Source: Caballeronia concitans
GTDB taxonomy: Bacteria; Pseudomonadota; Gammaproteobacteria; Burkholderiales; Burkholderiaceae
NCBI RefSeq assembly: GCF_001544615.1
Contig: NZ_FCNV02000004.1
Location: 361,722-425,721 of the forward strand
Length of the DNA stretch: 64,000 nt
Reading direction: 5' to 3'
Shown one piece after another: positions 1 to 64,000 of the stretch. The position numbers and the translations under genes were made by a program. Positions within the stretch are counted from its first letter, which is position 1, and every line of letters begins with the position of its first letter. The notes under the pieces were generated by a model. That model searched no databases and was not told the DNA's origin. It saw only the letters and a program-made list of their open reading frames with translations.

Positions 1-381
1 CACGTCGGTATTGCCGCTGTTCGCGTAGGCCAGCCCGAAGCCCTGCCGCGCGATGTTCTGATCGTGCACGAGCCGGCCATACGCGGGATCCGACAATGCC
101 GCGTGCGCGACGATCAGTTGCGACGGATCGAACGCGCCCGCGCCGTCGCCCTTGCCGGTATTCGAGCGAAAGAACGTGATCTGGAAACCGAGCGGCTTCT
201 TGTCCGGCGTCTCCAGCCAGCCGGTCGCGTACCACCATTCCGTGCGATACGCCGGATGCGCGCCGCTGTCCTGCGGCCAGTCGATCGCGCGTCCCGGCAC
301 GACCGCCGCGAACTGCGGCTCGGCGGCGAATGCCGTCGGCATCGAAAGAAGCGACATCAGCATGATGAGCAACGCGCGCAT
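1..381 (-). CDS. AttH/CrtC-type lipocalin-like protein, 3' part beyond window
   Basis: This is the first 127 codons of a gene that runs off the left edge. The product starts with a hydrophobic signal peptide ending near AFAAEP (residues 1-21). It then has the HPAYRTEWWYATGWL and GFQITFFR motifs, typical of the AttH / carotenoid 1,2-hydratase-like lipocalin family. Its start codon shares one base with the stop of the upstream ABC permease (TGATG), so translation is probably coupled. In this family such proteins are exported and often encoded next to a MacB/LolE-like exporter, as here. The exact substrate is unknown. Family is fairly sure; function is inferred. Confidence 0.8.
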   Translation of the reverse strand, partial: MRALLIMLMSLLSMPTAFAAEPQFAAVVPGRAIDWPQDSGAHPAYRTEWWYATGWLETPDKKPLGFQITFFRSNTGKGDGAGAFDPSQLIVAHAALSDPAYGRLVHDQNIARQGFGLAYANSGNTDV

Positions 382-2942
382 CACCAGTCCTCCCGCACGG
401 CGCGCACCGCATCGACGGAGACGGCGCGCCGCCCCGCCAGCACCGCCGTCGTACACGACGACACGAGCATCACGCAGCCGATGACGAGCAGCAGGGTCCA
501 CGGAATGTGCAGCGACATCGTCCAGTGGAACGATTGCGGATTCACGATGAAAACGAGGATCAGGCTGATCGCGAAGCCGAGCACGCAACCCATCGCGATG
601 CCGAGCATCGTCAGGAGTCCGCCTTCGGATGCGAGCAGCGCGAGAATCTGCTTCTTCGTGACGCCGACATGCCGCAGCATGCCGAACTCCCGCGAGCGCG
701 CGAGCGTCTGCACCGAGAACGTCGCGGCCACGCCGAAGAGACCGATGACGATCGCCACCGCTTCCAGCAGATAAGTGACCGCGAAGCTGCGATCGAAGAT
801 GGTCAGCGTGCGCGCGCGGATATCGCCCGGCTGCGAGAACTCGAGCGCATCGCCGAAAGGCAGCTTCTTCAACGCCGCGATGACTTGTCCCGCCGATACG
901 CCCGCGCGCAACGTGATGGCGGCATCGGTCGCGCCCATGTCGCCCGTCAGCCGCCGATAGTCGGAAAGCCGAATCTGCAGCGCGCCCGTCTGCCGCACGT
1001 AATCGCGCCAGATGCCCGCGACGACGAAGTGCTCGCCCGCGCCGCCGATCGGCAGCGTGAGCCGTTGCCCCGTGCGATAGCCGTAGAGATCGGCCATCGC
1101 CTCGGACGCCCACACGGGCGTTTCGTCCGCGCTCCACGCTTCGGGCGGCAGCGTCGCGCCGGTCATCTGGAGCATCGCGCCCGGGTCCGCGCCGTCGATC
1201 TCGCGGGCGATCAGCGCGACGGGCGGCTTCGATGCATCGAGCGTCACCTGCGATGCGCGCGAGAACGCCGCGTGCGCGACGCCCTTCGTCGCCACGATCC
1301 GCGCCTGCTGGTCCGGCGTGAGGCCGCCCGTGTCGCCGCTCGCGGCCACGCGCGCGTAGACATCGGCGGAAAGGAGATGCTCGAGCCAGTTCTCGACCGA
1401 CAGGCGAAAGCTCGCCACCATGATCGCCATCGCGACGATCAGCGTGAAGCTCGACAGCACGCCGCCCATTGCAATGGACGCCTGCCCCGGCGCGTTCGCG
1501 AGCCGCGCGAGCGCGAGCGTGGCGACGGCGCTTCGGCCGCGCTCGCGGCGCAGCCACGCGTAGCTCGCGCTCGCCGCGCCGAACATGATGGCCGTGAGAC
1601 GCGGCATCAGCGCGATCCCGCCGATCAGCAACAGCGCGACGGACGCGTAACCGGCGAAGGGCGCATCGTCGATGGGCGGCGACTGCGTGAGCGCCGCGCC
1701 GACGGCGAGACAAAGAAGCGCGGGCCACGGCGTCGACAGCGGCGAGAGCGCGGCTTCCTCGCTGCCCGCCTTCAACGCGGGCGCGGGCCGCGCGCGCGCC
1801 GCTTCGAACGCGGGGACGAGCGTGCCCGCGAGCGCCACGCCGATGCCGAGCGCGAGGAAGACCGCCGTCGATATCGGCTCGAATCGCACGCGCGGCTGGA
1901 CGCCGGGGAAGTATCCGCCGCCGAGATCGCTGCCGAAAAAGCGCAACGCGATGGCCGCGACCGCGAAGCCCAGCGCGATGCCGAGCACCGCGCCCGCCAC
2001 GCCGAGCAGCGCGCCTTCGAACAGGATCTGGCGCACGAGATGCCCGCGCGTCATGCCGAGCACGCGCAGCATCGCGAATTGCGCGCGGCGGCGCACGACG
2101 CCCGCAGCCTGCGTCGAAAAGACGAGAAACGCGCCCGTGAACAGCGCGACGAGCGCCAGCACGTTCATGTTGATGCGATACGCGCGCGAGAGCCGGTCCG
2201 TGCGGCTTTCGATGTCGCGCGTCTCGGCCACGACGATGCGCGCGCCGAGTTCGTCCTGCAGCGCGAGCCGGAACGCTTCGCGATCGACGCCGCGTGCGAG
2301 TTGCAAGTCGATGCGCGTCAGTCTGCCCTGCATGCCGAAGCGCGACTGCACTGCCGCAATGTCCATCACGCCGATGCGCTGCCCCGGCAACGCCCGCACG
2401 ACGCCGCCCGCCACGCGCAGCGGCACCGGCGACGTGCCGTTCTGCAATTCGACCTTCAGCCCGACGCCCGTATGCAGCCATTGCTGCGCGGCGGGCGAGA
2501 GAAAGATCGCATCGTCGGACAACACGTCGAGCGGCGCTTGCGGCGACGGCACGCCGGTCAGATCGGGCGCAATGCGCTTCGCGCGAAACACGTCGATGCC
2601 GAGCACCTTGAGCGGCGCGGTCTGCTTCGGCACGGCGACGTCCACTTCGAGCACGGGACTCGCCACCGCGACGCCCGCGCGCATCGCGAGCATCGGATAA
2701 AGACGCTCGTCGATGAACGGCTGCACGCCGCGCACCTGAAGATCGGCCTGGCCGGAGAGACTGCGCGCGGCGGCGGAGAATTCGTTGAACGCGGCGCTGT
2801 TGATGAGCTGCACCGCATAGCCCAAGCCCACGCCGAGCGCGATCGTCACGATGGCGACGAGCGCGCGTCCGCGATGACTGCGCCATTGCGCGCCGAGCAG
2901 CCAGCGCGACAGCATCCGGTGAGCGGCGACGCGCGCCGTCAT
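381..2942 (-). CDS. ABC transporter permease, FtsX/LolE-like
   Basis: An 853-residue inner membrane protein. One transmembrane segment lies near residues 28-48 and is followed by a large periplasmic domain. The first FtsX-like block of three helices is near residues 255-390, further helices lie in the middle, and a second FtsX block (motif SREFGMLRHVGVTKKQ) is near residues 735-845. This duplicated layout is that of YbbP/MacB-type permeases, which move lipids or lipoproteins with mechanical coupling rather than importing small solutes. It overlaps the ATPase gene upstream by 4 bases (ATGA) and the lipocalin-like gene downstream by 1 base, so the three form one operon. The substrate is not known. 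Confidence 0.88.
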   Translation of the reverse strand: MTARVAAHRMLSRWLLGAQWRSHRGRALVAIVTIALGVGLGYAVQLINSAAFNEFSAAARSLSGQADLQVRGVQPFIDERLYPMLAMRAGVAVASPVLEVDVAVPKQTAPLKVLGIDVFRAKRIAPDLTGVPSPQAPLDVLSDDAIFLSPAAQQWLHTGVGLKVELQNGTSPVPLRVAGGVVRALPGQRIGVMDIAAVQSRFGMQGRLTRIDLQLARGVDREAFRLALQDELGARIVVAETRDIESRTDRLSRAYRINMNVLALVALFTGAFLVFSTQAAGVVRRRAQFAMLRVLGMTRGHLVRQILFEGALLGVAGAVLGIALGFAVAAIALRFFGSDLGGGYFPGVQPRVRFEPISTAVFLALGIGVALAGTLVPAFEAARARPAPALKAGSEEAALSPLSTPWPALLCLAVGAALTQSPPIDDAPFAGYASVALLLIGGIALMPRLTAIMFGAASASYAWLRRERGRSAVATLALARLANAPGQASIAMGGVLSSFTLIVAMAIMVASFRLSVENWLEHLLSADVYARVAASGDTGGLTPDQQARIVATKGVAHAAFSRASQVTLDASKPPVALIAREIDGADPGAMLQMTGATLPPEAWSADETPVWASEAMADLYGYRTGQRLTLPIGGAGEHFVVAGIWRDYVRQTGALQIRLSDYRRLTGDMGATDAAITLRAGVSAGQVIAALKKLPFGDALEFSQPGDIRARTLTIFDRSFAVTYLLEAVAIVIGLFGVAATFSVQTLARSREFGMLRHVGVTKKQILALLASEGGLLTMLGIAMGCVLGFAISLILVFIVNPQSFHWTMSLHIPWTLLLVIGCVMLVSSCTTAVLAGRRAVSVDAVRAVREDW

Positions 2943-3634
2943 CGTGCGCGCGCTTCGTTGAACGCGGCAAGCGATGCCGCTTCGTGCAGCGTGCCGTCCG
3001 CGAGAACCAGCACGCGGTCCGCGAACGCGGCTGCCGCTTCCGAATGCGTGACCATGATCGCGGCCGCGCCGGTCGCCTTCGTTTCGGCGCGCAGGAGCCC
3101 CAGGATTTCGTGCGCGGTTTGGGGATCGAGATTGCCGGTGGGTTCGTCGGCGAGGATGAGGCGCGGCCGATGCACCAGCGCCCGCGCGATCGCCACGCGC
3201 TGCAGTTCGCCGCCCGAAAGCTGACGCGGCAGATCGTCCTGACGATTGAAGAGGCCCACTGCGGCGAGCATGCCGTGCGCGGGCGTGATCGGCAGGCCAT
3301 TAAGCAGAAGCGGCACGGCGACGTTCTGCACGAGCGTCAGATGCGGCAATACGTGAAACGCCTGGAACACGAAGCCGAGCTTCTCCCGACGCGTCCTGGT
3401 GGCGGCTTCGTCGCTCAACCTGGAGATGGACACGCCGTCGATCAGGATTTCGCCGCCGTCGGGGGCGTCGAGGCCGGCGATGAGATTGAGGAGCGTGGAC
3501 TTGCCGACGCCCGAATCGCCCATGATCGCAATGAACTCGCTCGATCCGAGCGTGAAGTCCAGGCCCGCGAGGATGGTTCTGCCAGGACCAAAGCTCTTAT
3601 GAAGGCGGCGGCATTCCAGGGCGGGGCGGGTCAT
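2939..3634 (-). CDS. ABC transporter ATP-binding protein, LolD/MacB class
   Basis: A 231-residue ATPase. It shows Walker A GDSGVGKST at residues 39-47, the signature LSGGELQRVAIARAL, and Walker B LILADEPTGNLD. The sequence around the Q-loop and ADEPTGNLD is typical of the LolD/MacB/FtsE branch of exporters. It is the first gene of a three-gene minus-strand operon and overlaps the permease by 4 bases. The ATG at 3634 was chosen because the family's N-terminal LECRRLHKSFG begins within ten residues. About 165 bases to the Fae-like gene on its right hold no other gene. Confidence 0.92.
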   Translation of the reverse strand: MTRPALECRRLHKSFGPGRTILAGLDFTLGSSEFIAIMGDSGVGKSTLLNLIAGLDAPDGGEILIDGVSISRLSDEAATRTRREKLGFVFQAFHVLPHLTLVQNVAVPLLLNGLPITPAHGMLAAVGLFNRQDDLPRQLSGGELQRVAIARALVHRPRLILADEPTGNLDPQTAHEILGLLRAETKATGAAAIMVTHSEAAAAFADRVLVLADGTLHEAASLAAFNEARAR

Positions 3635-3799
3635 AGGCAGGCGCGTTCCGGTGTCCTCAGGGTGATGCCTATTATGCCTAGGTGTTTTGTCTATTGTTTC
3701 GTCTGTTGTTTCCTCGGACGTAGCGAGTCTCGTCCCTTCGCGGGAAGCGAACGGTCGTGTGCTTCGTAATGTTTTATTCAGGATTCCGTTCTTTGCTCA

Positions 3800-4333
3800 T
3801 CAACTCCAATCGTCCATATCGTGCTTGATGCTATGGCGATTCGCGATCAACGTCTCCACGCTCGGCTCGTTGTTCATCGCGCGCTGGATGGCGAGCTTCG
3901 TGGCTTCGTAGTTCGTGCGATACATGTCCTTCTTGTCGAGATTCGCATCCGTTACGCAGCGCGGGTCGATCCAAACGAGGCTGATGATGCACAGTTCGTT
4001 CGCCTGATCCTTCGGCAGAATGCCTTCGATAAGACAATCGACGATCGCATCCGCAGTCGCGGACTGCACCACTCCGCCGAAGAGGTCGATGGTCGCCATG
4101 TCCTTCAGCGTGACCTTCGGGACGATCATCGTCGCGGGCCGGACCATCTGATTGCACGCGCGGATGGCGAACATCGCGGTATGGCCTTTCGACTGCGCCA
4201 TCATGTTCGCGAACGCATGGCCGACGGGCCCGTCGACGCGGCCGATCAGGATTTCAGGCATGGCGTCGGTGGCCTGGCCGGGCGCGGCGAAGACGGTGGC
4301 TTCGCCGGCGCGGAAGGTGAGGTCTTGGGACAT
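3800..4333 (-). CDS. formaldehyde-activating enzyme (Fae) family protein without the catalytic His
   Basis: A 177-residue protein of the Fae family, which in methylotrophs couples formaldehyde to tetrahydromethanopterin. Family signatures are the N-terminal IG-x-x-x-GP segment and the NYEATKLAIQRAMNNEPS block near residue 145. By hand alignment, the His of the family's A-H-I-D-L segment is replaced here by Met (A-M-P-E-I). That His is regarded as catalytic in the methylotroph enzyme. The protein may therefore be a divergent paralogue with binding or sensing rather than catalytic activity. A GAGGAG ribosome site precedes the ATG. No other tetrahydromethanopterin pathway gene is in the window. 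Confidence 0.82.
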   Translation of the reverse strand: MSQDLTFRAGEATVFAAPGQATDAMPEILIGRVDGPVGHAFANMMAQSKGHTAMFAIRACNQMVRPATMIVPKVTLKDMATIDLFGGVVQSATADAIVDCLIEGILPKDQANELCIISLVWIDPRCVTDANLDKKDMYRTNYEATKLAIQRAMNNEPSVETLIANRHSIKHDMDDWS

Positions 4334-4499
4334 GGGTGTGGCTCCTCGGGTTCGGTCAGATCAAACCGGGAAGCCAAGGCAAGGACGATGCCATGCGCAA
4401 ACGAGCGCGCAACGAACGTGAAAGGCGCGATGCTGAGCCGCGCGCGTGACACTTTGTTCTGCACAGTGCGTCGTCAGCGAGAGATCGATAACGCAGTGT

Positions 4500-5165
4500 T
4501 CAGCGCGGGCCGGTGCCTTCCGCCGACCGGTCCCAACCGAACGCCTGCACGCCCGTCACCGGCTGATCCACGGCGACGACGCCGCAAATCTCTCCGGGCA
4601 TCGGCAGCACGAGTCCATGCCACGACGACGAATCCGCGCCCGGCTCGCCGCGCTCGGCGCGCGCTCTCGCGCGGCGCGCCGCCTCCGCAACCGCAGCAGG
4701 CGCGCCCTGCACGCCCGGCGCCTCGATGCTGAGCCCGATCCCCACGTTCGCCGCCGCCACCGCGACCACGATCCAGATGCCCGAGTACGACACATCGACG
4801 CCCAGACTGCGTTCGCCGCTCGCGTCGCGGACGACGAGGCGTTCGTCCGGCGCATCTTCCACGCGCACTTCCTGCGGACGGCAGGCGAACATCTGCGATA
4901 CGACGAGCCGCAACGTCGCGCGCGCGACGCCGAAGCGCCGGCCGATCGATGAATTCGGATAAAGCCGCGCCCGTCTGCGCTCGGCAATGCTGAGCCAGCT
5001 GCCGATATTCGATGCCGATGCAAAGCGGAATTCGCTCGTGACGAGCCACAGACAGACTTCGCCCTTTTCGGGCACGCGATCGACGGTGCGCGACTTGGCG
5101 AGATCGTGGAAATGCCAAGGCAGGTTGTCCGCCAGTTCGAGCGGAAGGCCGGTGGAGTCGTCCAT
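4500..5165 (-). CDS. degenerate 4'-phosphopantetheinyl transferase-like protein
   Basis: A protein of about 221 residues. Its N-terminal half resembles Sfp-type phosphopantetheinyl transferases: an ERRRARLYPNSSIGRRFGVA block, the segment that holds the basic residues in that family, then a LGVDVSYSGIWI stretch matching the F-N-x-S-H-S-G motif. The following metal-binding G-V-D-x-E motif reads VGIGLSIE, so the acidic residue is lost, and the second W-K-x-K-E-A motif is not visible. It is probably not an active transferase in the usual way. The ORF can start at GTG 5168 or ATG 5165; the ATG was preferred. It lies about 166 bases upstream of the Fae-like gene on the same strand, which may be chance. 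Confidence 0.5.
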   Translation of the reverse strand: MDDSTGLPLELADNLPWHFHDLAKSRTVDRVPEKGEVCLWLVTSEFRFASASNIGSWLSIAERRRARLYPNSSIGRRFGVARATLRLVVSQMFACRPQEVRVEDAPDERLVVRDASGERSLGVDVSYSGIWIVVAVAAANVGIGLSIEAPGVQGAPAAVAEAARRARARAERGEPGADSSSWHGLVLPMPGEICGVVAVDQPVTGVQAFGWDRSAEGTGPR

Positions 5166-5462
5166 CACGTAGTCGTTCCCAGCGAAACGGCGGCTTCACA
5201 CGGCATGGCGGCGCTCCTTGCGATTATTTTGACGTTGTGCGTCCCGAGCGGGCAAAGGACGATTTTCCGGAGCCGATCCTTAACAAATGCTTAGGCGCAT
5301 CGGAAACATCCGAAATCGTTTGCGGAGAAGCCCTTACGGGTCATTCCGGAGTTGATCGCATCTCACACACACCCTCAAAAATCCTCGATTCCTTCGCCGT
5401 GAAGCGCCGCCGCAGAATGCCGCATCCACCAACGGAGCCGACCTTCGACGACAGAACGTCAT

Positions 5463-6524
5463 TCAATCCCGATAAAGCGCACTCGCCATATAACGGCGCT
5501 GCAGGTCGCCCAGAACGGCTGCCAGGATCGCGCTGACGGGCAGTGCGAGCAGCACGCCGAAAAAGCCGAACAACTGGCCGAATGCGAGCAGCGCGAAGAT
5601 CACCGCGAGCGGGTGCAGCCCGATGCGGTTCCCCACGAGTTTCGGCACGAGAAAACAGCTCTCCAGGATCTGCCCGGCTCCGTACACGGCGGCGACCGCA
5701 GCGAGTCCGTACCATCCGCCAAACTGAAGCACGCCGGCGATAAGGGCGAGCACCAGCCCCAATGCGAAGCCCACGTATGGAATGAAGACCGCGAAGCCGG
5801 TGAAGAGTCCGATCGGCAACGCGATCTCGACACCGGTCATGCTCAACGCTATCGAGTAGAAGACGGCCAGCAGCGCCATCACCACCAACTGGCCGCGCAA
5901 GTATTGCGAGAGCATACGATCCATCTCGGTCACCAGACGCCGGACGTTGGCAACCCACCGTCGCGGCACGAGGCTTTCCATGCGCGCGAATATCTGATGC
6001 CTGTCGTAGAGCTGATAGAAGAGCACGAGCGGCACCAGCACGAGGTTGCTCACTACGGGCAGCACGATGTCGGTGCCCGTGCGCACGTAGCGCCATGCAG
6101 CGACCACGACGGTCTGACCGTCTCCGATCGTGTCGCCCGCCAGTAGATGGCGGACTTCCGCGAGGTCGAGCGAGTAGCTGATCCCCAGCAGTGCCAGACG
6201 TGGCTGCAGGCACGCGTTCAGGTTCGCGACGAACACGGGAATGTTCCTCGCGAGTTGTGGTCCCTCCTTGTGCACGACCGCGAACACGAGCAGCGGCAGC
6301 AACGTCAGGACCAACGCGAAAGCGAACATCATCAGCAACACCGCAACTGCACGTGGCACGCGCTGGCGCACCATCCATTCGACGCCCGGTTGCAACACGT
6401 ACGCGATGAGCGCACCGAGCAGGAATGGCGTCAGGACCGGGCGCAAGATCCATAGAAGAACACCGAGCGCAGCCGCGATGGCGCCCCAGGCAAGCGTCTG
6501 ACGCTGATAGGAAGTGAGAGTCAT
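5463..6524 (-). CDS. AI-2E family transporter (PF01594-type permease)
   Basis: A 353-residue membrane protein with about eight hydrophobic segments. It has the paired helices and the region FIPYVGFALGLVLALIAG near residue 240 that mark the AI-2E/PerM exporter family. The family is named after one autoinducer-2 exporter, but many members export other things. The start at 6524 gives the usual family N-terminus; the longer open frame only runs into the efflux gene upstream. It follows emrB by 29 bases, so it is probably the last gene of the efflux operon. That makes a role in drug export plausible but unproven. Confidence 0.85.
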   Translation of the reverse strand: MTLTSYQRQTLAWGAIAAALGVLLWILRPVLTPFLLGALIAYVLQPGVEWMVRQRVPRAVAVLLMMFAFALVLTLLPLLVFAVVHKEGPQLARNIPVFVANLNACLQPRLALLGISYSLDLAEVRHLLAGDTIGDGQTVVVAAWRYVRTGTDIVLPVVSNLVLVPLVLFYQLYDRHQIFARMESLVPRRWVANVRRLVTEMDRMLSQYLRGQLVVMALLAVFYSIALSMTGVEIALPIGLFTGFAVFIPYVGFALGLVLALIAGVLQFGGWYGLAAVAAVYGAGQILESCFLVPKLVGNRIGLHPLAVIFALLAFGQLFGFFGVLLALPVSAILAAVLGDLQRRYMASALYRD

Positions 6525-6553
6525 GGTGAAACGTCGGCCATCGGTAGTCGCGA

Positions 6554-8095
6554 TCAATGCGCCTGCGAGGTATCCGCAATACGCGTCGGTCTGGGCGCTA
6601 GCCAGATCGCGAGCGCCCCGATCACGAAGCAACACGCGATGTCGAAGAACAACTGGTTCGTGGCGAGCATTACCGCTTGGGACTCGACCATGTTGCTGAT
6701 CTGCGCCTGCGCCTGATGCACGCTCCACCCCGAATGCGTCAGGGTGGCCGCATAGTGACCGGCCTGATCCACGAGGCCCGACAACTCCGCGCGGTTGTAT
6801 TTGGTTTTGTCCTCCCACAGCGTATTGACGAGCGACGTGGCGATCGCCCCGCCGAAGGTCCGGCAGAAGTTCATGAGCCCCGCCGCCGACGCAGTCTCCG
6901 GCTCGTCGACGCTGCTCAAGCCGAGGCTCGTGACCGGCACGAAGAACATCGGCAGGCCGATGCCCAGCAACAGCAGCGGCAACGCCACCTGCCAGAAGTC
7001 CATCGCCGAATTGTTGTGCGTGCGGTAGAGCGTGACCGAGCCGAGCCACATCACACCGCAGAACACGAGCCAACGCGGGTCGGCCTTGGTCGAAAGCCGC
7101 GCGGCGATCGGCGCCACGATGACCGCGAAGATGCCGGTCGTGGCCGTCGCGTACCCGGCCCACGTCGCCGTGTAGCCCATATTGCTTTGCAACCACAACG
7201 GCGTGAGCACCGTGGCGCCGAAGTACGCGCCGAATGCCAGCGACACGGTGAGCACGCTCGCGGCGAAACCGCGATGGCGGAACACGCGCAGATCGACGAC
7301 GGGGTTGCGCTCAGTCAGTTCCCAGATGAGAAAGGCAATGAAGCCGAGCACCGCAATCACCGCGAGCACGCGAATCTCCATCGAGCTGAACCAGTCCTTG
7401 TCCTTGCCTTCGTCGAGCATGATCTGCAGCGCCGAGACCCAGATGACGAGCAGCGCGAGACCGATCGCATCGATGCGCGTGCGTATCGTCACGGTCTCGT
7501 AACGCTTGACGAGCAGCCACCCGAAGTAACCGCAGATCAACGCAACCGGGACGTTGATGAAGAAGATGTACGACCAGTGGTAATCGTCGCAGATGATGCC
7601 GCCCAGCACGGGACCCATCACGGGCGCGATGAGCGTCGTCATGCTCCACAGCCCCAGCGCGACGGCGGCCTTCTCTTTCGGGAAAATACGCAGCAGCAAC
7701 GTTTGCGACAGCGGCATGAGCGGGCCGCCCGCGAGCCCCTGAAACACGCGAAACAGCACGAGCGTACCGAGCGATGTGGCCATGCCGCACAGCGCCGAAC
7801 AGACCCCGAACATGACAAGCGCCGTGATGAACACGCGCACCGTTCCGAAGCGGCTCGCGAGCCAGCCTGTCAGCGGCACGGTGATCGCTTCGGCTACCGC
7901 GTACGACGTGATCACGTAGGTCCCCTGGCTCGTCGAAGAGCCGAGAGCACCGGAAATGGTCGCCACCGAAACGTTGGCGATGGTGGTGTCCAGCACCGCG
8001 ACGAAGTTGGCCGCGGCGATCATCAACGCCGCGACGATCAGCATGGGCCCGCTCAGCGGCGGCAACGAGATGTCGTTGACCTGACTGGTAGACAT
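6554..8095 (-). CDS. emrB: DHA2 family multidrug efflux MFS transporter, EmrB-like
   Basis: A 513-residue inner membrane protein with the 14-helix pattern of the DHA2 drug:proton antiporters. It has the N-terminal motif LDTTIANVSVATISGALG near residues 36-53 and the motif GPVLGGIICDDYHWSYIFFIN near residue 160. It would pump hydrophobic drugs with EmrA and an outer membrane factor across both membranes. A GAGGA ribosome site precedes the ATG. It lies 12 bases after emrA and 29 bases before the AI-2E permease in one operon. Its expression is probably controlled by the divergent TetR gene. Confidence in the family is high; the substrate is unknown. Confidence 0.93.
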   Translation of the reverse strand: MSTSQVNDISLPPLSGPMLIVAALMIAAANFVAVLDTTIANVSVATISGALGSSTSQGTYVITSYAVAEAITVPLTGWLASRFGTVRVFITALVMFGVCSALCGMATSLGTLVLFRVFQGLAGGPLMPLSQTLLLRIFPKEKAAVALGLWSMTTLIAPVMGPVLGGIICDDYHWSYIFFINVPVALICGYFGWLLVKRYETVTIRTRIDAIGLALLVIWVSALQIMLDEGKDKDWFSSMEIRVLAVIAVLGFIAFLIWELTERNPVVDLRVFRHRGFAASVLTVSLAFGAYFGATVLTPLWLQSNMGYTATWAGYATATTGIFAVIVAPIAARLSTKADPRWLVFCGVMWLGSVTLYRTHNNSAMDFWQVALPLLLLGIGLPMFFVPVTSLGLSSVDEPETASAAGLMNFCRTFGGAIATSLVNTLWEDKTKYNRAELSGLVDQAGHYAATLTHSGWSVHQAQAQISNMVESQAVMLATNQLFFDIACCFVIGALAIWLAPRPTRIADTSQAH

Positions 8096-8107
8096 GGCGT
8101 CGTATCC

Positions 8108-9322
8108 TCAGTGTGCGGGGGCGTCGTTGCCGCCCTGCGTGTCGACAGTCGCTTCCATCGACAGATTGATGCCGAGCGGATGCGCACGAAGTTCGGCCGG
8201 ATCGAGCCTGACGCGCACCGGAAGGCGCTGAACGACCTTGATCCAGTTGCCGGTTGCGTTCTGCGCGGGAATCATCGCGAACGCGGAGCCGGAACCGCCC
8301 GCGAGACCCGAGACCGTTCCGTGATAGACGACCTTGCTGCCGTACAGGTCCGACTTCAGTTCGACCGGCTGACCGATACGAACCTTGCCGAGTTGCGTCT
8401 CCTTGAAGTTGGCATCCACATACACCGATTCCAGCGGCACGACCGACATCAACGACGCGCCGGTCTGCACGCGCTGACCGATCTGCACCTGGCGGCTCGC
8501 GACGACGCCGTCGACCGGCGCGCGCAGCACCGTGCGCTCCAGATCGACGCGTGCCTGATCGCGCTTCGCGCGGGCGAGCAGCACTTCCGGATTGGTCTCG
8601 ACGGTCGTGTCCGCGATCAGCACCTTGTTCGCCGCAAGCGATCCGATTGCCGCGTCGCGGCTCGCCTTCGCCTGGGCCGCCGCGGCGCGGGCCGCGTCGA
8701 GCGCCGCCTTGGCCGTGGAGAAAGCGGCTCGCGCGTTGCTCAGTTCTTCGCCGGATACGCTGCCGGTATGGCTCAGCACTTCGCGACGTTGCAGATCGAT
8801 CGCCGCGCGGTCGAAGTCGGCCTGCGCCGAGGCGATCTGCGCGGCCATGCGCGTTTCCTCGGCTGCGCGCGCATTGACCTGCGCGGCGAGTTCGGTGCCG
8901 GTCGCAACATAGCCGCGCACCTTGCGCTCGGCGCGGCCCAGATCCGCTTCGGCCTGCGCCAGCGCGATCTTCGCGTCGGTGTCGTCGATCACGGCGAGTA
9001 CGTCGCCTCGATGAACCCGCTGCGTGTTCACGACCGGCACGCTCTTCACGATTCCGCTCACGGCCGGCGTGATCGATGCCACTTCCGCCGCGGTGTAGGC
9101 GTTGTCCGTCGAGACATAACGCGATGCAACGAAGTGCCAGTAGCCCGCAAAGCCGAGGCCGCTCACAGCAATCGCGCCGGCGAAGAGCGCGAAGAGCTTC
9201 TTGCGCCTGGAAGGAGGCGCGTCGGCCTGAGCATGAGCGCCGGTATCAGCGGGCGCTGCGGCTGCGGAAGGCGAGTCGGGCATCAGAGACTCTTTGTTCT
9301 TCAGGAGCTGGGTTTCAGACAT
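8108..9322 (-). CDS. emrA: HlyD/EmrA-type membrane fusion protein of the efflux pump
   Basis: A 404-residue periplasmic adaptor. After a short cytoplasmic tail there is one membrane helix near residues 45-65. A beta-barrel/lipoyl half follows with RYVSTDNAYTAAEV, then a long alanine-rich coiled coil (residues about 125-250) and the second lipoyl half with LRAPVDGVVASRQVQIGQRV. This is the EmrA/VceA architecture. It connects the EmrB pump to the outer membrane factor encoded just upstream in transcription order. An AGGA ribosome site lies 8 bases before the ATG. Confidence 0.93.
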   Translation of the reverse strand: MSETQLLKNKESLMPDSPSAAAAPADTGAHAQADAPPSRRKKLFALFAGAIAVSGLGFAGYWHFVASRYVSTDNAYTAAEVASITPAVSGIVKSVPVVNTQRVHRGDVLAVIDDTDAKIALAQAEADLGRAERKVRGYVATGTELAAQVNARAAEETRMAAQIASAQADFDRAAIDLQRREVLSHTGSVSGEELSNARAAFSTAKAALDAARAAAAQAKASRDAAIGSLAANKVLIADTTVETNPEVLLARAKRDQARVDLERTVLRAPVDGVVASRQVQIGQRVQTGASLMSVVPLESVYVDANFKETQLGKVRIGQPVELKSDLYGSKVVYHGTVSGLAGGSGSAFAMIPAQNATGNWIKVVQRLPVRVRLDPAELRAHPLGINLSMEATVDTQGGNDAPAH

Positions 9323-9339
9323 GATCGTGATCCTTGGAG

Positions 9340-10849
9340 TCAGCTTTGCTTGTTGGGATGGCCGTCGTCGTTCGCGCTCGCCACGCTGGCCTGGAAGCCG
9401 CCGCCAAGCGCGCGCACGAGGGCGACATCGAGCGAGAAGGTGCGGGAGCGGATATCGGCGAGCTGGCGCTGCGCGGATGTCATGGTGTCGGCGGCGTTCA
9501 GCACTTCTATGTATCCCGCCAGCCCTGCGCGATAGCGGTCGAGCGCCACTTGATGCGCTTGCGACGCAGCGTCATACGCGGCTTGCGCGGCCTGCAGGCG
9601 GTCGCCCAGCGCGCGTTTGCTCGCGGCGACGTCGGCCACGTCGTGCAGCGCCTTGGTCAGCGTTTCGTCGTAGTTCGCGACGGCCTCGTCGTACGTCGCC
9701 CGCGCGCCGCGCAGTTCGCCGCGCAAGCGTCCGCCGTTGAAGATGGGCAACGTGACCGCAGGCCCGAAGTTGCCGACGAGTGAACCGGAATTCGTGAGCA
9801 TGTTCAGCCCGAGCGACTGAAAGCCGATCATCGCGCCGAGGTTGACGTTCGGATAGAAGCCGGCCCGCGCGACGTCGATCCGTTTGGCCGCTGCCTCGAC
9901 CCGCAGGCGCGCGATGACGACATCCGGGCGGCGGCCCAGCAGACCCAGCGCAAGATTCGAAGGCATGCCGGCTGGCTGAGTGAGATCGACGGCCGGACGC
10001 GCGATCCGCAAGCCCCGGTCAGGACCAGCGCCCATCAGCGCTGCGATCTGATTGCGCTCGAGCGCAATGGATTCGTCGAGTGCGAGCAAGTCGGCCTGCG
10101 CGCTTTGCTGCTTCGACTCGGCTTGCTTCACGCCCGCCTGCGTTTCGAGTCCGTTCGCGAAGCGTTCTCTGAACAACTGCGCGGATTCGGTGCGCACCTG
10201 CAATGCGGCCCGCGCGCTGTCGCGTTCGGCAAAGAGCCGCGCGAGGTCGGCATACGCTGCGGCAATCGACGTAGATAACACCATGCGGGCCTGCGCAGCG
10301 TCGGCGCGGGCGGCTTCCAGTTCCGACGTCGCCGCGGCGAGCGCCGCGCGATTCTTGCCCCCAGAAGTCAATTTCGTAGTTGAAGTTGAGTTCGGCGCTG
10401 CCGTAAGGACGCCATCCGTGAGGCACGAACTCGGACGGGATGCCGTTGTTGTAGCTCTGCTTCTGCTTTTCGACCGAGCCCTGCGCGTTCACTTCCGGCA
10501 GCAGCGCGGCACCTGCTACTTGCGCCGACGCCTCCGCGTTATGCAGGCGGGCCTGAGCGGCGGCTAGTGTCGGCTCGTCGTTGAGCGCTTCCGCGATCAG
10601 GCCGTTCAGTTGCGAGTCGTTGTAGCCGACCCACCATTGATCCCTCGGCCAGACGGCTGGAGTGCCGGCCTCTTTGCCGGCGTCCGCGCCGAGCGTCTGT
10701 GCCATCTCGTACCGGCCGATGTCCTTCGTGACCGGCTTCTCCGGCATGTCAGGCAACTGCGCGCACGCGCTCGCCACCATCGCGAAGGCCATCGCGACGG
10801 CCACCTTCATTGGCATGGCTCGACTTCGAGTTTCCGTGATTGCTTGCAT
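9340..10849 (-). pseudogene. NodT-type outer membrane efflux lipoprotein, frameshifted
   Basis: The reading frame is split in two. The first part (from ATG 10849) encodes a lipoprotein signal with a cysteine in VASACAQLPDMP and reads normally to NYEIDFWG. The second frame continues with KNRAALAAATSELEAARADA and runs to 9340 through both TolC-like repeats. Joining the two at the run of five C at 10358-10362 (five G on the coding strand) and removing one G restores one protein of about 500 residues with the family motif FDFWGKNRAA. So this is either a recent +1 frameshift or a sequencing error in a homopolymer. It heads the efflux operon. A truncated product would leave EmrAB without its own outer membrane channel. 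Confidence 0.88.
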
Positions 10850-10885
10850 CGTCCTTACTCCGCATCGCTCATTTCGATACTGAAC

Positions 10886-10914
10886 AGTCTAGTTATGCAT
10901 AAAACGGTTGTCAA
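10886..10914 (-). promoter_or_regulatory. sigma-70 promoter of the efflux operon
   Basis: On the minus strand a perfect -35 TTGACA (10909-10914) is followed by a 17-base spacer and TAGACT (10886-10891). It lies 37 bases upstream of the outer membrane factor start. The near-consensus sequence implies a strong promoter that needs repression, in line with the adjacent operator and the divergent TetR gene. Confidence 0.75.
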
Positions 10915-10922
10915 CAAAAACA

Positions 10923-10934
10923 AACCGTACGGTT
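10923..10934. promoter_or_regulatory. palindromic operator, likely for the divergent TetR regulator
   Basis: A perfect 12-bp palindrome, AACCGTACGGTT, sits 8 bases upstream of the efflux -35 and about 100 bases from the TetR start codon. A second short palindrome, GTTGTCAAC (10907-10915), overlaps the -35 itself. TetR-family proteins typically bind such sites between divergent genes. The link to this TetR is inferred from position. Confidence 0.6.
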
Positions 10935-11032
10935 CAGATATGGTAGATTGATGACATGGAAGACAGCGTCGGCTGCGGGCGGAGTCCGCGCGCCGTGCCG
11001 TTGCATCACCGTTCAGACGGAGGGAATTGACA

Positions 11033-11650
11033 ATGAGAGTGAAGACAGAAGAAAAGCGGCAGGCGATCATCGACGCCGCGTTCCAGGTATTCAGCGAAGT
11101 AGGATTCGAGCGAGCGTCGATGTCCGAGATCGCCGCGCGGGCAGGCGGATCCAAGGCCACGCTTTACAGCTATTACGAGTCGAAAGAAGTGATGTTCGCC
11201 GACGTCATGATGGCTGCGGCGGAGGAAGCGAAAGTGGCGGTCGAGTTGCTCAAGAGCGCCGCGCCCGTGCGGGAAACGCTGCTGAAGTTCGGCAAGCACT
11301 ATCTGGCCGCGACACTGACGCCGCAAGTCATGGCGGTGCGCCGTCTCGCTCATCACGAAGGCGGCCGATCGACCGTCGGCGCCCTCTTTTATGAACGCGG
11401 ACCCAAGCCCGCCTGGCAGTTGATGACCGACTTCCTGCAACGCGCGATCGAGGCCAAGGAACTACGCAATTGCAACCCGGAGGTCGCGACCGCGCATCTG
11501 CGAAGTCTGTATGAAGCGGAATTGCTGGAGCCGTGCCTCGTTGGCGCGCCCGCGGATACGAGTGCTCGCAACATCGCGAAGGTCGTTCAGAGAGCGGTCG
11601 ATGTGTTTCTCGCCGCGTACGGTCCGACGAAGAAGGGCGACGCCGAGTAG
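11033..11650 (+). CDS. TetR/AcrR family transcriptional regulator
   Basis: A 205-residue repressor-type protein. The N-terminal helix-turn-helix is ASMSEIAARAGGSKATLYSYYESKE at about residues 26-50, broken as FERASMSEIAARAGG and SKATLYSYYESKE in the usual TetR_N pattern. The C-terminal half resembles the AcrR-C/TetR_C ligand domain. The start is ATG 11033 because GGAGGG lies 8 bases before it; an upstream TTG at 11027 is too close to that site. It is divergent from the efflux operon and probably represses it until a drug binds. Autoregulation through the shared palindrome is likely. Confidence 0.92.
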   Translation: MRVKTEEKRQAIIDAAFQVFSEVGFERASMSEIAARAGGSKATLYSYYESKEVMFADVMMAAAEEAKVAVELLKSAAPVRETLLKFGKHYLAATLTPQVMAVRRLAHHEGGRSTVGALFYERGPKPAWQLMTDFLQRAIEAKELRNCNPEVATAHLRSLYEAELLEPCLVGAPADTSARNIAKVVQRAVDVFLAAYGPTKKGDAE

Positions 11651-11767
11651 GCCGTCACTGGCCGCGTTCGACGCCCAAGCGTGGCGTTGTGGAGCGACCG
11701 GGCTCGGCGAGCGCACGGCAGCGAAGCAAAGCCGGGCATGATTTCGCCGACGGCGCTCAATCCGGCT

Positions 11768-11917
11768 TCAGCTTGCGCCAAGTGCATCGTCCACGAGCGG
11801 CAGAGGACGCGTGGCAATCTTCTCTGCCTCAGCGCGCTTGAGCCCCAAAGTCTGGAGCAGCATCGCAGCCGTACGTTCAGGGAGATGCTCTCCGCTGAAG
11901 CCAAGCTCCGCCAGCAC
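11768..11917 (-). pseudogene. short coding remnant in an otherwise gene-free stretch
   Basis: The 457 bases between the TetR gene and the old-yellow-enzyme gene hold no intact gene. On the minus strand one frame reads like real protein for about 50 codons, with VLAELGFSGEHLPERT and LQTLGLKRAEAEKIATRPL, and ends at a TGA at 11768. The same frame has a stop a few codons upstream (near 11965) and only a weak GTG start at 11917. It could be the C-terminal relic of a decayed gene or a small gene with a rare start. I do not recognise the family. Confidence 0.3.
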
Positions 11918-12107
11918 TCGCGCGCGTGGCGATGCGGCACGCGTTCTGACGCGATTCCGTCAATCGGCGTAATCAGGAAGGCCGTTCCAGTGAATAGCCG
12001 AACGGCCTTCGTGCATATCGGGGCGCTTCAATGCAGCGGAATGCAGATTGCTGCCCTTGCGCGGTGACGCCGCCTCATCGGCGATCGCAAACGAACAGGA
12101 GCATCGC

Positions 12108-13217
12108 ATGGCACAGACACCCGCTCTCTTCACCCCCGCGCGGCTGCGCGGCCTCGAACTCGCGAACCGCATCGTCATTGCGCCGATGTGCCAGTACTCG
12201 GCCGAAGACGGCTGCATGAACGACTGGCATCTCATCCATCTCGGGCAACTGGCGCTGTCGGGCGCGGCGCTGCTGACCATCGAGGCGACGGCCGTGCTGC
12301 CCGAAGGCCGCATCACGTGGGCGGATGTCGGCCTATGGAACGATGAAACCGAAGCCGCCATCGCGCGCACGCTCAAGGGCATTCGGCGCTGGTCCGACAT
12401 GCCGATCGCGATCCAGCTGAGCCACGCGGGACGCAAGGCATCGACGGAAGTGCCGTGGGAAGGCGGCGCCCAAATTCCGCCCGATGACCCGCACGGCTGG
12501 CAAACCGAAGCGCCATCGGCGGTGGCGTTCGAGGCGAACGAAACGCCGCCCGTCGAGCTGGATCGCGCGGGATTGCAGCGCATCCGCGATGCGTTCGCCG
12601 CGTCCGCTGCCCGCGCCGCGCGGCTCGGCATCGACCTGATCCAGCTTCACGCGGCGCATGGTTATCTGCTGCATCAATTTCTGTCGCCGCTTTCGAACCG
12701 GCGCGACGACGAATACGGCGGCTCGCTCGAAAACCGGATGCGCTTTCCGCTCGAAATTTTCGATGCCGTACGCGCCGCGTTCCCCGAAGATCGCCCGGTG
12801 ACGATTCGCGTGTCCGGCACGGATTGGGTCGATGGCGGATGGGACATCGAGCAGACCATTGCGTTCGCGCGGGCGCTGGAGGCGCGCGGCTGCGATGCGA
12901 TCCACGTATCGAGCGGCGGCCTCGATCCCGCGCAGCAGATTCCCGTCGGGCCGAGCTATCAGGTGCCGCTCGCGCGCGCGGTGAAAGCCGCCGTGAAGAT
13001 GCCGGTGATCGCGGTGGGGCTGATCACGGGCATCGAGCAGGCGGAAGGCATTGTCGGAACCGGCGACGCCGACATGATCGCGCTCGCCCGCACCGCGCTC
13101 TACGATCCGCGCTGGCCGTGGCACGCGGCAGCCGAGCTCGGTGCGCACGTGCGCGCGCCGAAGCAGTACTTGCGCTCGCAGCCGCACAAGTACCGGGATT
13201 TGTTCGAAGAGGATTGA
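12108..13217 (+). CDS. NADH:flavin oxidoreductase, old yellow enzyme (XenA/YqjM class)
   Basis: A 369-residue FMN-dependent ene-reductase. It begins with LFTPARLRGLELANRIVIAPMCQYSAEDG, split as LFTPARLRGLELANR and IVIAPMCQYSAEDG. The Cys in PMCQYSA is the redox-tuning cysteine of the YqjM/XenA class. Other family motifs are the active-site region HAAHGYLLHQFLSP with NRRDDEYGGSLENR near residue 200, and the phosphate-binding end VGLITGIEQAE. These enzymes reduce activated double bonds, nitro compounds or nitrate esters with NAD(P)H. AGGAG lies 6-7 bases before the ATG. The downstream hypothetical gene follows closely on the same strand. Confidence 0.93.
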   Translation: MAQTPALFTPARLRGLELANRIVIAPMCQYSAEDGCMNDWHLIHLGQLALSGAALLTIEATAVLPEGRITWADVGLWNDETEAAIARTLKGIRRWSDMPIAIQLSHAGRKASTEVPWEGGAQIPPDDPHGWQTEAPSAVAFEANETPPVELDRAGLQRIRDAFAASAARAARLGIDLIQLHAAHGYLLHQFLSPLSNRRDDEYGGSLENRMRFPLEIFDAVRAAFPEDRPVTIRVSGTDWVDGGWDIEQTIAFARALEARGCDAIHVSSGGLDPAQQIPVGPSYQVPLARAVKAAVKMPVIAVGLITGIEQAEGIVGTGDADMIALARTALYDPRWPWHAAAELGAHVRAPKQYLRSQPHKYRDLFEED

Positions 13218-13270
13218 TGCGCGCCACTCGCCGACGCCACGGCGTGCTATTTTTAAAGCGTCGCGCGTGG

Positions 13271-13660
13271 ATGTCCGAAGCTGCCGCCATCATGAGTCAA
13301 GTCCGCTATCCGCTCGGACCCGACGATCGGGTGCATCTCCTCTGCTGGCTCACGTGCGGCTTTCTCGGCGCGTACTACCTCGAAGGCGCGTGGCCCGATC
13401 CGTCGTTTCAGGTGCGCGCGGCGCATCGGTGGCTGGAGCGGCATCAGCGCGCCGCCGACTGGATCGAGACCGCGAAGCTGTCGGTGAAGGCGCAGGCGCT
13501 GGCATCGCGCTTCTCGTCGATGCTCGATACGGACGCGGGCCGCCGCGTGATCGAGCAGATCATCGAAGGCGACGAACTCGATTACGACAGCGTGCTGGTG
13601 CAGCGCATTCACAGCGCATGCGTGATCGAATTGACGGAGCGGCGGCGGCCTTCGCGCTAG
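13271..13660 (+). CDS. conserved hypothetical protein
   Basis: A soluble protein of about 129 residues, rich in Trp and Arg. Recognisable stretches are RYPLGPDDRVHLLCWLTCGF and RRVIEQIIEGDELDYDSVL. I do not recognise a domain. Possible starts are ATG 13217 (overlapping the stop of the reductase as TGATG), ATG 13271 and ATG 13292. None has a clear ribosome site; the middle one was chosen. It lies 53 bases after the old-yellow-enzyme gene and may be co-transcribed with it. Confidence 0.6.
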   Translation: MSEAAAIMSQVRYPLGPDDRVHLLCWLTCGFLGAYYLEGAWPDPSFQVRAAHRWLERHQRAADWIETAKLSVKAQALASRFSSMLDTDAGRRVIEQIIEGDELDYDSVLVQRIHSACVIELTERRRPSR

Positions 13661-13715
13661 GCGGCGCATCCGCACGCGAGACGCGCCGCCATCGTGCATC
13701 GGGACCAAAAGCGAG

Positions 13716-16421
13716 TCACGGCGTCGGCGGCGTCCCCAGATCGCCCGCGCTCGCGCGTTGCGCATCGAACACGATCCGCCGCGACTCGGCATCGTAGCGG
13801 CACACCACGCGCGCGCCTTCCGCGATATCGCCTTTCAGCAGTTCCTTCGCCAGTTCGTTCTCGATCAACTGACGAATCTGCCTGCGCAACTCGCGCGCGC
13901 CGAACTCCGGCCGATACCCCGCCTCGGCCAGATGCGCGATCACGGATTCGTCGAATTCCAGCGCGATATCCTGGCTATGCGCCATGCGCTTCACCTGCTC
14001 GAGCTGAAGCCGCACGATATGCCCGATCTCGTCGCGCCCGAGCGATTTGAACAGGATGATGTCGTCGATCCGATTCAGGAACTCCGGCCTGAAATGCTGC
14101 CGCAGCACGCTCATCACGCCGCTTTGCAGCGATGCGTCCGCGTCCGTGTCGGTGCTCGTGAAGCCGAGCGTCGCGCGCCTTTGCCCGGCGATCACGTCCG
14201 AGCCGAGATTGCTCGTCGCGATGATCAGCGTGTTGCTGAAATCGACGACGCGTCCCTTGCCGTCGGTGAGGCGGCCATCGTCGAACACTTGCAGCAGCAC
14301 GTTATAGACGTCCGGATGCGCCTTCTCGATCTCGTCGAGCAGAATCACGCTGTACGGACGGCGGCGCACGCGCTCGGTCAACTGCCCGCCTTCCTCATAG
14401 CCGACATAACCCGGCGGCGAACCGATCAGCCGCGCGACGGCGTGACGCTCCATGTACTCGCTCATGTCCACTCGCAGCATCGCGTCTTCATCGCCGAACA
14501 CGACGCCCGCGAGCGCCTTCGCGAGTTCGGTCTTGCCGACGCCCGTGGGCCCGAGAAACAGGAACACCGCGATCGGCCGGTTGCGCCCTTGCAGGCCGGT
14601 GCGCGCGCGGCGCACGGCATCGCTGACGGCGGTGACGGCTTCGTCCTGGCCGATCACGCGCTCGTGCAGACGCGCTTCCATGTTCAGCAGACGCTCGCGC
14701 TCCTGCTCGGTCAGTTGCGTGACGGGAATGCCCGTCAGCGTCGCGACGATTTCCGCGATCTGCGTCACCGTCACGTTCGACGTGTTCGTGCCGATGCGCT
14801 TCTTCCATTCATCGGTGCCTTCGGTGAGTTCCTTTTCCTTCGCGGCGATTTCCGCATCGAGCGCATGCGCGCGATCGAACTGCTTGCGCGACGCCGCATA
14901 GTCCTGCTCTCGCCGCAATTGCGCGAGTTCGGATTCGAGTTCGAGAATCGCGGCGGGTCGCGACGTGGCCGAGAGATTGACGCGCGCCGCCGCCTGGTCG
15001 ACGAGATCGATCGCCTTGTCCGGCAGGAATCGCCCGGTGATATAGCGATCCGACAGTTCCGCCGCGCCGACGATGGCGTCGTCCTGAATCGTCACCTTGT
15101 GATGCGCTTCGAGCCTGTCGCGCAGGCCGCGCAGAATGTTGATGGTCTGCGCGACGCTCGGCTCCGCGACCAGCACCGGCTGAAAGCGCCGCTCCAGCGC
15201 CGCGTCCTTTTCGATGTGCTTCTGATATTCCGCGAGCGTCGTCGCGCCGATCAGGTTCAATTCGCCGCGCGCCATCGCGGGCTTGAAGACGTTCGCGATA
15301 TCGAGGCCGCCTTCGCCGCCGCCCTGCCCCGCGCCGACGATCGTATGCACTTCGTCCACGAAAAGCAGGAGCGTTTCGCGGTTCGCGGCGATTTCATCGA
15401 CGATCTGCTTGATGCGCTCTTCGAATTCGCCGCGATACTTCGCGCCCGCGACGAGCGAATTCACGTTCAGTTCGATGAGCCGCTTGTCGCGCAGCGATTC
15501 GGGCACGTCGCCGGTAATCATGCGCTGCGCGAGCCCTTCGACGACCGCCGTCTTCCCGACGCCCGGCTCGCCGATCAGCACCGGATTGTTCTTGCGACGG
15601 CGCGCGAGCACTTCGACCATCGTTTCGATTTCCGTCGCGCGGCCGATCACCGGATCGAGATGGCCTTCGCGAGCGAGCGCGGTCAGATCGCGCGCGAACT
15701 TGTCGAGATGCGGCGTGCGCGAAGGCGGTCCTTCGCCGCGCGGCGGACCGCCCGCGCCGACCGTCTGCGCGGTTTCGCGGCGCAGCGTCGCGGTATCGAC
15801 GCTCATCTTGCGCAGCAGATGCCCCGCGAAGCTGTCCGGCACTTCGGCGAGGCCGATCAGCAAGTGCTCCGGCGCGACATAGCTATGCCGCAGCTGCCGC
15901 GACGCGATGAACGCGCGATCGAGCGCGCTCTTCAGACGGGGCGACACGCGGATCATGCCGTCGGCGGGCGGCGTGCCGCCTTCGCGGCGCTGCGCGGTCG
16001 TATCGATGACGTTGCGCAATTCGGCCGGATCGATGCCCATGCCCTGCAGCATCGTCCCGATGGCGGGGTTATCGGCGAGTTCGTAAAGCAGATGTTCCGT
16101 ATCCACTTCCGGGCGGCCGAATTGCGCCGCGCGTTCGGCCGCGCGCATCAGCATTTCCTTCGCGCCGTCGCTCAGATAGCGTTCGAGTCCGACGCCTTCC
16201 GCGCCCGTCGCGCGTTCCGCGGGCGCCTGCTCCGGCGCGACGGGCTGCTCGGGCATGCCGCCCATGAACAGCGCCTCGAACGGCGAAAGCGCGCGCTGGT
16301 GCCGCGTCAGTTGCGCATAGTGGAAGTCGCAGACATCGAGCACGTGCCGGCGGCCTTCGCGCAGCACCGCGAGCCGCACGGTGGCCGGCCGCGCGCCGCA
16401 TATATCGCACATATGGGCCAT
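13716..16421 (-). CDS. Hsp100/Clp AAA+ ATPase, ClpG/ClpK-like with zinc N-terminus
   Basis: A 901-residue two-ring unfoldase or disaggregase. An N-terminal zinc motif (C5-x2-C8 and C31-x2-H34) is followed by a ClpN domain (residues about 75-210). AAA-1 has GEPGVGKT near residue 285, a short coiled middle domain follows, and AAA-2 has GPTGVGKTE near residue 625. The cysteine-bearing extension before the Clp N-domain is a mark of the ClpG/ClpK group, linked to heat tolerance, rather than ClpA or ClpB. An LGF tripeptide near residue 752 lies where ClpA/ClpC carry the ClpP-docking loop, so protease coupling is possible. The start at ATG 16421 has AGGAAT upstream; the longer frame adds a non-family tail. 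Confidence 0.85.
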   Translation of the reverse strand: MAHMCDICGARPATVRLAVLREGRRHVLDVCDFHYAQLTRHQRALSPFEALFMGGMPEQPVAPEQAPAERATGAEGVGLERYLSDGAKEMLMRAAERAAQFGRPEVDTEHLLYELADNPAIGTMLQGMGIDPAELRNVIDTTAQRREGGTPPADGMIRVSPRLKSALDRAFIASRQLRHSYVAPEHLLIGLAEVPDSFAGHLLRKMSVDTATLRRETAQTVGAGGPPRGEGPPSRTPHLDKFARDLTALAREGHLDPVIGRATEIETMVEVLARRRKNNPVLIGEPGVGKTAVVEGLAQRMITGDVPESLRDKRLIELNVNSLVAGAKYRGEFEERIKQIVDEIAANRETLLLFVDEVHTIVGAGQGGGEGGLDIANVFKPAMARGELNLIGATTLAEYQKHIEKDAALERRFQPVLVAEPSVAQTINILRGLRDRLEAHHKVTIQDDAIVGAAELSDRYITGRFLPDKAIDLVDQAAARVNLSATSRPAAILELESELAQLRREQDYAASRKQFDRAHALDAEIAAKEKELTEGTDEWKKRIGTNTSNVTVTQIAEIVATLTGIPVTQLTEQERERLLNMEARLHERVIGQDEAVTAVSDAVRRARTGLQGRNRPIAVFLFLGPTGVGKTELAKALAGVVFGDEDAMLRVDMSEYMERHAVARLIGSPPGYVGYEEGGQLTERVRRRPYSVILLDEIEKAHPDVYNVLLQVFDDGRLTDGKGRVVDFSNTLIIATSNLGSDVIAGQRRATLGFTSTDTDADASLQSGVMSVLRQHFRPEFLNRIDDIILFKSLGRDEIGHIVRLQLEQVKRMAHSQDIALEFDESVIAHLAEAGYRPEFGARELRRQIRQLIENELAKELLKGDIAEGARVVCRYDAESRRIVFDAQRASAGDLGTPPTP

Positions 16422-16559
16422 TGTGGGATTCCTGTTCCGTGAGGAGAAACGGATGGCCGCGCCGGCGTTGCGCATTGAACGCGGCGCGCGTCGATTGCTT
16501 TTGACGGCGTGCTATCAAGACCTGATCGATGAGCGCCCGCCGCGCGGGCGTCCATCAAC

Positions 16560-17729
16560 TCAAGGCTTCAATACGACCTTGATACATCCATCTTTCTTGT
16601 CGCGGAAGGTCTCGTACATGCCCGCGCCTTCGGACAGCGGCACGGTATGCGTGATCACGAACGAAGGATCGATCTGGCCTTCCTGAATGCGGTTGAGCAG
16701 ATCGCCGCTCCAGCGATTCACATGCGTCTGCCCCATGCGCCACGTGAGCCCCTTGTTCATCGACGCCCCGAACGGAATCTTGTCGATGAGTCCGCCATAC
16801 ACGCCCGGCACCGAAAGCGTGCCCGCCGGACGGCAAACATAGATCATCTCGCGCAGCACGTGCGGACGGTCCGTTTCCAGCATCACGGCCTGCTTCGCAC
16901 GGTCGTACATGGCGTCGATGGAGCGCGTCGCGTGCGATTCCATCCCGACCGCATCGATACATTTCTCCGGACCCTTGCCCTGCGTGAGATCGCGCAGACG
17001 CTCCACCACGCTCTCGTCCTTGAAGTTGATGACCGTGGCCCCGCCCGCGCGCGCCATTTCCAGACGCTCCGGCACCCAGTCGATCGCGATCACCTGCTTC
17101 GCGCCGAGCAGCACGGCACTGCGGATCGCCATCTGGCCGACCGGACCCGCGCCCCAGATCGCGACCGTGTCCGTCGGTTCGATGTCGCATTGCACCGCGG
17201 CCTGCCAACCGGTCGGGAAGATGTCGCCGAGAAAGAGCACCTGCTCGTCGGTGAGGCCGTCGGGAATCTTGATGTGCGTCTTGTCGGCGAACGGAATGCG
17301 CACGTACTCGGCCTGTCCGCCGGGATAGCCGCCTGTCAGGTGCGTATAGCCGAAGAGTCCCGCCGTGGTATGGCCGAAGAGCTTGTCGGCGACATCCTTG
17401 TTGCGGTTGCTGCGCTCGCACACGGAAAAGTTGCCGCGGCGGCACTGGTCGCATTCGCCGCATGTGATGGTGAACGGCACGACGATGCGGTCGCCCTTCT
17501 TGAGCGCGCTGTTCTCCCTGCCCACTTCGACCACCTCGCCCATGAACTCGTGGCCCATGACGTCGCCCGATTCCATGCCGGGCATGAAGCCATCGAAGAG
17601 ATGCAGGTCCGAACCGCAGATTGCACACGTCGATACCTTGATGATCGCATCGCGTGGATGTTCGATCACCGGGTCGGGAACCGTCTCGTATCGAATGTCC
17701 TTCTTGCCCTGCCAAATCAGCGCCTTCAT
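16560..17729 (-). CDS. zinc-dependent alcohol dehydrogenase, formaldehyde-dehydrogenase-like
   Basis: A 389-residue medium-chain dehydrogenase. It shows the catalytic zinc segment CAICGSDLH and [12 protein letters not shown], the structural zinc set [15 protein letters not shown], and the cofactor motif GAGPVGQMA near residue 190. The long insert and the C-terminal [11 protein letters not shown] resemble the glutathione-independent formaldehyde dehydrogenase-like branch. It probably oxidises an alcohol or aldehyde with NAD. ATG 17729 gives the family start [15 protein letters not shown]. It is divergent from the phytochrome gene and is a paralogue of the dehydrogenase at 22171-23379. Confidence 0.9.
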
Positions 17730-18017
17730 TGCTTGCCTCCTGCTCGGGTGGATGGTCGCGTCGCGCGTGATGCATGCGAGCGGATCGGCCGGAGGCATGA
17801 AGCACGCCGGCACAACCGCCTTGCGTTTCAAGCAACGCGTGTTCCGCGCCTTCGAACGGCGAACGCAATGAGCGCAATGCTTGCAGGCGAAAGGCTGCGC
17901 GGGAAATGCACGCACGTGCGCGCGTACAGCGCTGCGCGTTCGCTATGACAAAAATTCGACGCCTACGCTTGATTTCCTCGTTGATCGCATGAAGAAGCGC
18001 GAGCACCATCATCGTTG

Positions 18018-18048
18018 CGATTTCGACGCACGCGGCGCGTCGAAATCG
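18018..18048. repeat. 12-bp perfect inverted repeat upstream of the phytochrome gene
   Basis: The 376 bases between the divergent dehydrogenase and phytochrome genes hold no gene. Within them CGATTTCGACGC (18018-18029) is followed after 7 bases by its exact reverse complement (18037-18048). It ends 58 bases before the phytochrome start and has no T-run, so it is an operator or leader hairpin rather than a terminator. No regulator for it is known here. Confidence 0.6.
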
Positions 18049-18105
18049 TGCACACTGCGACGTTTCGCGCGCATCCAATCGCGATGGCGCGGCTTCTTTC
18101 AGACG

Positions 18106-20499
18106 ATGATGGACAACACCACCACCGCACACATCAACGAACCGGGCGCCGTCGACGCATCCGCTTACGCCGAATGCGCCCGCGAGCCCATTCATATTCC
18201 CGGCGGTATCCAGCCGCACGGCGTGCTCATCAGCGTGGACGCTGAAGGCGTCATCCTGCAGATCAGCGGCAACATCGAACCGGTCGCGCGCATGTCGCCG
18301 CACGCGTGCATCGGGCAGCCGCTCTCTATCCTGCTCGGCGAGCACACGAGCGAACGCGCGCGCACGCGGCTTCACGAACTCACGCGCGACGGCGCCGCCA
18401 TTCACGTCGGCAACGTGAACATCGAAGGCTGGGCGCATCAGGGGCCGCTTGCAATCGTCGTGCATCGGCATGAAGGGCTGCTCTTCGTCGAAGTCGAGCC
18501 TGCGCAGGACACGGCCGACGTCTTCTCGACGATGTATCCGCTGGTGCGCACCTTCGTCACCGAAGTGCAGTCCATGCGCACGGTCGAGCAGATCTGCCAG
18601 TTCGCGGCGACGGAGATTCAGCGCATTGCGGGCTTCGGGCGCACGCTCGTCTATCGGTTCGATGAAGAAGGTCACGGCCACGTGCTCGCCGAAGCCATCG
18701 AGCCGGGCTATCCGTCTTACCTGAATCAATACTTTCCGGCCTCGGATATTCCGGCGCAGGCGCGCGAGCTGTATCGGCGCAACCCGATTCGCCTCATCTC
18801 CAACGCGAACTACGAAGCCGCGCCGCTCGTGCCGCCGCTGCATCCGCAGACCGGCCGGCCGACCGATCTCACGTATGCGTCGTTGCGCAGCGTGTCGCCC
18901 GTGCATCTGCAATACATGCGCAACATGGGCACGCTCGCGTCCATGTCGATGTCCATTCTCGTCGACGACAAGCTGTGGGGCCTCATCTCGTGTCATCACG
19001 CGACGCCGCGTCTGCCGCCCTTCGAAGTGCGCACGGCATGCGAGCACGTCGCGCAGATCGTCTCGCTGCAGATCGAAGCGCGCGAGACGCAGGCCGAAGC
19101 GCAATACCGGCTCGAATTGCGGCACATGCTCTCGAAGCTGCTTTCGTCGATGGCCAATACCGACAGCTTCGTCGAAGCCCTCGTCAACGATGCGCCCGAC
19201 CTGCTCGGCTTCACGCGCTCGTCGGGCGCGGCCGTGATCTTCGAAGGGCGCACGTCGCTGATCGGCGTGACGCCGAGCGAGCAGCAGGTGAGCGCGCTCG
19301 TCGACTGGCTCGACAATCAAAGCGAAGACGTGGTGATGTCGGATCGCGCATCGGAGGAATGTCCGGTGCTGAAGGACGCGGCGGATATCGCGGGTTTTCT
19401 CGCGGTATCGATCTCGAAGATTTATCGCAACTACGTGGTGTGGTTCCGGCGCGAGGTCGTGCAGACGATCGAATGGGCGGGCGATCCGCGCGCGAAGCTC
19501 ACAGGACTCGCCACGTCGCTTTCGCCGCGCGTGAGCTTCGACACATGGACCGACGTGGTACGCAATCGCTCGTTGCCGTGGCGCGCCGCCGAACGCGAGA
19601 TCGCGCTGGAATTCCGCGCGGCGGTGCTCGGCATCGTGTTGCGTCGCGCCGAGGAAATCGCGCAGCTCGCAACCGAACTCGGCCGCGCGAATCACGAACT
19701 GGAAGGCTTTTCATACACCGTGTCGCACGATCTGCGCGCGCCGTTGCGGCATGTCGTGAGCTTCGCGGACCTGCTGCGTCAGATCGACGGCGACAAGCTC
19801 TCGGATCGCGGGCGCGGCTATCTGGATCGCGTGGTGACGTCCGCGCGATTCGGCGGGCGTCTCGTCGACGACCTGCTCTCCTTCGCGCAACTCGGGCGGG
19901 CGGCGCTGCGTCCGCACAAAGTGGACGTGCATGCGCTCGTGCATACCGTCATTCAGAACGATATCGAGGAGCAAAGCTCATCGCGCGTGCATTGGTCCGT
20001 CGATGCGCTGCCGTCCATCGAAGGCGATCATGTGTTTCTGCACGTGGCGTTTGCGAATGTCATCGCGAATGCGGTGAAGTTCAGCGCGCCGCGCGAGAAG
20101 CCGGCGATCGAAGTCGGCGCGTATGAAGGGACCGGCGAGCTTGCCGGGCACGAGGTCTACTTCGTGCGCGACAACGGCGTGGGCTTCGACATGCGATACG
20201 TCGACAAGCTCTTCGGCGTGTTCCAGCGCCTGCACGTGAACGAGCAGTTTCAGGGCACGGGCATCGGGCTTGCGAACGTGCGGCGGATCATCGAACGGCA
20301 CGGCGGCAAGGTGTGGGCCGAAGGCGTGCTGGATCAGGGCGCGACGTTTTTCATGGCGTTGCCGAAGCAGTTCCGTCCGGAAAGCGGCGTGCGGCGCGAT
20401 ACGGCCGCGTCCGCGCTTGCAAGGCTTGCGGCGGGCACGGGCGGCACGGGACACGACATCGAACAGCTCGTGAAGCGCTCGCAGCAGGACAAGAAGTAA
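18106..20499 (+). CDS. bphP: bacteriophytochrome sensor histidine kinase
   Basis: A 797-residue red/far-red light sensor kinase. A PAS domain carries the biliverdin-binding Cys24 in ECAREPIHIPGGIQPHG. The GAF domain has the PASDIPAQAREL motif near residue 210 and the conserved VSPVHLQYMRNMG histidine. A PHY domain follows with its PRVSF tongue motif near residue 470. The kinase has the H-box SYTVSHDLRAPLRH near residue 545, then N-box NVIANAVKFS, DNGVGFD and GTGIGLANVRRI. All pocket and kinase motifs are intact. No heme oxygenase for biliverdin and no response regulator gene lie beside it, so both must be encoded elsewhere. ATG 18106 or 18109 are equivalent starts. Confidence 0.95.
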   Translation: MMDNTTTAHINEPGAVDASAYAECAREPIHIPGGIQPHGVLISVDAEGVILQISGNIEPVARMSPHACIGQPLSILLGEHTSERARTRLHELTRDGAAIHVGNVNIEGWAHQGPLAIVVHRHEGLLFVEVEPAQDTADVFSTMYPLVRTFVTEVQSMRTVEQICQFAATEIQRIAGFGRTLVYRFDEEGHGHVLAEAIEPGYPSYLNQYFPASDIPAQARELYRRNPIRLISNANYEAAPLVPPLHPQTGRPTDLTYASLRSVSPVHLQYMRNMGTLASMSMSILVDDKLWGLISCHHATPRLPPFEVRTACEHVAQIVSLQIEARETQAEAQYRLELRHMLSKLLSSMANTDSFVEALVNDAPDLLGFTRSSGAAVIFEGRTSLIGVTPSEQQVSALVDWLDNQSEDVVMSDRASEECPVLKDAADIAGFLAVSISKIYRNYVVWFRREVVQTIEWAGDPRAKLTGLATSLSPRVSFDTWTDVVRNRSLPWRAAEREIALEFRAAVLGIVLRRAEEIAQLATELGRANHELEGFSYTVSHDLRAPLRHVVSFADLLRQIDGDKLSDRGRGYLDRVVTSARFGGRLVDDLLSFAQLGRAALRPHKVDVHALVHTVIQNDIEEQSSSRVHWSVDALPSIEGDHVFLHVAFANVIANAVKFSAPREKPAIEVGAYEGTGELAGHEVYFVRDNGVGFDMRYVDKLFGVFQRLHVNEQFQGTGIGLANVRRIIERHGGKVWAEGVLDQGATFFMALPKQFRPESGVRRDTAASALARLAAGTGGTGHDIEQLVKRSQQDKK

Positions 20500-20520
20500 T
20501 CGCTCGATGCTGCAAAGACA

Positions 20521-20555
20521 AACGGCCGCGATCTTGACGATCGCGGCCGTTTTTG
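20521..20555. terminator. bidirectional Rho-independent terminator
   Basis: A perfect 13-bp stem (20521-20533 with 20539-20551) has a 5-base loop TTGAC and is followed by TTTT. It lies between the convergent phytochrome and porin genes. The other strand has TTTGTCTTT after the stem, so it can serve both. Confidence 0.88.
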
Positions 20556-20568
20556 CTTCTTGGGAAGC

Positions 20569-20601
20569 GTGACGCTTAGGTAACGCTTAGATGACGCTTA
20601 G
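20569..20601. repeat. three tandem 11-bp repeats at the porin stop codon
   Basis: Three consecutive copies of an 11-mer: GTGACGCTTAG, GTAACGCTTAG and ATGACGCTTAG. The last copy covers the porin stop codon (TAA on the minus strand at 20598-20600). Each copy carries in-phase stops on the minus strand, so slippage here would not alter the protein. Confidence 0.8.
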
Positions 20602-21749
20602 AAGCGGTGACGCAGACCCACCGTCGCTGCGACCTGATTCTGCGTGGTCGAAGGCGACAGCGTGTTGATCATCGCGACGTTCGCGCCTGCATCGCCCAGC
20701 TGACCCGACGCATGCTGGTACACGCCTTCGACGTACACGTCCGTGCGACGCGACAGCGAGTAGTCCGCTTGCAGCGACACGGTGTGCCACTTCGGATCGC
20801 CCGAACCGTTCGAACCGCTCAGCTTGCCGTCGGTGTACGTGTACGCGGCATCGAGGCTCAGTGCCGGCGTCAGCGCGTAGCGGCCGTTCAGTTCGAAGTT
20901 GTTCAGATGCAGGTTCGTGCCGGTCGGAATCGTGAACGTCGCACCGCCTTGCGATGCCGCGATCAGGTTGTCGTAGTGCGTGTTCGTCCACACGAAGCCG
21001 ACCGTCGCCGGGCCGTACGTGTAGTTCAGGCCCGCGCCGAACGTGCGCTGAAGATCGGCGGTCAGGTTGGTCTTGTTGCCTTCACCCGCCGACACCGCGC
21101 CGCCCGCGTTGCCGTTACGCGACGTGTTCGTCTGCAGGTACGCTGCGGCGAAGTTGAACGGGCCGTTGCTGTACGATGCGCCCGCGCTCCATGCGCGGTT
21201 GTTCGCGAACTGGCCAGCCTGATTGCTGAAGCCGTACAAACCGCCGAACGTGAAGCCCGCGTAGTTCGCGCTGCGATACTTGACCGAGTTCTTGACCGAG
21301 ATCGAGTTGTCGAGGTTGTCGTTGTCGAGCGGGTGCGCGCTCAGGTTGTTGCCGTAGCCTGCGCCTGCGTCGGAGAGCGGCGCGAGGAAATCGACCATCG
21401 AATCATATTGACGGCCGAGCGTCACCGTACCGAACTGATCGCTCTTCAGGCCGACGTACGCCTGACGGTTGAACATGCCGTTGCCGTTGAAGCCGCCGTT
21501 GTTCAGGTCGAAGCCGCTCTCCAACCTGAAGAGCGCGTGCAAACCGCCGCCCAGATCTTCGCTGCCGCGCAGGCCGAAGTACGTATCCGAAACGGAACCG
21601 CTGCCTTGTTGCCAGTTGCTATGGCCGGCCGAGTTGTTGGTGTACACGAGGCCCGCATCCAGCATGCCGTACAGGGTGACGCTGCTTTGCGCTTGTGCCG
21701 ATGCAGCGAAGGCGCCGAGCACGCCTGCGACGAGGAGAGTTTTTTTCAT
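20598..21749 (-). CDS. Gram-negative porin, Burkholderia OpcP/Porin_4 type
   Basis: A 383-residue outer membrane trimeric porin. The signal peptide MKKTLLVAGVLGAFAASAQA is followed by QSSVTLYGMLDAGLVYT, the usual first strand. The protein ends with VGLRHRF; the C-terminal Phe is the BAM recognition residue. The loop-3 region follows the GRQYDSMVDFL motif near residue 110. ATG 21749 was chosen because it gives the signal peptide; a longer frame adds non-secretory sequence. Such porins allow general diffusion of small solutes. The gene has a long leader with an inverted repeat that may be regulatory. Confidence 0.94.
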   Translation of the reverse strand: MKKTLLVAGVLGAFAASAQAQSSVTLYGMLDAGLVYTNNSAGHSNWQQGSGSVSDTYFGLRGSEDLGGGLHALFRLESGFDLNNGGFNGNGMFNRQAYVGLKSDQFGTVTLGRQYDSMVDFLAPLSDAGAGYGNNLSAHPLDNDNLDNSISVKNSVKYRSANYAGFTFGGLYGFSNQAGQFANNRAWSAGASYSNGPFNFAAAYLQTNTSRNGNAGGAVSAGEGNKTNLTADLQRTFGAGLNYTYGPATVGFVWTNTHYDNLIAASQGGATFTIPTGTNLHLNNFELNGRYALTPALSLDAAYTYTDGKLSGSNGSGDPKWHTVSLQADYSLSRRTDVYVEGVYQHASGQLGDAGANVAMINTLSPSTTQNQVAATVGLRHRF

Positions 21750-21855
21750 GGTTGCTATGTGTCCTTTGTAGAGCAAAGGCTTCTCGAGGCGATGCATCTC
21801 TCTGCCTCGGGAAACTGGACACACTTTATGTGACTGCTTCAATCGCGTCGCCCCG

Positions 21856-21893
21856 TTTCAGCAAGATTCGTCGGAAAGAATGTATTGCTGAAA
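21856..21893. promoter_or_regulatory. 9-bp inverted repeat upstream of the porin
   Basis: TTTCAGCAA (21856-21864) and its exact reverse complement TTGCTGAAA (21885-21893) are 20 bases apart, centred about 125 bases upstream of the porin start. The 421-base gap around it has no gene. The spacing of about 29 bp between half-site centres suggests two faces of a dimer or two operator half-sites. The regulator is unknown. Confidence 0.5.
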
Positions 21894-22112
21894 CTGGAAT
21901 GGCAGTAGTCCGAAGTTTTATAGTGCTTTATGGTCAGACGTTTAGCGCCTTCGAGGCATTCTTTGAAGCGCTTTTCGTGTTGCAGAAGGGCGACGCGATT
22001 CAAGCGGATTATGGAGAAGTGCCTTGCGGCTCATGGTCTTAATGGCGCTTCCGAGGCTTGCTAATCTACGCTCCGTCTGATGTCTTGACTCCGAGTAGCA
22101 GCCTGAGGACAT

Positions 22113-22141
22113 GGGGCGGTCTCGCGAGAGGAGACCGCCCC
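22113..22141. terminator. strong hairpin after the second alcohol dehydrogenase
   Basis: An 11-bp perfect stem, GGGGCGGTCTC with GAGACCGCCCC, has a 7-base loop and lies 30 bases beyond the dehydrogenase stop codon. It has no T-run on either strand, so it may stabilise the 3' end or assist Rho rather than act as a classical terminator. Confidence 0.5.
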
Positions 22142-22170
22142 GCATCGTCACCGATGCGTTCCATGTCACG

Positions 22171-23379
22171 TCACGCTGCCGGATCGAGCTTGACCTTGAT
22201 CCAGCCCGGCTGCCGCAGATCGAACGCCTTGTATGCGTCGATCACGTTCATCATCGGTTCGCGCACCGTGAGCACGCGAAGCGGATCGAACGATCCGTTG
22301 CTCACGCGTTCAATGAGCGCCGGCGTAATCGCGCGATGATTGCAGTTGCCCATCTTGATCGTGAGGTTCTTGTTCATCGCGATGCCGAGCGGAAAGAACC
22401 GGTCGTTGGGCGGATACACGCCTATCACGCCGAGCGTGCCCGCCTTCGCGAGCGCGTTCACGGCCCAGTCCAGCGCTTGCGTGGGCGCATTGCCGGGAAT
22501 CCAGTTGCCGCCATCGACGTTGCGTTCCGGCGTGACGGTGCGGCTCTCCTGTTCCGCCTGCTTCGTCTGTTCTTCCGATGCAGCCGGCCCGCCTTCGGGA
22601 TGCACCGCATCGACGCCGACTGCATCGATCGCGCGGTCCACGCCGATGCCGTTCGTGAGTTCGAGTATCGCCTTGACGGGATCTTCCTGATCGAAGTTGA
22701 CGGTTTCCGCGCCTTGCGCGCGCGCCATGTCGAGCCGGTCGTTCAGTCTATCCACGGCGATAACGCGCCCCGCGCCGAGCATCCACGCGCTTGCAATCGC
22801 GAACTGGCCCACGGGTCCCGCGCCGAACACCGCGACCGTATCGCCTGGCCTTACTTCGGCGAGTTGCGCGCCGAAGTAGCCGGTAGGAAAGATGTCGGAG
22901 ATGAGGATCGCGCGATCGTCATCGACATTGTCCGGCAGCTTGATGAGACTCGCGTTGGCGAGCGGCGTGCGCGCATATTCCGCTTGCAGTCCGTTGATCG
23001 GCCCGGTCGATTTCGGTCCGCCGAAGAACGCGGTGCCCGCGGACGGTCCGTTCGGATTGGCGAGGTCGCATTGCGCGGTGTAGCCCGTGCGGCAATACGA
23101 GCAGCATCCGCACGAGACGGTCGATGGAATCAGCACGCGATCGCCTCGTTTGAGATTGCGCACGCCTTTACCGACTTCCTCGATCACGCCCACGCCTTCA
23201 TGGCCGAGTATGGTGCCGGGCACCATGCCCGACAATGTTCCGCGCACCATGTGCAGATCCGTCCCGCATATCGCGCTCGATGTGAGGCGCACGACCGCAT
23301 CGTGATCGTGCTGGATCGAAGGGTCCGCTACGTCATCGAGCGAGATGTTGCCTACGCCGTGAAATACGACTGCTTTCAT
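22171..23379 (-). CDS. zinc-dependent alcohol dehydrogenase
   Basis: A 402-residue medium-chain dehydrogenase, paralogous to the one at 16560-17729. It has the catalytic zinc motif CGTDLHMVRGT with GHEGVGVIEEVG, a structural zinc cluster SCGCCSYCRTGYTAQC, and the cofactor motif GAGPVGQFA. It carries an unusual polar insert after the Rossmann fold (GGPAASEEQTKQAEQES, residues about 275-295). The family includes glutathione-independent formaldehyde dehydrogenases and stress-related dehydrogenases. It is divergent from a CsbD-type stress gene 119 bases away, which hints at general-stress control. ATG 23379 gives the family start. Confidence 0.88.
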   Translation of the reverse strand: MKAVVFHGVGNISLDDVADPSIQHDHDAVVRLTSSAICGTDLHMVRGTLSGMVPGTILGHEGVGVIEEVGKGVRNLKRGDRVLIPSTVSCGCCSYCRTGYTAQCDLANPNGPSAGTAFFGGPKSTGPINGLQAEYARTPLANASLIKLPDNVDDDRAILISDIFPTGYFGAQLAEVRPGDTVAVFGAGPVGQFAIASAWMLGAGRVIAVDRLNDRLDMARAQGAETVNFDQEDPVKAILELTNGIGVDRAIDAVGVDAVHPEGGPAASEEQTKQAEQESRTVTPERNVDGGNWIPGNAPTQALDWAVNALAKAGTLGVIGVYPPNDRFFPLGIAMNKNLTIKMGNCNHRAITPALIERVSNGSFDPLRVLTVREPMMNVIDAYKAFDLRQPGWIKVKLDPAA

Positions 23380-23498
23380 TGTCCGGCTCCTGTGATTGCG
23401 TTGATCAAACGTCGGCAGCAACGCGCGCGCCCGCTTGGCCGGGCATAGCGGTTGCGTGCTTTCGAGGCGAAATCACACCTTCCTGATAGGAGCGCACC

Positions 23499-23702
23499 AT
23501 GAACAAGTACACGAGAGAAGGCATCAAGGAACAGGTGAAGGGCTGGGTCGATACGGCCGTCGGCACCGTTACCGGCAACGAAGACCGCAAGCTCAAGGGT
23601 GATGTCGAAATCACCAACGGCGCGAATCGCAAGGACTACGGCGATCAAAAGGAGAACATAGAAAAGGGCGTCGAAGATCCGGGCGAGCCGACCAACACGT
23701 AA
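23499..23702 (+). CDS. CsbD family stress protein
   Basis: A small hydrophilic protein of 67 residues with the CsbD pattern IKEQVKGWVDTAVGTVTGN followed by DRKLKGDVE. CsbD proteins are induced by general stress in many bacteria; their molecular role is not settled. TGATAGGAGCGCACC with AGGAG lies upstream of the ATG at good distance. It is transcribed away from the alcohol dehydrogenase, and its stop faces the end of recQ 30 bases away. Confidence 0.9.
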   Translation: MNKYTREGIKEQVKGWVDTAVGTVTGNEDRKLKGDVEITNGANRKDYGDQKENIEKGVEDPGEPTNT

Positions 23703-23731
23703 GTCGGCCCTGTCCCTTCTTCTTCAACGCA

Positions 23732-25531
23732 TCACGCCGCGCGCTTCACGTAGCGCGCGATGAAGGTGCGCATCTCGTCGTCCGGGAAGCGCACTGCCAC
23801 ACGATCTCCGCTCACCATCTCGACCGTGCCTTCGCCATAACGACGCACGCGCACGCGATCGCCCTCATTGAATGCTTTCGTTTTGCGTTTGATGTTCGCG
23901 TCTTCGTTCGCATGTTCGTGCGACAGCGCGTGTTCGCGCACCTCGCGCGGGCTTTCCATCACTTCCGGCGGATGCAGGCAGTTGTCGCATGAGCCGCACG
24001 CGCCGCCTTCCAGTTCGTCGTCGGGCGCCTCGTATTCGACTTCGGCTTCATGCGTGTGCGCATTGCCCGCATCCGATGCGAAGTAGTCGAGCAGCATGCG
24101 CCAGCGGCATCGCGCGCTTTGCGCATAGCCGATCATGCGTTCGAGCACCGCGCGGTCGCGCTCGGCGCGGGCGGCGTAGCCTTGCGCGGCATCGTCGAGT
24201 TGCAGGATGGCCTTTCCATCGTCGATGAGTTTCAGCCCGCCGCGACGCGTGCGCCGTGTCACGCCCATATCGTTGAGCAGCGTCGCCGCGACGCGCAGCT
24301 TGTTGACACCGACTTGCGGCAACGCTTCACGCAAGCGGTCCATCGGCTTTTCGACGGTTTGAGCCGCGTTCTCGCGCGCAAGGTCGCGCACGGTCTCGGC
24401 CACGCGGCGTATCGTTTCCGCGCTGGGATAGCGCCCGCCCAGAAAGAATTGCTGGACCTGCTTGTCCTTCAGTTCGAAAAGCAGAATGCATTGCGCGGCC
24501 TCGCCATCGCGGCCCGCGCGCCCTGCTTCCTGATAGTACGCATCGAGGCTGCCCGGCACTTGTGCATGCAGGACGAAGCGGATGTTCGGCTTGTCGATGC
24601 CCATGCCGAATGCGTTCGTCGCCACCATCACACGTACGTCGTCGGCCATGAACGCGTCCTGCGCTTCGCTCCGCGCGTTCGCCGAGAGCTTGCCGTGATA
24701 GCGCTCCGCCGCGACGTCCGCTTCGACGAGCGCGGCATGCAGCGACTCGCATTCAGCGACCGTCGCGCAATAGATGATGCCGCTGCCTTCGAGCGTGCGC
24801 GCCAGTTCGACGGCGCGCGCTCGCTTGTCCTCAGGGTTCGTCAGCTGTTCGACCGCGAAGTGCAGGTTGTCGCGATACACGCCCGTGTGAATCACCTTCG
24901 CGTGACGCATTTGCAGTTCGCGCACGATATCGTCGATGACCGAAGGCGTGGCCGTTGCCGTGAGCGCGAGCACGGGCGGCCTGCCGAGCGTCCTCACCGC
25001 GTGAATCAGTTCGACATACGCGGGCCGAAAATCATGGCCCCACTGCGAGATGCAATGCGCCTCGTCGATAACAACCAGCGGCACCGATGGCATGTCCTTG
25101 CCTGTGAGCGTCGCGGTGAATTCGGCATTGACGAGACGCTCCGGCGTGACGAAGAGAATGCGTATCGCGCCGGACGTGACCGCTTCCATCGCCTCGCGTT
25201 CTTCGGTGGCCGAGAGCGTGCTGTTGATGACCGTCGTTGCCACGCCGGCTTCGATGAGCTTCACGGCCTGATCGCGCATCAGCGAAATGAGCGGCGATAC
25301 GACGATCGTCATGCCATCGAGCTGCAATGCGGGCAACTGATAGCAAAGTGATTTGCCTGCGCCTGTCGGCATGACCGCGAGTGTGTCGTTGCCGTCGAGA
25401 ACGCTGCGTATGACCTGATCCTGTCCGGGACGTAAATGTGGAAAGCCGAAGACCTTGCGTAGCGCGTTTTCGAGTTCGCGGTCGAGCGGTCTGCGGGCGC
25501 GCGCAATGGCACTGTGTGTTTTGTCGTTCAT
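23732..25531 (-). CDS. recQ: RecQ-family ATP-dependent DNA helicase with C-terminal DUF3553-like domain
   Basis: A 599-residue 3'-5' DNA helicase. It has the Q-motif region FGFPHLRPGQDQVI, Walker A MPTGAGKSLCYQLP near residue 55, the DEAH box VIDEAHCISQWGHDFRP and motif VI QEAGRAGRDGE. The RecQ zinc site is formed by CRWRMLLDYF and CGSCDNC near residues 470-510. In place of the usual winged-helix plus HRDC tail there is a short beta-rich domain, GDRVRVRRYGEGTVEMVSGD, near the C-terminus. That resembles the DUF3553 tail of some RecQ-like helicases. This is probably a second RecQ rather than the housekeeping one. ATG 25531 is preferred over ATG 25570; neither has a clear ribosome site. Confidence 0.88.
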   Translation of the reverse strand: MNDKTHSAIARARRPLDRELENALRKVFGFPHLRPGQDQVIRSVLDGNDTLAVMPTGAGKSLCYQLPALQLDGMTIVVSPLISLMRDQAVKLIEAGVATTVINSTLSATEEREAMEAVTSGAIRILFVTPERLVNAEFTATLTGKDMPSVPLVVIDEAHCISQWGHDFRPAYVELIHAVRTLGRPPVLALTATATPSVIDDIVRELQMRHAKVIHTGVYRDNLHFAVEQLTNPEDKRARAVELARTLEGSGIIYCATVAECESLHAALVEADVAAERYHGKLSANARSEAQDAFMADDVRVMVATNAFGMGIDKPNIRFVLHAQVPGSLDAYYQEAGRAGRDGEAAQCILLFELKDKQVQQFFLGGRYPSAETIRRVAETVRDLARENAAQTVEKPMDRLREALPQVGVNKLRVAATLLNDMGVTRRTRRGGLKLIDDGKAILQLDDAAQGYAARAERDRAVLERMIGYAQSARCRWRMLLDYFASDAGNAHTHEAEVEYEAPDDELEGGACGSCDNCLHPPEVMESPREVREHALSHEHANEDANIKRKTKAFNEGDRVRVRRYGEGTVEMVSGDRVAVRFPDDEMRTFIARYVKRAA

Positions 25532-25929
25532 GTATGTCGGTGGGTGTCGCCGCGCCTTGGTCTTTCCCATGCTTCGTTCAAACGATGAGCTTACGTCCGC
25601 GTTTAAAAACGATTCGCATTTGATTAAGACATTCGTGGTGTCGATAGAGGTGCGCTCCTCAAGCAAGCAGCAGACCCAGCAACCGCGATGGAAGAAACAA
25701 CAAGCGGCATGCAAAGTTTGCGCGTTGCAACGTTAAGCACCGCACCGACCGATGCGCTCAGATCAAAAACCCGAGCAACTGCGCAACGGGCGAACAAGTG
25801 CACAGCCCCGTGTGGCGGGTGTTACGGCACGGTCGTTTCAAACCGATACATCTTTTACGGGCGGAAAGGGTCGAATGGTATGAGCCTTGCTGTTATCTTC
25901 GCTTCTTGAATCCAGCCGGAAGAATCACG
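25532..25929. other. intergenic region, no gene seen
   Basis: These 398 bases separate recQ from the next gene, which is divergent. They are poorer in G+C than the flanks, especially around 25590-25640. They must hold the promoters of both genes, but I see no confident promoter, hairpin or conserved frame. Confidence 0.5.
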
Positions 25930-26244
25930 ATGAGAAGCATTGACGCGACAAACGCTCCCGACTCACGACAGCGCCGACCGGCGCAACTCGCGGAAGGGGA
26001 GCTGAAACATCTGGAATCGATCCTGGCGTGCTTCGTCGAAGGCAGCATCGAACCGGGACGACTGCCCACGAAGTACTGGGACATGCGCGTCGCGCAACTC
26101 GATAGCGATTACGAACTCGTGCCTTCGCAAAGTCATCGCGTGGCATCGCTGCAGCGCAAGCTCGCCCTTCTCGATGCCGCGCTCAATACCGCCTCGGCCG
26201 CCGCCGACGCGCAGGAACGACAAAACAGGCGCGTCGCCGCCTGA
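25930..26244 (+). CDS. hypothetical protein
   Basis: A soluble, mostly helical protein of 104 residues. The middle reads LAEGELKHLESILACFVEG and the end is alanine-rich and ends in NRRVAA. No domain is recognised. GGAAGAATCACG precedes the ATG at 25930, giving a plausible ribosome site; the frame is open further upstream but without one. It stands alone, convergent with the next minus-strand gene. Confidence 0.6.
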   Translation: MRSIDATNAPDSRQRRPAQLAEGELKHLESILACFVEGSIEPGRLPTKYWDMRVAQLDSDYELVPSQSHRVASLQRKLALLDAALNTASAAADAQERQNRRVAA

Positions 26245-26300
26245 TCAAAGCGCGAGCGCTCGCATCGACGCTCGGCTCGCCACACTCCGTCCGGATCGCC

Positions 26301-26690
26301 CTACTTTGCTCGCCGTATGATGGCGTGTGCTTCGCTCGCCGCAATGTCGGCGCGTAGCTCGGCCCATTTGCCGAGCAGCGAAGAATCGTTGGTCAGGAAA
26401 TACGGCGCATCGGCCCAGGCGGGTGCTTTCGCATCGGCATGGGCGATTTCGAACACGCGCATGTCTTCGTCGTCGCATGCGCCCATGCTCACGAGCTCGC
26501 TGAACGAATGCACGTCTTTCAGCGTGACGTCGTAGATGGCCACGCTGTTCAATACCGCGATCACCGTTTTGCCGATGCGCGATGCAGCCTCGCGGCTATC
26601 GGCCATGACGAACGCAATGCCTTCCACTGGCGTCGCCAATGTCACGCGAAAGAGCCGCGATTTGCATTCGTCACTGAGCTGGGTGGTCAT
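26301..26690 (-). CDS. hypothetical protein
   Basis: A soluble acidic protein of 129 residues. Visible stretches include LFRVTLATPVEGIAFVMADS and DVTLKDVHSFSELVSMGAC. No family is recognised. Codon use resembles neighbouring genes, which supports that it is real. It is convergent with the hypothetical gene to its left, and 164 bases separate it from the cupin gene to its right. Confidence 0.6.
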   Translation of the reverse strand: MTTQLSDECKSRLFRVTLATPVEGIAFVMADSREAASRIGKTVIAVLNSVAIYDVTLKDVHSFSELVSMGACDDEDMRVFEIAHADAKAPAWADAPYFLTNDSSLLGKWAELRADIAASEAHAIIRRAK

Positions 26691-26854
26691 GGTCGGTGTC
26701 GGCGCCGAGAGAGACGCGCGTTTCTGTTGAGGAGCGACGGCTTGAGCAAGCGGCGATCCCGCGTCGCTGACGAACGACGATTCGCCGCCTCGGCCAGTCT
26801 TTGTCAGTTATAGCATTGCCGGCCGGCATCGGCGTGACTCGCGATCGAATGAGA

Positions 26855-27184
26855 TCAGTCGCACAGCACGATGGCCGCGTCTCTTCGTTCGATGGTGAGA
26901 TTGACCGAACGCGCGCCGAGCGGCCGCGTGCGATGCCGCGTGCCCGCGGGCACGGTAAGCATTTGCCCCGCGCGCAACGGCACGGCGCGGTCATCGAGAT
27001 CGATCACGAGCGTGCCTTCGATGACGATGAACGTTTCGTCCGAGTCCGGATGGAAGTGCCATTTGTAAGGCGCGTGCATCACGCTGATGTGGATGTCGTG
27101 ATCGTTGACGCTCGTAATCACGCGATTCATGTAGCCATCGCGTACCGCGCCCGCGATGGCTTCGGGAGTGATGGGCTGGATCAT
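26855..27184 (-). CDS. small cupin-domain protein
   Basis: A 109-residue single-domain cupin. The first cupin motif is WHFHPDSDETFIVIEG (two His and a Glu for metal binding). The second is LRAGQMLTVPAGTRHRTRPL near residues 70-90. Such proteins bind a metal and may act as isomerases, dioxygenases or sensors; nothing here tells which. A strong ribosome site (AGGAGC) lies upstream of the ATG. Confidence 0.85.
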   Translation of the reverse strand: MIQPITPEAIAGAVRDGYMNRVITSVNDHDIHISVMHAPYKWHFHPDSDETFIVIEGTLVIDLDDRAVPLRAGQMLTVPAGTRHRTRPLGARSVNLTIERRDAAIVLCD

Positions 27185-27267
27185 CGTCGGCTCCTTTCAA
27201 AAGAGCAGGCTAATCCGGCGCGCATCGAGCGGCAAACGAATCGTTTTGGCGTGTATGTGAGGCGCTT

Positions 27268-27564
27268 TCACATCGCGCTGGCCGAGGTCATCGCGCCGCC
27301 TTCGACGCCATGCATCACCGCTGCGATGTTTCCAACAGCCGGCTGCACATAGACGGGCGGCGGCGCATCGAGCGGCAGCGGCGCGGGGCCTGAATCGGTT
27401 GCCTGCGGATACACCGGCACCGGAGGCGCGCTTTGTCCGCTCGACGCGACCGGAAAGAGCGGCCCGCCCACGATGCCCACGCCGATGAACGGATGCGCTT
27501 CTGCCACCGTCACGAATCCCGCGCTGAGTGCGAGCGCCAGTGCGATATGTCGAATGGTCTTCAT
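27268..27564 (-). CDS. secreted Pro-rich hypothetical protein
   Basis: A 98-residue protein with a signal peptide (MKTIRHIALALALSAGFV, cleavage after AEA near residue 24). The rest is rich in Pro, Val and Ala, with PPVPVYPQATDSGPAPL. It is probably periplasmic or surface-associated. The ATG at 27564 follows AAGGAGAACGAG. A similar small exported Pro-rich protein is encoded at 37290-37631. No function can be assigned. Confidence 0.7.
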   Translation of the reverse strand: MKTIRHIALALALSAGFVTVAEAHPFIGVGIVGGPLFPVASSGQSAPPVPVYPQATDSGPAPLPLDAPPPVYVQPAVGNIAAVMHGVEGGAMTSASAM

Positions 27565-27645
27565 CTCGTTCTCCTTGAGGGCTGCTGCCCGGTTCGTCGA
27601 TGAAACCATTTTGCAGCGCGAGAATGAGCGAAGAATGAGGGCGCG

Positions 27646-27867
27646 TCAGAAGAGTTCGGTGGAGAGCGGAAGCAGGCTCGTCCACTTGACTGCGGTGCGC
27701 CGCTCGATGCCGTCGTCGTGAATGGAACGAATCATCACACGCTCGCCGCGCGCCTCTCCCAATACTTCCACGATGCGGTTACGATAGCGCGCGAGCGTGC
27801 CTCTCGGTAGCTTGCGCGGCTCGCGTGTCTTGCGGCTCGCGCTCCTTCGGACGAATACGGCGTGCAT
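27646..27867 (-). CDS. small basic hypothetical protein
   Basis: A 73-residue basic protein. Its C-terminal part, RNRIVEVLGEARGERVMIRS, and the end WTSLLPLSTELF read like a small beta-barrel. No family is recognised. The ATG at 27867 was chosen because upstream sequence turns into the promoter region of the divergent SET-domain gene only 36 bases away. Confidence 0.5.
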   Translation of the reverse strand: MHAVFVRRSASRKTREPRKLPRGTLARYRNRIVEVLGEARGERVMIRSIHDDGIERRTAVKWTSLLPLSTELF

Positions 27868-27903
27868 GGGCGTGACGGCGATGGATGACGTGCCATCATA
27901 ACG

Positions 27904-28398
27904 ATGCCCGCGCCCGCGCTCAAACGACAATCCCTCAATACTGCGACCCGCCACACCATGCGCCGAACCATTGTCCGCAATTCGCCCGTTCATGGCCGGG
28001 GCGTGTTCGCCCTCGCCGATCTGCCCGCGGGCGCCATGCTCTTCGAATACAAGGGGCAGCGTCTTTCGTGGAAGGAAGCGCAGCGCGCGTACGAAAAGTC
28101 CAACGCGGAAGACGGCCACACCTTTTTCTTCGGACTGGACGATGGCCGCGTGATCGACGGCGCGCGCGGCGGAAACTCGGCGCGCTGGCTCAATCACAGT
28201 TGCGCGCCGAATTGCGAGGCAGAGCAGGAAGGCGAGCGCGTATTCATCCGCGCTATCCGTCCGATCGGCAAAGGGCAGGAGTTGTTCATCGACTATCAGC
28301 TGACGGTCGAAGGACGGCGCACGGCGGCGCTCAAACGGCTCTATGCCTGCCGATGCCAGGCGAAGCAATGCCGGGGAACGATGCTGTCGGACGGCTGA
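27904..28398 (+). CDS. SET-domain protein-lysine methyltransferase-like protein
   Basis: A 164-residue protein that is almost entirely a SET domain. The start is VRNSPVHGRGVFALADLPAG. The catalytic NHSCAPNCEA motif lies near residue 98 and the ELFIDYQL motif near residue 123, with a small post-SET cysteine group CRCQAKQCRG near the end. SET proteins methylate lysine with S-adenosylmethionine; bacterial targets are mostly unknown. ATG 27904 and ATG 27958 are both possible starts and neither has a clear ribosome site. It is divergent from a 73-residue gene. Confidence 0.9.
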   Translation: MPAPALKRQSLNTATRHTMRRTIVRNSPVHGRGVFALADLPAGAMLFEYKGQRLSWKEAQRAYEKSNAEDGHTFFFGLDDGRVIDGARGGNSARWLNHSCAPNCEAEQEGERVFIRAIRPIGKGQELFIDYQLTVEGRRTAALKRLYACRCQAKQCRGTMLSDG

Positions 28399-28402
28399 GC
28401 GT

Positions 28403-29647
28403 TCATCGTTCGAGCGCCTCGGCCACGAGCGGCGCTACCGCTTTCCGATACATCCCCGCCAGCTCGCGCGCGCGATGCCTAAGCGCATCGCGGTTCGCGT
28501 CGAGTGCGTCGCGCATCGCCGGTGCGAGGTCGTCGATCGGCACCATGTGCGGCATGTGCTCGATCTCCCACGTCTGAGCGTACGCGGCCTGCTTGCCGAC
28601 ACGCATCGTATCGTCCGAACGAACGATGTTCACGCGCGGCAACGCATACGCCATCGCGACGATGCGTCCATGCAGGCTGCTGCCCCCGAACCCCGCGCTG
28701 TGCGCGATGAGCGCGCAGATGTCCCACACGTCGAGCGAACGAAAGACCGTCACCTCGCGATGACGCATGCGCGCCGCGAGGCGCTCGTACACGGCGATGT
28801 CGTCGTGCCACGTCGCCGCGCCCGCGCGGAACAGCGCGATGCCGAAGCCGCTCGACGCCGCGAGCGCATCCAGTTGATGCGCAAGGCGCGCGAGCGTGGC
28901 GTCGTCGCCGAAATCCGCGCTGCATTGAACCGCGACGTAGCCGCGCGGAAACGCGCGCCGCACGCTGGCGACCGCATCGCGGCTCGCGTGCGCGCGAATG
29001 CGATCATCGAATAGCTCCGCAACGATCGACACCGAATCGGGCATCAGCCGCGCCGCGACGCCGGCCGCTTGCAGTGCGTTTTGCGTGTGCATGTCGCGCA
29101 CGCCGATGAAGTCGGCAGAGCGGAGTTTCGTCAGGACTTCGGCGCGAAACCCGGCGTCGCGTGAATCGAGCATGACGCCGCCGATGGCGTTGCAGCATAT
29201 CGACGACGCTCCCGCGAACGTCTCGCGGCCGACGATGTACGGCGCGAGCGCGTCGGTATGAAGCGTCGCGCGTGCCCATGCGCGGCGGTCGTCGGCCCGT
29301 GCGCCGTGACGCGCGATGCTCGCTTGCGCGTCTTCGGGCCGCGTGAGCATCACGGCGGCTTCCCAGGCGTCGCAGGTCAGCACTTCGCCGCCCGCGTGAA
29401 TGACGCCGACGGGCGCATCGCGCCAACGCGCCGCGAGCGAGGCCAGCGCCACGACGTGGTGACCGCCGCAGTCGCGCAGATCGCGCGCGGCGAGGCCGGC
29501 GAAGACCGGCTGCGCATCGGGACGATGCTCGCGCAGCAATCGCGCGATAACGTGCGCGAAGAGGATGTCGCCGAAGTTGTGCCGGTCGAATGCGCCGAAA
29601 ACGATGATGGGCCGCCGCGCGAGCGCGCGAGCCGAAGCGTTGGGCAA
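28403..29647 (-). CDS. polysaccharide pyruvyl transferase family protein
   Basis: A 414-residue protein with the family start IIVFGAFDRHNFGDILFAHV, the middle IGVRDMHTQNAL, and the C-terminal SAGFGGSSLHGRIVAMAYALPR (GSSLHGRI is the conserved GSRLHG-like motif). The family transfers pyruvate to surface sugars, though many members have other roles. The start is TTG 29647: AGGAGG lies 4 bases before it and an in-frame TAA sits just upstream. No other polysaccharide gene is near, so the target is unknown. Confidence 0.82.
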   Translation of the reverse strand: MPNASARALARRPIIVFGAFDRHNFGDILFAHVIARLLREHRPDAQPVFAGLAARDLRDCGGHHVVALASLAARWRDAPVGVIHAGGEVLTCDAWEAAVMLTRPEDAQASIARHGARADDRRAWARATLHTDALAPYIVGRETFAGASSICCNAIGGVMLDSRDAGFRAEVLTKLRSADFIGVRDMHTQNALQAAGVAARLMPDSVSIVAELFDDRIRAHASRDAVASVRRAFPRGYVAVQCSADFGDDATLARLAHQLDALAASSGFGIALFRAGAATWHDDIAVYERLAARMRHREVTVFRSLDVWDICALIAHSAGFGGSSLHGRIVAMAYALPRVNIVRSDDTMRVGKQAAYAQTWEIEHMPHMVPIDDLAPAMRDALDANRDALRHRARELAGMYRKAVAPLVAEALER

Positions 29648-29697
29648 ATGGCCTCCTTAATCAGCGATTCAATCTCCACCGGAACGCGGACGCGCGA

Positions 29698-29968
29698 TCA
29701 AAGCGTCACGCGCGTCACCCCGCCGCTCAATAGCAGGCAAACGCGCTCGCCGGCGTAGAACATCTGTCCATCGTCGGCCTGGGTGATCGCGCGCAGATCG
29801 CCGTTGGCGAGCCGCACCGTGATCTCGACTCCGTGATGACGGTCGAGCCGCCCTTGCACTTCATCGCCCCGCGACGGCACCCGCCAACCCGCCGATCACG
29901 CCCGTCAAGAGCGAGCCATGTCCGTGCCCGAACGCGCTTCCCGCGACCGCGATGATCGACTTGCTCAT
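29698..29968 (-). pseudogene. glycine-zipper SlyB-like protein, frameshifted
   Basis: From ATG 29968 (GGAG upstream) the frame reads MSKSIIAVAGSAFGHGHGS and VIGGLAGAVAG, then hits a TGA. A second frame continues with DEVQGRLDRHHGVEITVRL and ends GGVTRVTL at 29698. The two join if one G is removed from the run of four at 29867-29870. The joined 89-residue product has the glycine-zipper plus C-terminal beta part of SlyB/Pcp-like proteins, without a lipoprotein signal. This is the second homopolymer frameshift in the window, so sequencing error is possible. Confidence 0.65.
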
Positions 29969-30292
29969 GATGTGCTCCTCGCCTTCGGATGTGTAGGAAG
30001 GCATCGTAGCCACGCCGAATGAGCGCGTAACGAGGACGGCTGCGCGGCCGGCCACGGAACGCGCGAACGCCTGTCTCATCGACAGTCGGAAATAACGGCC
30101 GCATCCGTCGCCGGGCGTTGACGAAAATGATTCGCACAGCGCTTACAACGCGCGATTCGTATCCTAAGATTCTTCTCACCGCAGGCAGCGGCAGGACAGG
30201 CACGCGTCGGCTCGACCGCCGCAGCCTCGGCGAAAGTAGTCGTGTTGTTCGAAAAAAGAGCTTTCCCAAGTGTCAATAACTGGAGACAACGA
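29969..30292. other. intergenic region, no gene seen
   Basis: These 324 bases lie between the broken glycine-zipper gene and the sugar dehydrogenase gene. They should contain divergent promoters. A possible -10 (TATCCT, about 30156-30161) is visible but no good -35. I see no hairpin or conserved frame. Confidence 0.4.
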
Positions 30293-31561
30293 ATGAACGC
30301 AACTTTCAGGCTTTTGCCGTTGGCCGTCGGCGCGATGCTCGCCTGCCTGCCCGCCGCCCGCGCGGCGCAGGACAACGTCAACACGCTGTCGAACTTCCGG
30401 CAGACGGGCAACACGCAGCCAGCCGAGACCATTCCCCAGACCGGCAAGACCGCCGACGCGCTGCGCGACAACCTCAAGCAGATCAAGCTGCCGCCCGGCT
30501 TCAAGATCGAGCTGTACGCCGTGGTGCCCGAGGCGCGGCACATGGCGATCGAGCCGTCGACGGGCGTCGTGTTCGTCGGCACGCGGAAGAATCGCGTGTG
30601 GCAGGTGACGGATCGGACGAAGCAGCGCGTGGCAAGCGATGTCGTGCAGTTTGCGTCGTCGGTGTCGTTCAAGGTGCCGAACGGCGTGTGCTTCTCGCCC
30701 GACGGCGTGCTCTACGTTGCCGAACAGAATCGCGTGCTGGGCTTTCCCGCCGCGCAGTTCTTCGGCGAGGGCGGGCCGGACGTGGCGGCGGCCGTCGTCG
30801 TGCCGCAAGGCAAGCTGATACCGACGCAGTTCGAGAGTTTCAACCACGGCGCGCGTGCGTGCCGCGTCGGACCGGACAAGAAGCTGTACATCGCGCTCGG
30901 GCAGCCGTGGAACGTGCCGCCGAAGGACAAGCTCGCGGAGTTGGACCGCAACGGGCTCGCGGGCATCATCCGCATGGATCAGGACGGCAAGAACCGCGAA
31001 GTCTATGCGCATGGCGTGCGCAATTCGGTCGGTCTCGACTTCAATCCGAAGGACAAGACGCTCTGGTTCACGGATAACCAGGTCGACGGCATGGGCGACG
31101 ACACGCCGCCCGGCGAACTGGATCACGCGACGAAGGCCGGCGAGAACTTCGGCTTTCCGTGGTACGGCGGCGGCAAGGTGCGCACGGCGGACTACAAGGA
31201 TCAGAATCCGCCGGCGGGCGTGGTGTTCCCGCAGGTCGAATACGCGGCGCACGCAGCGGACCTCGGCATGTCGTTCTATACGGGCAAGATGTTCCCGCAG
31301 AAGTATCAGGGCGGCATCTTCGTGGCGGAGCACGGCTCCTGGAACCGCACGAAGCCGATCGGCGCGCGCGTCATGTACACGCAGATCAAGGAAGACGGCA
31401 CGGCCGGCGAGACCGAAATCTTCGCGGAAGGCTGGCTCACGGAGAGCGGCGAGTACATGGGCCGTCCGGTCGATGTGCAGGTGCTGCAGGACGGGTCGCT
31501 GCTCGTTTCGGACGACTACGCGGGCGCGATCTACCGCATTTCGTACTCGGGGGCGAAATGA
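30293..31561 (+). CDS. PQQ-dependent sugar (sorbosone-type) dehydrogenase
   Basis: A 422-residue periplasmic enzyme with signal peptide [20 protein letters not shown], cleaved after ARA near residue 25. It has the beta-propeller motifs of the sorbosone/glucose dehydrogenase family: [47 protein letters not shown] and [11 protein letters not shown]. It would oxidise an aldose or sorbosone with PQQ and pass electrons on. GGAGAC lies upstream of the ATG. Its stop overlaps the start of a cytochrome c gene (ATGA), which is the likely electron acceptor. Confidence 0.88.
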
Positions 31562-31875
31562 AGCGCGCGGCGGTCGCAGGCGCGCTCGCCTGCGTCCTGC
31601 TGACGCTTTCGCACGCGTCGCTCGCTGCCGGCGATGCCAAGGCGGGACGCGCGAAGGCGGCGCAGTGTCAGGCGTGCCACGGGCTGGACGGAATCTCGAA
31701 ACTGCCGGAAGCGCCGAATCTCGCGGGGCAGACGGAGGAGTATCTGGTGAAGTCGCTCAACGATTTCCGGTCGGGCGCGCGCCAGAACGAGTTGATGTCG
31801 GTGGTGGCGAAGGGCTTGTCGGATGCGGATATCGCGAATCTGGCGGCTTACTATCACGGCCTCGGGAAGCAGTGA
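31558..31875 (+). CDS. class I cytochrome c, c4/c553-like
   Basis: A 105-residue periplasmic protein with a signal peptide to about residue 23 (ASLAAGDA). One heme-binding site CQACHG lies near residue 37, with the distal Met candidate in [14 protein letters not shown]. It overlaps the sugar dehydrogenase gene by 4 bases, so the two are translated together. It probably carries electrons from that enzyme to a terminal oxidase. Confidence 0.92.
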
Positions 31876-31927
31876 CGGGGTTCCGGCGCGTGTTGCCGGG
31901 CGACTTCGAATTTTTTCGGGTAAACGC

Positions 31928-32022
31928 TTGACTTGGTGGACTAAGGGTTTATACTAGCTCTTGTCTCCTCCATGTCTCAACCGATGTGGATTCAAGCCCG
32001 CTCACTGAGCGGGCTTTTTTTT
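31928..32022 (+). ncRNA. candidate short sRNA with its promoter and terminator
   Basis: A promoter TTGACT (31928-31933), 16-base spacer and TATACT (31950-31955) predicts a start near 31962. About 34 bases later a perfect 10-bp stem (31995-32004 with 32006-32015; effective loop a few bases) is followed by eight T. The RNA would be about 60 nt. Its unpaired 5' part has TGTCTCCTCC, complementary to a strong Shine-Dalgarno sequence. There is no open frame. It follows the cytochrome gene but has its own promoter. Short anti-Shine-Dalgarno sRNAs are known from Burkholderia; whether this belongs to one of those families I cannot tell. Confidence 0.72.
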
Positions 32023-32076
32023 GGGCTTGTGGTTTGTCGGCTTAGGGCGTCCGCAGTCCCACGTTCAATCCCTTGG

Positions 32077-32155
32077 TTGTCCACAATTTTAGTGGGCAAG
32101 CATGTGGATATCCTGAGCATCGCTGGGCCAACGCGTTGATCCGAAACGTGTTTCC
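32077..32155 (+). repeat. 79-bp intergenic repeat, copy 1
   Basis: It begins with TTGTCCACA (32077-32085) and carries the inverted partner TGTGGATAT (32103-32111). These are followed by CCTGAGCATCG, then GCCAACGCGTTGAT and AAACGTGTTTCC. The two 9-mers resemble DnaA boxes facing each other. Three other copies are at 32242, 49172 and 49355. Confidence 0.85.
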
Positions 32156-32241
32156 CGTCCGGTGCGTGTGGCGTGCGGGTCGTTCAGTCGACGACCTCAT
32201 CGAAGTTGAGATCGGCCCCATGAACGCCGCCCGCGCCCTCC

Positions 32242-32316
32242 TTGTCCACAGAAAAAGTGGAATACCCTGTGGATATCCGTCTAGCCAACCGCCTAACGCG
32301 TTGATCGCAAAGCACT
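32242..32316 (+). repeat. 79-bp intergenic repeat, diverged copy 2
   Basis: Same order as copy 1: TTGTCCACA (32242-32250), TGTGGATAT (32268-32276), then GCCAACCGCCTAACGCGTTGAT. The middle and the end have drifted, while both 9-mers are intact, which hints at selection on them. About 86 bases separate it from copy 1. Confidence 0.75.
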
Positions 32317-32359
32317 AACCGCCCGCGCCGCACAACGCGCCCGCTTCGGCCGGCGGCCG

Positions 32360-32545
32360 TTAATGGGCTTGAGGCGCGCACGACGCCAGCATCGCGCCCA
32401 CGCGATGAATCTCCGCGCCGATCATCGTTTGCGGCGCGGTCACCGCGTCGAGTTCTTCAGCCGCGGAGCGCGGCAGCGCAAACGCAATCGTGCCGGCCGC
32501 GACCAGCGCCACGATCATCGATAAGAACCAGGAAAAGACGTACAT
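32360..32545 (-). CDS. small membrane protein
   Basis: A 61-residue protein with one N-terminal transmembrane helix (FSWFLSMIVALVAAGTIAFA, residues 4-23) and a soluble tail containing IGAEIHRVGAMLASC. GAGGTGCCGGCG precedes the ATG at 32545. It stands alone between the repeats and the GST gene. No function known. Confidence 0.55.
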   Translation of the reverse strand: MYVFSWFLSMIVALVAAGTIAFALPRSAAEELDAVTAPQTMIGAEIHRVGAMLASCAPQAH

Positions 32546-32670
32546 CGCCGGCACCTCGCAGGAAACTCGTCGTCTGGATCGGCGCTCGCGAACGTCAGCG
32601 CCTGATGTGCAGAGTAGAGCCCCGCAGCCGAGCAGACAGCCCCGCGGAAGGAGGGACTTGAAGGAGGGAA

Positions 32671-33336
32671 TCAGCGCATGTCCGGCGCCGGAACCGGCGA
32701 TACGCCTTGCGCCCGCGCCGCGTCGTCCTGCGCGCGCATCGCGCGTCGAAAGCCTTCGCGTTCGCGCAGCCGCGTCCAGTATCGGGCGATGGAATCGGCG
32801 AATCGCTCGCTCAAGCCTAGATGTTCCGCGAGCATCAGCGCATAGCCGACGGAAATGTCCGCCGCCGTGAAGCGCCCCGCGCACAAGAAATCCTGGCGCT
32901 CGAGCAGCGGCGCGAGCGTGCGCAGCCGCGCGTGAAACCACTTCGCGTAGTCTTCGGCGACTTGCGGCTGCCTGCGCTCCGGCGGCTCGAAATGCGTGTA
33001 GCGCAGAACGAGCGTCTGCGGAAACGTGAGCGTCGCCTCGCCGAAATGCAGGAAGTTGAGATAGCGCCCGAAATCTGCTTCGTGCGGCGCGACATCGAGC
33101 GCGCCCGCCGAATACCGCGCCGCCAGATACTGGCAGATCGCCGCCGATTCCGTCATGAAAAGCGCATCGTCCTCGAAGGCGGGCACGGTGCCGAGCGGAT
33201 TCACATCGAGATAAATGCGCGCCATCATGCGCGGCGGAAACGGCAGCATTTTCAGCGCGTACGGCACGCCGATTTCCTCCAGCGCCCAAAGCGGCCGGAA
33301 CGACCGCGCGCTCACGCAATGATGCAGCGTAATCAC
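32671..33336 (-). CDS. glutathione S-transferase family protein
   Basis: A 221-residue cytosolic GST. The N-terminal thioredoxin-like domain has HHCVSARSFRPLWALEE and the glutathione-binding NPLGTVPAFEDDALFMTESA (Pro and Glu-Ser present). The helical C-terminal domain has FTAADISVGYALMLAEHLG. The start is GTG 33336, the only one that gives a normal N-terminus. It lies 22 bases after the enoyl-CoA hydratase gene, probably in one operon. Substrate unknown. Confidence 0.88.
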   Translation of the reverse strand: MITLHHCVSARSFRPLWALEEIGVPYALKMLPFPPRMMARIYLDVNPLGTVPAFEDDALFMTESAAICQYLAARYSAGALDVAPHEADFGRYLNFLHFGEATLTFPQTLVLRYTHFEPPERRQPQVAEDYAKWFHARLRTLAPLLERQDFLCAGRFTAADISVGYALMLAEHLGLSERFADSIARYWTRLREREGFRRAMRAQDDAARAQGVSPVPAPDMR

Positions 33337-33358
33337 GCCGCTTCTCGCTGTCGAGGAT

Positions 33359-34156
33359 TCACGCGAGCCACGACGGCTTGCGCTTCTCGAGGAAACTGCG
33401 CACGCCTTCGCGTCCTTCGTCCGATGCGCGGATGCGCGCGATGCGATCGGCCGTATCGGAGATGAGCACGTCGTCGATGGCGCGGTCCGCGAGTTCCACC
33501 ACCAGCCGCTTGCACTCGCGCACCGCGTTCGGACTGTTCGACGCAATGCTCGCCGCGATGCCGTCGACGGTCTGATCGAGCGCATCGCTCGCGACGACCT
33601 GATGCACGAAGCCGATGCGCGACGCCTCGGCCGCATCGAAGCGCTCGGCGCTCACGAAGTAACGATGCGCGGCGCGCGCGCCCATCGCGCGGATCACGTA
33701 TGGCGCGATCGTCGCGGGCATCAGGCCGAGTTTCGCTTCGGACAGGCAGAACTGCGCCGTGTCGGCGGCGACGGCGATATCGCACGCGGCGACGAGGCCC
33801 ATGCCGCCCGCGTAGGCATCGCCCTGAACGCGCGCGATCACCGGCTTCGCGCTCGTGTAAATGGTGTTGAGCATGGTCGCGAGGCCGAGCGCGTCCGCGC
33901 GATTTTCGGCTTCCGTGAAGCCCGCCATGCGCTTCATATAGTTGAGGTCCGCGCCCGCGCAGAACGCGGGGCCGTTCGCGGCGAGCACGATCGCGCGCAC
34001 GCTGGCGTCGTCATTGAGCGCGCGGAAAGCGGCGGTCAGTTCGACGATAGCCGCGTCGTCGAACGCGTTGCGCACGTCCGGGCGATCGAGCGTCACGCGC
34101 GCGACAGGACCATCGACCGCGAGCTTCAGGCGTTGCAGGTTCATTGCGTCGCTCAT
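33359..34156 (-). CDS. enoyl-CoA hydratase/isomerase family protein
   Basis: A 265-residue crotonase-fold protein. Family motifs are VTLDRPDVRNAFDD, the oxyanion-hole segment LAANGPAFCAGADLNYMKRM near residue 65, and GDAYAGGMGLVAACDIAVA near residue 110, with the first catalytic Glu position occupied by Ala in LSEAKLGLMPA nearby. The closest type is methylglutaconyl-CoA hydratase-like. ATG 34156 was chosen because GGAGA lies 9 bases upstream; the ATG five codons earlier overlaps that site. It is the first gene before a GST. Confidence 0.88.
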   Translation of the reverse strand: MSDAMNLQRLKLAVDGPVARVTLDRPDVRNAFDDAAIVELTAAFRALNDDASVRAIVLAANGPAFCAGADLNYMKRMAGFTEAENRADALGLATMLNTIYTSAKPVIARVQGDAYAGGMGLVAACDIAVAADTAQFCLSEAKLGLMPATIAPYVIRAMGARAAHRYFVSAERFDAAEASRIGFVHQVVASDALDQTVDGIAASIASNSPNAVRECKRLVVELADRAIDDVLISDTADRIARIRASDEGREGVRSFLEKRKPSWLA

Positions 34157-34272
34157 GCTTTTCGTCTCCATTGGCGCGTCGCTTGAGCATCGCTCACGTT
34201 TCGCACGCGCCGTGTGTTCATCAGCGTTCAGTCTCCACGATAACCGCTCGCATCGTCAACTTCATCGCGTGA

Positions 34273-35166
<894 letters not shown>

Positions 35167-35173
35167 TCCGGCC

Positions 35174-35854
35174 ATGCCGATCGATTCCGCCGATCTTCAA
35201 GCCATCGCGCTGACGCTCGAACTGGCGTCGCTGACGACGGCGCTCTTGCTCGTCATCGGCACGCCGATCGCGTGGTGGCTCGCGCGCACCGCGTCGCGCT
35301 GGAAGGGCGTCGTCGGCGCGGTCGTGGCGCTGCCGCTCGTGCTGCCGCCGACGGTCATCGGCTTCTATCTGCTCGTGCTGTCGGGGCCGAACGGTTTCGT
35401 CGGCAAGCTCACGCAGGCGGCGGGCATCGGCTTGCTGCCGTTCACGTTCGCGGGACTCGTCGCCGGTTCGGTGCTGTATTCGATGCCCTTCGTCGTGCAG
35501 CCGCTTCAGAACGCATTCGAAGCGATGGGCCGCCGCCCGCTCGAAGCCGCCGCGACCTTACGCGCGGGTCCGTGGGACACGTTCTTCGCGGTGGCGTTGC
35601 CGCTTGCGCGGCCGGGCATCGTGACGGCGGCGATTCTCGGCTTCGCGCATACCGTCGGGGAATTCGGCGTCGTATTGATGATCGGCGGCAATATTCCCGG
35701 GCGCACGCGCGTGGTCTCCGTGCAGATCTACGACCACGTCGAAGCGCTCGAATACGCGCAGGCGCACTGGCTCGCGGGCGGCATGGTGCTGTTCTCGTTC
35801 GCCGTTCTTCTCTTGTTGTATTCGACGCGCCGACCCGCCGCCGTTCATGTCTGA
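35174..35854 (+). CDS. modB: molybdate ABC transporter permease
   Basis: A 226-residue inner membrane protein with five or six helices. It has the ModB features [16 protein letters not shown] near residue 55 and the EAA loop [25 protein letters not shown] (as [14 protein letters not shown]) near residue 125. It follows modA by 7 bases and overlaps modC by 8 bases. Confidence 0.96.
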
Positions 35855-36995
35855 ACTCATCTCATCCCACGCGGCGCTCGACGGCGCGAAGAACCGCGAC
35901 AAGGCGAAAGCCATCGAAGCGCGCTTCGTCGTCGAACAGGGCGGCTTCACGCTCGATCTCGACCTGACGCTGCCGGGACGCGGCATCACCGCGATCTTCG
36001 GCGATTCCGGTTCCGGCAAGACGACGGTTCTGCGCTGCCTCGCGGGCCTCGCGCGGCCGAAAAAAGGACGGCTCGTCGTCAACGGTGAAGTCTGGCTCGA
36101 CACCGATCGCCGCATCTTCCTGCCGACGCACAAGCGTCCGCTCGGCTACGTCTTTCAGGAAGCGAGCCTCTTTCGGCACTTAAGCGTGATGAAGAACCTG
36201 CGCTTCGGGCTGGACCGCGTGCCGGCCGCGATGCGCCGCGTCGATCTGATGCACGCGGCGGACCTGCTCGGCATCGCGCATTTGCTCGATCGCATGCCGG
36301 CCGGGTTGTCGGGCGGCGAGAAGCAGCGCGTGGGCATCGCGCGGGCGCTTTTGACGAGTCCGCGACTGTTGCTGCTCGACGAGCCGCTCGCATCGCTCGA
36401 TCAGAAGCGCAAGCTCGAAATCCTGCCGTATCTCGAACGCCTGCACGATCAACTCGACATTCCGATGCTCTACGTGAGCCACGCGCCCGAGGAAGTCGCG
36501 CGGCTCGCGGATCATCTCGTGCTGCTCGACGGCGGTCGCGCGATGGCAAGCGGGCCGATCACCGAAACGCTCGCGCGGCTCGATCTGCCGATGGCGCTTG
36601 CCGACGATGCATCCGTCGTGCTCGAAGGCGTCGTCGCCGGTCACGACGCACGTTACCAGCTCTTGACGCTCGCGCTGCCCGGCGCCCGCGCGACGCTGAC
36701 CGTGCTCCACGCGCCGGCCGACATCGGGCAGACAATGCGCGTCGCCGTGAAGGCGCGCGACGTGAGCCTCATCACGGGCGAGCGCGGCGAAACGCACAGC
36801 AGCGTGCTGAACGTGCTCGCGGCGACCGTCGTCGCGATCGCGGCGGACACGCATCCGTCGCAAGCCGTCGTGCGGCTGGACATCGACGGCTCGCCGCTGC
36901 TCGCGCGCGTCACGCGCTATTCGCTGGACCGGCTGGGGATCGCGGTCGGCATGCGCGTGTGGGCGCAGGTCAAGGCCGTGTCGCTGCTTGCCTGA
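35847..36995 (+). CDS. modC: molybdate ABC transporter ATP-binding protein
   Basis: A 382-residue ATPase. The N-terminal ABC domain has Walker [14 protein letters not shown] near residue 50, signature [16 protein letters not shown] and Walker [15 protein letters not shown]-terminal TOBE/Mop domain (about residues 310-382), typical of ModC, binds molybdate and can inhibit transport. An N-terminal extension of about 20 residues ([14 protein letters not shown]) is not typical. The start codon overlaps the end of modB. Confidence 0.95.
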
Positions 36996-37289
36996 GCGCG
37001 AGGTGCTGCAGCAGCGTGATGGTCTTGCAATCGACGATTTCGCAAGCGGTCTTTCGTCGCGATTCCATTCTTCATTCGAGCCTTCTCCAATCAGTTTTCC
37101 GACGACAGCGCCGTCACCCTGGCTGTCGATTATTACGGGGTAACGCGCCGAAAAAAACATCGGGCGCGATGTAATTGAAATTCTTTCGCAACTGGCATAG
37201 CGTTGAAAAATGCGCCGGACGGGGTTCGAGCGGGAGTCCAAAATTCCCTGCGAAGAAGCAACGGCGCGGGAATTTTTCTGGAGAACGTC

Positions 37290-37631
37290 GTGAATCGCCT
37301 CAAGGCTTTCGTTGCGGTGTCGGTGCTCGCCTCGGCGGGCGTGGCCGCCACCGCGCATGCATACGGCCATGTCGGAGTGTGGGTCGGCGGGCCGCTGTAT
37401 TACCCGGTCGCGCCCGTGCCGTATTACTACTATCCGCCGCCGCCCGTCGTGGCCGTGCCCGCCGCGCCGACCACGTATGTCGAGCAGGGCCAGCCCGCCG
37501 CCGCGCCCGCGCAGCCGAGCGGCTCGTGGTACTACTGCGACGGATCGCGCACCTACTACCCGTATGTGAAGGAATGTCCCGGCGGATGGCGCGAAGTGCC
37601 GGCGCAGCCGCCGCCCTCGCCTTCGAACTAA
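37290..37631 (+). CDS. secreted Tyr/Pro-rich hypothetical protein
   Basis: A 113-residue exported protein. The signal peptide is NRLKAFVAVSVLASAGVAAT followed by AHA. A Tyr/Pro-rich linker (PYYYYPPPPVV) and a C-terminal motif WYYCDGSRTYYPYVKECPGG follow, with two Cys that could form a disulphide. This motif is common in small Burkholderia surface proteins. The start is GTG 37290 because GGAGA lies 6 bases upstream. The 294 bases before it show nothing clear. Confidence 0.72.
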   Translation: MNRLKAFVAVSVLASAGVAATAHAYGHVGVWVGGPLYYPVAPVPYYYYPPPPVVAVPAAPTTYVEQGQPAAAPAQPSGSWYYCDGSRTYYPYVKECPGGWREVPAQPPPSPSN

Positions 37632-37659
37632 AAAACGCAGTCATGACAAAGTCACTTTC

Positions 37660-38169
37660 ATGAATTATCGAAGGCTCGTTATTCTTCTTTCGCTTACCGG
37701 CCTGGCCGCGTGTACGGTAATGCCCACCGGACCCAGCGTGATGGCGCTACCCGGATCGAGCAAGACGTTCGATCAGTTCCGCGCCGACGACGCCTCGTGC
37801 AGGCAGTTCGCCTTCCAGCAAGTCGGCGGCGTCAGCGCGGATCAGGCAGCGGCGAACAGCGCGGTCGGCAGCGCAGTGGTCGGCACCGCGATCGGCGCGG
37901 CGGCGGGCGCGGCGTTTGGCGGCGGATCGGGCGCGGCCATCGGCGCGGGCGCGGGGCTGCTCACGGGCAGCGCGGTCGGCGTCGGCGCGGCGCAGACATC
38001 GGGATACGGCGTGCAGCGCCGTTACGATTACGCGTATCTCCAGTGCATGTACGCCGCCGGCGACAAGGTGCCGGTGTACGGCCCGATGCGCACCGCTCCG
38101 CCGAACGGCGCGTATTCCACGCCGCCATTGCCGCCGCCCGGCATTCAGCCGCCGCCGCCGTCGAGTTGA
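37660..38169 (+). CDS. glycine-zipper outer membrane lipoprotein
   Basis: A 169-residue lipoprotein. The lipobox is LTGLAAC near residue 18. A glycine-zipper membrane segment follows (AIGAAAGAAFGGGSGAAIGA, residues about 72-91), and the C-terminus is Pro-rich. Position two after the Cys is Val, so outer membrane sorting is expected. It lies 28 bases after the exported Tyr/Pro-rich protein and is probably co-transcribed. Such proteins often affect envelope integrity. Confidence 0.75.
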   Translation: MNYRRLVILLSLTGLAACTVMPTGPSVMALPGSSKTFDQFRADDASCRQFAFQQVGGVSADQAAANSAVGSAVVGTAIGAAAGAAFGGGSGAAIGAGAGLLTGSAVGVGAAQTSGYGVQRRYDYAYLQCMYAAGDKVPVYGPMRTAPPNGAYSTPPLPPPGIQPPPPSS

Positions 38170-38192
38170 CCGGGCGCGAGTGGCGGCAATCG

Positions 38193-39032
38193 TCAGTGAC
38201 GCGGATCGTTGGCGGGACGCGAACGCGGATGCACCGGGGCGACGAGTCCCGGTGCGACGAGCAGCCCGATCACCCAGCCGATGTAAAACCGCAGATCGCT
38301 CCAGAACTCCGCTCTCTCGTAGACGCGAAACGCCTGGACGTGCGCGAGCCACAGCGCCGTCTGCAGCAAGCCTGTGAGCACGAGCCACGTCAGCGCGATC
38401 ACGCCGGTCGCGCGGGCGCAGCGTTCGAACGTCGACGCATCCCACTGTTGCCGAACGATCACGCAGCCAGCGAGCAGGATCAGCATCGCGGGGATGAAGC
38501 TCGTGACGAGCACGCGCGCTTCCCACTCGAACATGACGCCGCATAGCAGCCCGACGACGACCGCGAATATCGCCGACGGCCACGCGATCCACGCCGGACC
38601 GCGCGCCGCGAGCCACGCTATCGTGATGACGAACGGCAGCGCCGCCCATTGCAGCGCGAGCGCCACGGCTTTCGCGAGGTTCTCGCTCGCCTGCTCGTTC
38701 GAATGGCTCGCGGCGACATACACGGTGATCGCCTCGTGCACGCACACCGCGACGAACGCGAAGCTCAGCGCCTCACAGGCGGCGAACGCCGGCGATTTGG
38801 CTGCGCGTTCATGCGCGGCATCCGAGGCGAGGCCGCGCACGCGCTCGAGCACCGGATCGACGAAAAACGCGAGGATCGCGCCGATCAGCAGCGCGGCGGC
38901 GGCATCGGTGAGCGAAAAATGTCCGAAGAGAGAGAACAGGCCTTGCCAAAGAAACTCGGGCGCGGCGGCGCAGATGGCCACCCACAACGCAAAAAAGAAG
39001 CCGTTCGATGCACGTCTGAGCGGCATGGCCAC
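38193..39032 (-). CDS. multi-spanning membrane protein of unknown function
   Basis: A 279-residue integral membrane protein with about seven hydrophobic helices. Examples are FFFALWVAICAAAPEFLW at the start and FVITIAWLAARGPAWIAWP in the middle. A polar loop with HERAAKSPAF lies near residue 75. I recognise no transporter family. It starts 18 bases downstream of the end of the lipoate ligase-like gene on the same strand, so the two may be co-transcribed. Confidence 0.65.
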   Translation of the reverse strand: MAMPLRRASNGFFFALWVAICAAAPEFLWQGLFSLFGHFSLTDAAAALLIGAILAFFVDPVLERVRGLASDAAHERAAKSPAFAACEALSFAFVAVCVHEAITVYVAASHSNEQASENLAKAVALALQWAALPFVITIAWLAARGPAWIAWPSAIFAVVVGLLCGVMFEWEARVLVTSFIPAMLILLAGCVIVRQQWDASTFERCARATGVIALTWLVLTGLLQTALWLAHVQAFRVYERAEFWSDLRFYIGWVIGLLVAPGLVAPVHPRSRPANDPRH

Positions 39033-39050
39033 CTCGATGCGGGTTGAACC

Positions 39051-39803
39051 TCAGCTTCCCTCGGGCAACGCCGCACCCGCCACGCGCGCGGCGATCGCAT
39101 CGCGCACGCGCGCGAACAGGTCGGCGGGAATGTCGAAGCATTCGTACGCGAGCGCTTGCGCCACGGTCACGACTTTCAGTTCCTCGTAGCGTCGGCCGCT
39201 GCCGATCATCGCTTCGAACGCATTGGCGCGCGCGTTGATTTCGATCGGATCGGCGTTCACGAGCAGCACCGCGTGCGCGAGCACCGCATAGTGCGGCGTG
39301 TCGCCTTCATCGGGCCGAAGCGGCACGCGTCGCCAGTACTGCGCCGTGCCTGCCATCTTGCGCGCATCGCCGCCGGGGCCCCACGCGAGATTGAAGCGCC
39401 CGTCGCAGAACGAGCCTTCCACGGCCTGATAGTGCGTGAGGACGCCGAGCGTATTGAGCGCATCGGCGAGGATGCCGCACAGGTGCAGATAGACCGGCTC
39501 GGCGAGCGCGCCCATCGTCGCGCGAACGGGGTAGGCAAGGCTCAGATTGAGGATGCCGGGACCTTGCGGCACTAGTCCGCCGCCCGACAATCGCAGCCAG
39601 ACGGGGCAGCCGCGTTGCGCGAAGGTGGCGCGGGCGTCGGCGAGCGGCGCGTATCGCTGATAGCTGCGCGGCACGATCAGCGATACCGGCGCGGACCACA
39701 GATGCGCGACGGCATGGCCCGCGCCGGCGCGCGCGAGAAGCGCTTCTTCGGCGTCGAGCGGATCGCCGGGAAGCGAAGCGGGGTCGAGCAGTTCGAAGGG
39801 CAT
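39051..39803 (-). CDS. lipoate-protein ligase A family protein
   Basis: A 250-residue protein of the BPL/LplA/LipB fold. It has a GG-rich loop WLRLSGGGLVPQGPGILNLS near residue 80 (R-x-SGGG is the substrate-binding motif) and the catalytic Lys in ARKMAGTAQYWRR near residue 143. It attaches lipoate or octanoate to E2 subunits. It lies just downstream of the acetoin dehydrogenase genes, whose AcoC carries a lipoyl domain, so it may serve that complex. Starts at ATG 39803 and 39830 are both possible; neither has a clear ribosome site. Confidence 0.82.
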   Translation of the reverse strand: MPFELLDPASLPGDPLDAEEALLARAGAGHAVAHLWSAPVSLIVPRSYQRYAPLADARATFAQRGCPVWLRLSGGGLVPQGPGILNLSLAYPVRATMGALAEPVYLHLCGILADALNTLGVLTHYQAVEGSFCDGRFNLAWGPGGDARKMAGTAQYWRRVPLRPDEGDTPHYAVLAHAVLLVNADPIEINARANAFEAMIGSGRRYEELKVVTVAQALAYECFDIPADLFARVRDAIAARVAGAALPEGS

Positions 39804-39889
39804 GGGATGGATGCTTGGCCGCGCCGCCATCGACGCTATGTCGCATGGTAGCGAAGAACGGCGGCGGCGGCCAAATGCGCGACGGGGCG

Positions 39890-41020
39890 TCAGCCTTCGG
39901 CCCGCTTGACATGCTCCTTCAACAACGCGTTGACGTCATTCGCCTTTTCCATCTGGCTCATGTGGCCGGCGTCGTCGAAAACACGCACGGTCGCGTCTTT
40001 CGGTGCGCTTTGCGCGTGCGCCGCCGGAATGATGCGATCCTGCGCGCCCCAGATCACGAGCACCGGCTTGCCCGCCGACGCCGCCTCGCGCCCCGGCTGC
40101 GCGCCCTGCTTGCCGCCCGCGAACAGCGCGCCACCGAGCGCGGTCAGCGCTTCGCTGACGCCGTCGAGCCGCTTGTACTTCAGCAGATCGTCGAGCATCT
40201 GGCGGCTCACGAGTTCCGGATTCGCGAACAGCAATTCGACGACCGGCTTCAGCTCGCGACGCGACTGCGCGCTGACGAAGCCGTCCGTGTACGCGTTGTT
40301 GATCTCATCGCCGAAACCGGCCGGCGAGATCAGCGCGAGCGATTGCACGCGCTCCGGCGCATCCACGGCCAGTTGCGCCGCGATCCCGCCGCCCAGCGAA
40401 TGCCCGACGAAATGCGCGCGATCGATGCTCACCGCGTCCATGAAGCGCGCGACGAACTGCGCCAGCTCGGGAAGCGTCGTGCCGGCCAGGCGCGGCGTCG
40501 ATTGTCCGTGCGCCGGCAAATCGAGCGCGAACACGCGGTTATGGTCGGCGAGCGCATCGAGATTGAAGAGCCAGTTGTCGAGATCGCCGCCGAAGCCGTG
40601 GATGAACAGCACTGCGGGCCGGCTCGCATCGTCGCCGCCGCGCGACGCGTAGCGCACGCGGATGCCGTCGACATCGACGAAGTGATACGCCGACGCCGCT
40701 TCCTCGCCCTCGCCTTCTTCATCGGCGGGCGTGACGTACGACGACACGTAGGCGTCGATATCCGCGTCGCTCACTTCGGCCGGCGCGAGCACGCCGAGCA
40801 GCGCCTTGACGGGCAGCGTGTCACCCGCCGACGCCACGCGGCGCCGGAGCAAGCCCGCGTCCGGCGCTTCGACCGCGTTGGCGATCTTGTCGGTTTCCAC
40901 GTCGAGAATCGGCATGCCGACGGTGATCTGCGCGCCCTCTTCCACGAGCCACTCGTTCACCGTGCCTTCCTTCATCGACAAGCCCCATTTGGGCATCACG
41001 ATTGGAGTGATTGCGCTCAT
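39890..41020 (-). CDS. acoC: acetoin dehydrogenase E2 with fused alpha/beta hydrolase domain
   Basis: A 376-residue protein. The N-terminal lipoyl domain has VETDKIANAVEAP, with the modified Lys near residue 44. Residues about 130-376 form an alpha/beta hydrolase domain with LFIHGFGGDLDNW, the nucleophile FVGHSLGGGIAAQL and the C-terminal GHMSQME histidine. The lipoyl plus hydrolase layout is typical of AcoC. It cleaves acetoin to acetyl-CoA and acetaldehyde with AcoAB. Its start shares one base with the acoB stop (TGATG). Confidence 0.93.
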   Translation of the reverse strand: MSAITPIVMPKWGLSMKEGTVNEWLVEEGAQITVGMPILDVETDKIANAVEAPDAGLLRRRVASAGDTLPVKALLGVLAPAEVSDADIDAYVSSYVTPADEEGEGEEAASAYHFVDVDGIRVRYASRGGDDASRPAVLFIHGFGGDLDNWLFNLDALADHNRVFALDLPAHGQSTPRLAGTTLPELAQFVARFMDAVSIDRAHFVGHSLGGGIAAQLAVDAPERVQSLALISPAGFGDEINNAYTDGFVSAQSRRELKPVVELLFANPELVSRQMLDDLLKYKRLDGVSEALTALGGALFAGGKQGAQPGREAASAGKPVLVIWGAQDRIIPAAHAQSAPKDATVRVFDDAGHMSQMEKANDVNALLKEHVKRAEG

Positions 41021-42036
41021 CAGTGCTTGCCTCCTTTCAGGGTCTTGCGGGCGGCGTCGGCAATCTGCGCGGCGCTCGGAATGTACAGGTCTTCGAGCGT
41101 CGGCGAGAACGGCACCGGCGTATGCGGCGGCGTGACCATTTCGATGCCCGCCTTCAGCGCGCCGAACGCCTGTTGCGCGACCTGCGCGGAAATGTCGGTG
41201 GCGATGTTGCAACGCGGATTCGCTTCATCCACGACGACGAGCCGCCCCGTGTTCTCCACCGTTTCGAGCACGGTGTCCATGTCGAGCGGCGACAGCGTGC
41301 GCAGATCGACGACTTCCGCTTCGATGCCCTCCTTCGCGAGCATCGACGCCGCTTCGAGCGCGCGATGCACCATCAGCCCGTACGTGACGATCGACACATC
41401 CTTGCCGTCCCGCACGATGTTCGCTTCGCCGAACGGAATCGCGTACGAGTTCTCCGGCACTTCGCCCTCGAAGCCGTACAGGTTCTTGTGCTCGCAGAAG
41501 ATGACGGGATCGTTGTCGCGAATCGCCTGGATCAAGAGGCCCTTCGTGTCGTACGGCGTCGACGGGCACACGACCTTGAGGCCGGGAATATGCGTGAAGA
41601 TCGGCGTCAGCATCTGGCTGTGCTGCGCCGCCGCGCGAAAGCCCGCGCCGACCATCGCGCGGATCACGACGGGCGTCTCCGCCTTGCCGCCGAACATGTA
41701 GCGGAACTTGGCGGCCTGATTGAAGATCTGGTCGAAGCACACGCCCATGAAGTCGATGAACATCAGCTCCGCGATCGGCCGCATGCCGCACGCCGCCGCG
41801 CCGATCGCCGCGCCGACGTACGCGGATTCGGACAGCGGCGTGTCGAGCAGCCGGTCGCCGTGCTTCGCGTACAGTCCCTTCGTCACGCCGAGCACGCCGC
41901 CCCACGCGTCTTTCTCGCCGTCCGCGCCTGCGCCGCCGACGATATCCTCGCCCAGCACGATCACGCTCGGATCGCGGGTCATTTCCTGATCGATGGCTTC
42001 GTTGATCGCCATCTTCATGCTCAGTTTGCGGGCCAT
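41020..42036 (-). CDS. acoB: acetoin dehydrogenase E1 beta subunit
   Basis: A 338-residue transketolase-like beta subunit of TPP-dependent E1. Motifs include GEDIVGGAGADGEKDAWGG, broken as VLGEDIVGGAGADGE and the AcoB-typical AWGGVLGVTKGLY, then DTPLSESAYVGAAIGAA. It pairs with AcoA to decarboxylate acetoin. It follows acoA by 27 bases and overlaps acoC by 1 base. An AGGAG-type site lies upstream of its ATG. Confidence 0.95.
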   Translation of the reverse strand: MARKLSMKMAINEAIDQEMTRDPSVIVLGEDIVGGAGADGEKDAWGGVLGVTKGLYAKHGDRLLDTPLSESAYVGAAIGAAACGMRPIAELMFIDFMGVCFDQIFNQAAKFRYMFGGKAETPVVIRAMVGAGFRAAAQHSQMLTPIFTHIPGLKVVCPSTPYDTKGLLIQAIRDNDPVIFCEHKNLYGFEGEVPENSYAIPFGEANIVRDGKDVSIVTYGLMVHRALEAASMLAKEGIEAEVVDLRTLSPLDMDTVLETVENTGRLVVVDEANPRCNIATDISAQVAQQAFGALKAGIEMVTPPHTPVPFSPTLEDLYIPSAAQIADAARKTLKGGKH

Positions 42037-42063
42037 GATGGTTGTCTCCTTGTGGTCGGCGTT

Positions 42064-43062
42064 TTAGTAGCTCACGTAGACATCGGTGAGCAGATCGGCG
42101 GCGGTCGGCTGCGGCGCGTCTTTCGCTTCCTGCACCGCGCGGTCGATCAGCGCGGCGACTTCGCGGTCGATCGCATCGAGTTCGCCGGGAGAGATCACAT
42201 CGGCGTTCGTCACGGCCTGCGCGAACTTTTTGAGGCAATCCTTGTTCGAGCGGATATCGTCGAGTTCGCCCGGCGCGCGATACGTCTGCGCATCGCCTTC
42301 GAAGTGGCCGTAGAAGCGGATCATCTTGCATTCGAGCAGCGCCGGGCCGCCGCCTTCGCGCGCGCGGCGGATCACTTCGCCCGCGGCTTCGTGGACGGCG
42401 AAGAAGTCGGTGCCATCCACCGTCACGCCGGGAATGCCGAAGCCCGCCGCGCGGTCGACATAGCTGTCCACCGCCGTGCCGTACTCGCGCGCCGTCGATT
42501 CCGCGTAGCCGTTGTTCTCGATCACGAAGATCACCGGCAGATTCCACACCGCCGCGAGATTCATGCTTTCGAGGAACGTGCCCTGGTTGGACGCGCCGTC
42601 GCCCGTGAACGTGATGCCCACTTCGCCCTTGCCGCGAAACTTCGCCGCGAGCGCCGCGCCGCAGATGAGCGGCGCGCCCGCGCCCAGAATGCCGTTCGCG
42701 CCCATCATCCCTTTCGACAGATCCGCGATGTGCATGGAGCCGCCCTTGCCGTTACACGAGCCGCCTTTTTTGCCGTAGATCTCCTTCATCATCGCGACCG
42801 GATCGACGCCCTTCGCGATGCAGTGTCCGTGGCCGCGATGCGTGCTCGCAATGCGGTCCCCATCGTTCAGGTGATGCATGATGCCGACGCCCGCCGCCTC
42901 CTCGCCCGCGTACAGATGCACGAAGCCGGGGATGTCGCCACGTCCGAAATCGACGTGCAGGCGCTCTTCGAAATCGCGGATCGTGCGCATCTTGCGATAG
43001 ACCGCCAGCAACTCGTCCTTCGACAAGGGCAAGCCGCCCGCATGCTGTTGCGACGCTGTCAT
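42064..43062 (-). CDS. acoA: acetoin dehydrogenase E1 alpha subunit
   Basis: A 332-residue TPP-dependent E1 alpha subunit. The TPP-binding motif is GDGASNQGTFLESMNLAAVW, with the closing NN in VIENNGYAES. The start is ATG 43062, with AAGGAGA 6 bases upstream. It overlaps the acoX gene by 4 bases (ATGA). With AcoB and AcoC it breaks down acetoin; the E3 (acoL) gene is not in the window, so a shared E3 is likely. Confidence 0.95.
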   Translation of the reverse strand: MTASQQHAGGLPLSKDELLAVYRKMRTIRDFEERLHVDFGRGDIPGFVHLYAGEEAAGVGIMHHLNDGDRIASTHRGHGHCIAKGVDPVAMMKEIYGKKGGSCNGKGGSMHIADLSKGMMGANGILGAGAPLICGAALAAKFRGKGEVGITFTGDGASNQGTFLESMNLAAVWNLPVIFVIENNGYAESTAREYGTAVDSYVDRAAGFGIPGVTVDGTDFFAVHEAAGEVIRRAREGGGPALLECKMIRFYGHFEGDAQTYRAPGELDDIRSNKDCLKKFAQAVTNADVISPGELDAIDREVAALIDRAVQEAKDAPQPTAADLLTDVYVSY

Positions 43063-44144
43063 CTCTGTCTCCTTTCGGCTGGTTGAACTACGGTGCATGG
43101 CTCACGCATGAGTCCGGCGCGCGCCGCGTAACGCATGCACGCGGCGACGTCGATGCTTCGGAACGCGTTTTCGCGCAGGGTGATGGTCACTTCGTCGCCG
43201 GTGCCGAAGGCAAGCTCGCGTTCGCCGTCGAGCGCGACGATGCCTGCGCGCTGCTTCACGCGATGCGGCACGCCGTCGGTCAGGCGCTGCCAGTTCGCGA
43301 TCGGCACGGGTTCGGTGAGGCCGGGCGCGATCGGCGCGTGAAGATCGAATTCGCCGTGGCCGGGCGCGGCGAGTTCGACGGCGAGGCCGCCCGGCTCGTG
43401 ACGCCCGAGCGGTTCGAGCAGCCCCGCAATCGCCGACATGCCGATGGCCTGCGGATCGGCATACGACACGTACACGGCGGCGAGCGTGTCGATCTTCCAG
43501 AGCGCCCGCGCGCCGACGAAATGCTCGTGCGAGATCACGGCGTCCACGAGCGCGATGTCGTGACGCACGACGCCGTTCGCATCGCGAATGTCGATGTCGA
43601 GCCGCTTGTTCTCGACGAGCGCCTCGCCTGCCGGAATGCGGCCGGTTGCGTACAAGCCTGTCGCGAGTCCGGAGATGGTCGGCTCGCGCATCTCGGGAAA
43701 CGCGTTGTTCGTGCCGGTCGAAAGGCCCGCGAGCGGCACCGCGCCGCATTCGCGCACGACCGCGCGATGCGTGCCGTCGCCGCCGAGCACGATGAGCGCA
43801 TCGGCGCCGGCGTCGCGCATCATGCGTGCGGCGCGGAACGTATCGTCGACGCGCGCGGTCACGGGCATGTCGAGGAAATCGACGGCGGGCAGCGTGGCGT
43901 CGGGGCCTTGCCGCCGCGCGAGATGGCGCTGGAGCATGACCTTCAGGCCTTCGCGGTCCGGCATCATCATGACGCGCGGCACGCCGCACGCCGCCAGCGA
44001 CGAGAGAATCCGCAGCACGATATTCACGCGGTCCGCGAGCTGCAGACTGTTCGCGTTCGCGATCACGCGGCGAATGTCGCGCGCCGATACAGGATTCGCG
44101 ATGATGCCGACGAGCGCCGGCCCGGCCTTCGCGCTTTCACGCAT
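43059..44144 (-). CDS. acoX: AcoX, NAD-kinase-like protein of the acetoin cluster
   Basis: A 361-residue member of the ATP-NAD/AcoX kinase family. The GGDGTHRAV motif lies near residue 100 and the STGTNNAFPEMREP motif near residue 125. AcoX is required or helpful for acetoin breakdown in Cupriavidus, but its reaction is unsettled. ATG 44144 is preferred because GGAG lies 8 bases upstream. It is the first gene after the sigma-54 promoter and overlaps acoA. Confidence 0.9.
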   Translation of the reverse strand: MRESAKAGPALVGIIANPVSARDIRRVIANANSLQLADRVNIVLRILSSLAACGVPRVMMMPDREGLKVMLQRHLARRQGPDATLPAVDFLDMPVTARVDDTFRAARMMRDAGADALIVLGGDGTHRAVVRECGAVPLAGLSTGTNNAFPEMREPTISGLATGLYATGRIPAGEALVENKRLDIDIRDANGVVRHDIALVDAVISHEHFVGARALWKIDTLAAVYVSYADPQAIGMSAIAGLLEPLGRHEPGGLAVELAAPGHGEFDLHAPIAPGLTEPVPIANWQRLTDGVPHRVKQRAGIVALDGERELAFGTGDEVTITLRENAFRSIDVAACMRYAARAGLMREPCTVVQPAERRQR

Positions 44145-44189
44145 GCCTGTGTCTCCTGAATGCATTGGAATCGTTGTGGCGCGGATTAA

Positions 44190-44205
44190 GGCAAGGGGTA
44201 TGCCA
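44190..44205 (-). promoter_or_regulatory. sigma-54 promoter of acoXABC
   Basis: On the minus strand TGGCATACCCCTTGCC has GG and GC exactly ten bases apart, matching the -24/-12 consensus. It lies 46 bases upstream of the acoX start. AcoR activators of other bacteria work on this promoter class. Confidence 0.85.
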
Positions 44206-44258
44206 ATGCGCCCGCAGCGCGACTAGCCGTGCAGAAGCGCCGATTGCCGCGCGTTCGC

Positions 44259-44272
44259 GTGACAGGTGTCAC
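44259..44272. promoter_or_regulatory. candidate AcoR upstream activator site
   Basis: GTGACAGGTGTCAC is a palindrome with only the two central bases unpaired, about 54 bases upstream of the -24 element. Position and symmetry fit an enhancer for AcoR, encoded directly upstream on the same strand. The assignment is by position. Confidence 0.6.
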
Positions 44273-44313
44273 AGCGCAGGTGTATCGCGAAGGTGGACAG
44301 GCGTATCGGGCGG

Positions 44314-46329
44314 CTAACGTGACGCGTCGCGCTGATTCGGCGAGCGGATGCCATACCGCTCCATTCGCCGATAAAGCGTCATCCTGCTCACGCCGGTCTG
44401 CCGCGCGACCGCGCTCAGGTTCCAGCTCGCCGCGCGCAGGTACTGCATCAGCAGCATGCCCTCGGGCGGCAGGCGATGCGGGTCGAAGTCATCGAAGACA
44501 GGCGCGGATTGATGCGCGACCGGCGCGGGCGCGGGCGAGGATGCGCCGAAGCCTTCGGGCAGATCGTCGATGTCGATCAAGCCGTGCGCGCACACCGCGC
44601 GCGCGTATCGCAGGACATTGCTCAGCTCGCGCGAATTGCCCGGCCACGCATGCCGATGCAGCCGCTCGCGCGCCGCCGGCGACAGCGTGACGCCGCCGCG
44701 TGCAGTATCGGCATCGGCATCGAGCAGCGTGCGGATCAGCCAGTCCAGATCGGTGCGCTCGCGCAGCGGCGGCAGCGTGAAGCGCGCGCCGTTCAGCCGA
44801 TAGTAAAGGTCTTCGCGGAAGCGGCCTTCGCGCATCAGTTCATCGAGCGAATGATGCGTCGCCGAGATCACGCGCACGTCGACCGACACGGGCCGCGACG
44901 CGCCGATCGCGAGCACTTCGCCTTCTGCCAGCACGCGCAGAAGACGCGATTGCAGTTCGCGCGGCATGTCGCCGATTTCATCGAGAAAGAGCGTGCCGCC
45001 GTCGGCTTCCTGAATCAGCCCGCGTTTTCCCTTCGCGCCCGCGCCCGAAAAGCTGTTCGGCAGATGCCCGAACAATTCGCTTTCGATCAGCGTCTCGGGA
45101 ATCGCCGCGCAATTCACCGCGACGAACGGCCCCGCGCGCCGCGCACTCGCGCGATGCAGTGCCTTCGCGAAGTATTCCTTGCCGCTGCCGGTCTCGCCGT
45201 TGACGAGCAGATTGATCGGCGAATCGACGAGCTTCGCGGCGCGTTCGAGCTGGCGCGTGAGCGCGGCGTCGCCGCCGGATAGCGCGGCGAGCGGCGCGGG
45301 AATCTGGATGGCGCGGCTGGCGTTCGTGTTCGCGCTCGCCGTCGATGTCGGCGTGAAGCATGGCGCGGGCGGCATCACGCTGAGATAAAGCAGCGCGCCG
45401 CTTTTCGCGAGCGGCAACGCGCGCAACTCGCTCGGGCGCGAATACACGAAGCGCCCGAGGTCTTCGACGCGCGCCTCGAAGAGCGCATCGAAGCGCACGC
45501 CGATCAGCGACGCCGCCGGTTCGCCCGGCGCGATCGGCCGCCCTATTTCCGCCGCGAGCATTTCGTGCGCGCGGCGATTGTGCCCGGCGATGCGCCCGGT
45601 TTCATCGAGCGCGATCAGATATTCCGGATCGACATCGACGAATTCGGGCGACGTATGCAGCTTGAGAATCCAGTCCTGCCGATGCGCCCGCAGAAAGTTC
45701 GCGTTCTCGATATGCCCCGCGTAGATCCGCACGAGCTGCAACGCGAGATTCTGGCTGTCGCGCGGCTGCGGCGACGAGAGCGCGGAAATGTCGAGGATCG
45801 CGGCGAGCGCGCCGCGCGAATCGAAGAGCGGCGCGGCGGTGCACGTGAGCGGAATATGCGTGGCGTCGAAATGATCGACCTGATGCACGGTCAGCGCCTG
45901 GCCCGTCGCGAGCGCGGTGCCGACCGCGCACGTGCCCGCGCCGGTCTCGCTCCACTCCGCGCCGAGATAAAGGCCCGCGCGGCGCAGCGCGGCGTCGGTG
46001 CTGGCGTCGCCGATATAGTCGACCGTGACGCCGAGCGCATCGGTCAGAAGCACGACATAGCCCATGCCCGCGACCTGCCCATACAAGGTCTGGAGGCCGT
46101 GCCGCGCGATGCGCGCGAAATCGTCGATGCGCTGCTGATGCTCGCGCAGCCGCGTGTGCGGCAGGATGCGCGCTTCCTGCATCCGCGACGGATCGAGCCC
46201 GTACTGATGCACGCAACGCCGCCACGAACTCTGGATGATCGCGTCGTGCGCGCGCGCGGGCGCCAGCATCTGCGCCCGCGTGGTCGCCGCGACGACCGCC
46301 TCGATGTGCTCGCGTTGCCGCATGTCCAT
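44314..46329 (-). CDS. acoR: sigma-54-dependent acetoin regulator AcoR
   Basis: A 671-residue enhancer-binding protein. A GAF-type sensor (about residues 80-215) is followed by a PAS-like region, an AAA+ domain with Walker A NGETGSGKEYFAKAL near residue 380 and Walker B GGTLFLDEIGDMP. The Fis-type helix-turn-helix NLSAVARQTGVSRMTLYRRM is near residue 640. The sigma-54-contact loop, usually GAFTGA, reads NSFSGA here. AAGGAGA lies 8 bases before ATG 46329. It probably senses acetoin and activates acoXABC, which follows on the same strand. Confidence 0.93.
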   Translation of the reverse strand: MDMRQREHIEAVVAATTRAQMLAPARAHDAIIQSSWRRCVHQYGLDPSRMQEARILPHTRLREHQQRIDDFARIARHGLQTLYGQVAGMGYVVLLTDALGVTVDYIGDASTDAALRRAGLYLGAEWSETGAGTCAVGTALATGQALTVHQVDHFDATHIPLTCTAAPLFDSRGALAAILDISALSSPQPRDSQNLALQLVRIYAGHIENANFLRAHRQDWILKLHTSPEFVDVDPEYLIALDETGRIAGHNRRAHEMLAAEIGRPIAPGEPAASLIGVRFDALFEARVEDLGRFVYSRPSELRALPLAKSGALLYLSVMPPAPCFTPTSTASANTNASRAIQIPAPLAALSGGDAALTRQLERAAKLVDSPINLLVNGETGSGKEYFAKALHRASARRAGPFVAVNCAAIPETLIESELFGHLPNSFSGAGAKGKRGLIQEADGGTLFLDEIGDMPRELQSRLLRVLAEGEVLAIGASRPVSVDVRVISATHHSLDELMREGRFREDLYYRLNGARFTLPPLRERTDLDWLIRTLLDADADTARGGVTLSPAARERLHRHAWPGNSRELSNVLRYARAVCAHGLIDIDDLPEGFGASSPAPAPVAHQSAPVFDDFDPHRLPPEGMLLMQYLRAASWNLSAVARQTGVSRMTLYRRMERYGIRSPNQRDASR

Positions 46330-46547
46330 CGTGCTCTCCTTGAGTGTCTCCTTCCGACGCGTCTTTTATTTTGCGTTGTTGCGTCGTTTGCGCCGCTCGA
46401 TGTCGGGAAAACACGGGGCAGACCGGCCCGCGCGCGGCGTCTTTCAGGCCATATGATGCTCGAATCGGCAAGACGAGTCATTCGCCGGGCTTGCTGCAGT
46501 GCGGCACCGGCGCAAATACAAAACGATTACGGATAAGGAGACGACCG

Positions 46548-46778
46548 ATGACGAAGATCGCCTATGAGGACTTCGAGCGACAGGTGGTGCAGCATCACCT
46601 CATCAAGGGCAATGTGTACGAGAACGGCGCGGCGCTCGTCGACCGCGCGAACCGGTGGATTGCGGAGCATCGCATCGACGTGTTGAACATCGAAAGTCTC
46701 TCGACCTTCGGCGCCGGCGACGATACCAGCGTCAGCCATTGGTACTCCGGCATTCGCGTCTGGTATCGCACCGAATAG
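46548..46778 (+). CDS. small hypothetical protein
   Basis: A 76-residue soluble protein. The middle reads GNVYENGAALVDRANRWIAE, and the end SVSHWYSGIRVWYRTE looks like a beta-strand pair. It resembles small proteins of unknown function in Burkholderiales. AAGGAGA lies 8 bases before the ATG. It is convergent with the SDR gene 17 bases away. Confidence 0.7.
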   Translation: MTKIAYEDFERQVVQHHLIKGNVYENGAALVDRANRWIAEHRIDVLNIESLSTFGAGDDTSVSHWYSGIRVWYRTE

Positions 46779-46795
46779 GGCCGCGCCGAAAACGC

Positions 46796-47563
46796 TTAGC
46801 CGCGTCCGACGAACGGCATCTTGGTCGCCATGACGGTGTGGAACAGGACGTTCGCCTCGAGCGGCAGATTCGCCATGTAAAGCACCGACTGGCCGACGAT
46901 CTTCACGTCCATCATCGGCTCGATGGCGATCTCCCCGTTCGCTTGCGGCACGCCGCGCGACATGCGTTCGGACAGCTCGGTCAGCGCGTTGCCGATATCG
47001 ATCTGGCCGACCGCGATGTCGTGCTTGCGGCCATCGAGCGAGGCGGACTTCGTCAGTCCGGACACCGCGTGCTTGGTCGCCGTGTACGCCGCCGAGTTCG
47101 GACGCGGCGCGCTCGCGGAAATCGAGCCGTTGTTGATGATGCGCCCGCCCTTCGGCGTCTGCGCGCGCATCGTGCGGAAGGCTTGCTGGAGGCAATAGAA
47201 CATGCCGTTCAGATTGACGTTGACGACGCCTTGCCATTGCTCGGGCGTCCAGTCTTCGAACGGCCCCGGCGGATTGCTGACGCCCGCGTTGTTGAACAGC
47301 AAATCCACGCGCCCGAAGCGTTCGACGGCAGCCGCGAAAAGCTGCTCGACCGATTTAGGATCGGCGACGTCGGTCGGCACGGCGAATCCGCGATCGGCCG
47401 CGCCGGACTCCGCGACGACGGCTTCGAGGGGCGCCGCGCGCCGGCCCGCGAGCACGACGGACCAGCCGTCGGCGAGCAGCGCGAGCGCCGCCGCGCGGCC
47501 GATGCCGCTGCCCGCTCCCGTGACGATTGCAATGCGTGAAGAAGTGTTGGTTGCCTCGGGCAT
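46796..47563 (-). CDS. short-chain dehydrogenase/reductase
   Basis: A 255-residue SDR. Cofactor motif [14 protein letters not shown] is near residue 14, NNAG near residue 92, and the catalytic YTATK near residue 160 after the Ser in NNGSISAS. A classical NAD(P)-binding oxidoreductase. GGAGAC lies just upstream of ATG 47563. Substrate not inferable. Confidence 0.92.
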
Positions 47564-47662
47564 GTCTCCGTTCTCCTGTTTGCGTGAGCGCGACACGTCG
47601 CGCCCCGTTGGCTTGATTGCGATCGGGAGAACATTATCGACGAAAAGCCTTGCAGCGCCGTT

Positions 47663-48160
47663 TCAATGGCTGCTGGACGCTTCCGCCTGCACGGTGCCCG
47701 CCGTGTTGCGCATGTGGCTGCCGTCGCAGAACACGGCGGTCATCAGCATCGGCACGACTTCATGGACGACAGCCGTGCTGCCCGCCTCGCGCACGCGCGC
47801 TTCGACCGAGTCCTTCGAGCCGAGCACGACCACGCCGTATGCGGAATCGTTGATCGGCTTGCCTTTGCCCTGTTTGAACATCGCGTCGCCGTGTTCGTAG
47901 CCGAGCACCGCGTAGACGCGAAAGCCGTACGCGGTGAGATTGCTGTCGTGCGTCGGCTTGAACGCGTTGATCGAATTGGCTTCGACGCGCATCGGGCTTG
48001 CGTCGATCGAGCCATCGTCGACGAGCGGCGCGATGAACCGATGCGCGCTCGACTGGCAGTCGAGCTGACGTTCGAGCGGATGCGCGTGGCACAGACCGGG
48101 CGACACTCCGCCGGCCACGGCAGCCAGAACGGTGAACCTTGCGAGAGGAACGGTTTTCAT
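47663..48160 (-). CDS. secreted hypothetical protein
   Basis: A 165-residue exported protein. The signal peptide VPLARFTVLAAVAGGVSPG is cleaved near CHA. The mature part has two Cys (LDCQSS and VFCDGS), which could pair, and the stretch NLTAYGFRVYAVLGYEHGD. No family is recognised. The start is ATG 48160, which gives the signal peptide; the frame is open further upstream. Confidence 0.65.
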   Translation of the reverse strand: MKTVPLARFTVLAAVAGGVSPGLCHAHPLERQLDCQSSAHRFIAPLVDDGSIDASPMRVEANSINAFKPTHDSNLTAYGFRVYAVLGYEHGDAMFKQGKGKPINDSAYGVVVLGSKDSVEARVREAGSTAVVHEVVPMLMTAVFCDGSHMRNTAGTVQAEASSSH

Positions 48161-48374
48161 GGCGTCGGCACGACAACGGTGGTTGGGGTTCATGCAATGC
48201 ATCGCAAGTGCATGCAATTCGCGCGCCAGCGAGACGACCGCTTTGAAGATTCGACGCCGTCGAAAATGGCCGGTCGATCGTCGCAGGCATTTACTACAAA
48301 TGGGCGTGTAGCGGCATCGGCGTTCCGGCCCCGAAGTCGTTATATTGAGCGATTCATTCACACCGGATGCCCTC

Positions 48375-49079
48375 ATGCCCACGCTCTCCGATTTTCCGAT
48401 CAGCCGTAAATGGCCCGCGCAACATCCCGAGCGCATTCAGCTTTATTCGCTGCCGACGCCCAACGGCGTGAAGGCGTCGATCATGCTCGAAGAGACGGGG
48501 CTTCCGTACGATCCGCATCTCGTGCGTTTCGATGCAAACGATCAGATGTCGCCCGAATTCCTGTCGCTCAATCCGAACAACAAAATTCCGGCGATCATCG
48601 ATCCGAACGGGCCGGGCGGCGAACCGCTCGCGCTTTTCGAATCAGGCGCGATTCTTATCTATCTGGCGGACAAGAGCGGCCAGTTTCTGCCGCGCGACCC
48701 GGCGCGCCGTTATGAAGCGATTCAATGGCTGATGTTCCAAATGGGCGGCATCGGCCCGATGTTCGGACAAGTCGGCTTCTTTCATAAGTTCGCGGGCAAG
48801 GAGTACGAAGACAAGCGTCCGCTCGCGCGGTATGTCGCGGAATCGCAGCGGCTGCTTGGCGTGCTCGAAGGACGCCTCGCCCGGCGCGAGTGGATCATGG
48901 GCGACGAATACGGCATCGCGGATATCGCCGTGTTTCCGTGGGTGCGCAATCTTGTCGGTTTCTACGAGGCACGCGATCTGGTCGAATTCGATCGGTTTGC
49001 TAACGTTCAGCGCGCGGTCGATGCCTTCGTCGCGCGTCCGGCGGTGCAGCGCGGGCTGGCCATCCCGAAGCGGGATTGA
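48375..49079 (+). CDS. glutathione S-transferase, YfcG/Ure2p-like
   Basis: A 234-residue GST with the start IQLYSLPTPNGVKASIMLEE, the Asn-type active-site segment of the Nu/YfcG class. It has NPNNKIPAIIDPNGPGG (glutathione-binding Pro), FESGAILIYLADKSGQFLP, and the C-terminal GDEYGIADIAVFPWVRN. Such enzymes have disulphide-reductase activity on glutathione conjugates. ATG 48375 fits the family; a TTG at 48345 would add ten residues. Confidence 0.9.
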   Translation: MPTLSDFPISRKWPAQHPERIQLYSLPTPNGVKASIMLEETGLPYDPHLVRFDANDQMSPEFLSLNPNNKIPAIIDPNGPGGEPLALFESGAILIYLADKSGQFLPRDPARRYEAIQWLMFQMGGIGPMFGQVGFFHKFAGKEYEDKRPLARYVAESQRLLGVLEGRLARREWIMGDEYGIADIAVFPWVRNLVGFYEARDLVEFDRFANVQRAVDAFVARPAVQRGLAIPKRD

Positions 49080-49171
49080 GATCGCGGGCGATTGGTGGTA
49101 TCGGACATGCGGGGTTAAGCGCGTGTTTGTGCCTCCTACGCGATCCGGCGCAGCCGTTTCGCACGCGAGTT

Positions 49172-49249
49172 GAAACGCGTTTCGTATCAAGGAGTTGGGG
49201 CGGTGTTGCTCAGGATATCCACATGCTTGTTCAACTTTTCTGTGGATAA
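49172..49249 (-). repeat. 79-bp intergenic repeat, copy 3
   Basis: Inverted relative to copies 1 and 2. ATATCCACA lies at 49215-49223 and TGTGGATAA at 49241-49249; the latter is the exact reverse complement of the consensus DnaA box TTATCCACA. The core GCTCAGGATATCCACATGCT matches copy 1. The 395-base gap 49080-49474 holds two copies of this repeat and no gene. Confidence 0.85.
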
Positions 49250-49354
49250 CGGCGCGTTCGTCTGCGGCTTCATGCCCCGGTTTTTTGACAAGCGGACAGA
49301 GCGCGCGTGACGGGTTCACAATGAGCGATCACGCGCGCAAATCGCTCGGCGGCC

Positions 49355-49432
49355 GAAACACGTTTTACATCAACGCGTTGGCTCGACGATGCTCAGGATA
49401 TCCACATGCTTGTTCAGACTTTCTGTGGACAA
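49355..49432 (-). repeat. 79-bp intergenic repeat, copy 4
   Basis: Same orientation as copy 3. It has ATATCCACA at 49398-49406 and TGTGGACAA at 49424-49432, with ATCAACGCGTTGG upstream. Copies 3 and 4 are about 105 bases apart, much like the pair at 32 kb, so the repeats come in twos. Confidence 0.85.
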
Positions 49433-49474
49433 CGCGCGAGTCCCCTTGCGATGCATTCAACGGATGCCGACGTC

Positions 49475-49840
49475 ATGACCGCCCTTCCCTTCTCACGTAT
49501 CGCCGGTCGCGGCTGCGCGCGCCGCACACGCACGCTCGCCGCCATCGCGCTGATCACCGTCGGCGTATCCATCCATGCGCAGGCGGAATGTCCCGGCTAT
49601 GTCGAAACCGATGCCGGCAGCGCATTCGACGTGGCCGCGATCATCAAGGACAGCGGATCGCCGCAGACGGCGCTCGACCGGGTGCGAGGCGCCGTGTCGA
49701 AGATCAACGCGGGCGGCGGATGTTCGATCTTCGCCAACAAGCGAGCCTGCGAAGAAACGCTCGCGCTCGCCAGCAAGGCGATGGTCGCGCTGCAAGCGTG
49801 TTCGTCGGCATCGCCGCCCAAGAACGCCGCGCACGGCTGA
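49475..49840 (+). CDS. secreted hypothetical protein
   Basis: A 121-residue exported protein. A long signal peptide has two Arg-rich stretches, then RTLAAIALITVGVSIHAQA, cleaved before ECPG. Three Cys follow in the mature part (ECPG, GGCSIF, RACEET). No family is recognised. ATG 49475 was chosen over ATG 49451; the frame also runs back into repeat copy 4, which is not coding. Confidence 0.6.
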   Translation: MTALPFSRIAGRGCARRTRTLAAIALITVGVSIHAQAECPGYVETDAGSAFDVAAIIKDSGSPQTALDRVRGAVSKINAGGGCSIFANKRACEETLALASKAMVALQACSSASPPKNAAHG

Positions 49841-49856
49841 AATCAGTGGACGAAAA

Positions 49857-49892
49857 AAAACGCGTGCTGCCCCGAAGGGCGGCACGCGTTTT
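49857..49892. terminator. bidirectional terminator between the hypothetical gene and rpoD
   Basis: A long stem, AAAACGCGTGC-x-GCC with GGC-x-GCACGCGTTTT (one internal mismatch), has a short loop CCGAAG and A/T runs on both ends. It lies between two convergent genes. Confidence 0.82.
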
Positions 49893-49919
49893 CGATGCTA
49901 CGAGACGCGGTTTCGACGA

Positions 49920-51923
49920 TCAGCGATCGAGGAACGGACGCAGCTTGTCGGCGCGGCTCGGATGCATCAGCTTGCGCATCGCCTTGCTCTCGATCTGACG
50001 GATACGCTCGCGCGTCACGTCGAACTGCTTGCCCAGCTCTTCGAGCGTGTAGTCCGACGCCGTATCGATACCGAAGCGCATACGCAGCACCTTCGCTTCG
50101 CGCGGCGAGAGCGCGTTGAGCGCATCGTCGATTGCGGCGCGCATGTTGGCGTGCACGGCGGCATCGGCGGGCGATGCAGCGCCCTGGTCTTCGATCATGT
50201 CGCCGAGCGTCGCGTCGGCATCCTCACCGACCGGCGTTTCCAGCGACACCGGCTGCTTCGCGATCTTGAGAATGCCGCGAATCTTCTCTTCGGGCATTTC
50301 CATGCGCTCGGCCAGCACCGACGGATGCGCTTCCTGACCCGTCTGCTGCAGGATCTCGCGCGAAATGCGGTTCAGCTTGTTGATCGTTTCGATCATGTGA
50401 ACCGGCACGCGGATCGTGCGAGCCTGGTCGGCCAGCGAACGCGTCACCGCCTGACGAACCCACCACGTCGCGTACGTCGAGAACTTCCAGCCACGACGAT
50501 ATTCGAACTTGTCCACCGCCTTCATCAGGCCGATGTTGCCTTCCTGAATCAGGTCGAGGAACTGCATGCCGCGATTGACGTACTTCTTCGCGATCGAGAT
50601 GACGAGACGGAGATTCGCCTCGATCATTTCGCGCTTCGCCTGACGCATCTTCAGCTCGGCGGCCGTCATCTGACGGTTGATCTGCTTCAGTTGCTGCAGC
50701 GGCAGCGCGACGACGCCTTCGATGTCGATCAACTTTTGCTGTTCAGCCTGAATAGCCGGCAAGCTGCGCTCCAGCGACGCGCCGTACTGCTTCGAACCCG
50801 CTGCTGCACGCGACGTCCATTCGAGATCGGTCTCGTGACCGACGAACGACTCGACGAACTTCTCGCGCGGCATACCGCAGCGGTCGACCGCGATCTGCAG
50901 AACACGACGCTCGATTTCGCGCACTCGCGCAACTTGCTGCTGAACGTCGGCGCACAGGCGGTCGATGGTCTTCGCCGTGAAGCGGATCGAACCGAGTTCG
51001 CGCTGGATCTCGGCGCGAGCACGTTCGACGGCCTTCGCTGCCGTGGCGCCCGATCCCTTAGGATTGCTTGCCTGTTCGGCGAGGTCGCGCACGCGGGCGA
51101 AAATCTCGAGGCAATCGGCCTTCAACTGCTTCAAACGCGCTTCGTTCGATGCGCCGGAATCGCCGCCTTCGAGGTCGCTGTCGTCATCGTCGTCGCCGTC
51201 GGAGTCGTCGCTGTCCGTATCGATATCAGCGGACTCCGTTACTTCGGGAGCCGAAATATCTTCCTCTACCGCGTCGTCTTCTTTCAGGCCGTCGACGAGT
51301 TCGTCGATCTTCAGCTCGCCGGATTCGACGAGTGCCGCGTCCGCCAGAATGGTGCCGACCGTCGACGGGCACGCGGCGATCGCCTGGATCATCTCGTGCA
51401 GGCCGTCTTCGATGCGCTTCGCGATTGCGATTTCACCGGCGCGCGTGAGCAACTCGGTCGCGCCCATTTCGCGCATGTACATGCGCACAGGATCCGTGGT
51501 GCGTCCGAATTCCGAGTCCACGGTCGAGAGCGCGTTTTCGGCTTCTTCTTCCGATTGCTCGTCGGCCACGACCGCAGGCGCGTTGTCGCTCAGCAGCAGC
51601 GTTTCAGCGTCGGGCGCTTGCTCGTACACGGCCACGCCCATGTCGTTAAACGTGCTGACGATGGTTTCCATCGCCGCGGTCTGTGCGAAGTTGTCCGGCA
51701 GGTGGTCGTTGATTTCGGCGTGCGTGAGATAGCCACGCTCCTTGCCGAGTTGAATCAACGCACGCATCTGACGCTGACGCTCTTCGTCCTGCTCCGCCGT
51801 CATCACGACATCGGGCTGCATCGTGCCGGCCTGGCCTTTGCTCTTGCCCGCCTTGCGTCCTGCAGACCGACGCACCGGCGCGACGATATCCAGCTCCGAA
51901 TCTTCCCGATCAAAACTTGCCAT
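49920..51923 (-). CDS. rpoD: RNA polymerase sigma factor RpoD (sigma-70)
   Basis: A 667-residue primary-type sigma factor. Region 1.1 lies at the start ([20 protein letters not shown]). A long acidic non-conserved part has [17 protein letters not shown] near residue 250. Region 2 follows ([20 protein letters not shown], then [15 protein letters not shown]), and region 4.2 ends it ([19 protein letters not shown]). All regions are intact, so it should act as a full primary sigma. AGGAGA lies 6 bases before ATG 51923. The gene has no dnaG partner here, unlike the usual rpoD locus, and sits beside a rep-par region. It may be a second rpoD. Confidence 0.96.
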
Positions 51924-52110
51924 ACTTTCTCCTCGACAGGTTTGCTCGGCGATGACAGGTCCCCGGAAGCGAGCGTGACGGCCCGCGTGACATCGATAAC
52001 AGCTTCGACAACGGACGGCTTGCTGAGAATCGCATCGAGCAAAGCGCACAATCCACGCGTAGTACGTGCATTGCGTAAATTCCAAAGCGCCATCAAAGAC
52101 GCAACCTTAG

Positions 52111-52119
52111 AGTATATCA
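52111..52119 (-). promoter_or_regulatory. extended -10 promoter of rpoD
   Basis: On the minus strand TGATATACT is a TG-extended -10 with a perfect TATACT. No good -35 is seen. Transcription from here would give a leader of about 180 bases before the rpoD start codon. The 305-base gap to rep holds no gene. Confidence 0.5.
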
Positions 52120-52228
52120 GCGTTTGTTGCGACGCAGCAGGTTTATTTTCGTCTTGGTAATTACCCGAATGCGCGATCCATTCCGTCTTCGGCAAGGTGG
52201 ATCGAAATGCGCTTTCGGGTCCTGAACG

Positions 52229-53485
52229 TCATGCCGCGTTTGGTGACGGTCCTGCTTCCCCATTCATCCCCCATGTTGTGCCCTCTCCGGCCTGTTTCAA
52301 CCGCAATAAGCGTTTGAGCGCGTCGAGATTGCGCAAGGCGTGTCTAGCTGGCGCTGTTTCATTCGAGGGGCGGGGTTCGAGCGCAGGCATGGGCCGATGA
52401 TCGTGCGATTCCGTTGCGGCTGCGTCCACCGGAACAATGCGACCGGCATCGAGCGCCGCGATGAAATCGCTGGCCCAAGCCCCTGCGTGTACGCGCGGGT
52501 GAGCTTCGTCACGATGATTGACGGTGATCGACTTGGCGTCGTCGGCGACGACGTAGTGGCGAAGTCCGTCATGGCTAACGAAGGCGCGCCCGGCGAGCGT
52601 TCGAGTTTCACGCTGGACATGCGCTTGGTGCGCAGAGACAGTTTCGCGTTCGACGATGTCTTGTTGCTTTGTGCGAACTCGATGAGCGAAGTCGACCGGC
52701 GCTCTAAGCAATGTGCGCAGGTAGCTGATCGGGTGCTTCGCCAGGCGTAGATGTTCCCATGTGGCTTCGACTACGTCGGAGAGTCGCTTTCCTTGGGACC
52801 TCGCCTCGCGCATGAGTTTGAAGACGAGGAACTCACGAAATCCCAGCGTGCAAAGGCGGTCCAGATCTGGCGGGAGGCGTCCTGGTTGTCTCTTTTGAGT
52901 AGAAGGGCTTAGATCCTTATATATAGCGCCGTCTGCCACCGTGACAGACGGTAGAGCCAAAGGAGTCGCCGCAGCGGAGCGCACGTCACCGTCCTGCGAG
53001 CGGGTGATCGCTTCATCCGACTGCATCGACGGTTCGACCAAGCCGAGAAGCGCCGCTGCCTTGCGCGTGAGATGGATGTATGCGCGACCGAAGAGTCCTG
53101 CGCCGCCGTAACGGCTCTGAGGCGGTCGAGTGATGAAACCCTCGGATTCCAGATCGTCGAGGCTGCGATAGAACGTGCGCATCGACTGGAGGGCGCGGCC
53201 GGTCAGCAATTCGCGGCGGGCAAAAATGGCGGCAAAGGGTCGTCCGGCGTCGACCGTTCGCGCTAGTGCGGCTAGAACGGCGCGCGCTCGAGCGGGAAGG
53301 GCAGAGACGTGGTTCGCGCGATGCGCTGCCCGGAAGATGATCCACGGCAGGTTGGATCGATCGCAAGCGTATTCGTCGAGCGCCTGCTGATCCTCATTAT
53401 CGACGGTTGATTTGAAGTCTTGCGGGCGAGTTTTAACCTCGCCTGCAACGGAAAGTTGCGCGATATGCATGTCAAGTGCGTCCAT
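52229..53485 (-). CDS. replication initiator protein (rep) of a secondary replicon
   Basis: A 418-residue basic DNA-binding protein. The first half looks like a winged-helix domain (ARAVLAALARTVDAGRPFAA, then MRTFYRSLDDLESEGFITRPP), followed by IHLTRKAAALLGL. The second half has LGFREFLVFKLMREARSQGK and ends in basic and Pro-rich sequence. It is convergent in none of its neighbours: parA, parB and rep all run on the minus strand. Position and fold suggest it is the initiator of this replicon. It is not RepC-like by eye. ATG 53485 lies inside a small RNA hairpin with no ribosome site. Confidence 0.75.
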   Translation of the reverse strand: MDALDMHIAQLSVAGEVKTRPQDFKSTVDNEDQQALDEYACDRSNLPWIIFRAAHRANHVSALPARARAVLAALARTVDAGRPFAAIFARRELLTGRALQSMRTFYRSLDDLESEGFITRPPQSRYGGAGLFGRAYIHLTRKAAALLGLVEPSMQSDEAITRSQDGDVRSAAATPLALPSVTVADGAIYKDLSPSTQKRQPGRLPPDLDRLCTLGFREFLVFKLMREARSQGKRLSDVVEATWEHLRLAKHPISYLRTLLRAPVDFAHRVRTKQQDIVERETVSAHQAHVQRETRTLAGRAFVSHDGLRHYVVADDAKSITVNHRDEAHPRVHAGAWASDFIAALDAGRIVPVDAAATESHDHRPMPALEPRPSNETAPARHALRNLDALKRLLRLKQAGEGTTWGMNGEAGPSPNAA

Positions 53486-53498
53486 TTCGAAAAATGGA
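53481..53498 (-). promoter_or_regulatory. hairpin that hides the rep start codon
   Basis: On the rep mRNA, UCCAUUU-UUCG-AAAUGGA is a perfect 7-bp stem with a UUCG loop. The AUG of rep is within the 3' arm. There is no Shine-Dalgarno upstream. The structure should hold rep translation low unless opened. Confidence 0.65.
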
Positions 53499-53508
53499 GG
53501 ACAAACGC

Positions 53509-53640
53509 TTGACTGCTAATCGCTATCCGCTAAACTTCGAGTTGTGGAGCTCGTGACCCGATTGGCGTCGGGAAGCGGACGGGCGATAAGCAGTAAAGCC
53601 CGAATTCAAAAGCCTTCGGTTGGCGCCGAAGGCTTTTGTC
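53509..53640 (+). ncRNA. candidate counter-transcribed RNA in the parB-rep gap
   Basis: On the plus strand TTGACT (53509-53514), 16 bases and TAAACT (53531-53536) predict a start near 53542. The transcript would have a stem CCCGA-TTGGCG-TCGGG (53557-53572) and a terminator stem AAAAGCCTTCGG / CCGAAGGCTTTT (53608-53637) with the same loop TTGGCG, then TGTCTTTT. Length is about 98 nt. It is antisense to the rep leader if rep is read from the par promoter or any promoter beyond 53640. The 301-base gap holds no gene and is AT-richer than the flanks. Confidence 0.65.
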
Positions 53641-53729
53641 TTTTCAGAGTCAGTAGTTACATGGCTGCCTCGTTGTTTCTTCGTTGCTTACTCATTGATT
53701 TTTGAGGAGTTTCTACTAGAGCCATCGCG

Positions 53730-53756
53730 GGCTTAGTTCGACGAAGATGCTAAGCC
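53730..53756. repeat. 7-bp inverted repeat downstream of parB
   Basis: GGCTTAG (53730-53736) pairs with CTAAGCC (53750-53756) across 13 bases, 31 bases beyond the parB stop. It has only a weak T-rich tail on the plus side. It may be a weak terminator, an mRNA 3' structure or a protein site in the origin. Confidence 0.4.
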
Positions 53757-53786
53757 TTTGATTCTTTGAGAAAACCTAGTAGAGCC

Positions 53787-54755
53787 TCAGTCTGACGCAC
53801 TCTCGTCGATCGATTTGTTAATGAAATCTGCGATGCGCTGCGCCCAGGCCTCCGCCTCGCCTGCATCATTTTCGTAGAAACGGATGCCGACAACCCCGCT
53901 TCGGGCCGAAACCTCACACACCTTTCTCCTGCCCGCTCGGACGACCGTTGTTCTGGGCGCGGCCGCCTTGGGCTTTTCCGCCGCGAGGGCAACTGCTTTG
54001 TCTTGAGTAAAACTTTCGTCGCTAATCAAGCGATGGATCGCCTCGACGACTTTCTCTGACTTTCCAGCTTCCGTCAGCGCCGCGAGCTTCTGTGCGGCGT
54101 TGCTTCCAAGGCGCTCCGGCTTTTGCGCGAGCGCTTCCTTTGCAGCGTCGGGTAGAGCGTCGAACGAAAAGATGCGACTGACGTGGCTCTTGCTGAGGCC
54201 GGCGCTTTCGGAAATCTCGGCTCGCGATAGGCCGCTCAGCTCCTGCAGACGTTTGAAGTTCCAGTACTTCTCGAAGTCGGTAAGAGACGGCGAAAGTAGG
54301 TTCGAAAAGAACGCCGCGAACTCGATCTCGCCTTCTTCGATAGCGGCCACGTTCGCGCGAATCGTGGTCCGCCCGAGTTCGCGATAAGCTGCAACGCGGT
54401 TGTGCCCGGCGACGATCTCATAGCGGCCGTCCGACACAGGGCGCACCAGGATCGGTGTCGCGAGCGCGTGCTGCGCCAGATTGGCCTTCAACTCCTGAAA
54501 TTGCTCGGCGGTCAGCTTGCGCCGCCTACCGTCTACCTCGACGAGCGCGTCGAGCGGCACTTCGAATGCCGCTCGCTGCTCGAGTTGCGCCTCCAGTTCC
54601 TTGATTCGCGTTTGCGCCGTGTTGATCCGATGTTGCGCATCCATCAACCTTCCGGGCGACGTGCGCGGCTCCGAATTAACGACGCGCTGAGTCGGCTCAG
54701 TCGGCTTATTGCCAATGTTCGCGGTCTTCGCGAGAAGTCTGTCCCCGATGCCCAT
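53787..54755 (-). CDS. parB: chromosome/plasmid partition protein ParB
   Basis: A 322-residue ParB/RepB family protein. The N-terminal nuclease-like CTP-binding region has VRPVSDGRYEIVAGHNRVAAY (GHNRVAAY is the box-II motif) near residue 107. The helix-turn-helix LSRAEISESAGLSKSHVSRI is near residue 178. A coiled region NTAQTRIKELEAQLEQRAAF lies at residues 46-65. It directly follows parA: the stop TAA abuts the ATG. It binds parS centromeres, none of which I could locate by eye. Confidence 0.93.
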   Translation of the reverse strand: MGIGDRLLAKTANIGNKPTEPTQRVVNSEPRTSPGRLMDAQHRINTAQTRIKELEAQLEQRAAFEVPLDALVEVDGRRRKLTAEQFQELKANLAQHALATPILVRPVSDGRYEIVAGHNRVAAYRELGRTTIRANVAAIEEGEIEFAAFFSNLLSPSLTDFEKYWNFKRLQELSGLSRAEISESAGLSKSHVSRIFSFDALPDAAKEALAQKPERLGSNAAQKLAALTEAGKSEKVVEAIHRLISDESFTQDKAVALAAEKPKAAAPRTTVVRAGRRKVCEVSARSGVVGIRFYENDAGEAEAWAQRIADFINKSIDESASD

Positions 54756-55934
54756 TTATGCCTCCGCCTGATTCCACGCGCGAACGAACTGCGCGTCGAG
54801 ATGTTCTGCGAGCCGGTCGAGCGGCTCCTTGAATCGGTTGTAGGCCGCCGTGCTGCCGTCGGGCTTCGACAGGTCATACACAGTCGACAGCTGCGCCGAC
54901 GCGCCCTTGGGCACCGTCGATTCCGGAATTTCGAAGGGCAGTACGCGATCGCCGTATGCTTTTTGTAACCATCCCCTCACGACGCGCGAGACGTCATCGG
55001 ACTTGGCTTTGGTCAGAATCACGTTGACGAAATCGAAGCGCTTTTGCTCGAGCACCCCGGGCAGCTTCTTGGCGATGTCCGCAAAGAGATGCCAGAACTG
55101 CGTCGAACTCGCGAAGTCCAGCGCTTCAGGCGGGCAGGGAAGCAAGATCGCATCGGACGCGAGGAGCGCGTTGATGGTCAGATAGCTGAGCGCGGGCGGG
55201 GTATCGATAACCACCGCGTCGTACTCCTCGGTCAGCGGCATCAACCCTTTACGCACGATTTCCCAAAACTCGAACGTGCTGTCGTTCAACACTTTGGCCG
55301 GAATCTCGAATTCGGCGTCGAACAGCGACGACGACGCCGGAATCAGATCGAGGTTATGCCAATACGTCTCTTGCACAGCGTATTGCAGCGTTGTCTGGTC
55401 GCCATAGATCAGCGGCAGGAGGGTCTGATCGTCTGATATTTCGGCGTCGGGCGCCCATCCGCAGAGTTGGGTCGTGGTGCCTTGCGGGTCGCAATCGATC
55501 ACGAGGACGCGCCGGCCCAGCAACGTCAGCGCTTGGGCCGCCGATACCGCCGTCGTCGTCTTGGCAACGCCCCCCTTGAAGTTCGCGACGGTCACGATCC
55601 GTCCGCGTTTGCCCTCGGGCCGCCGGACGCGCTCCTTCGTGGCACGAACCCAAGTCAGCGCTTCTTCGAGCGTGAATTCCTTGCTTCGGCCCGCGCCCTT
55701 CGACGTTCCCGCAGGCAGTTCGCCCTTGGTGGTCAGGTACTGAAAGCGCTGCTTGTCGATCCCACACAGCGAGGCGACCTGCGCGCTCGTGAACGTCGGC
55801 GCGCTCTTGCGTGGATAGGGCTCCAGCATCGCGTCGCGGATCTGATTGAGAATGTCAGTGGCTTGGGCGGCCACCCCCAAGAGCGTTTCGATCGAAACGG
55901 ATTGATCGACTTCGGGAAGCCGAGCGCTTAACAT
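54756..55934 (-). CDS. parA: partition ATPase ParA with N-terminal DNA-binding domain
   Basis: A protein of about 392 residues. The N-terminal MerR/HTH-like domain TSAQVASLCGIDKQRFQYLT near residue 45 is followed by the deviant Walker A NFKGGVAKTTTAV near residue 122 and by IDCDPQGTTTQLCGW and VVIDTPPALSYL. This is the type Ia/RepA form of ParA, which also represses its own operon. ATG 55934 was chosen; GTG 55949 is also possible and neither has a clear ribosome site. A long inverted repeat lies directly upstream, the likely autoregulatory site. Confidence 0.93.
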   Translation of the reverse strand: MLSARLPEVDQSVSIETLLGVAAQATDILNQIRDAMLEPYPRKSAPTFTSAQVASLCGIDKQRFQYLTTKGELPAGTSKGAGRSKEFTLEEALTWVRATKERVRRPEGKRGRIVTVANFKGGVAKTTTAVSAAQALTLLGRRVLVIDCDPQGTTTQLCGWAPDAEISDDQTLLPLIYGDQTTLQYAVQETYWHNLDLIPASSSLFDAEFEIPAKVLNDSTFEFWEIVRKGLMPLTEEYDAVVIDTPPALSYLTINALLASDAILLPCPPEALDFASSTQFWHLFADIAKKLPGVLEQKRFDFVNVILTKAKSDDVSRVVRGWLQKAYGDRVLPFEIPESTVPKGASAQLSTVYDLSKPDGSTAAYNRFKEPLDRLAEHLDAQFVRAWNQAEA

Positions 55935-55972
55935 GGAGTTCGCAGTCACTGGCGGGCCTGGGTAAGCAAAAA

Positions 55973-56012
55973 ATTCTTCGGTTTGTGGAAAACATACTGC
56001 AAACCGAAGAAT
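55973..56012. promoter_or_regulatory. 13-bp perfect inverted repeat in the parA promoter
   Basis: ATTCTTCGGTTTG (55973-55985) and its exact complement CAAACCGAAGAAT (56000-56012) flank 14 bases. The inner part contains TGTGGAAAA (55984-55992), a match to the relaxed DnaA box TTWTNCACA on the minus strand. It lies about 40 bases upstream of parA, where a type Ia ParA would bind to repress. Confidence 0.7.
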
Positions 56013-56106
56013 AAACGGCCAACCGGTAAACCTCAAGTAAACTCTGAACTCTTTGTTGCGCGGCTGCAGGCGGTTTTACCTCGCGGCGTTCTCGTAAACA
56101 TTCACA

Positions 56107-58083
56107 TTAGGCGCAATCCCAGTCGACTTCAGCCGCAAGCGTGCTTCGCAGGAATCGCTCGACGCCGAGTAAACGGCTGGAATCTTCGCGTTCGAGGTAG
56201 AGCGCCGTAGTCGAATCGTCGGCGTGGCCGAGTCCTTTGCCTAGCTCGGATAAGTCCGCGCCGTGAGCAAGCGCATGAACCGAGTGCGTGTGCCGAAGCC
56301 AGTGTGTGCTGGCGCGCGCGAGACGTCGTCCGGCGCCGGGCGTCTGGGCTTCAGCCGCCGCGGCAGCATTCGCGAACACATTTTTGAACAGTCTACCGAT
56401 CCCGTCGGGCGTGATGGCGCTTGTTCCGCGTGCCTGAGCGAGAATCGGCGTGCCCTCGGGACACTCGAGCGCACCCGGCAGACCCCGCAGCGCAAGATTG
56501 TCGTGCAGCAGTTCGACGACGACAGGCGGCAGTAGCACGGTCCGGACTGCACGCCGCCCGCTGGCCGATGCGACGCTTAGCCGCCATACCGGCGCGTCCA
56601 CGCCGGACAATCGCCCGACGGAAAGCGCGTCCGTCGTAGCGGCGGCAAGTTCCGCCCGGCGCAGACCGGTGGCGTAGGCGAGGAGGAGCGCCAACCGGTC
56701 GCGATGCTCCGCAAATGTATAGTGCGGCCGCGTGACGGAAAGCAGCACCGTCCGCCACTGCTCGGCATCGAGCGTGCGATCTTGCGCGTCGAAGGTCGGC
56801 GGTGTCGCCACGCGCTCGTGGCCCGCGAAGGGATTCGTCGCCAGGTAACCGCTTTCGACGAGCCACTCGCACATCGCATTGAGAATCGCCCGAGCCGCTT
56901 CCCGGCTGCGATCGGAGAGCGGCCCGGCGAACGGCTTCCAGCCGGGAAGACACCGTTCGATTCGACCCCGCGCAATCCAGCGCTCCGCCGGTTGCGGGTT
57001 GGGCAGAAATTCGGCCAGATACGACGCGCAATCGTCCGAACTGAGCGATGAGAGCGGCTTCTCCTTTTCGACCAACGCCCAGAGCAGCAGTCTTTCCGCC
57101 TCCCGCCGATACGCTCGCCGAGTGTGATCGCTCGCCGAACGTGCGTCGAGCCAGGCGGTGAGGGCGCGCAAGTCGGTGCCGAAATTCGCGGCGACGGATT
57201 TCGTCGCACGATTCGTCCCCCGCGATCCATCGAACGCGGCGGGCACCCGCAACGCTTCAAAGGGGGCGATCTGGACCGGAACTGCATCCGTCGATGAGAC
57301 CGGCAGCGTATCCGGCCGCCATTGCCGCCGCGGCACGAGCGCAAACGGCGAAAGCGTGTGCCGGAGCGGTTCTGCATGCAGCGTCAGCCAGTCGACGATC
57401 CGCTGCGCACCCTTCGGCCCGAGCCGTGGCACGGATGTGTACCAGCGATGGCGCCGTCGCTCGATCAACGCAATGAGATCCGCGATCGTCGTGAGCCCTG
57501 CCGCCGACAGACGCGCGGTCACGACCGGCTCGAACCATCCGTCGATCGGATGATCGGGCTTCGGATCCTGAACGAGGCTCGCCTCCATGCGGGCGAGCGC
57601 GTTCGCCTGCCGCCGACGCAGCCGCGCATTGCGCGCCGAGCGCCGGTCCGATGCCGCCGACGCGCCGTGCCGAAACTCCTCTTCATAGAGCGCGAGCAGT
57701 TCGGATTCGCCGTACACGCCGTCCGGATCGATGCGCTCGCGGAACGCCTCGAGCGTCGGTGCGTCCGAAGAGGCCGCGCCATCAGCAGGCGATGGAATGC
57801 TGCCCGGGCGCAGCCGAAGCAGATGTGCGGCTTCGACGTCCTGTGCGCGGCGGGCGAGAACCGAAAGCGTGTCCCGCAGGGCGGCGATCAGTCGTCGCGT
57901 CTTGCGGACGTCGGATCCGGCCTCGCCGTACGAAGCGTGGAGCTGCGCTTCCGAAACGCCGTCGAGGTAACCGCGATAGAGCGCGAAATGCTGACGCGTG
58001 AGCCGTCGCGGCGCACCGGTTTGCGCTGCATGGTCAGAAGGGCGGGTTGCCACCACGCGTTTTTTGTCTTTGATATCAGTCAT
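56107..58083 (-). CDS. tyrosine recombinase/integrase with long N-terminal domain
   Basis: A 658-residue protein. The C-terminal catalytic domain has the Arg in ATGLRRAEL near residue 475, HWLRHTHSVHALAHG near residue 593, GLGHADDSTTALYLERED with the Tyr near residue 629. So R-H-R-H-Y is complete. The first 300 residues form a separate domain seen in Burkholderiales phage-integrase-like proteins (YRGYLDGVSEAQLHASYGE). It is encoded 173 bases upstream of parA on the same strand. It may resolve dimers of this replicon; that role is inferred from position. ATG 58083 was chosen as the last start before the promoter-like region. Confidence 0.85.
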   Translation of the reverse strand: MTDIKDKKRVVATRPSDHAAQTGAPRRLTRQHFALYRGYLDGVSEAQLHASYGEAGSDVRKTRRLIAALRDTLSVLARRAQDVEAAHLLRLRPGSIPSPADGAASSDAPTLEAFRERIDPDGVYGESELLALYEEEFRHGASAASDRRSARNARLRRRQANALARMEASLVQDPKPDHPIDGWFEPVVTARLSAAGLTTIADLIALIERRRHRWYTSVPRLGPKGAQRIVDWLTLHAEPLRHTLSPFALVPRRQWRPDTLPVSSTDAVPVQIAPFEALRVPAAFDGSRGTNRATKSVAANFGTDLRALTAWLDARSASDHTRRAYRREAERLLLWALVEKEKPLSSLSSDDCASYLAEFLPNPQPAERWIARGRIERCLPGWKPFAGPLSDRSREAARAILNAMCEWLVESGYLATNPFAGHERVATPPTFDAQDRTLDAEQWRTVLLSVTRPHYTFAEHRDRLALLLAYATGLRRAELAAATTDALSVGRLSGVDAPVWRLSVASASGRRAVRTVLLPPVVVELLHDNLALRGLPGALECPEGTPILAQARGTSAITPDGIGRLFKNVFANAAAAAEAQTPGAGRRLARASTHWLRHTHSVHALAHGADLSELGKGLGHADDSTTALYLEREDSSRLLGVERFLRSTLAAEVDWDCA

Positions 58084-58135
58084 TTGGCGCGAGGTTATCA
58101 AGTGCCGTCGAATTTGACAAGGTAAATCGATACAT

Positions 58136-58155
58136 CTGATAAGAGCAATTATCAG
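58136..58155. promoter_or_regulatory. inverted repeat between the recombinase and Nramp genes
   Basis: CTGATAA-GAGCAA-TTATCAG is a perfect 7-bp inverted repeat with a 6-base spacer, 53 bases upstream of the recombinase ATG and in the divergent promoter region. It is a good operator candidate for either gene. Confidence 0.5.
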
Positions 58156-58257
58156 CAATGCGCGTTCGGCGGACGCGCATTGCGCTCGCTTGAATGTTCG
58201 AAGCCTGCGGAGCATATTCGAGCCACCACAGGCGCACTCTTCAGGAGACACGTGCCG

Positions 58258-59598
58258 ATGCGCGACCCCCGACGCCCCGCGTACAAAGAGCCGGGCAACG
58301 ATGAATTCCGCCCGAGTCTCCCCGAGGTGTACGCGTCGGTGCGAGTGCCCGTCGGCGTCGGATGGATTCGACGCTTTCTCGCCTTCGCCGGCCCCGGCTA
58401 CATGATTTCGGTCGGCTATATGGATCCCGGCAACTGGGCGACGGATATTGCCGGCGGCTCGAAGTTCGGCTACACCTTGCTAGCGGTCATCCTGTTGTCG
58501 AATCTGATGGCGATTCTTCTGCAGGCGCTCGCCGTGCGGCTCGGCGTCGCGACCGGCCGTGACCTCGCGCAGGCGTGCCGCGATCACTACTCGAAGCCGG
58601 TCAACCTCGCGCTGTGGATCGCGTGCGAGGCGGCGATCGTCGCGTGCGATCTCGCCGAGGTGATCGGCACGGCCATCGCGCTGCAACTGCTGTTCGGCAT
58701 TCCGCTGATCGCCGGTGCGTTGCTGACGGCGCTCGACGCCTTCCTGCTGCTCCTTCTGGTGAACAAAGGCTTCCGCTTGCTGGAAGCGTTCGTGATTTCG
58801 CTGCTGGTCGTGATCGCGGTGTGCTTCACGTTGCAGATCGTCGCCGCGTCGCCGCCGATCACGCAGGTGCTGCGCGGTTTCGTGCCGTCGCCGCAAATCG
58901 TCGCGAATCGGGAGATGCTGTATGTCGCGATCGGCATCCTCGGCGCGACGGTCATGCCGCACAACCTGTATCTGCACTCGTCGGTGGTGCAGACGCGCGC
59001 TTACGGCAAGTCGATCGAAGCCCGGCGCGACGCGATCCGCTGGGCGACCATCGACAGCACCATCGCGCTGACGCTCGCGCTTTTCATCAACGCGGCGATC
59101 CTGATCGTCGCCGCCGCCGTCTTCCACGCGAACGGCCACAAAGACGTCGCGGAAATCGGCGATGCGTTCCATCTCCTGTCGCCGCTCCTCGGACTCGGGA
59201 TCGCATCGACGCTGTTCGCCGTCGCGCTCCTCGCCTCGGGCCTCAACTCGACGGTCACCGCGACGCTCGCCGGTCAGATCGTGATGGAAGGCTTTCTGCG
59301 CCTGCGTCTGCCGAACTGGGCGCGGCGGCTGATCACGCGCGGGATCGCCATCGTTCCGGTCGTCATCGTCACGGCGATCTACGGCGAAAAAGGCACCGGC
59401 CAACTGCTCGTGTTGAGCCAGGTCATTCTGTCGATGCAGCTTCCGTTCGCCGTCATCCCGCTCGTGCGATTCGTGTCCGACCGCCGCAAGATGGGCGTTT
59501 TCACGATCAGCCGATGGCTCGCCGCGCTCGCGTGGTTCGTGGCGGGCGTGATCGTCGTGTTGAACGTAAAGCTGCTTGCCGATACGCTGCTCTTCTGA
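58258..59598 (+). CDS. mntH: Nramp family Mn2+/Fe2+ transporter
   Basis: A 446-residue membrane protein with about 11 helices. The metal-binding DPGN motif occurs in [19 protein letters not shown] near residue 60, and the MPHN motif in [12 protein letters not shown] near residue 240. Both are the Nramp metal-site signatures. It imports Mn2+ or Fe2+ with protons. ATG 58258 follows AGGAGACACGTGCCG. It is followed after 22 bases by the DLH-like gene. Confidence 0.94.
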
Positions 59599-59620
59599 CC
59601 ACAAACGGGAGACGCGCGCC

Positions 59621-60766
59621 ATGACCGGCACTTTCATCGACATCGCTCCGCGCGAGGGCGGCACGATCCGCGCCTACGCGGCCTGGCCGGCTCACGGTTC
59701 AGGTCCGGGCCTGCTGCTGTTGCACGACGCATCCGGTTTCGACGCCTTCATCCAGTCGACGGCCGACCGCTTGGCCGAGGAAGGCTACGTCGTGCTGGCG
59801 CCGGATCTCGCTGGCCGCGCGCCGAAGGGCGGGGGCGTGTCGATCGAAAATTTCGCAGCGATCGAGGACGCTCTTCGCGCGTTGCCGGAGCAGGCGGGCA
59901 AAGTCGGCGTGATCGGCTTCGGCGCGGGCGGCCGGCTCGCGACGCACGCGGCGGCGAACACGGACATCGACTGCGCGGTCGCCTACTATCCCGACAATCC
60001 CGACGCGTGCCTAAAGGACCTCGCCACGATCCGCTGCCCGATGGTCTTCCACTTCGCCGACGAGCAGCCGAGCGAGGCGTTCGCGGGCAAGCAACATATC
60101 GAGCGATACGTCTACCCCGGCTGCCGCGCGGGCTTCGCTCGGCCCGACAGTCCGCAGCACGACAAACCCGCCGCGCTGATGGCCTACTCGCGCACGCTCG
60201 CGCTATTGCGCCGAGTGCTCGGGCCGGTCTTCGACCTGAATCACTTGTGGGAGCAACACTGCTATTTCGAGTTCGCGACGCGCGATGTCGACGCCGTCAT
60301 GCCGACGATGGTTGCCGAGCCCTACGTCAATCATGTGCCGACGATGACCGGCGGCGTCGGACACGATCAGCTCAAGCGCTTTTACAAGTACCACTTCGTC
60401 GATTCGAACCCGAGCGACACGAAGCTGATTCCGGTGTCGCGCACGATCGGCGCGGACCGCATCGTCGACGAGTTCGTGTTCTGCGCGACGCACGATCGCG
60501 AAATCGACTGGCTGCTGCCGGGACTCGCGCCGACCGGCCGCTATTTCGAGGTGCCGATGCTCGCCGTGATCCGCTTTCGCGGCGACAAGCTCTACAACGA
60601 GCATATCTATTGGGATCAGGCGTCGGTGCTGGTGCAGATCGGCGTGCTCGATCCGACCGGGCTGCCGGTCGCGGGGCGGCAGACGGCGCAAAAACTCATC
60701 GACGAAACTCGGCCGAGCAACACGTTGATGCCGAACTGGGCGTCGAGCGAAGGCAAGCCGATCTGA
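59621..60766 (+). CDS. dienelactone hydrolase-like/NTF2-like fusion, active site lost
   Basis: A 381-residue protein. Residues 1-200 resemble dienelactone hydrolases (LLLLHDASGFDAFIQSTADR, VLAPDLAGRAPKGG). At the nucleophile elbow the usual G-x-C-x-G-G reads GFGAGG near residue 100, so the Cys is gone, and the C-terminal His region reads YPGCRAGFARPDSP. Residues about 215-370 form a SnoaL/NTF2-like domain (WEQHCYFEFATRDVDAVMPT, then YNEHIYWDQASVLVQIG). So it is probably not an ordinary hydrolase. ATG 59621 follows GGGAGACGC. It lies 44 bases before the P450 gene, in one likely operon. Confidence 0.85.
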   Translation: MTGTFIDIAPREGGTIRAYAAWPAHGSGPGLLLLHDASGFDAFIQSTADRLAEEGYVVLAPDLAGRAPKGGGVSIENFAAIEDALRALPEQAGKVGVIGFGAGGRLATHAAANTDIDCAVAYYPDNPDACLKDLATIRCPMVFHFADEQPSEAFAGKQHIERYVYPGCRAGFARPDSPQHDKPAALMAYSRTLALLRRVLGPVFDLNHLWEQHCYFEFATRDVDAVMPTMVAEPYVNHVPTMTGGVGHDQLKRFYKYHFVDSNPSDTKLIPVSRTIGADRIVDEFVFCATHDREIDWLLPGLAPTGRYFEVPMLAVIRFRGDKLYNEHIYWDQASVLVQIGVLDPTGLPVAGRQTAQKLIDETRPSNTLMPNWASSEGKPI

Positions 60767-60810
60767 CGCCGCCTATTTATGACTAACAATAACTGACAGG
60801 AGACAGTTGA

Positions 60811-63135
60811 ATGACCGATGTGGCCCAGTGTCCCTTTCACGCGAGCGGACCTTCAGAAATCGCCGCGCCGAACGGCTGCCCGGTGAGCCCGCGCGCCGCC
60901 GACTTCGATCCGTTCAGCGACGGTTATCAGCAAGACCCGCCCGAATACGTGCGCTGGGCCCGCGAGCAGGAGCCCGTGTTCTATAGCCCAAAGCTCGGCT
61001 ACTGGGTCGTCACGCGTTACGACGACATCAAGGCGATCTTTCGTGACAACCTCACGTTCAGTCCGTCGATCGCGCTCGAAAAGATCACGCCGACCGGCGC
61101 CGAAGCGAACGCGGTGCTCGCGTCGTACGGCTTCGCGCTGAATCGCACGCTCGTCAACGAGGACGAGCCCGCGCACATGCCGCGCCGCCGCGCGCTGATG
61201 GACCCGTTCACGCCCGAGGCGCTCGCGCATCACGAACCGATGGTGCGCGCGCTCACCCGCGAGTACGTCGATCGCTTCATCGACGAGGGCCGCGCCGATC
61301 TCGTCGATCAGATGCTGTGGGAAGTGCCGCTCACCGTCGCGCTGCATTTTCTCGGCGTGCCCGAAGAGGACATGGACACGCTGCGCGAATATTCGATCGC
61401 GCATACGGTGAACACGTGGGGCCGCCCGAAACCCGAGGAACAGGTCGAAGTGGCGCACGCGGTCGGCAAGTTCTGGCAGTACGCGGGCAAGGTGCTCGAC
61501 AAGATGCGCGAAGACCCGTCGGGCGACGGCTGGATGCAATACGGCATCCGCAAGCAAAAGGACATGCCCGAAGTCGTCACGGACTCGTATCTTCATTCGA
61601 TGATGATGGCCGGCATCGTCGCCGCGCACGAAACGACGGCGAACGCATCGGCGAACGCGATCAAGCTGCTGCTGCAACATCCCGACGCGTGGCGCGACAT
61701 CTGCGAGGACCCGAGCCTCATTCCGAACGCGGTGGAAGAATGCTTGCGGCACAACGGATCAGTGGCGGCATGGCGGCGGCTCGCGACGAAGGACGTGACG
61801 ATCGGCGGCATCGACATTCCGGCGGGCGCGAAGATTTTGATCGTGACGTCGTCGGCGAATCACGATCAGCATCGTTTCGTGGATGCCGACCTCTTCGATA
61901 TCCGCCGCGAGAATGCGAGCGATCAACTAACCTTCGGCTACGGCGCGCATCAATGCATGGGCAAAAATCTCGCGCGCATGGAGATGCAGGTTTTCCTCGA
62001 CGAACTCACGCGCCGCCTGCCGCACATGCGGCTGGCCGAGCAGCGCTTCACGTACGTGCCGAACACGTCGTTCCGCGGGCCGGAGCATCTTTACGTCGAA
62101 TGGGACCCGGCGATGAATCCCGAACGCACGGATCCGTCCGTGCGCGAACCGCGCGCGGTGGTGCGCATCGGCGAGCCGTCGTCGCATGCGGTGAACCGCG
62201 CGGTGATCGTCGAGTCGGTGTCGGCGTGCGCGGAACGCATCGTGCGCGTGCGCCTCGTTTCCGCCGATGGTCGCCCGTTGCCGCGCTGGACGCCGGGATC
62301 GCATATCGACGTCGCGTGCGGCGACAGCGGCTTGTCGCGTCAATACTCGCTCTGCGGCGATCCGGCCGACGCGCACGCGTTCGAAATCGCCGTGCTGCGC
62401 GAAACGGAAAGTCGCGGCGGATCGGCGTGGGTGCACGACAACGTGAAGCCCCGCGCGCACTGGCGCATTCGCGGCCCGCGCAATCACTTCCGGCTCGATG
62501 AAACCGCGCGCAAGCTCGTGCTGATCGCGGGCGGCATCGGCATCACGCCGATCAGCGCGATGGCGCGTCGCGCGCGCGAAATCGGCATCGACTATGAAGT
62601 GCACTACAGCGGACGCTCCCGCGCGTCGATGGCGCTCCTCGACGAGATGCGCGCGCTGCACGGCGATCGCCTGCGCGTGTTCGTATCGGAAGAGGGCGCA
62701 CGCAACGATTTCGGGGCCTTGCGCGTCGATGACGGCACGCAGGTCTACGCGTGCGGCCCCGCACGGATGCTCGATGCGCTCATTGCCGCGAGCGCCGCCT
62801 GGCCCGACGATGCGTTGAAGATCGAGCACTTCGAATCCACGCTCGGGACGCTCGACGCCGCGCGGGAACACGCGTTCGACGTCGAACTCAAGGATTCGGG
62901 CTTCACACTGACGGTGCCCGCGGACCAGACGCTGCTCGCCACGCTCCGGCGCGCGAACGTCGATGTCCAAAGCGATTGTGAAGAAGGGCTGTGCGGATCG
63001 TGCGAAGTGCGCGTGATCGAGGGCGAGATCGATCATCGTGATCTCGTTTTGACGAAGGGCGAGCGGCAGGGAAATCAGCGAATGATGGCGTGCTGTTCCC
63101 GTGCGAAAGGTATGAAACTGGTATTAGCGCTTTAA
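60811..63135 (+). CDS. self-sufficient cytochrome P450 fused to a phthalate-dioxygenase-type reductase (CYP116B-like)
   Basis: A 774-residue fusion enzyme. The heme domain has the I-helix IVAAHETTANASANA near residue 275, E-x-x-R in EECLRHN and the heme Cys in FGYGAHQCMGKNLA near residue 384. The reductase follows, with an FMN motif RQYSLCG near residue 512, NAD-binding GGIGITPISAMAR near residue 575 and a C-terminal [2Fe-2S] cluster CEEGLCGSCEVRV with a last Cys in MMACCSRA. This is the class VII arrangement of P450RhF/CYP116B, which hydroxylates with NADPH alone. It follows the DLH/NTF2 fusion. Confidence 0.94.
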   Translation: MTDVAQCPFHASGPSEIAAPNGCPVSPRAADFDPFSDGYQQDPPEYVRWAREQEPVFYSPKLGYWVVTRYDDIKAIFRDNLTFSPSIALEKITPTGAEANAVLASYGFALNRTLVNEDEPAHMPRRRALMDPFTPEALAHHEPMVRALTREYVDRFIDEGRADLVDQMLWEVPLTVALHFLGVPEEDMDTLREYSIAHTVNTWGRPKPEEQVEVAHAVGKFWQYAGKVLDKMREDPSGDGWMQYGIRKQKDMPEVVTDSYLHSMMMAGIVAAHETTANASANAIKLLLQHPDAWRDICEDPSLIPNAVEECLRHNGSVAAWRRLATKDVTIGGIDIPAGAKILIVTSSANHDQHRFVDADLFDIRRENASDQLTFGYGAHQCMGKNLARMEMQVFLDELTRRLPHMRLAEQRFTYVPNTSFRGPEHLYVEWDPAMNPERTDPSVREPRAVVRIGEPSSHAVNRAVIVESVSACAERIVRVRLVSADGRPLPRWTPGSHIDVACGDSGLSRQYSLCGDPADAHAFEIAVLRETESRGGSAWVHDNVKPRAHWRIRGPRNHFRLDETARKLVLIAGGIGITPISAMARRAREIGIDYEVHYSGRSRASMALLDEMRALHGDRLRVFVSEEGARNDFGALRVDDGTQVYACGPARMLDALIAASAAWPDDALKIEHFESTLGTLDAAREHAFDVELKDSGFTLTVPADQTLLATLRRANVDVQSDCEEGLCGSCEVRVIEGEIDHRDLVLTKGERQGNQRMMACCSRAKGMKLVLAL

Positions 63136-63919
63136 TCGGGAATTGCAGTTCATGCAACGCAGGCGATGAATAGACTGATGGAACCGATTTCACGCCTGCG
63201 TCATATCCGCGTATTACACCCGTATTAATTGACGCAAACTTTATTAAGCGTATTTTCAATAGTCTGCGGCTTCGGGCAATCAACTGTGCGTTTCGCAGCA
63301 GCGCCGAGGCGTAACGTCGCAGCTTCGCATAACCTGCGCAATCCTCATATGGCCTGCACAATAAAAGATGCTCAAAAGCAACTGTATTGAACGGACGTTC
63401 GATCTTAGACGCATTTTTTCGCACGAAGGCGGCGGGAATTCTTACCATTCCTAGGGTTATTACCTAGAAATATGCAATTTTTTGTCGATGGTTTACGTTT
63501 AGAATTGGCATCAATTGGTGCGACGCACAAGCATCCGCGTCCATTAACTCTTCCAAGCTTTTATTACAGCTCCGCGCGGTATTCGCACGGATGGAGCTTT
63601 GCGCGCCGGTTTATTTGGCTCGTGTTTGACCTGAGAGACTTAATTAAAGGCCCATATAAATGGACCACGTACTTCGCTTGAAACCCGCAGTTACCGGCGT
63701 GTCCCGATGGGAATGCCGACATCGGCTGCTTCTTGATGCCGATTTTCAGAACGCGCCGTGAAAGCGGCGCGGCGCCGTCCGGGCAGACAGTCTGCTTCAG
63801 CCGTGCGCCCCCTCACGCCCCGCGCAGTGCGGGCCTCAATCCATGCGGAGCCGCGCTTCGTGCGCAATCGGGCCGGAACCGGCTTCGCGATGTTTCTGGT
63901 TGTTCGACGAGGATCAAAC
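63136..63919. other. long intergenic region, AT-richer, no gene seen
   Basis: These 784 bases have clearly less G+C than the neighbours, above all at 63180-63500 with several TATTA and TTTATTAAG stretches. A 69-codon frame at 63472-63681 has no ribosome site and codes unlike the flanking genes, so I do not call it. The 3' part should carry the promoter of the thiolase gene. Confidence 0.5.
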
Positions 63920-64000
63920 ATGTCTGACGTAGTGATCGTATCGGCCGCGCGTACAGCGGTCGGCAAGTTCGGCGGCTCGCTCGCGAAAATCGCGGCGCCG
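63920..64000 (+). CDS. acetyl-CoA acetyltransferase (thiolase), 5' end only
   Basis: The first 27 codons, MSDVVIVSAARTAVGKFGGS and LAKIAAP, are the standard start of bacterial thiolases such as PhaA or BktB. GAGGATCAAAC precedes the ATG. The rest lies beyond the window, so the subfamily cannot be told. Confidence 0.88.
   Translation, partial: MSDVVIVSAARTAVGKFGGSLAKIAAP

What the first reader, a model, noticed from the sequence alone, without database searches (positions are those of the whole stretch)
53481..53640. Predicted antisense RNA and start-codon hairpin controlling the initiator in a parA-parB-rep cluster
Seen: the plus strand between parB and rep has a promoter-like TTGACT-N16-TAAACT, then two stem-loops sharing the loop hexamer TTGGCG, the second one a terminator. 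On the other strand the rep AUG sits in a 7-bp UUCG hairpin without a Shine-Dalgarno. Known: in repABC plasmids of alphaproteobacteria a counter-transcribed RNA in the repB-repC gap represses the initiator. Inference: the same control logic exists here with a rep protein that does not look like RepC.
Basis: partly seen in the sequence, partly recalled or inferred. Interest (0 to 1): 0.78.

Follow-up and report, generated by a model that had tools for sequence, protein, structure and literature searches.

The report
Antisense RNA controlling a chromid's replication gene
A short RNA made from the strand opposite the replication-initiator gene of a large secondary replicon in soil bacteria probably limits how often that replicon copies itself, and its hairpin tips change between related replicons in the way an identity tag would.

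Summary
The parB-rep gap of this Caballeronia secondary replicon carries a plus-strand promoter, two hairpins with the same loop, and a terminator. Across 34 sequences (this one included) the ~99-nt RNA is 95% identical, rep coding DNA 63.5%. The terminator stem covaries. A model of the RNA finds it in 55 of 58 genomes of the genus and on named Burkholderia and Cupriavidus plasmids. The two loops equal each other in 79 of 109 loci (24 expected) while differing between replicon groups, as incompatibility determinants would. I read it as a counter-transcribed RNA repressing rep translation.

Revised: the hairpin AUG is in frame with rep in 41 of 98 start regions, nearly always in the window's own group. 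The shared start is the next AUG (53470); the hairpin masks a GGA before it. New: a minimal ORF (AUG, 0-4 codons, stop) about 25 nt before the first hairpin in 99 of 110 sequences, 13.6 in shuffles. It is not repABC: no RepC, and no clear refolding switch in the fold model. Expression is untested.

The parts
53509..53536 (+). promoter of the antisense RNA, TTGACT-N16-TAAACT
   Evidence: hexamers 98.6% identical in 34 sequences; spacer 16 nt in 109 of 109 loci picked by a pattern that allowed 15-17
53543..53641 (+). predicted counter-transcribed RNA, about 98-100 nt; both ends inferred
   Evidence: 95.0% mean identity in 34 sequences; covariance model R1, 105 bits in the window
53557..53572 (+). 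hairpin H2, loop UUGGCG at 53562-53567 (target loop CGCCAA)
   Evidence: only 7 distinct arm pairs, all paired
53580..53602 (+). middle stem CGGGC/GCCCG; in the CTGGAA replicon group this stretch carries a further copy of the loop hexamer
53607..53638 (+). terminator hairpin H1, loop UUGGCG at 53620-53625, followed by a U-rich tail
   Evidence: covariation
53657..53662 (-). minimal leader ORF AUG-UAA; SD-like GAGG at 53671-53668; AUG 24 nt before H1
   Evidence: AUG + 0-4 codons + stop in 99 of 110 sequences, 13.6 in shuffles
53481..53498 (-). hairpin TCCATTT-TTCG-AAATGGA masking a GGA (53483-53481) upstream of the shared rep start; contains the AUG at 53485, whose frame is not conserved in the family
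53460..53523 (-). long imperfect stem (GCGAT..GCAGTCAAG with CTTGACATGC..ATCGC) enclosing the hairpin and the start AUG 53470-53468
53445..53459 (-). hairpin GCAAC/GTTGC in the first rep codons
52229..53470 (-). rep, replication initiator ('replication protein O' in public annotation); shared start at the second AUG (53485 possible here)
53787..54755 (-). parB
54756..56036 (-). parA (ORF as listed from a TTG; the true start may lie downstream)

Best explanation
The plus strand between parB and rep encodes a counter-transcribed RNA of about 98 nt that binds the rep mRNA leader through its hairpin loops and represses translation of the initiator, setting copy number and incompatibility of this replicon. 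Shown by comparison: a conserved promoter, a conserved RNA ending in a terminator whose stem covaries, and loops that match each other and differ between replicon groups. Inferred: that the RNA is made, that it kisses the leader loops, and that it acts on translation. Inferred with less confidence: the rep SD is masked by default, a ribosome loading at the minimal ORF 25 nt before H1 is needed to open the leader, and the antisense duplex, whose end would lie about 17-21 nt from that AUG, blocks it.
For: Conservation of the promoter-to-terminator block (95.0% against 57.3% upstream and 63.5% for rep). Spacer 16 nt in 109 of 109 loci found with a pattern allowing 15-17. Covariation: 9 of 16 pairs with changes on both sides (7 in H1, 2 in an outer helix; H2 is not in that structure), 78 cells, 0 of 500 shuffles. 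H1 stems carry 13 positions that are G-U only in the plus-strand RNA against 2 only in the minus-strand RNA, in 29 distinct stems. U-rich tail on the plus strand only. Loops equal in 79 of 109 loci, 24.1 by shuffling; 6 of 27 distinct types, 1.9 by shuffling. Co-resident replicons share a loop pair in 4 of 63 pairs, 10.1 by shuffling, p 0.016. RNA present at E<=1e-8 in 55 of 58 genomes of the genus and on C. grimmiae p1, C. insecticola p1, pBVIE03, pBIN_2, pMOL28 and, more weakly, Aromatoleum plasmid 2. Mini-ORF in 99 of 110.
Against: No transcript, TSS or reporter data. Blocking the antisense-covered segment in the fold model leaves SD accessibility unchanged in 91 of 105 leaders (lower 3, higher 11) and the AUG in 82 of 106 (lower 23, higher 1), so no clear switch is predicted. 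H2 shows no strand bias (2 against 3) and too few distinct arms for a covariation test (7). Thirty of 109 loci have unequal loops, and three co-resident pairs share CTGGAA loops in both hairpins. The within-genome test does not separate selection from lineage. The outer helix has 11 cells that pair as G-U only in plus-strand sense although part of it lies in the -10 region, which I cannot explain.
Confidence: 0.8

Rival explanations
1. The conserved block is a cis-acting leader of the rep mRNA alone; the plus-strand promoter and terminator are incidental.
For: The leader folds strongly and SD and start lie in stems; an outer helix that includes the -10 region covaries although the -10 is not part of the antisense RNA.
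Against: Promoter hexamers 98.6% identical while the spacer varies more (87.4%) at a constant 16 nt; U-rich tail and the G-U bias of H1 belong to the plus strand, and the outer helix's wobble pairs do too; loop divergence between replicon groups.
Confidence: 0.1
2. The block is a DNA element: Rep-binding repeats or part of the replication origin, or merely a bidirectional terminator.
For: Secondary replicons of B. cenocepacia have RepA-type genes with 19-21 bp iterons (PMC4948915, six passages seen). The hairpin is nearly symmetric. CGCCAA recurs in a similar context. Upstream of the RNA, two palindrome-plus-IHF-like units could bind Rep or ParB.
Against: Within the gap the repeat finder reports one two-copy 12-mer and two inverted pairs, no iteron array. 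Stem bases next to the equal loops differ but mostly keep pairing, which a DNA-binding site would not require. No T-tract on the rep strand.
Confidence: 0.06
3. The RNA acts by transcription attenuation of rep as described for repABC plasmids.
For: Same place in the same gene order; ParA's best NCBIfam match is partition_RepA, below its cut-off; ParB matches partition_RepB below its cut-off, behind two other ParB models.
Against: No terminator-like site on the minus strand in the gap; in the fold model the SD is not exposed without the RNA.
Confidence: 0.12
4. It is a trans-acting small RNA related to Burkholderia ncS011 (RF02867).
For: Best Rfam match of the stretch, window 53527-53641 plus strand, E 0.00028, 24.1 bits.
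Against: Half the gathering score of 48. ncS11 lies on chromosome 1 between BCAL2293 and BCAL2294 in B. cenocepacia (PMC4603805, passages). 18 related loci gave no Rfam match at E<=0.01. The alignment is best over the terminator.
Confidence: 0.02

Closest known systems
repABC ctRNA (RepE/incA/inc-alpha)
   Same: Small antisense RNA in the gap between the ParB-type gene and the initiator of large low-copy replicons; stem-loop acting as terminator; incompatibility role (PMC6090056, section 13 read).
   Different: About 98 nt with two or three hairpins against about 50 nt with one predicted stem-loop; initiator is not RepC; fold model gives no SD-exposing alternative and no attenuator was found; a minimal ORF lies before the target; here in betaproteobacteria.
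I-complex / IncL/M / IncFII antisense control (Inc RNA/RNAI, CopA)
   Same: Antisense stem-loop; for IncK, nucleotides of the top and interior loops decide incompatibility (PMC10724649, abstract and passages). UUGGCG is the loop motif named in a title on ColIb-P9 seen in that paper's reference list (there in the target RNA). Leader-peptide translation controls RepA of R1 (title seen there; details recalled).
   Different: Leader ORF here has 0-4 codons and lies before the hairpins; two or three equal loops; ParAB linkage; no pseudoknot partner found by eye.
Iteron-type RepA replicons of B. cenocepacia (c2, c3, p1)
   Same: Secondary replicons of a related genus with adjacent parAB.
   Different: Iteron clusters; the words antisense and RNA do not occur in the text (PMC4948915). 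Here the initiator gap carries an antisense RNA; whether the rep families are related was not tested.

Membership tests
repABC replicon | RepC-type initiator (RP-C) | tested here: not met
   Only two insignificant Pfam matches for Rep at E<=10; PF03428 not found in the genome (no control genome passed the cut-off either)
repABC replicon | RepA and RepB partition proteins upstream in the same orientation | tested here: inconclusive
   TIGR03453 220 bits (cut-off 348), TIGR03454 57 bits (cut-off 201.5), both below cut-off
repABC replicon | ctRNA gene on the opposite strand between the ParB-type gene and the initiator | tested here: met
   (sequence evidence only)
repABC ctRNA mechanism | leader refolds to expose the SD without the RNA and to form a terminator with it | tested here: not met
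   fold model and terminator scan; a model only, and in 23 of 106 leaders the AUG does become less accessible with the segment blocked
plasmid replication-control antisense RNA (general kind) | cis-encoded, complementary to the initiator leader, own promoter and terminator | tested here: met
   (sequence evidence only)
plasmid replication-control antisense RNA (general kind) | expressed and represses the initiator in trans | not testable with these tools
   needs RNA and reporter data
IncFII/IncI-type leader-peptide control | leader ORF whose translation is needed for rep translation | tested here: inconclusive
   minimal ORF in 99 of 110; need for its translation untested
Rfam ncS011 | score above gathering threshold | tested here: not met
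   24.1 against 48 bits

The most novel reading that the evidence does not exclude
A new class of antisense replication control in which a start-stop or few-codon ORF with no conserved peptide serves only to dock a ribosome about 25 nt before the target hairpins; the antisense RNA closes this docking site, and two or three hairpins bearing the same loop sequence form one redundant identity code that must change together when a new compatible replicon arises.
Probability: 0.35. Interest if true: 0.85.

Novelty: new variant of a known kind. Interest (0 to 1): 0.72.

Why it matters
In the one paper on it seen here (B. cenocepacia, PMC4948915, passages) replication control of secondary replicons in this family of bacteria is described as iteron-like. 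An antisense system in 55 of 58 genomes searched in Caballeronia's genus would give a simple, testable rule for copy number and for which replicons can live together, readable from the loop hexamers. The minimal ORF, if functional, would be an unusually small translated regulator. The system is compact enough for reporter and incompatibility tests on minireplicons.

Tried and rejected
Rejected: the hairpin AUG as the start shared by the family. ncS011 as a homologue. A simple refolding switch is not supported. A pseudoknot between loops and start region was looked for by eye only, without a consistent partner. Order-level matches of the RNA model outside the genus score 29-39 bits and are probably mostly terminators; of these only the one in G059 was seen to lie beside a distant rep; one more (L138) was read without a rep being recognised, the rest were not inspected. 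That search scored only 9 candidates per genome with strict filters, so it can miss members. L132-L134 and L173, with distant Rep proteins, show a terminator hairpin (decayed in L134) and promoter-like sequence by eye only; the model does not find L132-L134 at E<=1 and finds L173 weakly (21.8 bits) on the rep strand; L172 (Delftia) scores 16.9 bits.

Selection and hand work. The 34-sequence set includes the window itself. The RNA model used 59 of 100 distinct RNA sequences, chosen by me. Of 120 loci, 11 without two readable loops were dropped before the loop count: L112, L132-L134, L130, L115 and five without a clear second loop. L130 and L115 were missed by my pattern but are found by the model (117.3 and 59.9 bits); L115, a decayed copy, has a 14-nt promoter spacer by eye. 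Seven-base loops ending in A were trimmed to six. Loops were reassigned by hand for some loci (lists in the scripts). Arms of H1, H2, the SD hairpin and the coding hairpin were picked by best pairing, which favours paired cells; the H1 test on alignment A1 is free of that. In one search, where several mini-ORFs were possible, the one with an SD and nearest 25 nt was taken, which favours a tight distance. Counts treat related sequences as separate. SD-like sequence was found for 70 of the 99 mini-ORFs. Confidence was lowered from 0.82 to 0.80 on checking, because the covarying pairs do not include H2.

Not done: structure prediction of Rep; the queue was full at each of eight tries. Literature: ten searches; no listed paper was recognised as describing this RNA, but most subscription journals are not held, and older work on the pMOL28 replicon (recalled) could not be checked.

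Full report
What the locus is. The window lies on a 425,721-base contig of a 6.17-Mb genome. The nearest named relative by Rep is Caballeronia grimmiae (70% identity), where the same order (integrase, parA, parB, rep, rpoD) sits on a 916-kb plasmid. Close relatives (58-66% identity) in the plasmid collection carry it on replicons of 0.59-1.68 Mb, and one lies on a 2.36-Mb contig, so this looks like a third-replicon or chromid type. Rep is found in 57 of 58 genomes of the genus and in 76 of 299 drawn from the family, own genus included. Rep has no significant match in Pfam, NCBIfam or PDB sequences; public annotation often calls it 'replication protein O'.

The observation. Promoter, two hairpins with loop UUGGCG, terminator and the AUG hairpin are all as described. 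By itself the promoter is no better than chance, and the RNA without its terminator folds only slightly better than shuffles (z -1.7). What convinces is conservation in 34 orthologous gaps, the window's own included: mean identity 95.0% for the RNA, 98.6% for the hexamers, 87.4% for the promoter spacer, 57.3% for the upstream gap, 63.5% for rep (32 sequences).

A wider set. I added 80 more rep loci from the places listed. After removal of 15 named duplicates 120 loci remained. The promoter spacer is 16 nt in 109 of 109 loci in which a pattern allowing 15-17 and the rep start were both found. A covariance model from 59 of 100 distinct sequences has 16 pairs, 12 in H1 and 4 in an outer helix around H2; 9 show changes on both sides, 78 cells, and no shuffle of 500 reached this. 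H2 itself is not in that structure; its arms are paired in all 7 distinct forms. With the model, 55 of 58 genomes of the genus match at E<=1e-8. Named plasmids also match: C. insecticola p1 113.2 bits, pBVIE03 of B. vietnamiensis 106.7, C. grimmiae p1 105.7, pBIN_2 of B. glumae 93.4, pMOL28 of C. metallidurans 62.0, plasmid 2 of Aromatoleum aromaticum 39.6; plasmids of Delftia lacustris and C. necator do not match convincingly. In a sample of 399 genomes of the order, matches over 100 bits were in two genomes, both of this genus, with a filter that can miss members.

Which strand. The U-rich tail follows the hairpin only on the plus strand. In 29 distinct H1 stems, 13 positions are G-U only in the plus-strand RNA and 2 only in the minus-strand RNA; H2 shows no such bias (2 and 3).

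The loops. Read on the target strand, the two loops are CGCCAA/CGCCAA in the window's group, CGGGAA/CGGGAA in a second Caballeronia group, CTGGAA/CTGGAA in many accessory replicons (at least three copies of the hexamer in each of 17 distinct sequences), CTGGTA/CTGGTA, CGGCTA/CGGCTA and CGGCAA/CGGCAA in others. They are equal in 79 of 109 loci; shuffling gives 24.1. Counting each loop-pair type once, 6 of 27 are equal against 1.9 (p 0.007), and mean mismatches are 2.04 against 2.69 (p 0.00035). Exceptions exist, for instance TTGGCG with CGGCAA in Paraburkholderia and some Caballeronia replicons, and CGCCAA with CTGGAA in one accessory group. Co-resident replicons share a loop pair in 4 of 63 pairs, against 10.1 by shuffling (p 0.016); three of the four are CTGGAA replicons and the fourth may be an assembly duplicate. 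This fits incompatibility specificity; for IncK plasmids, loop positions decide compatibility (PMC10724649, abstract and passages).

The start of rep. The hairpin TCCATTT-loop-AAATGGA is kept with varied loops, but its AUG is in frame in 41, out of frame in 54 and missing in 3 of 98 distinct start regions. In the window's own group it is in frame in nearly all (32 of 34), so both starts are open there. The next AUG, 53470, begins the protein sequence shared by the family, and public annotation of C. grimmiae p1, pMOL28, pBVIE03 and pBIN_2 uses it. The hairpin therefore more likely masks the GGA 10 nt before that AUG; a longer stem also covers the AUG. In the fold model SD accessibility is low with or without the antisense-covered segment (median 0.021 and 0.029), unchanged in 91 of 105 leaders; AUG accessibility is unchanged in 82 of 106, lower in 23 with the segment blocked and higher in 1. 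This gives at most weak support for a refolding switch.

A minimal ORF. About 25 nt before H1 on the rep strand lies an AUG followed by 0-4 codons and a stop: 99 of 110 distinct sequences, 13.6 on average and 23 at most in 200 shuffles; with an SD-like tetramer 70, shuffles 1.6 and at most 6. The same test 40-160 nt further upstream gives 6-16 of 110, with SD 0-1. The AUG-to-H1 distance is 25.0 (sd 2.1), stop-to-H1 sd 2.8, and the codons are not conserved; 43 are bare start-stop (ties were resolved towards 25 nt). In the window it is GAGG-N5-ATG-TAA, 53671-53657. By eye pBVIE03, pBIN_2 and pMOL28 have one too, Aromatoleum does not show one. The antisense RNA would end about 17-21 nt from this AUG, near the edge of an initiating ribosome (footprint recalled), so blocking of ribosome loading is a natural, untested mechanism.

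Verdict. A counter-transcribed RNA controlling rep is the best reading (0.80). It would work like other plasmid antisense controls, but it is not a member of repABC, and its details (equal loops, minimal ORF) make it a new variant. Transcription, repression and the role of the minimal ORF all remain to be shown.

Noticed in passing
53787-53688: Between parB and the RNA lie two units of a short palindrome (CTACTAG / CTAGTAG, sequence differs between replicon groups by eye) followed by an IHF-like site (consensus WATCAANNNNTTR recalled; exact at 53763-53751, one mismatch by eye at 53700-53688). 93 such sites in 110 regions, 67 regions with at least one, against 0.42 in shuffles. Candidate parS plus IHF partition site.
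   Followed up: partly
49920-52085: An rpoD (sigma-70) gene directly follows rep, in the same order on the C. grimmiae plasmid; a housekeeping-type sigma factor on a secondary replicon.
   Followed up: no
56107-58251: Recombinase with DUF3701 and phage-integrase domains next to parA; a site-specific integrase lies at the same place in C. grimmiae.
   Followed up: no
55973-56012: Perfect 13-nt inverted repeat before parA (ATTCTTCGGTTTG / CAAACCGAAGAAT), possibly a parA operator or partition site.
   Followed up: no
31962-32022: Rfam RF02278 Betaproteobacteria toxic small RNA, 63.6 bits.
   Followed up: no
L115, L112, L111, L114: Rep copies with stops or split matches in smaller genomes of the genus; L115 also lost one arm of the terminator hairpin.
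   Followed up: partly
53445-53459: Hairpin GCAAC/GTTGC in the first rep codons, with a different paired sequence in L104-L106 type loci.
   Followed up: partly
A1 columns 5-8 with 50-53: Outer helix around H2 covaries but its wobble pairs (11 cells) are G-U only in plus-strand sense, although part of it is the -10 region.
   Followed up: no
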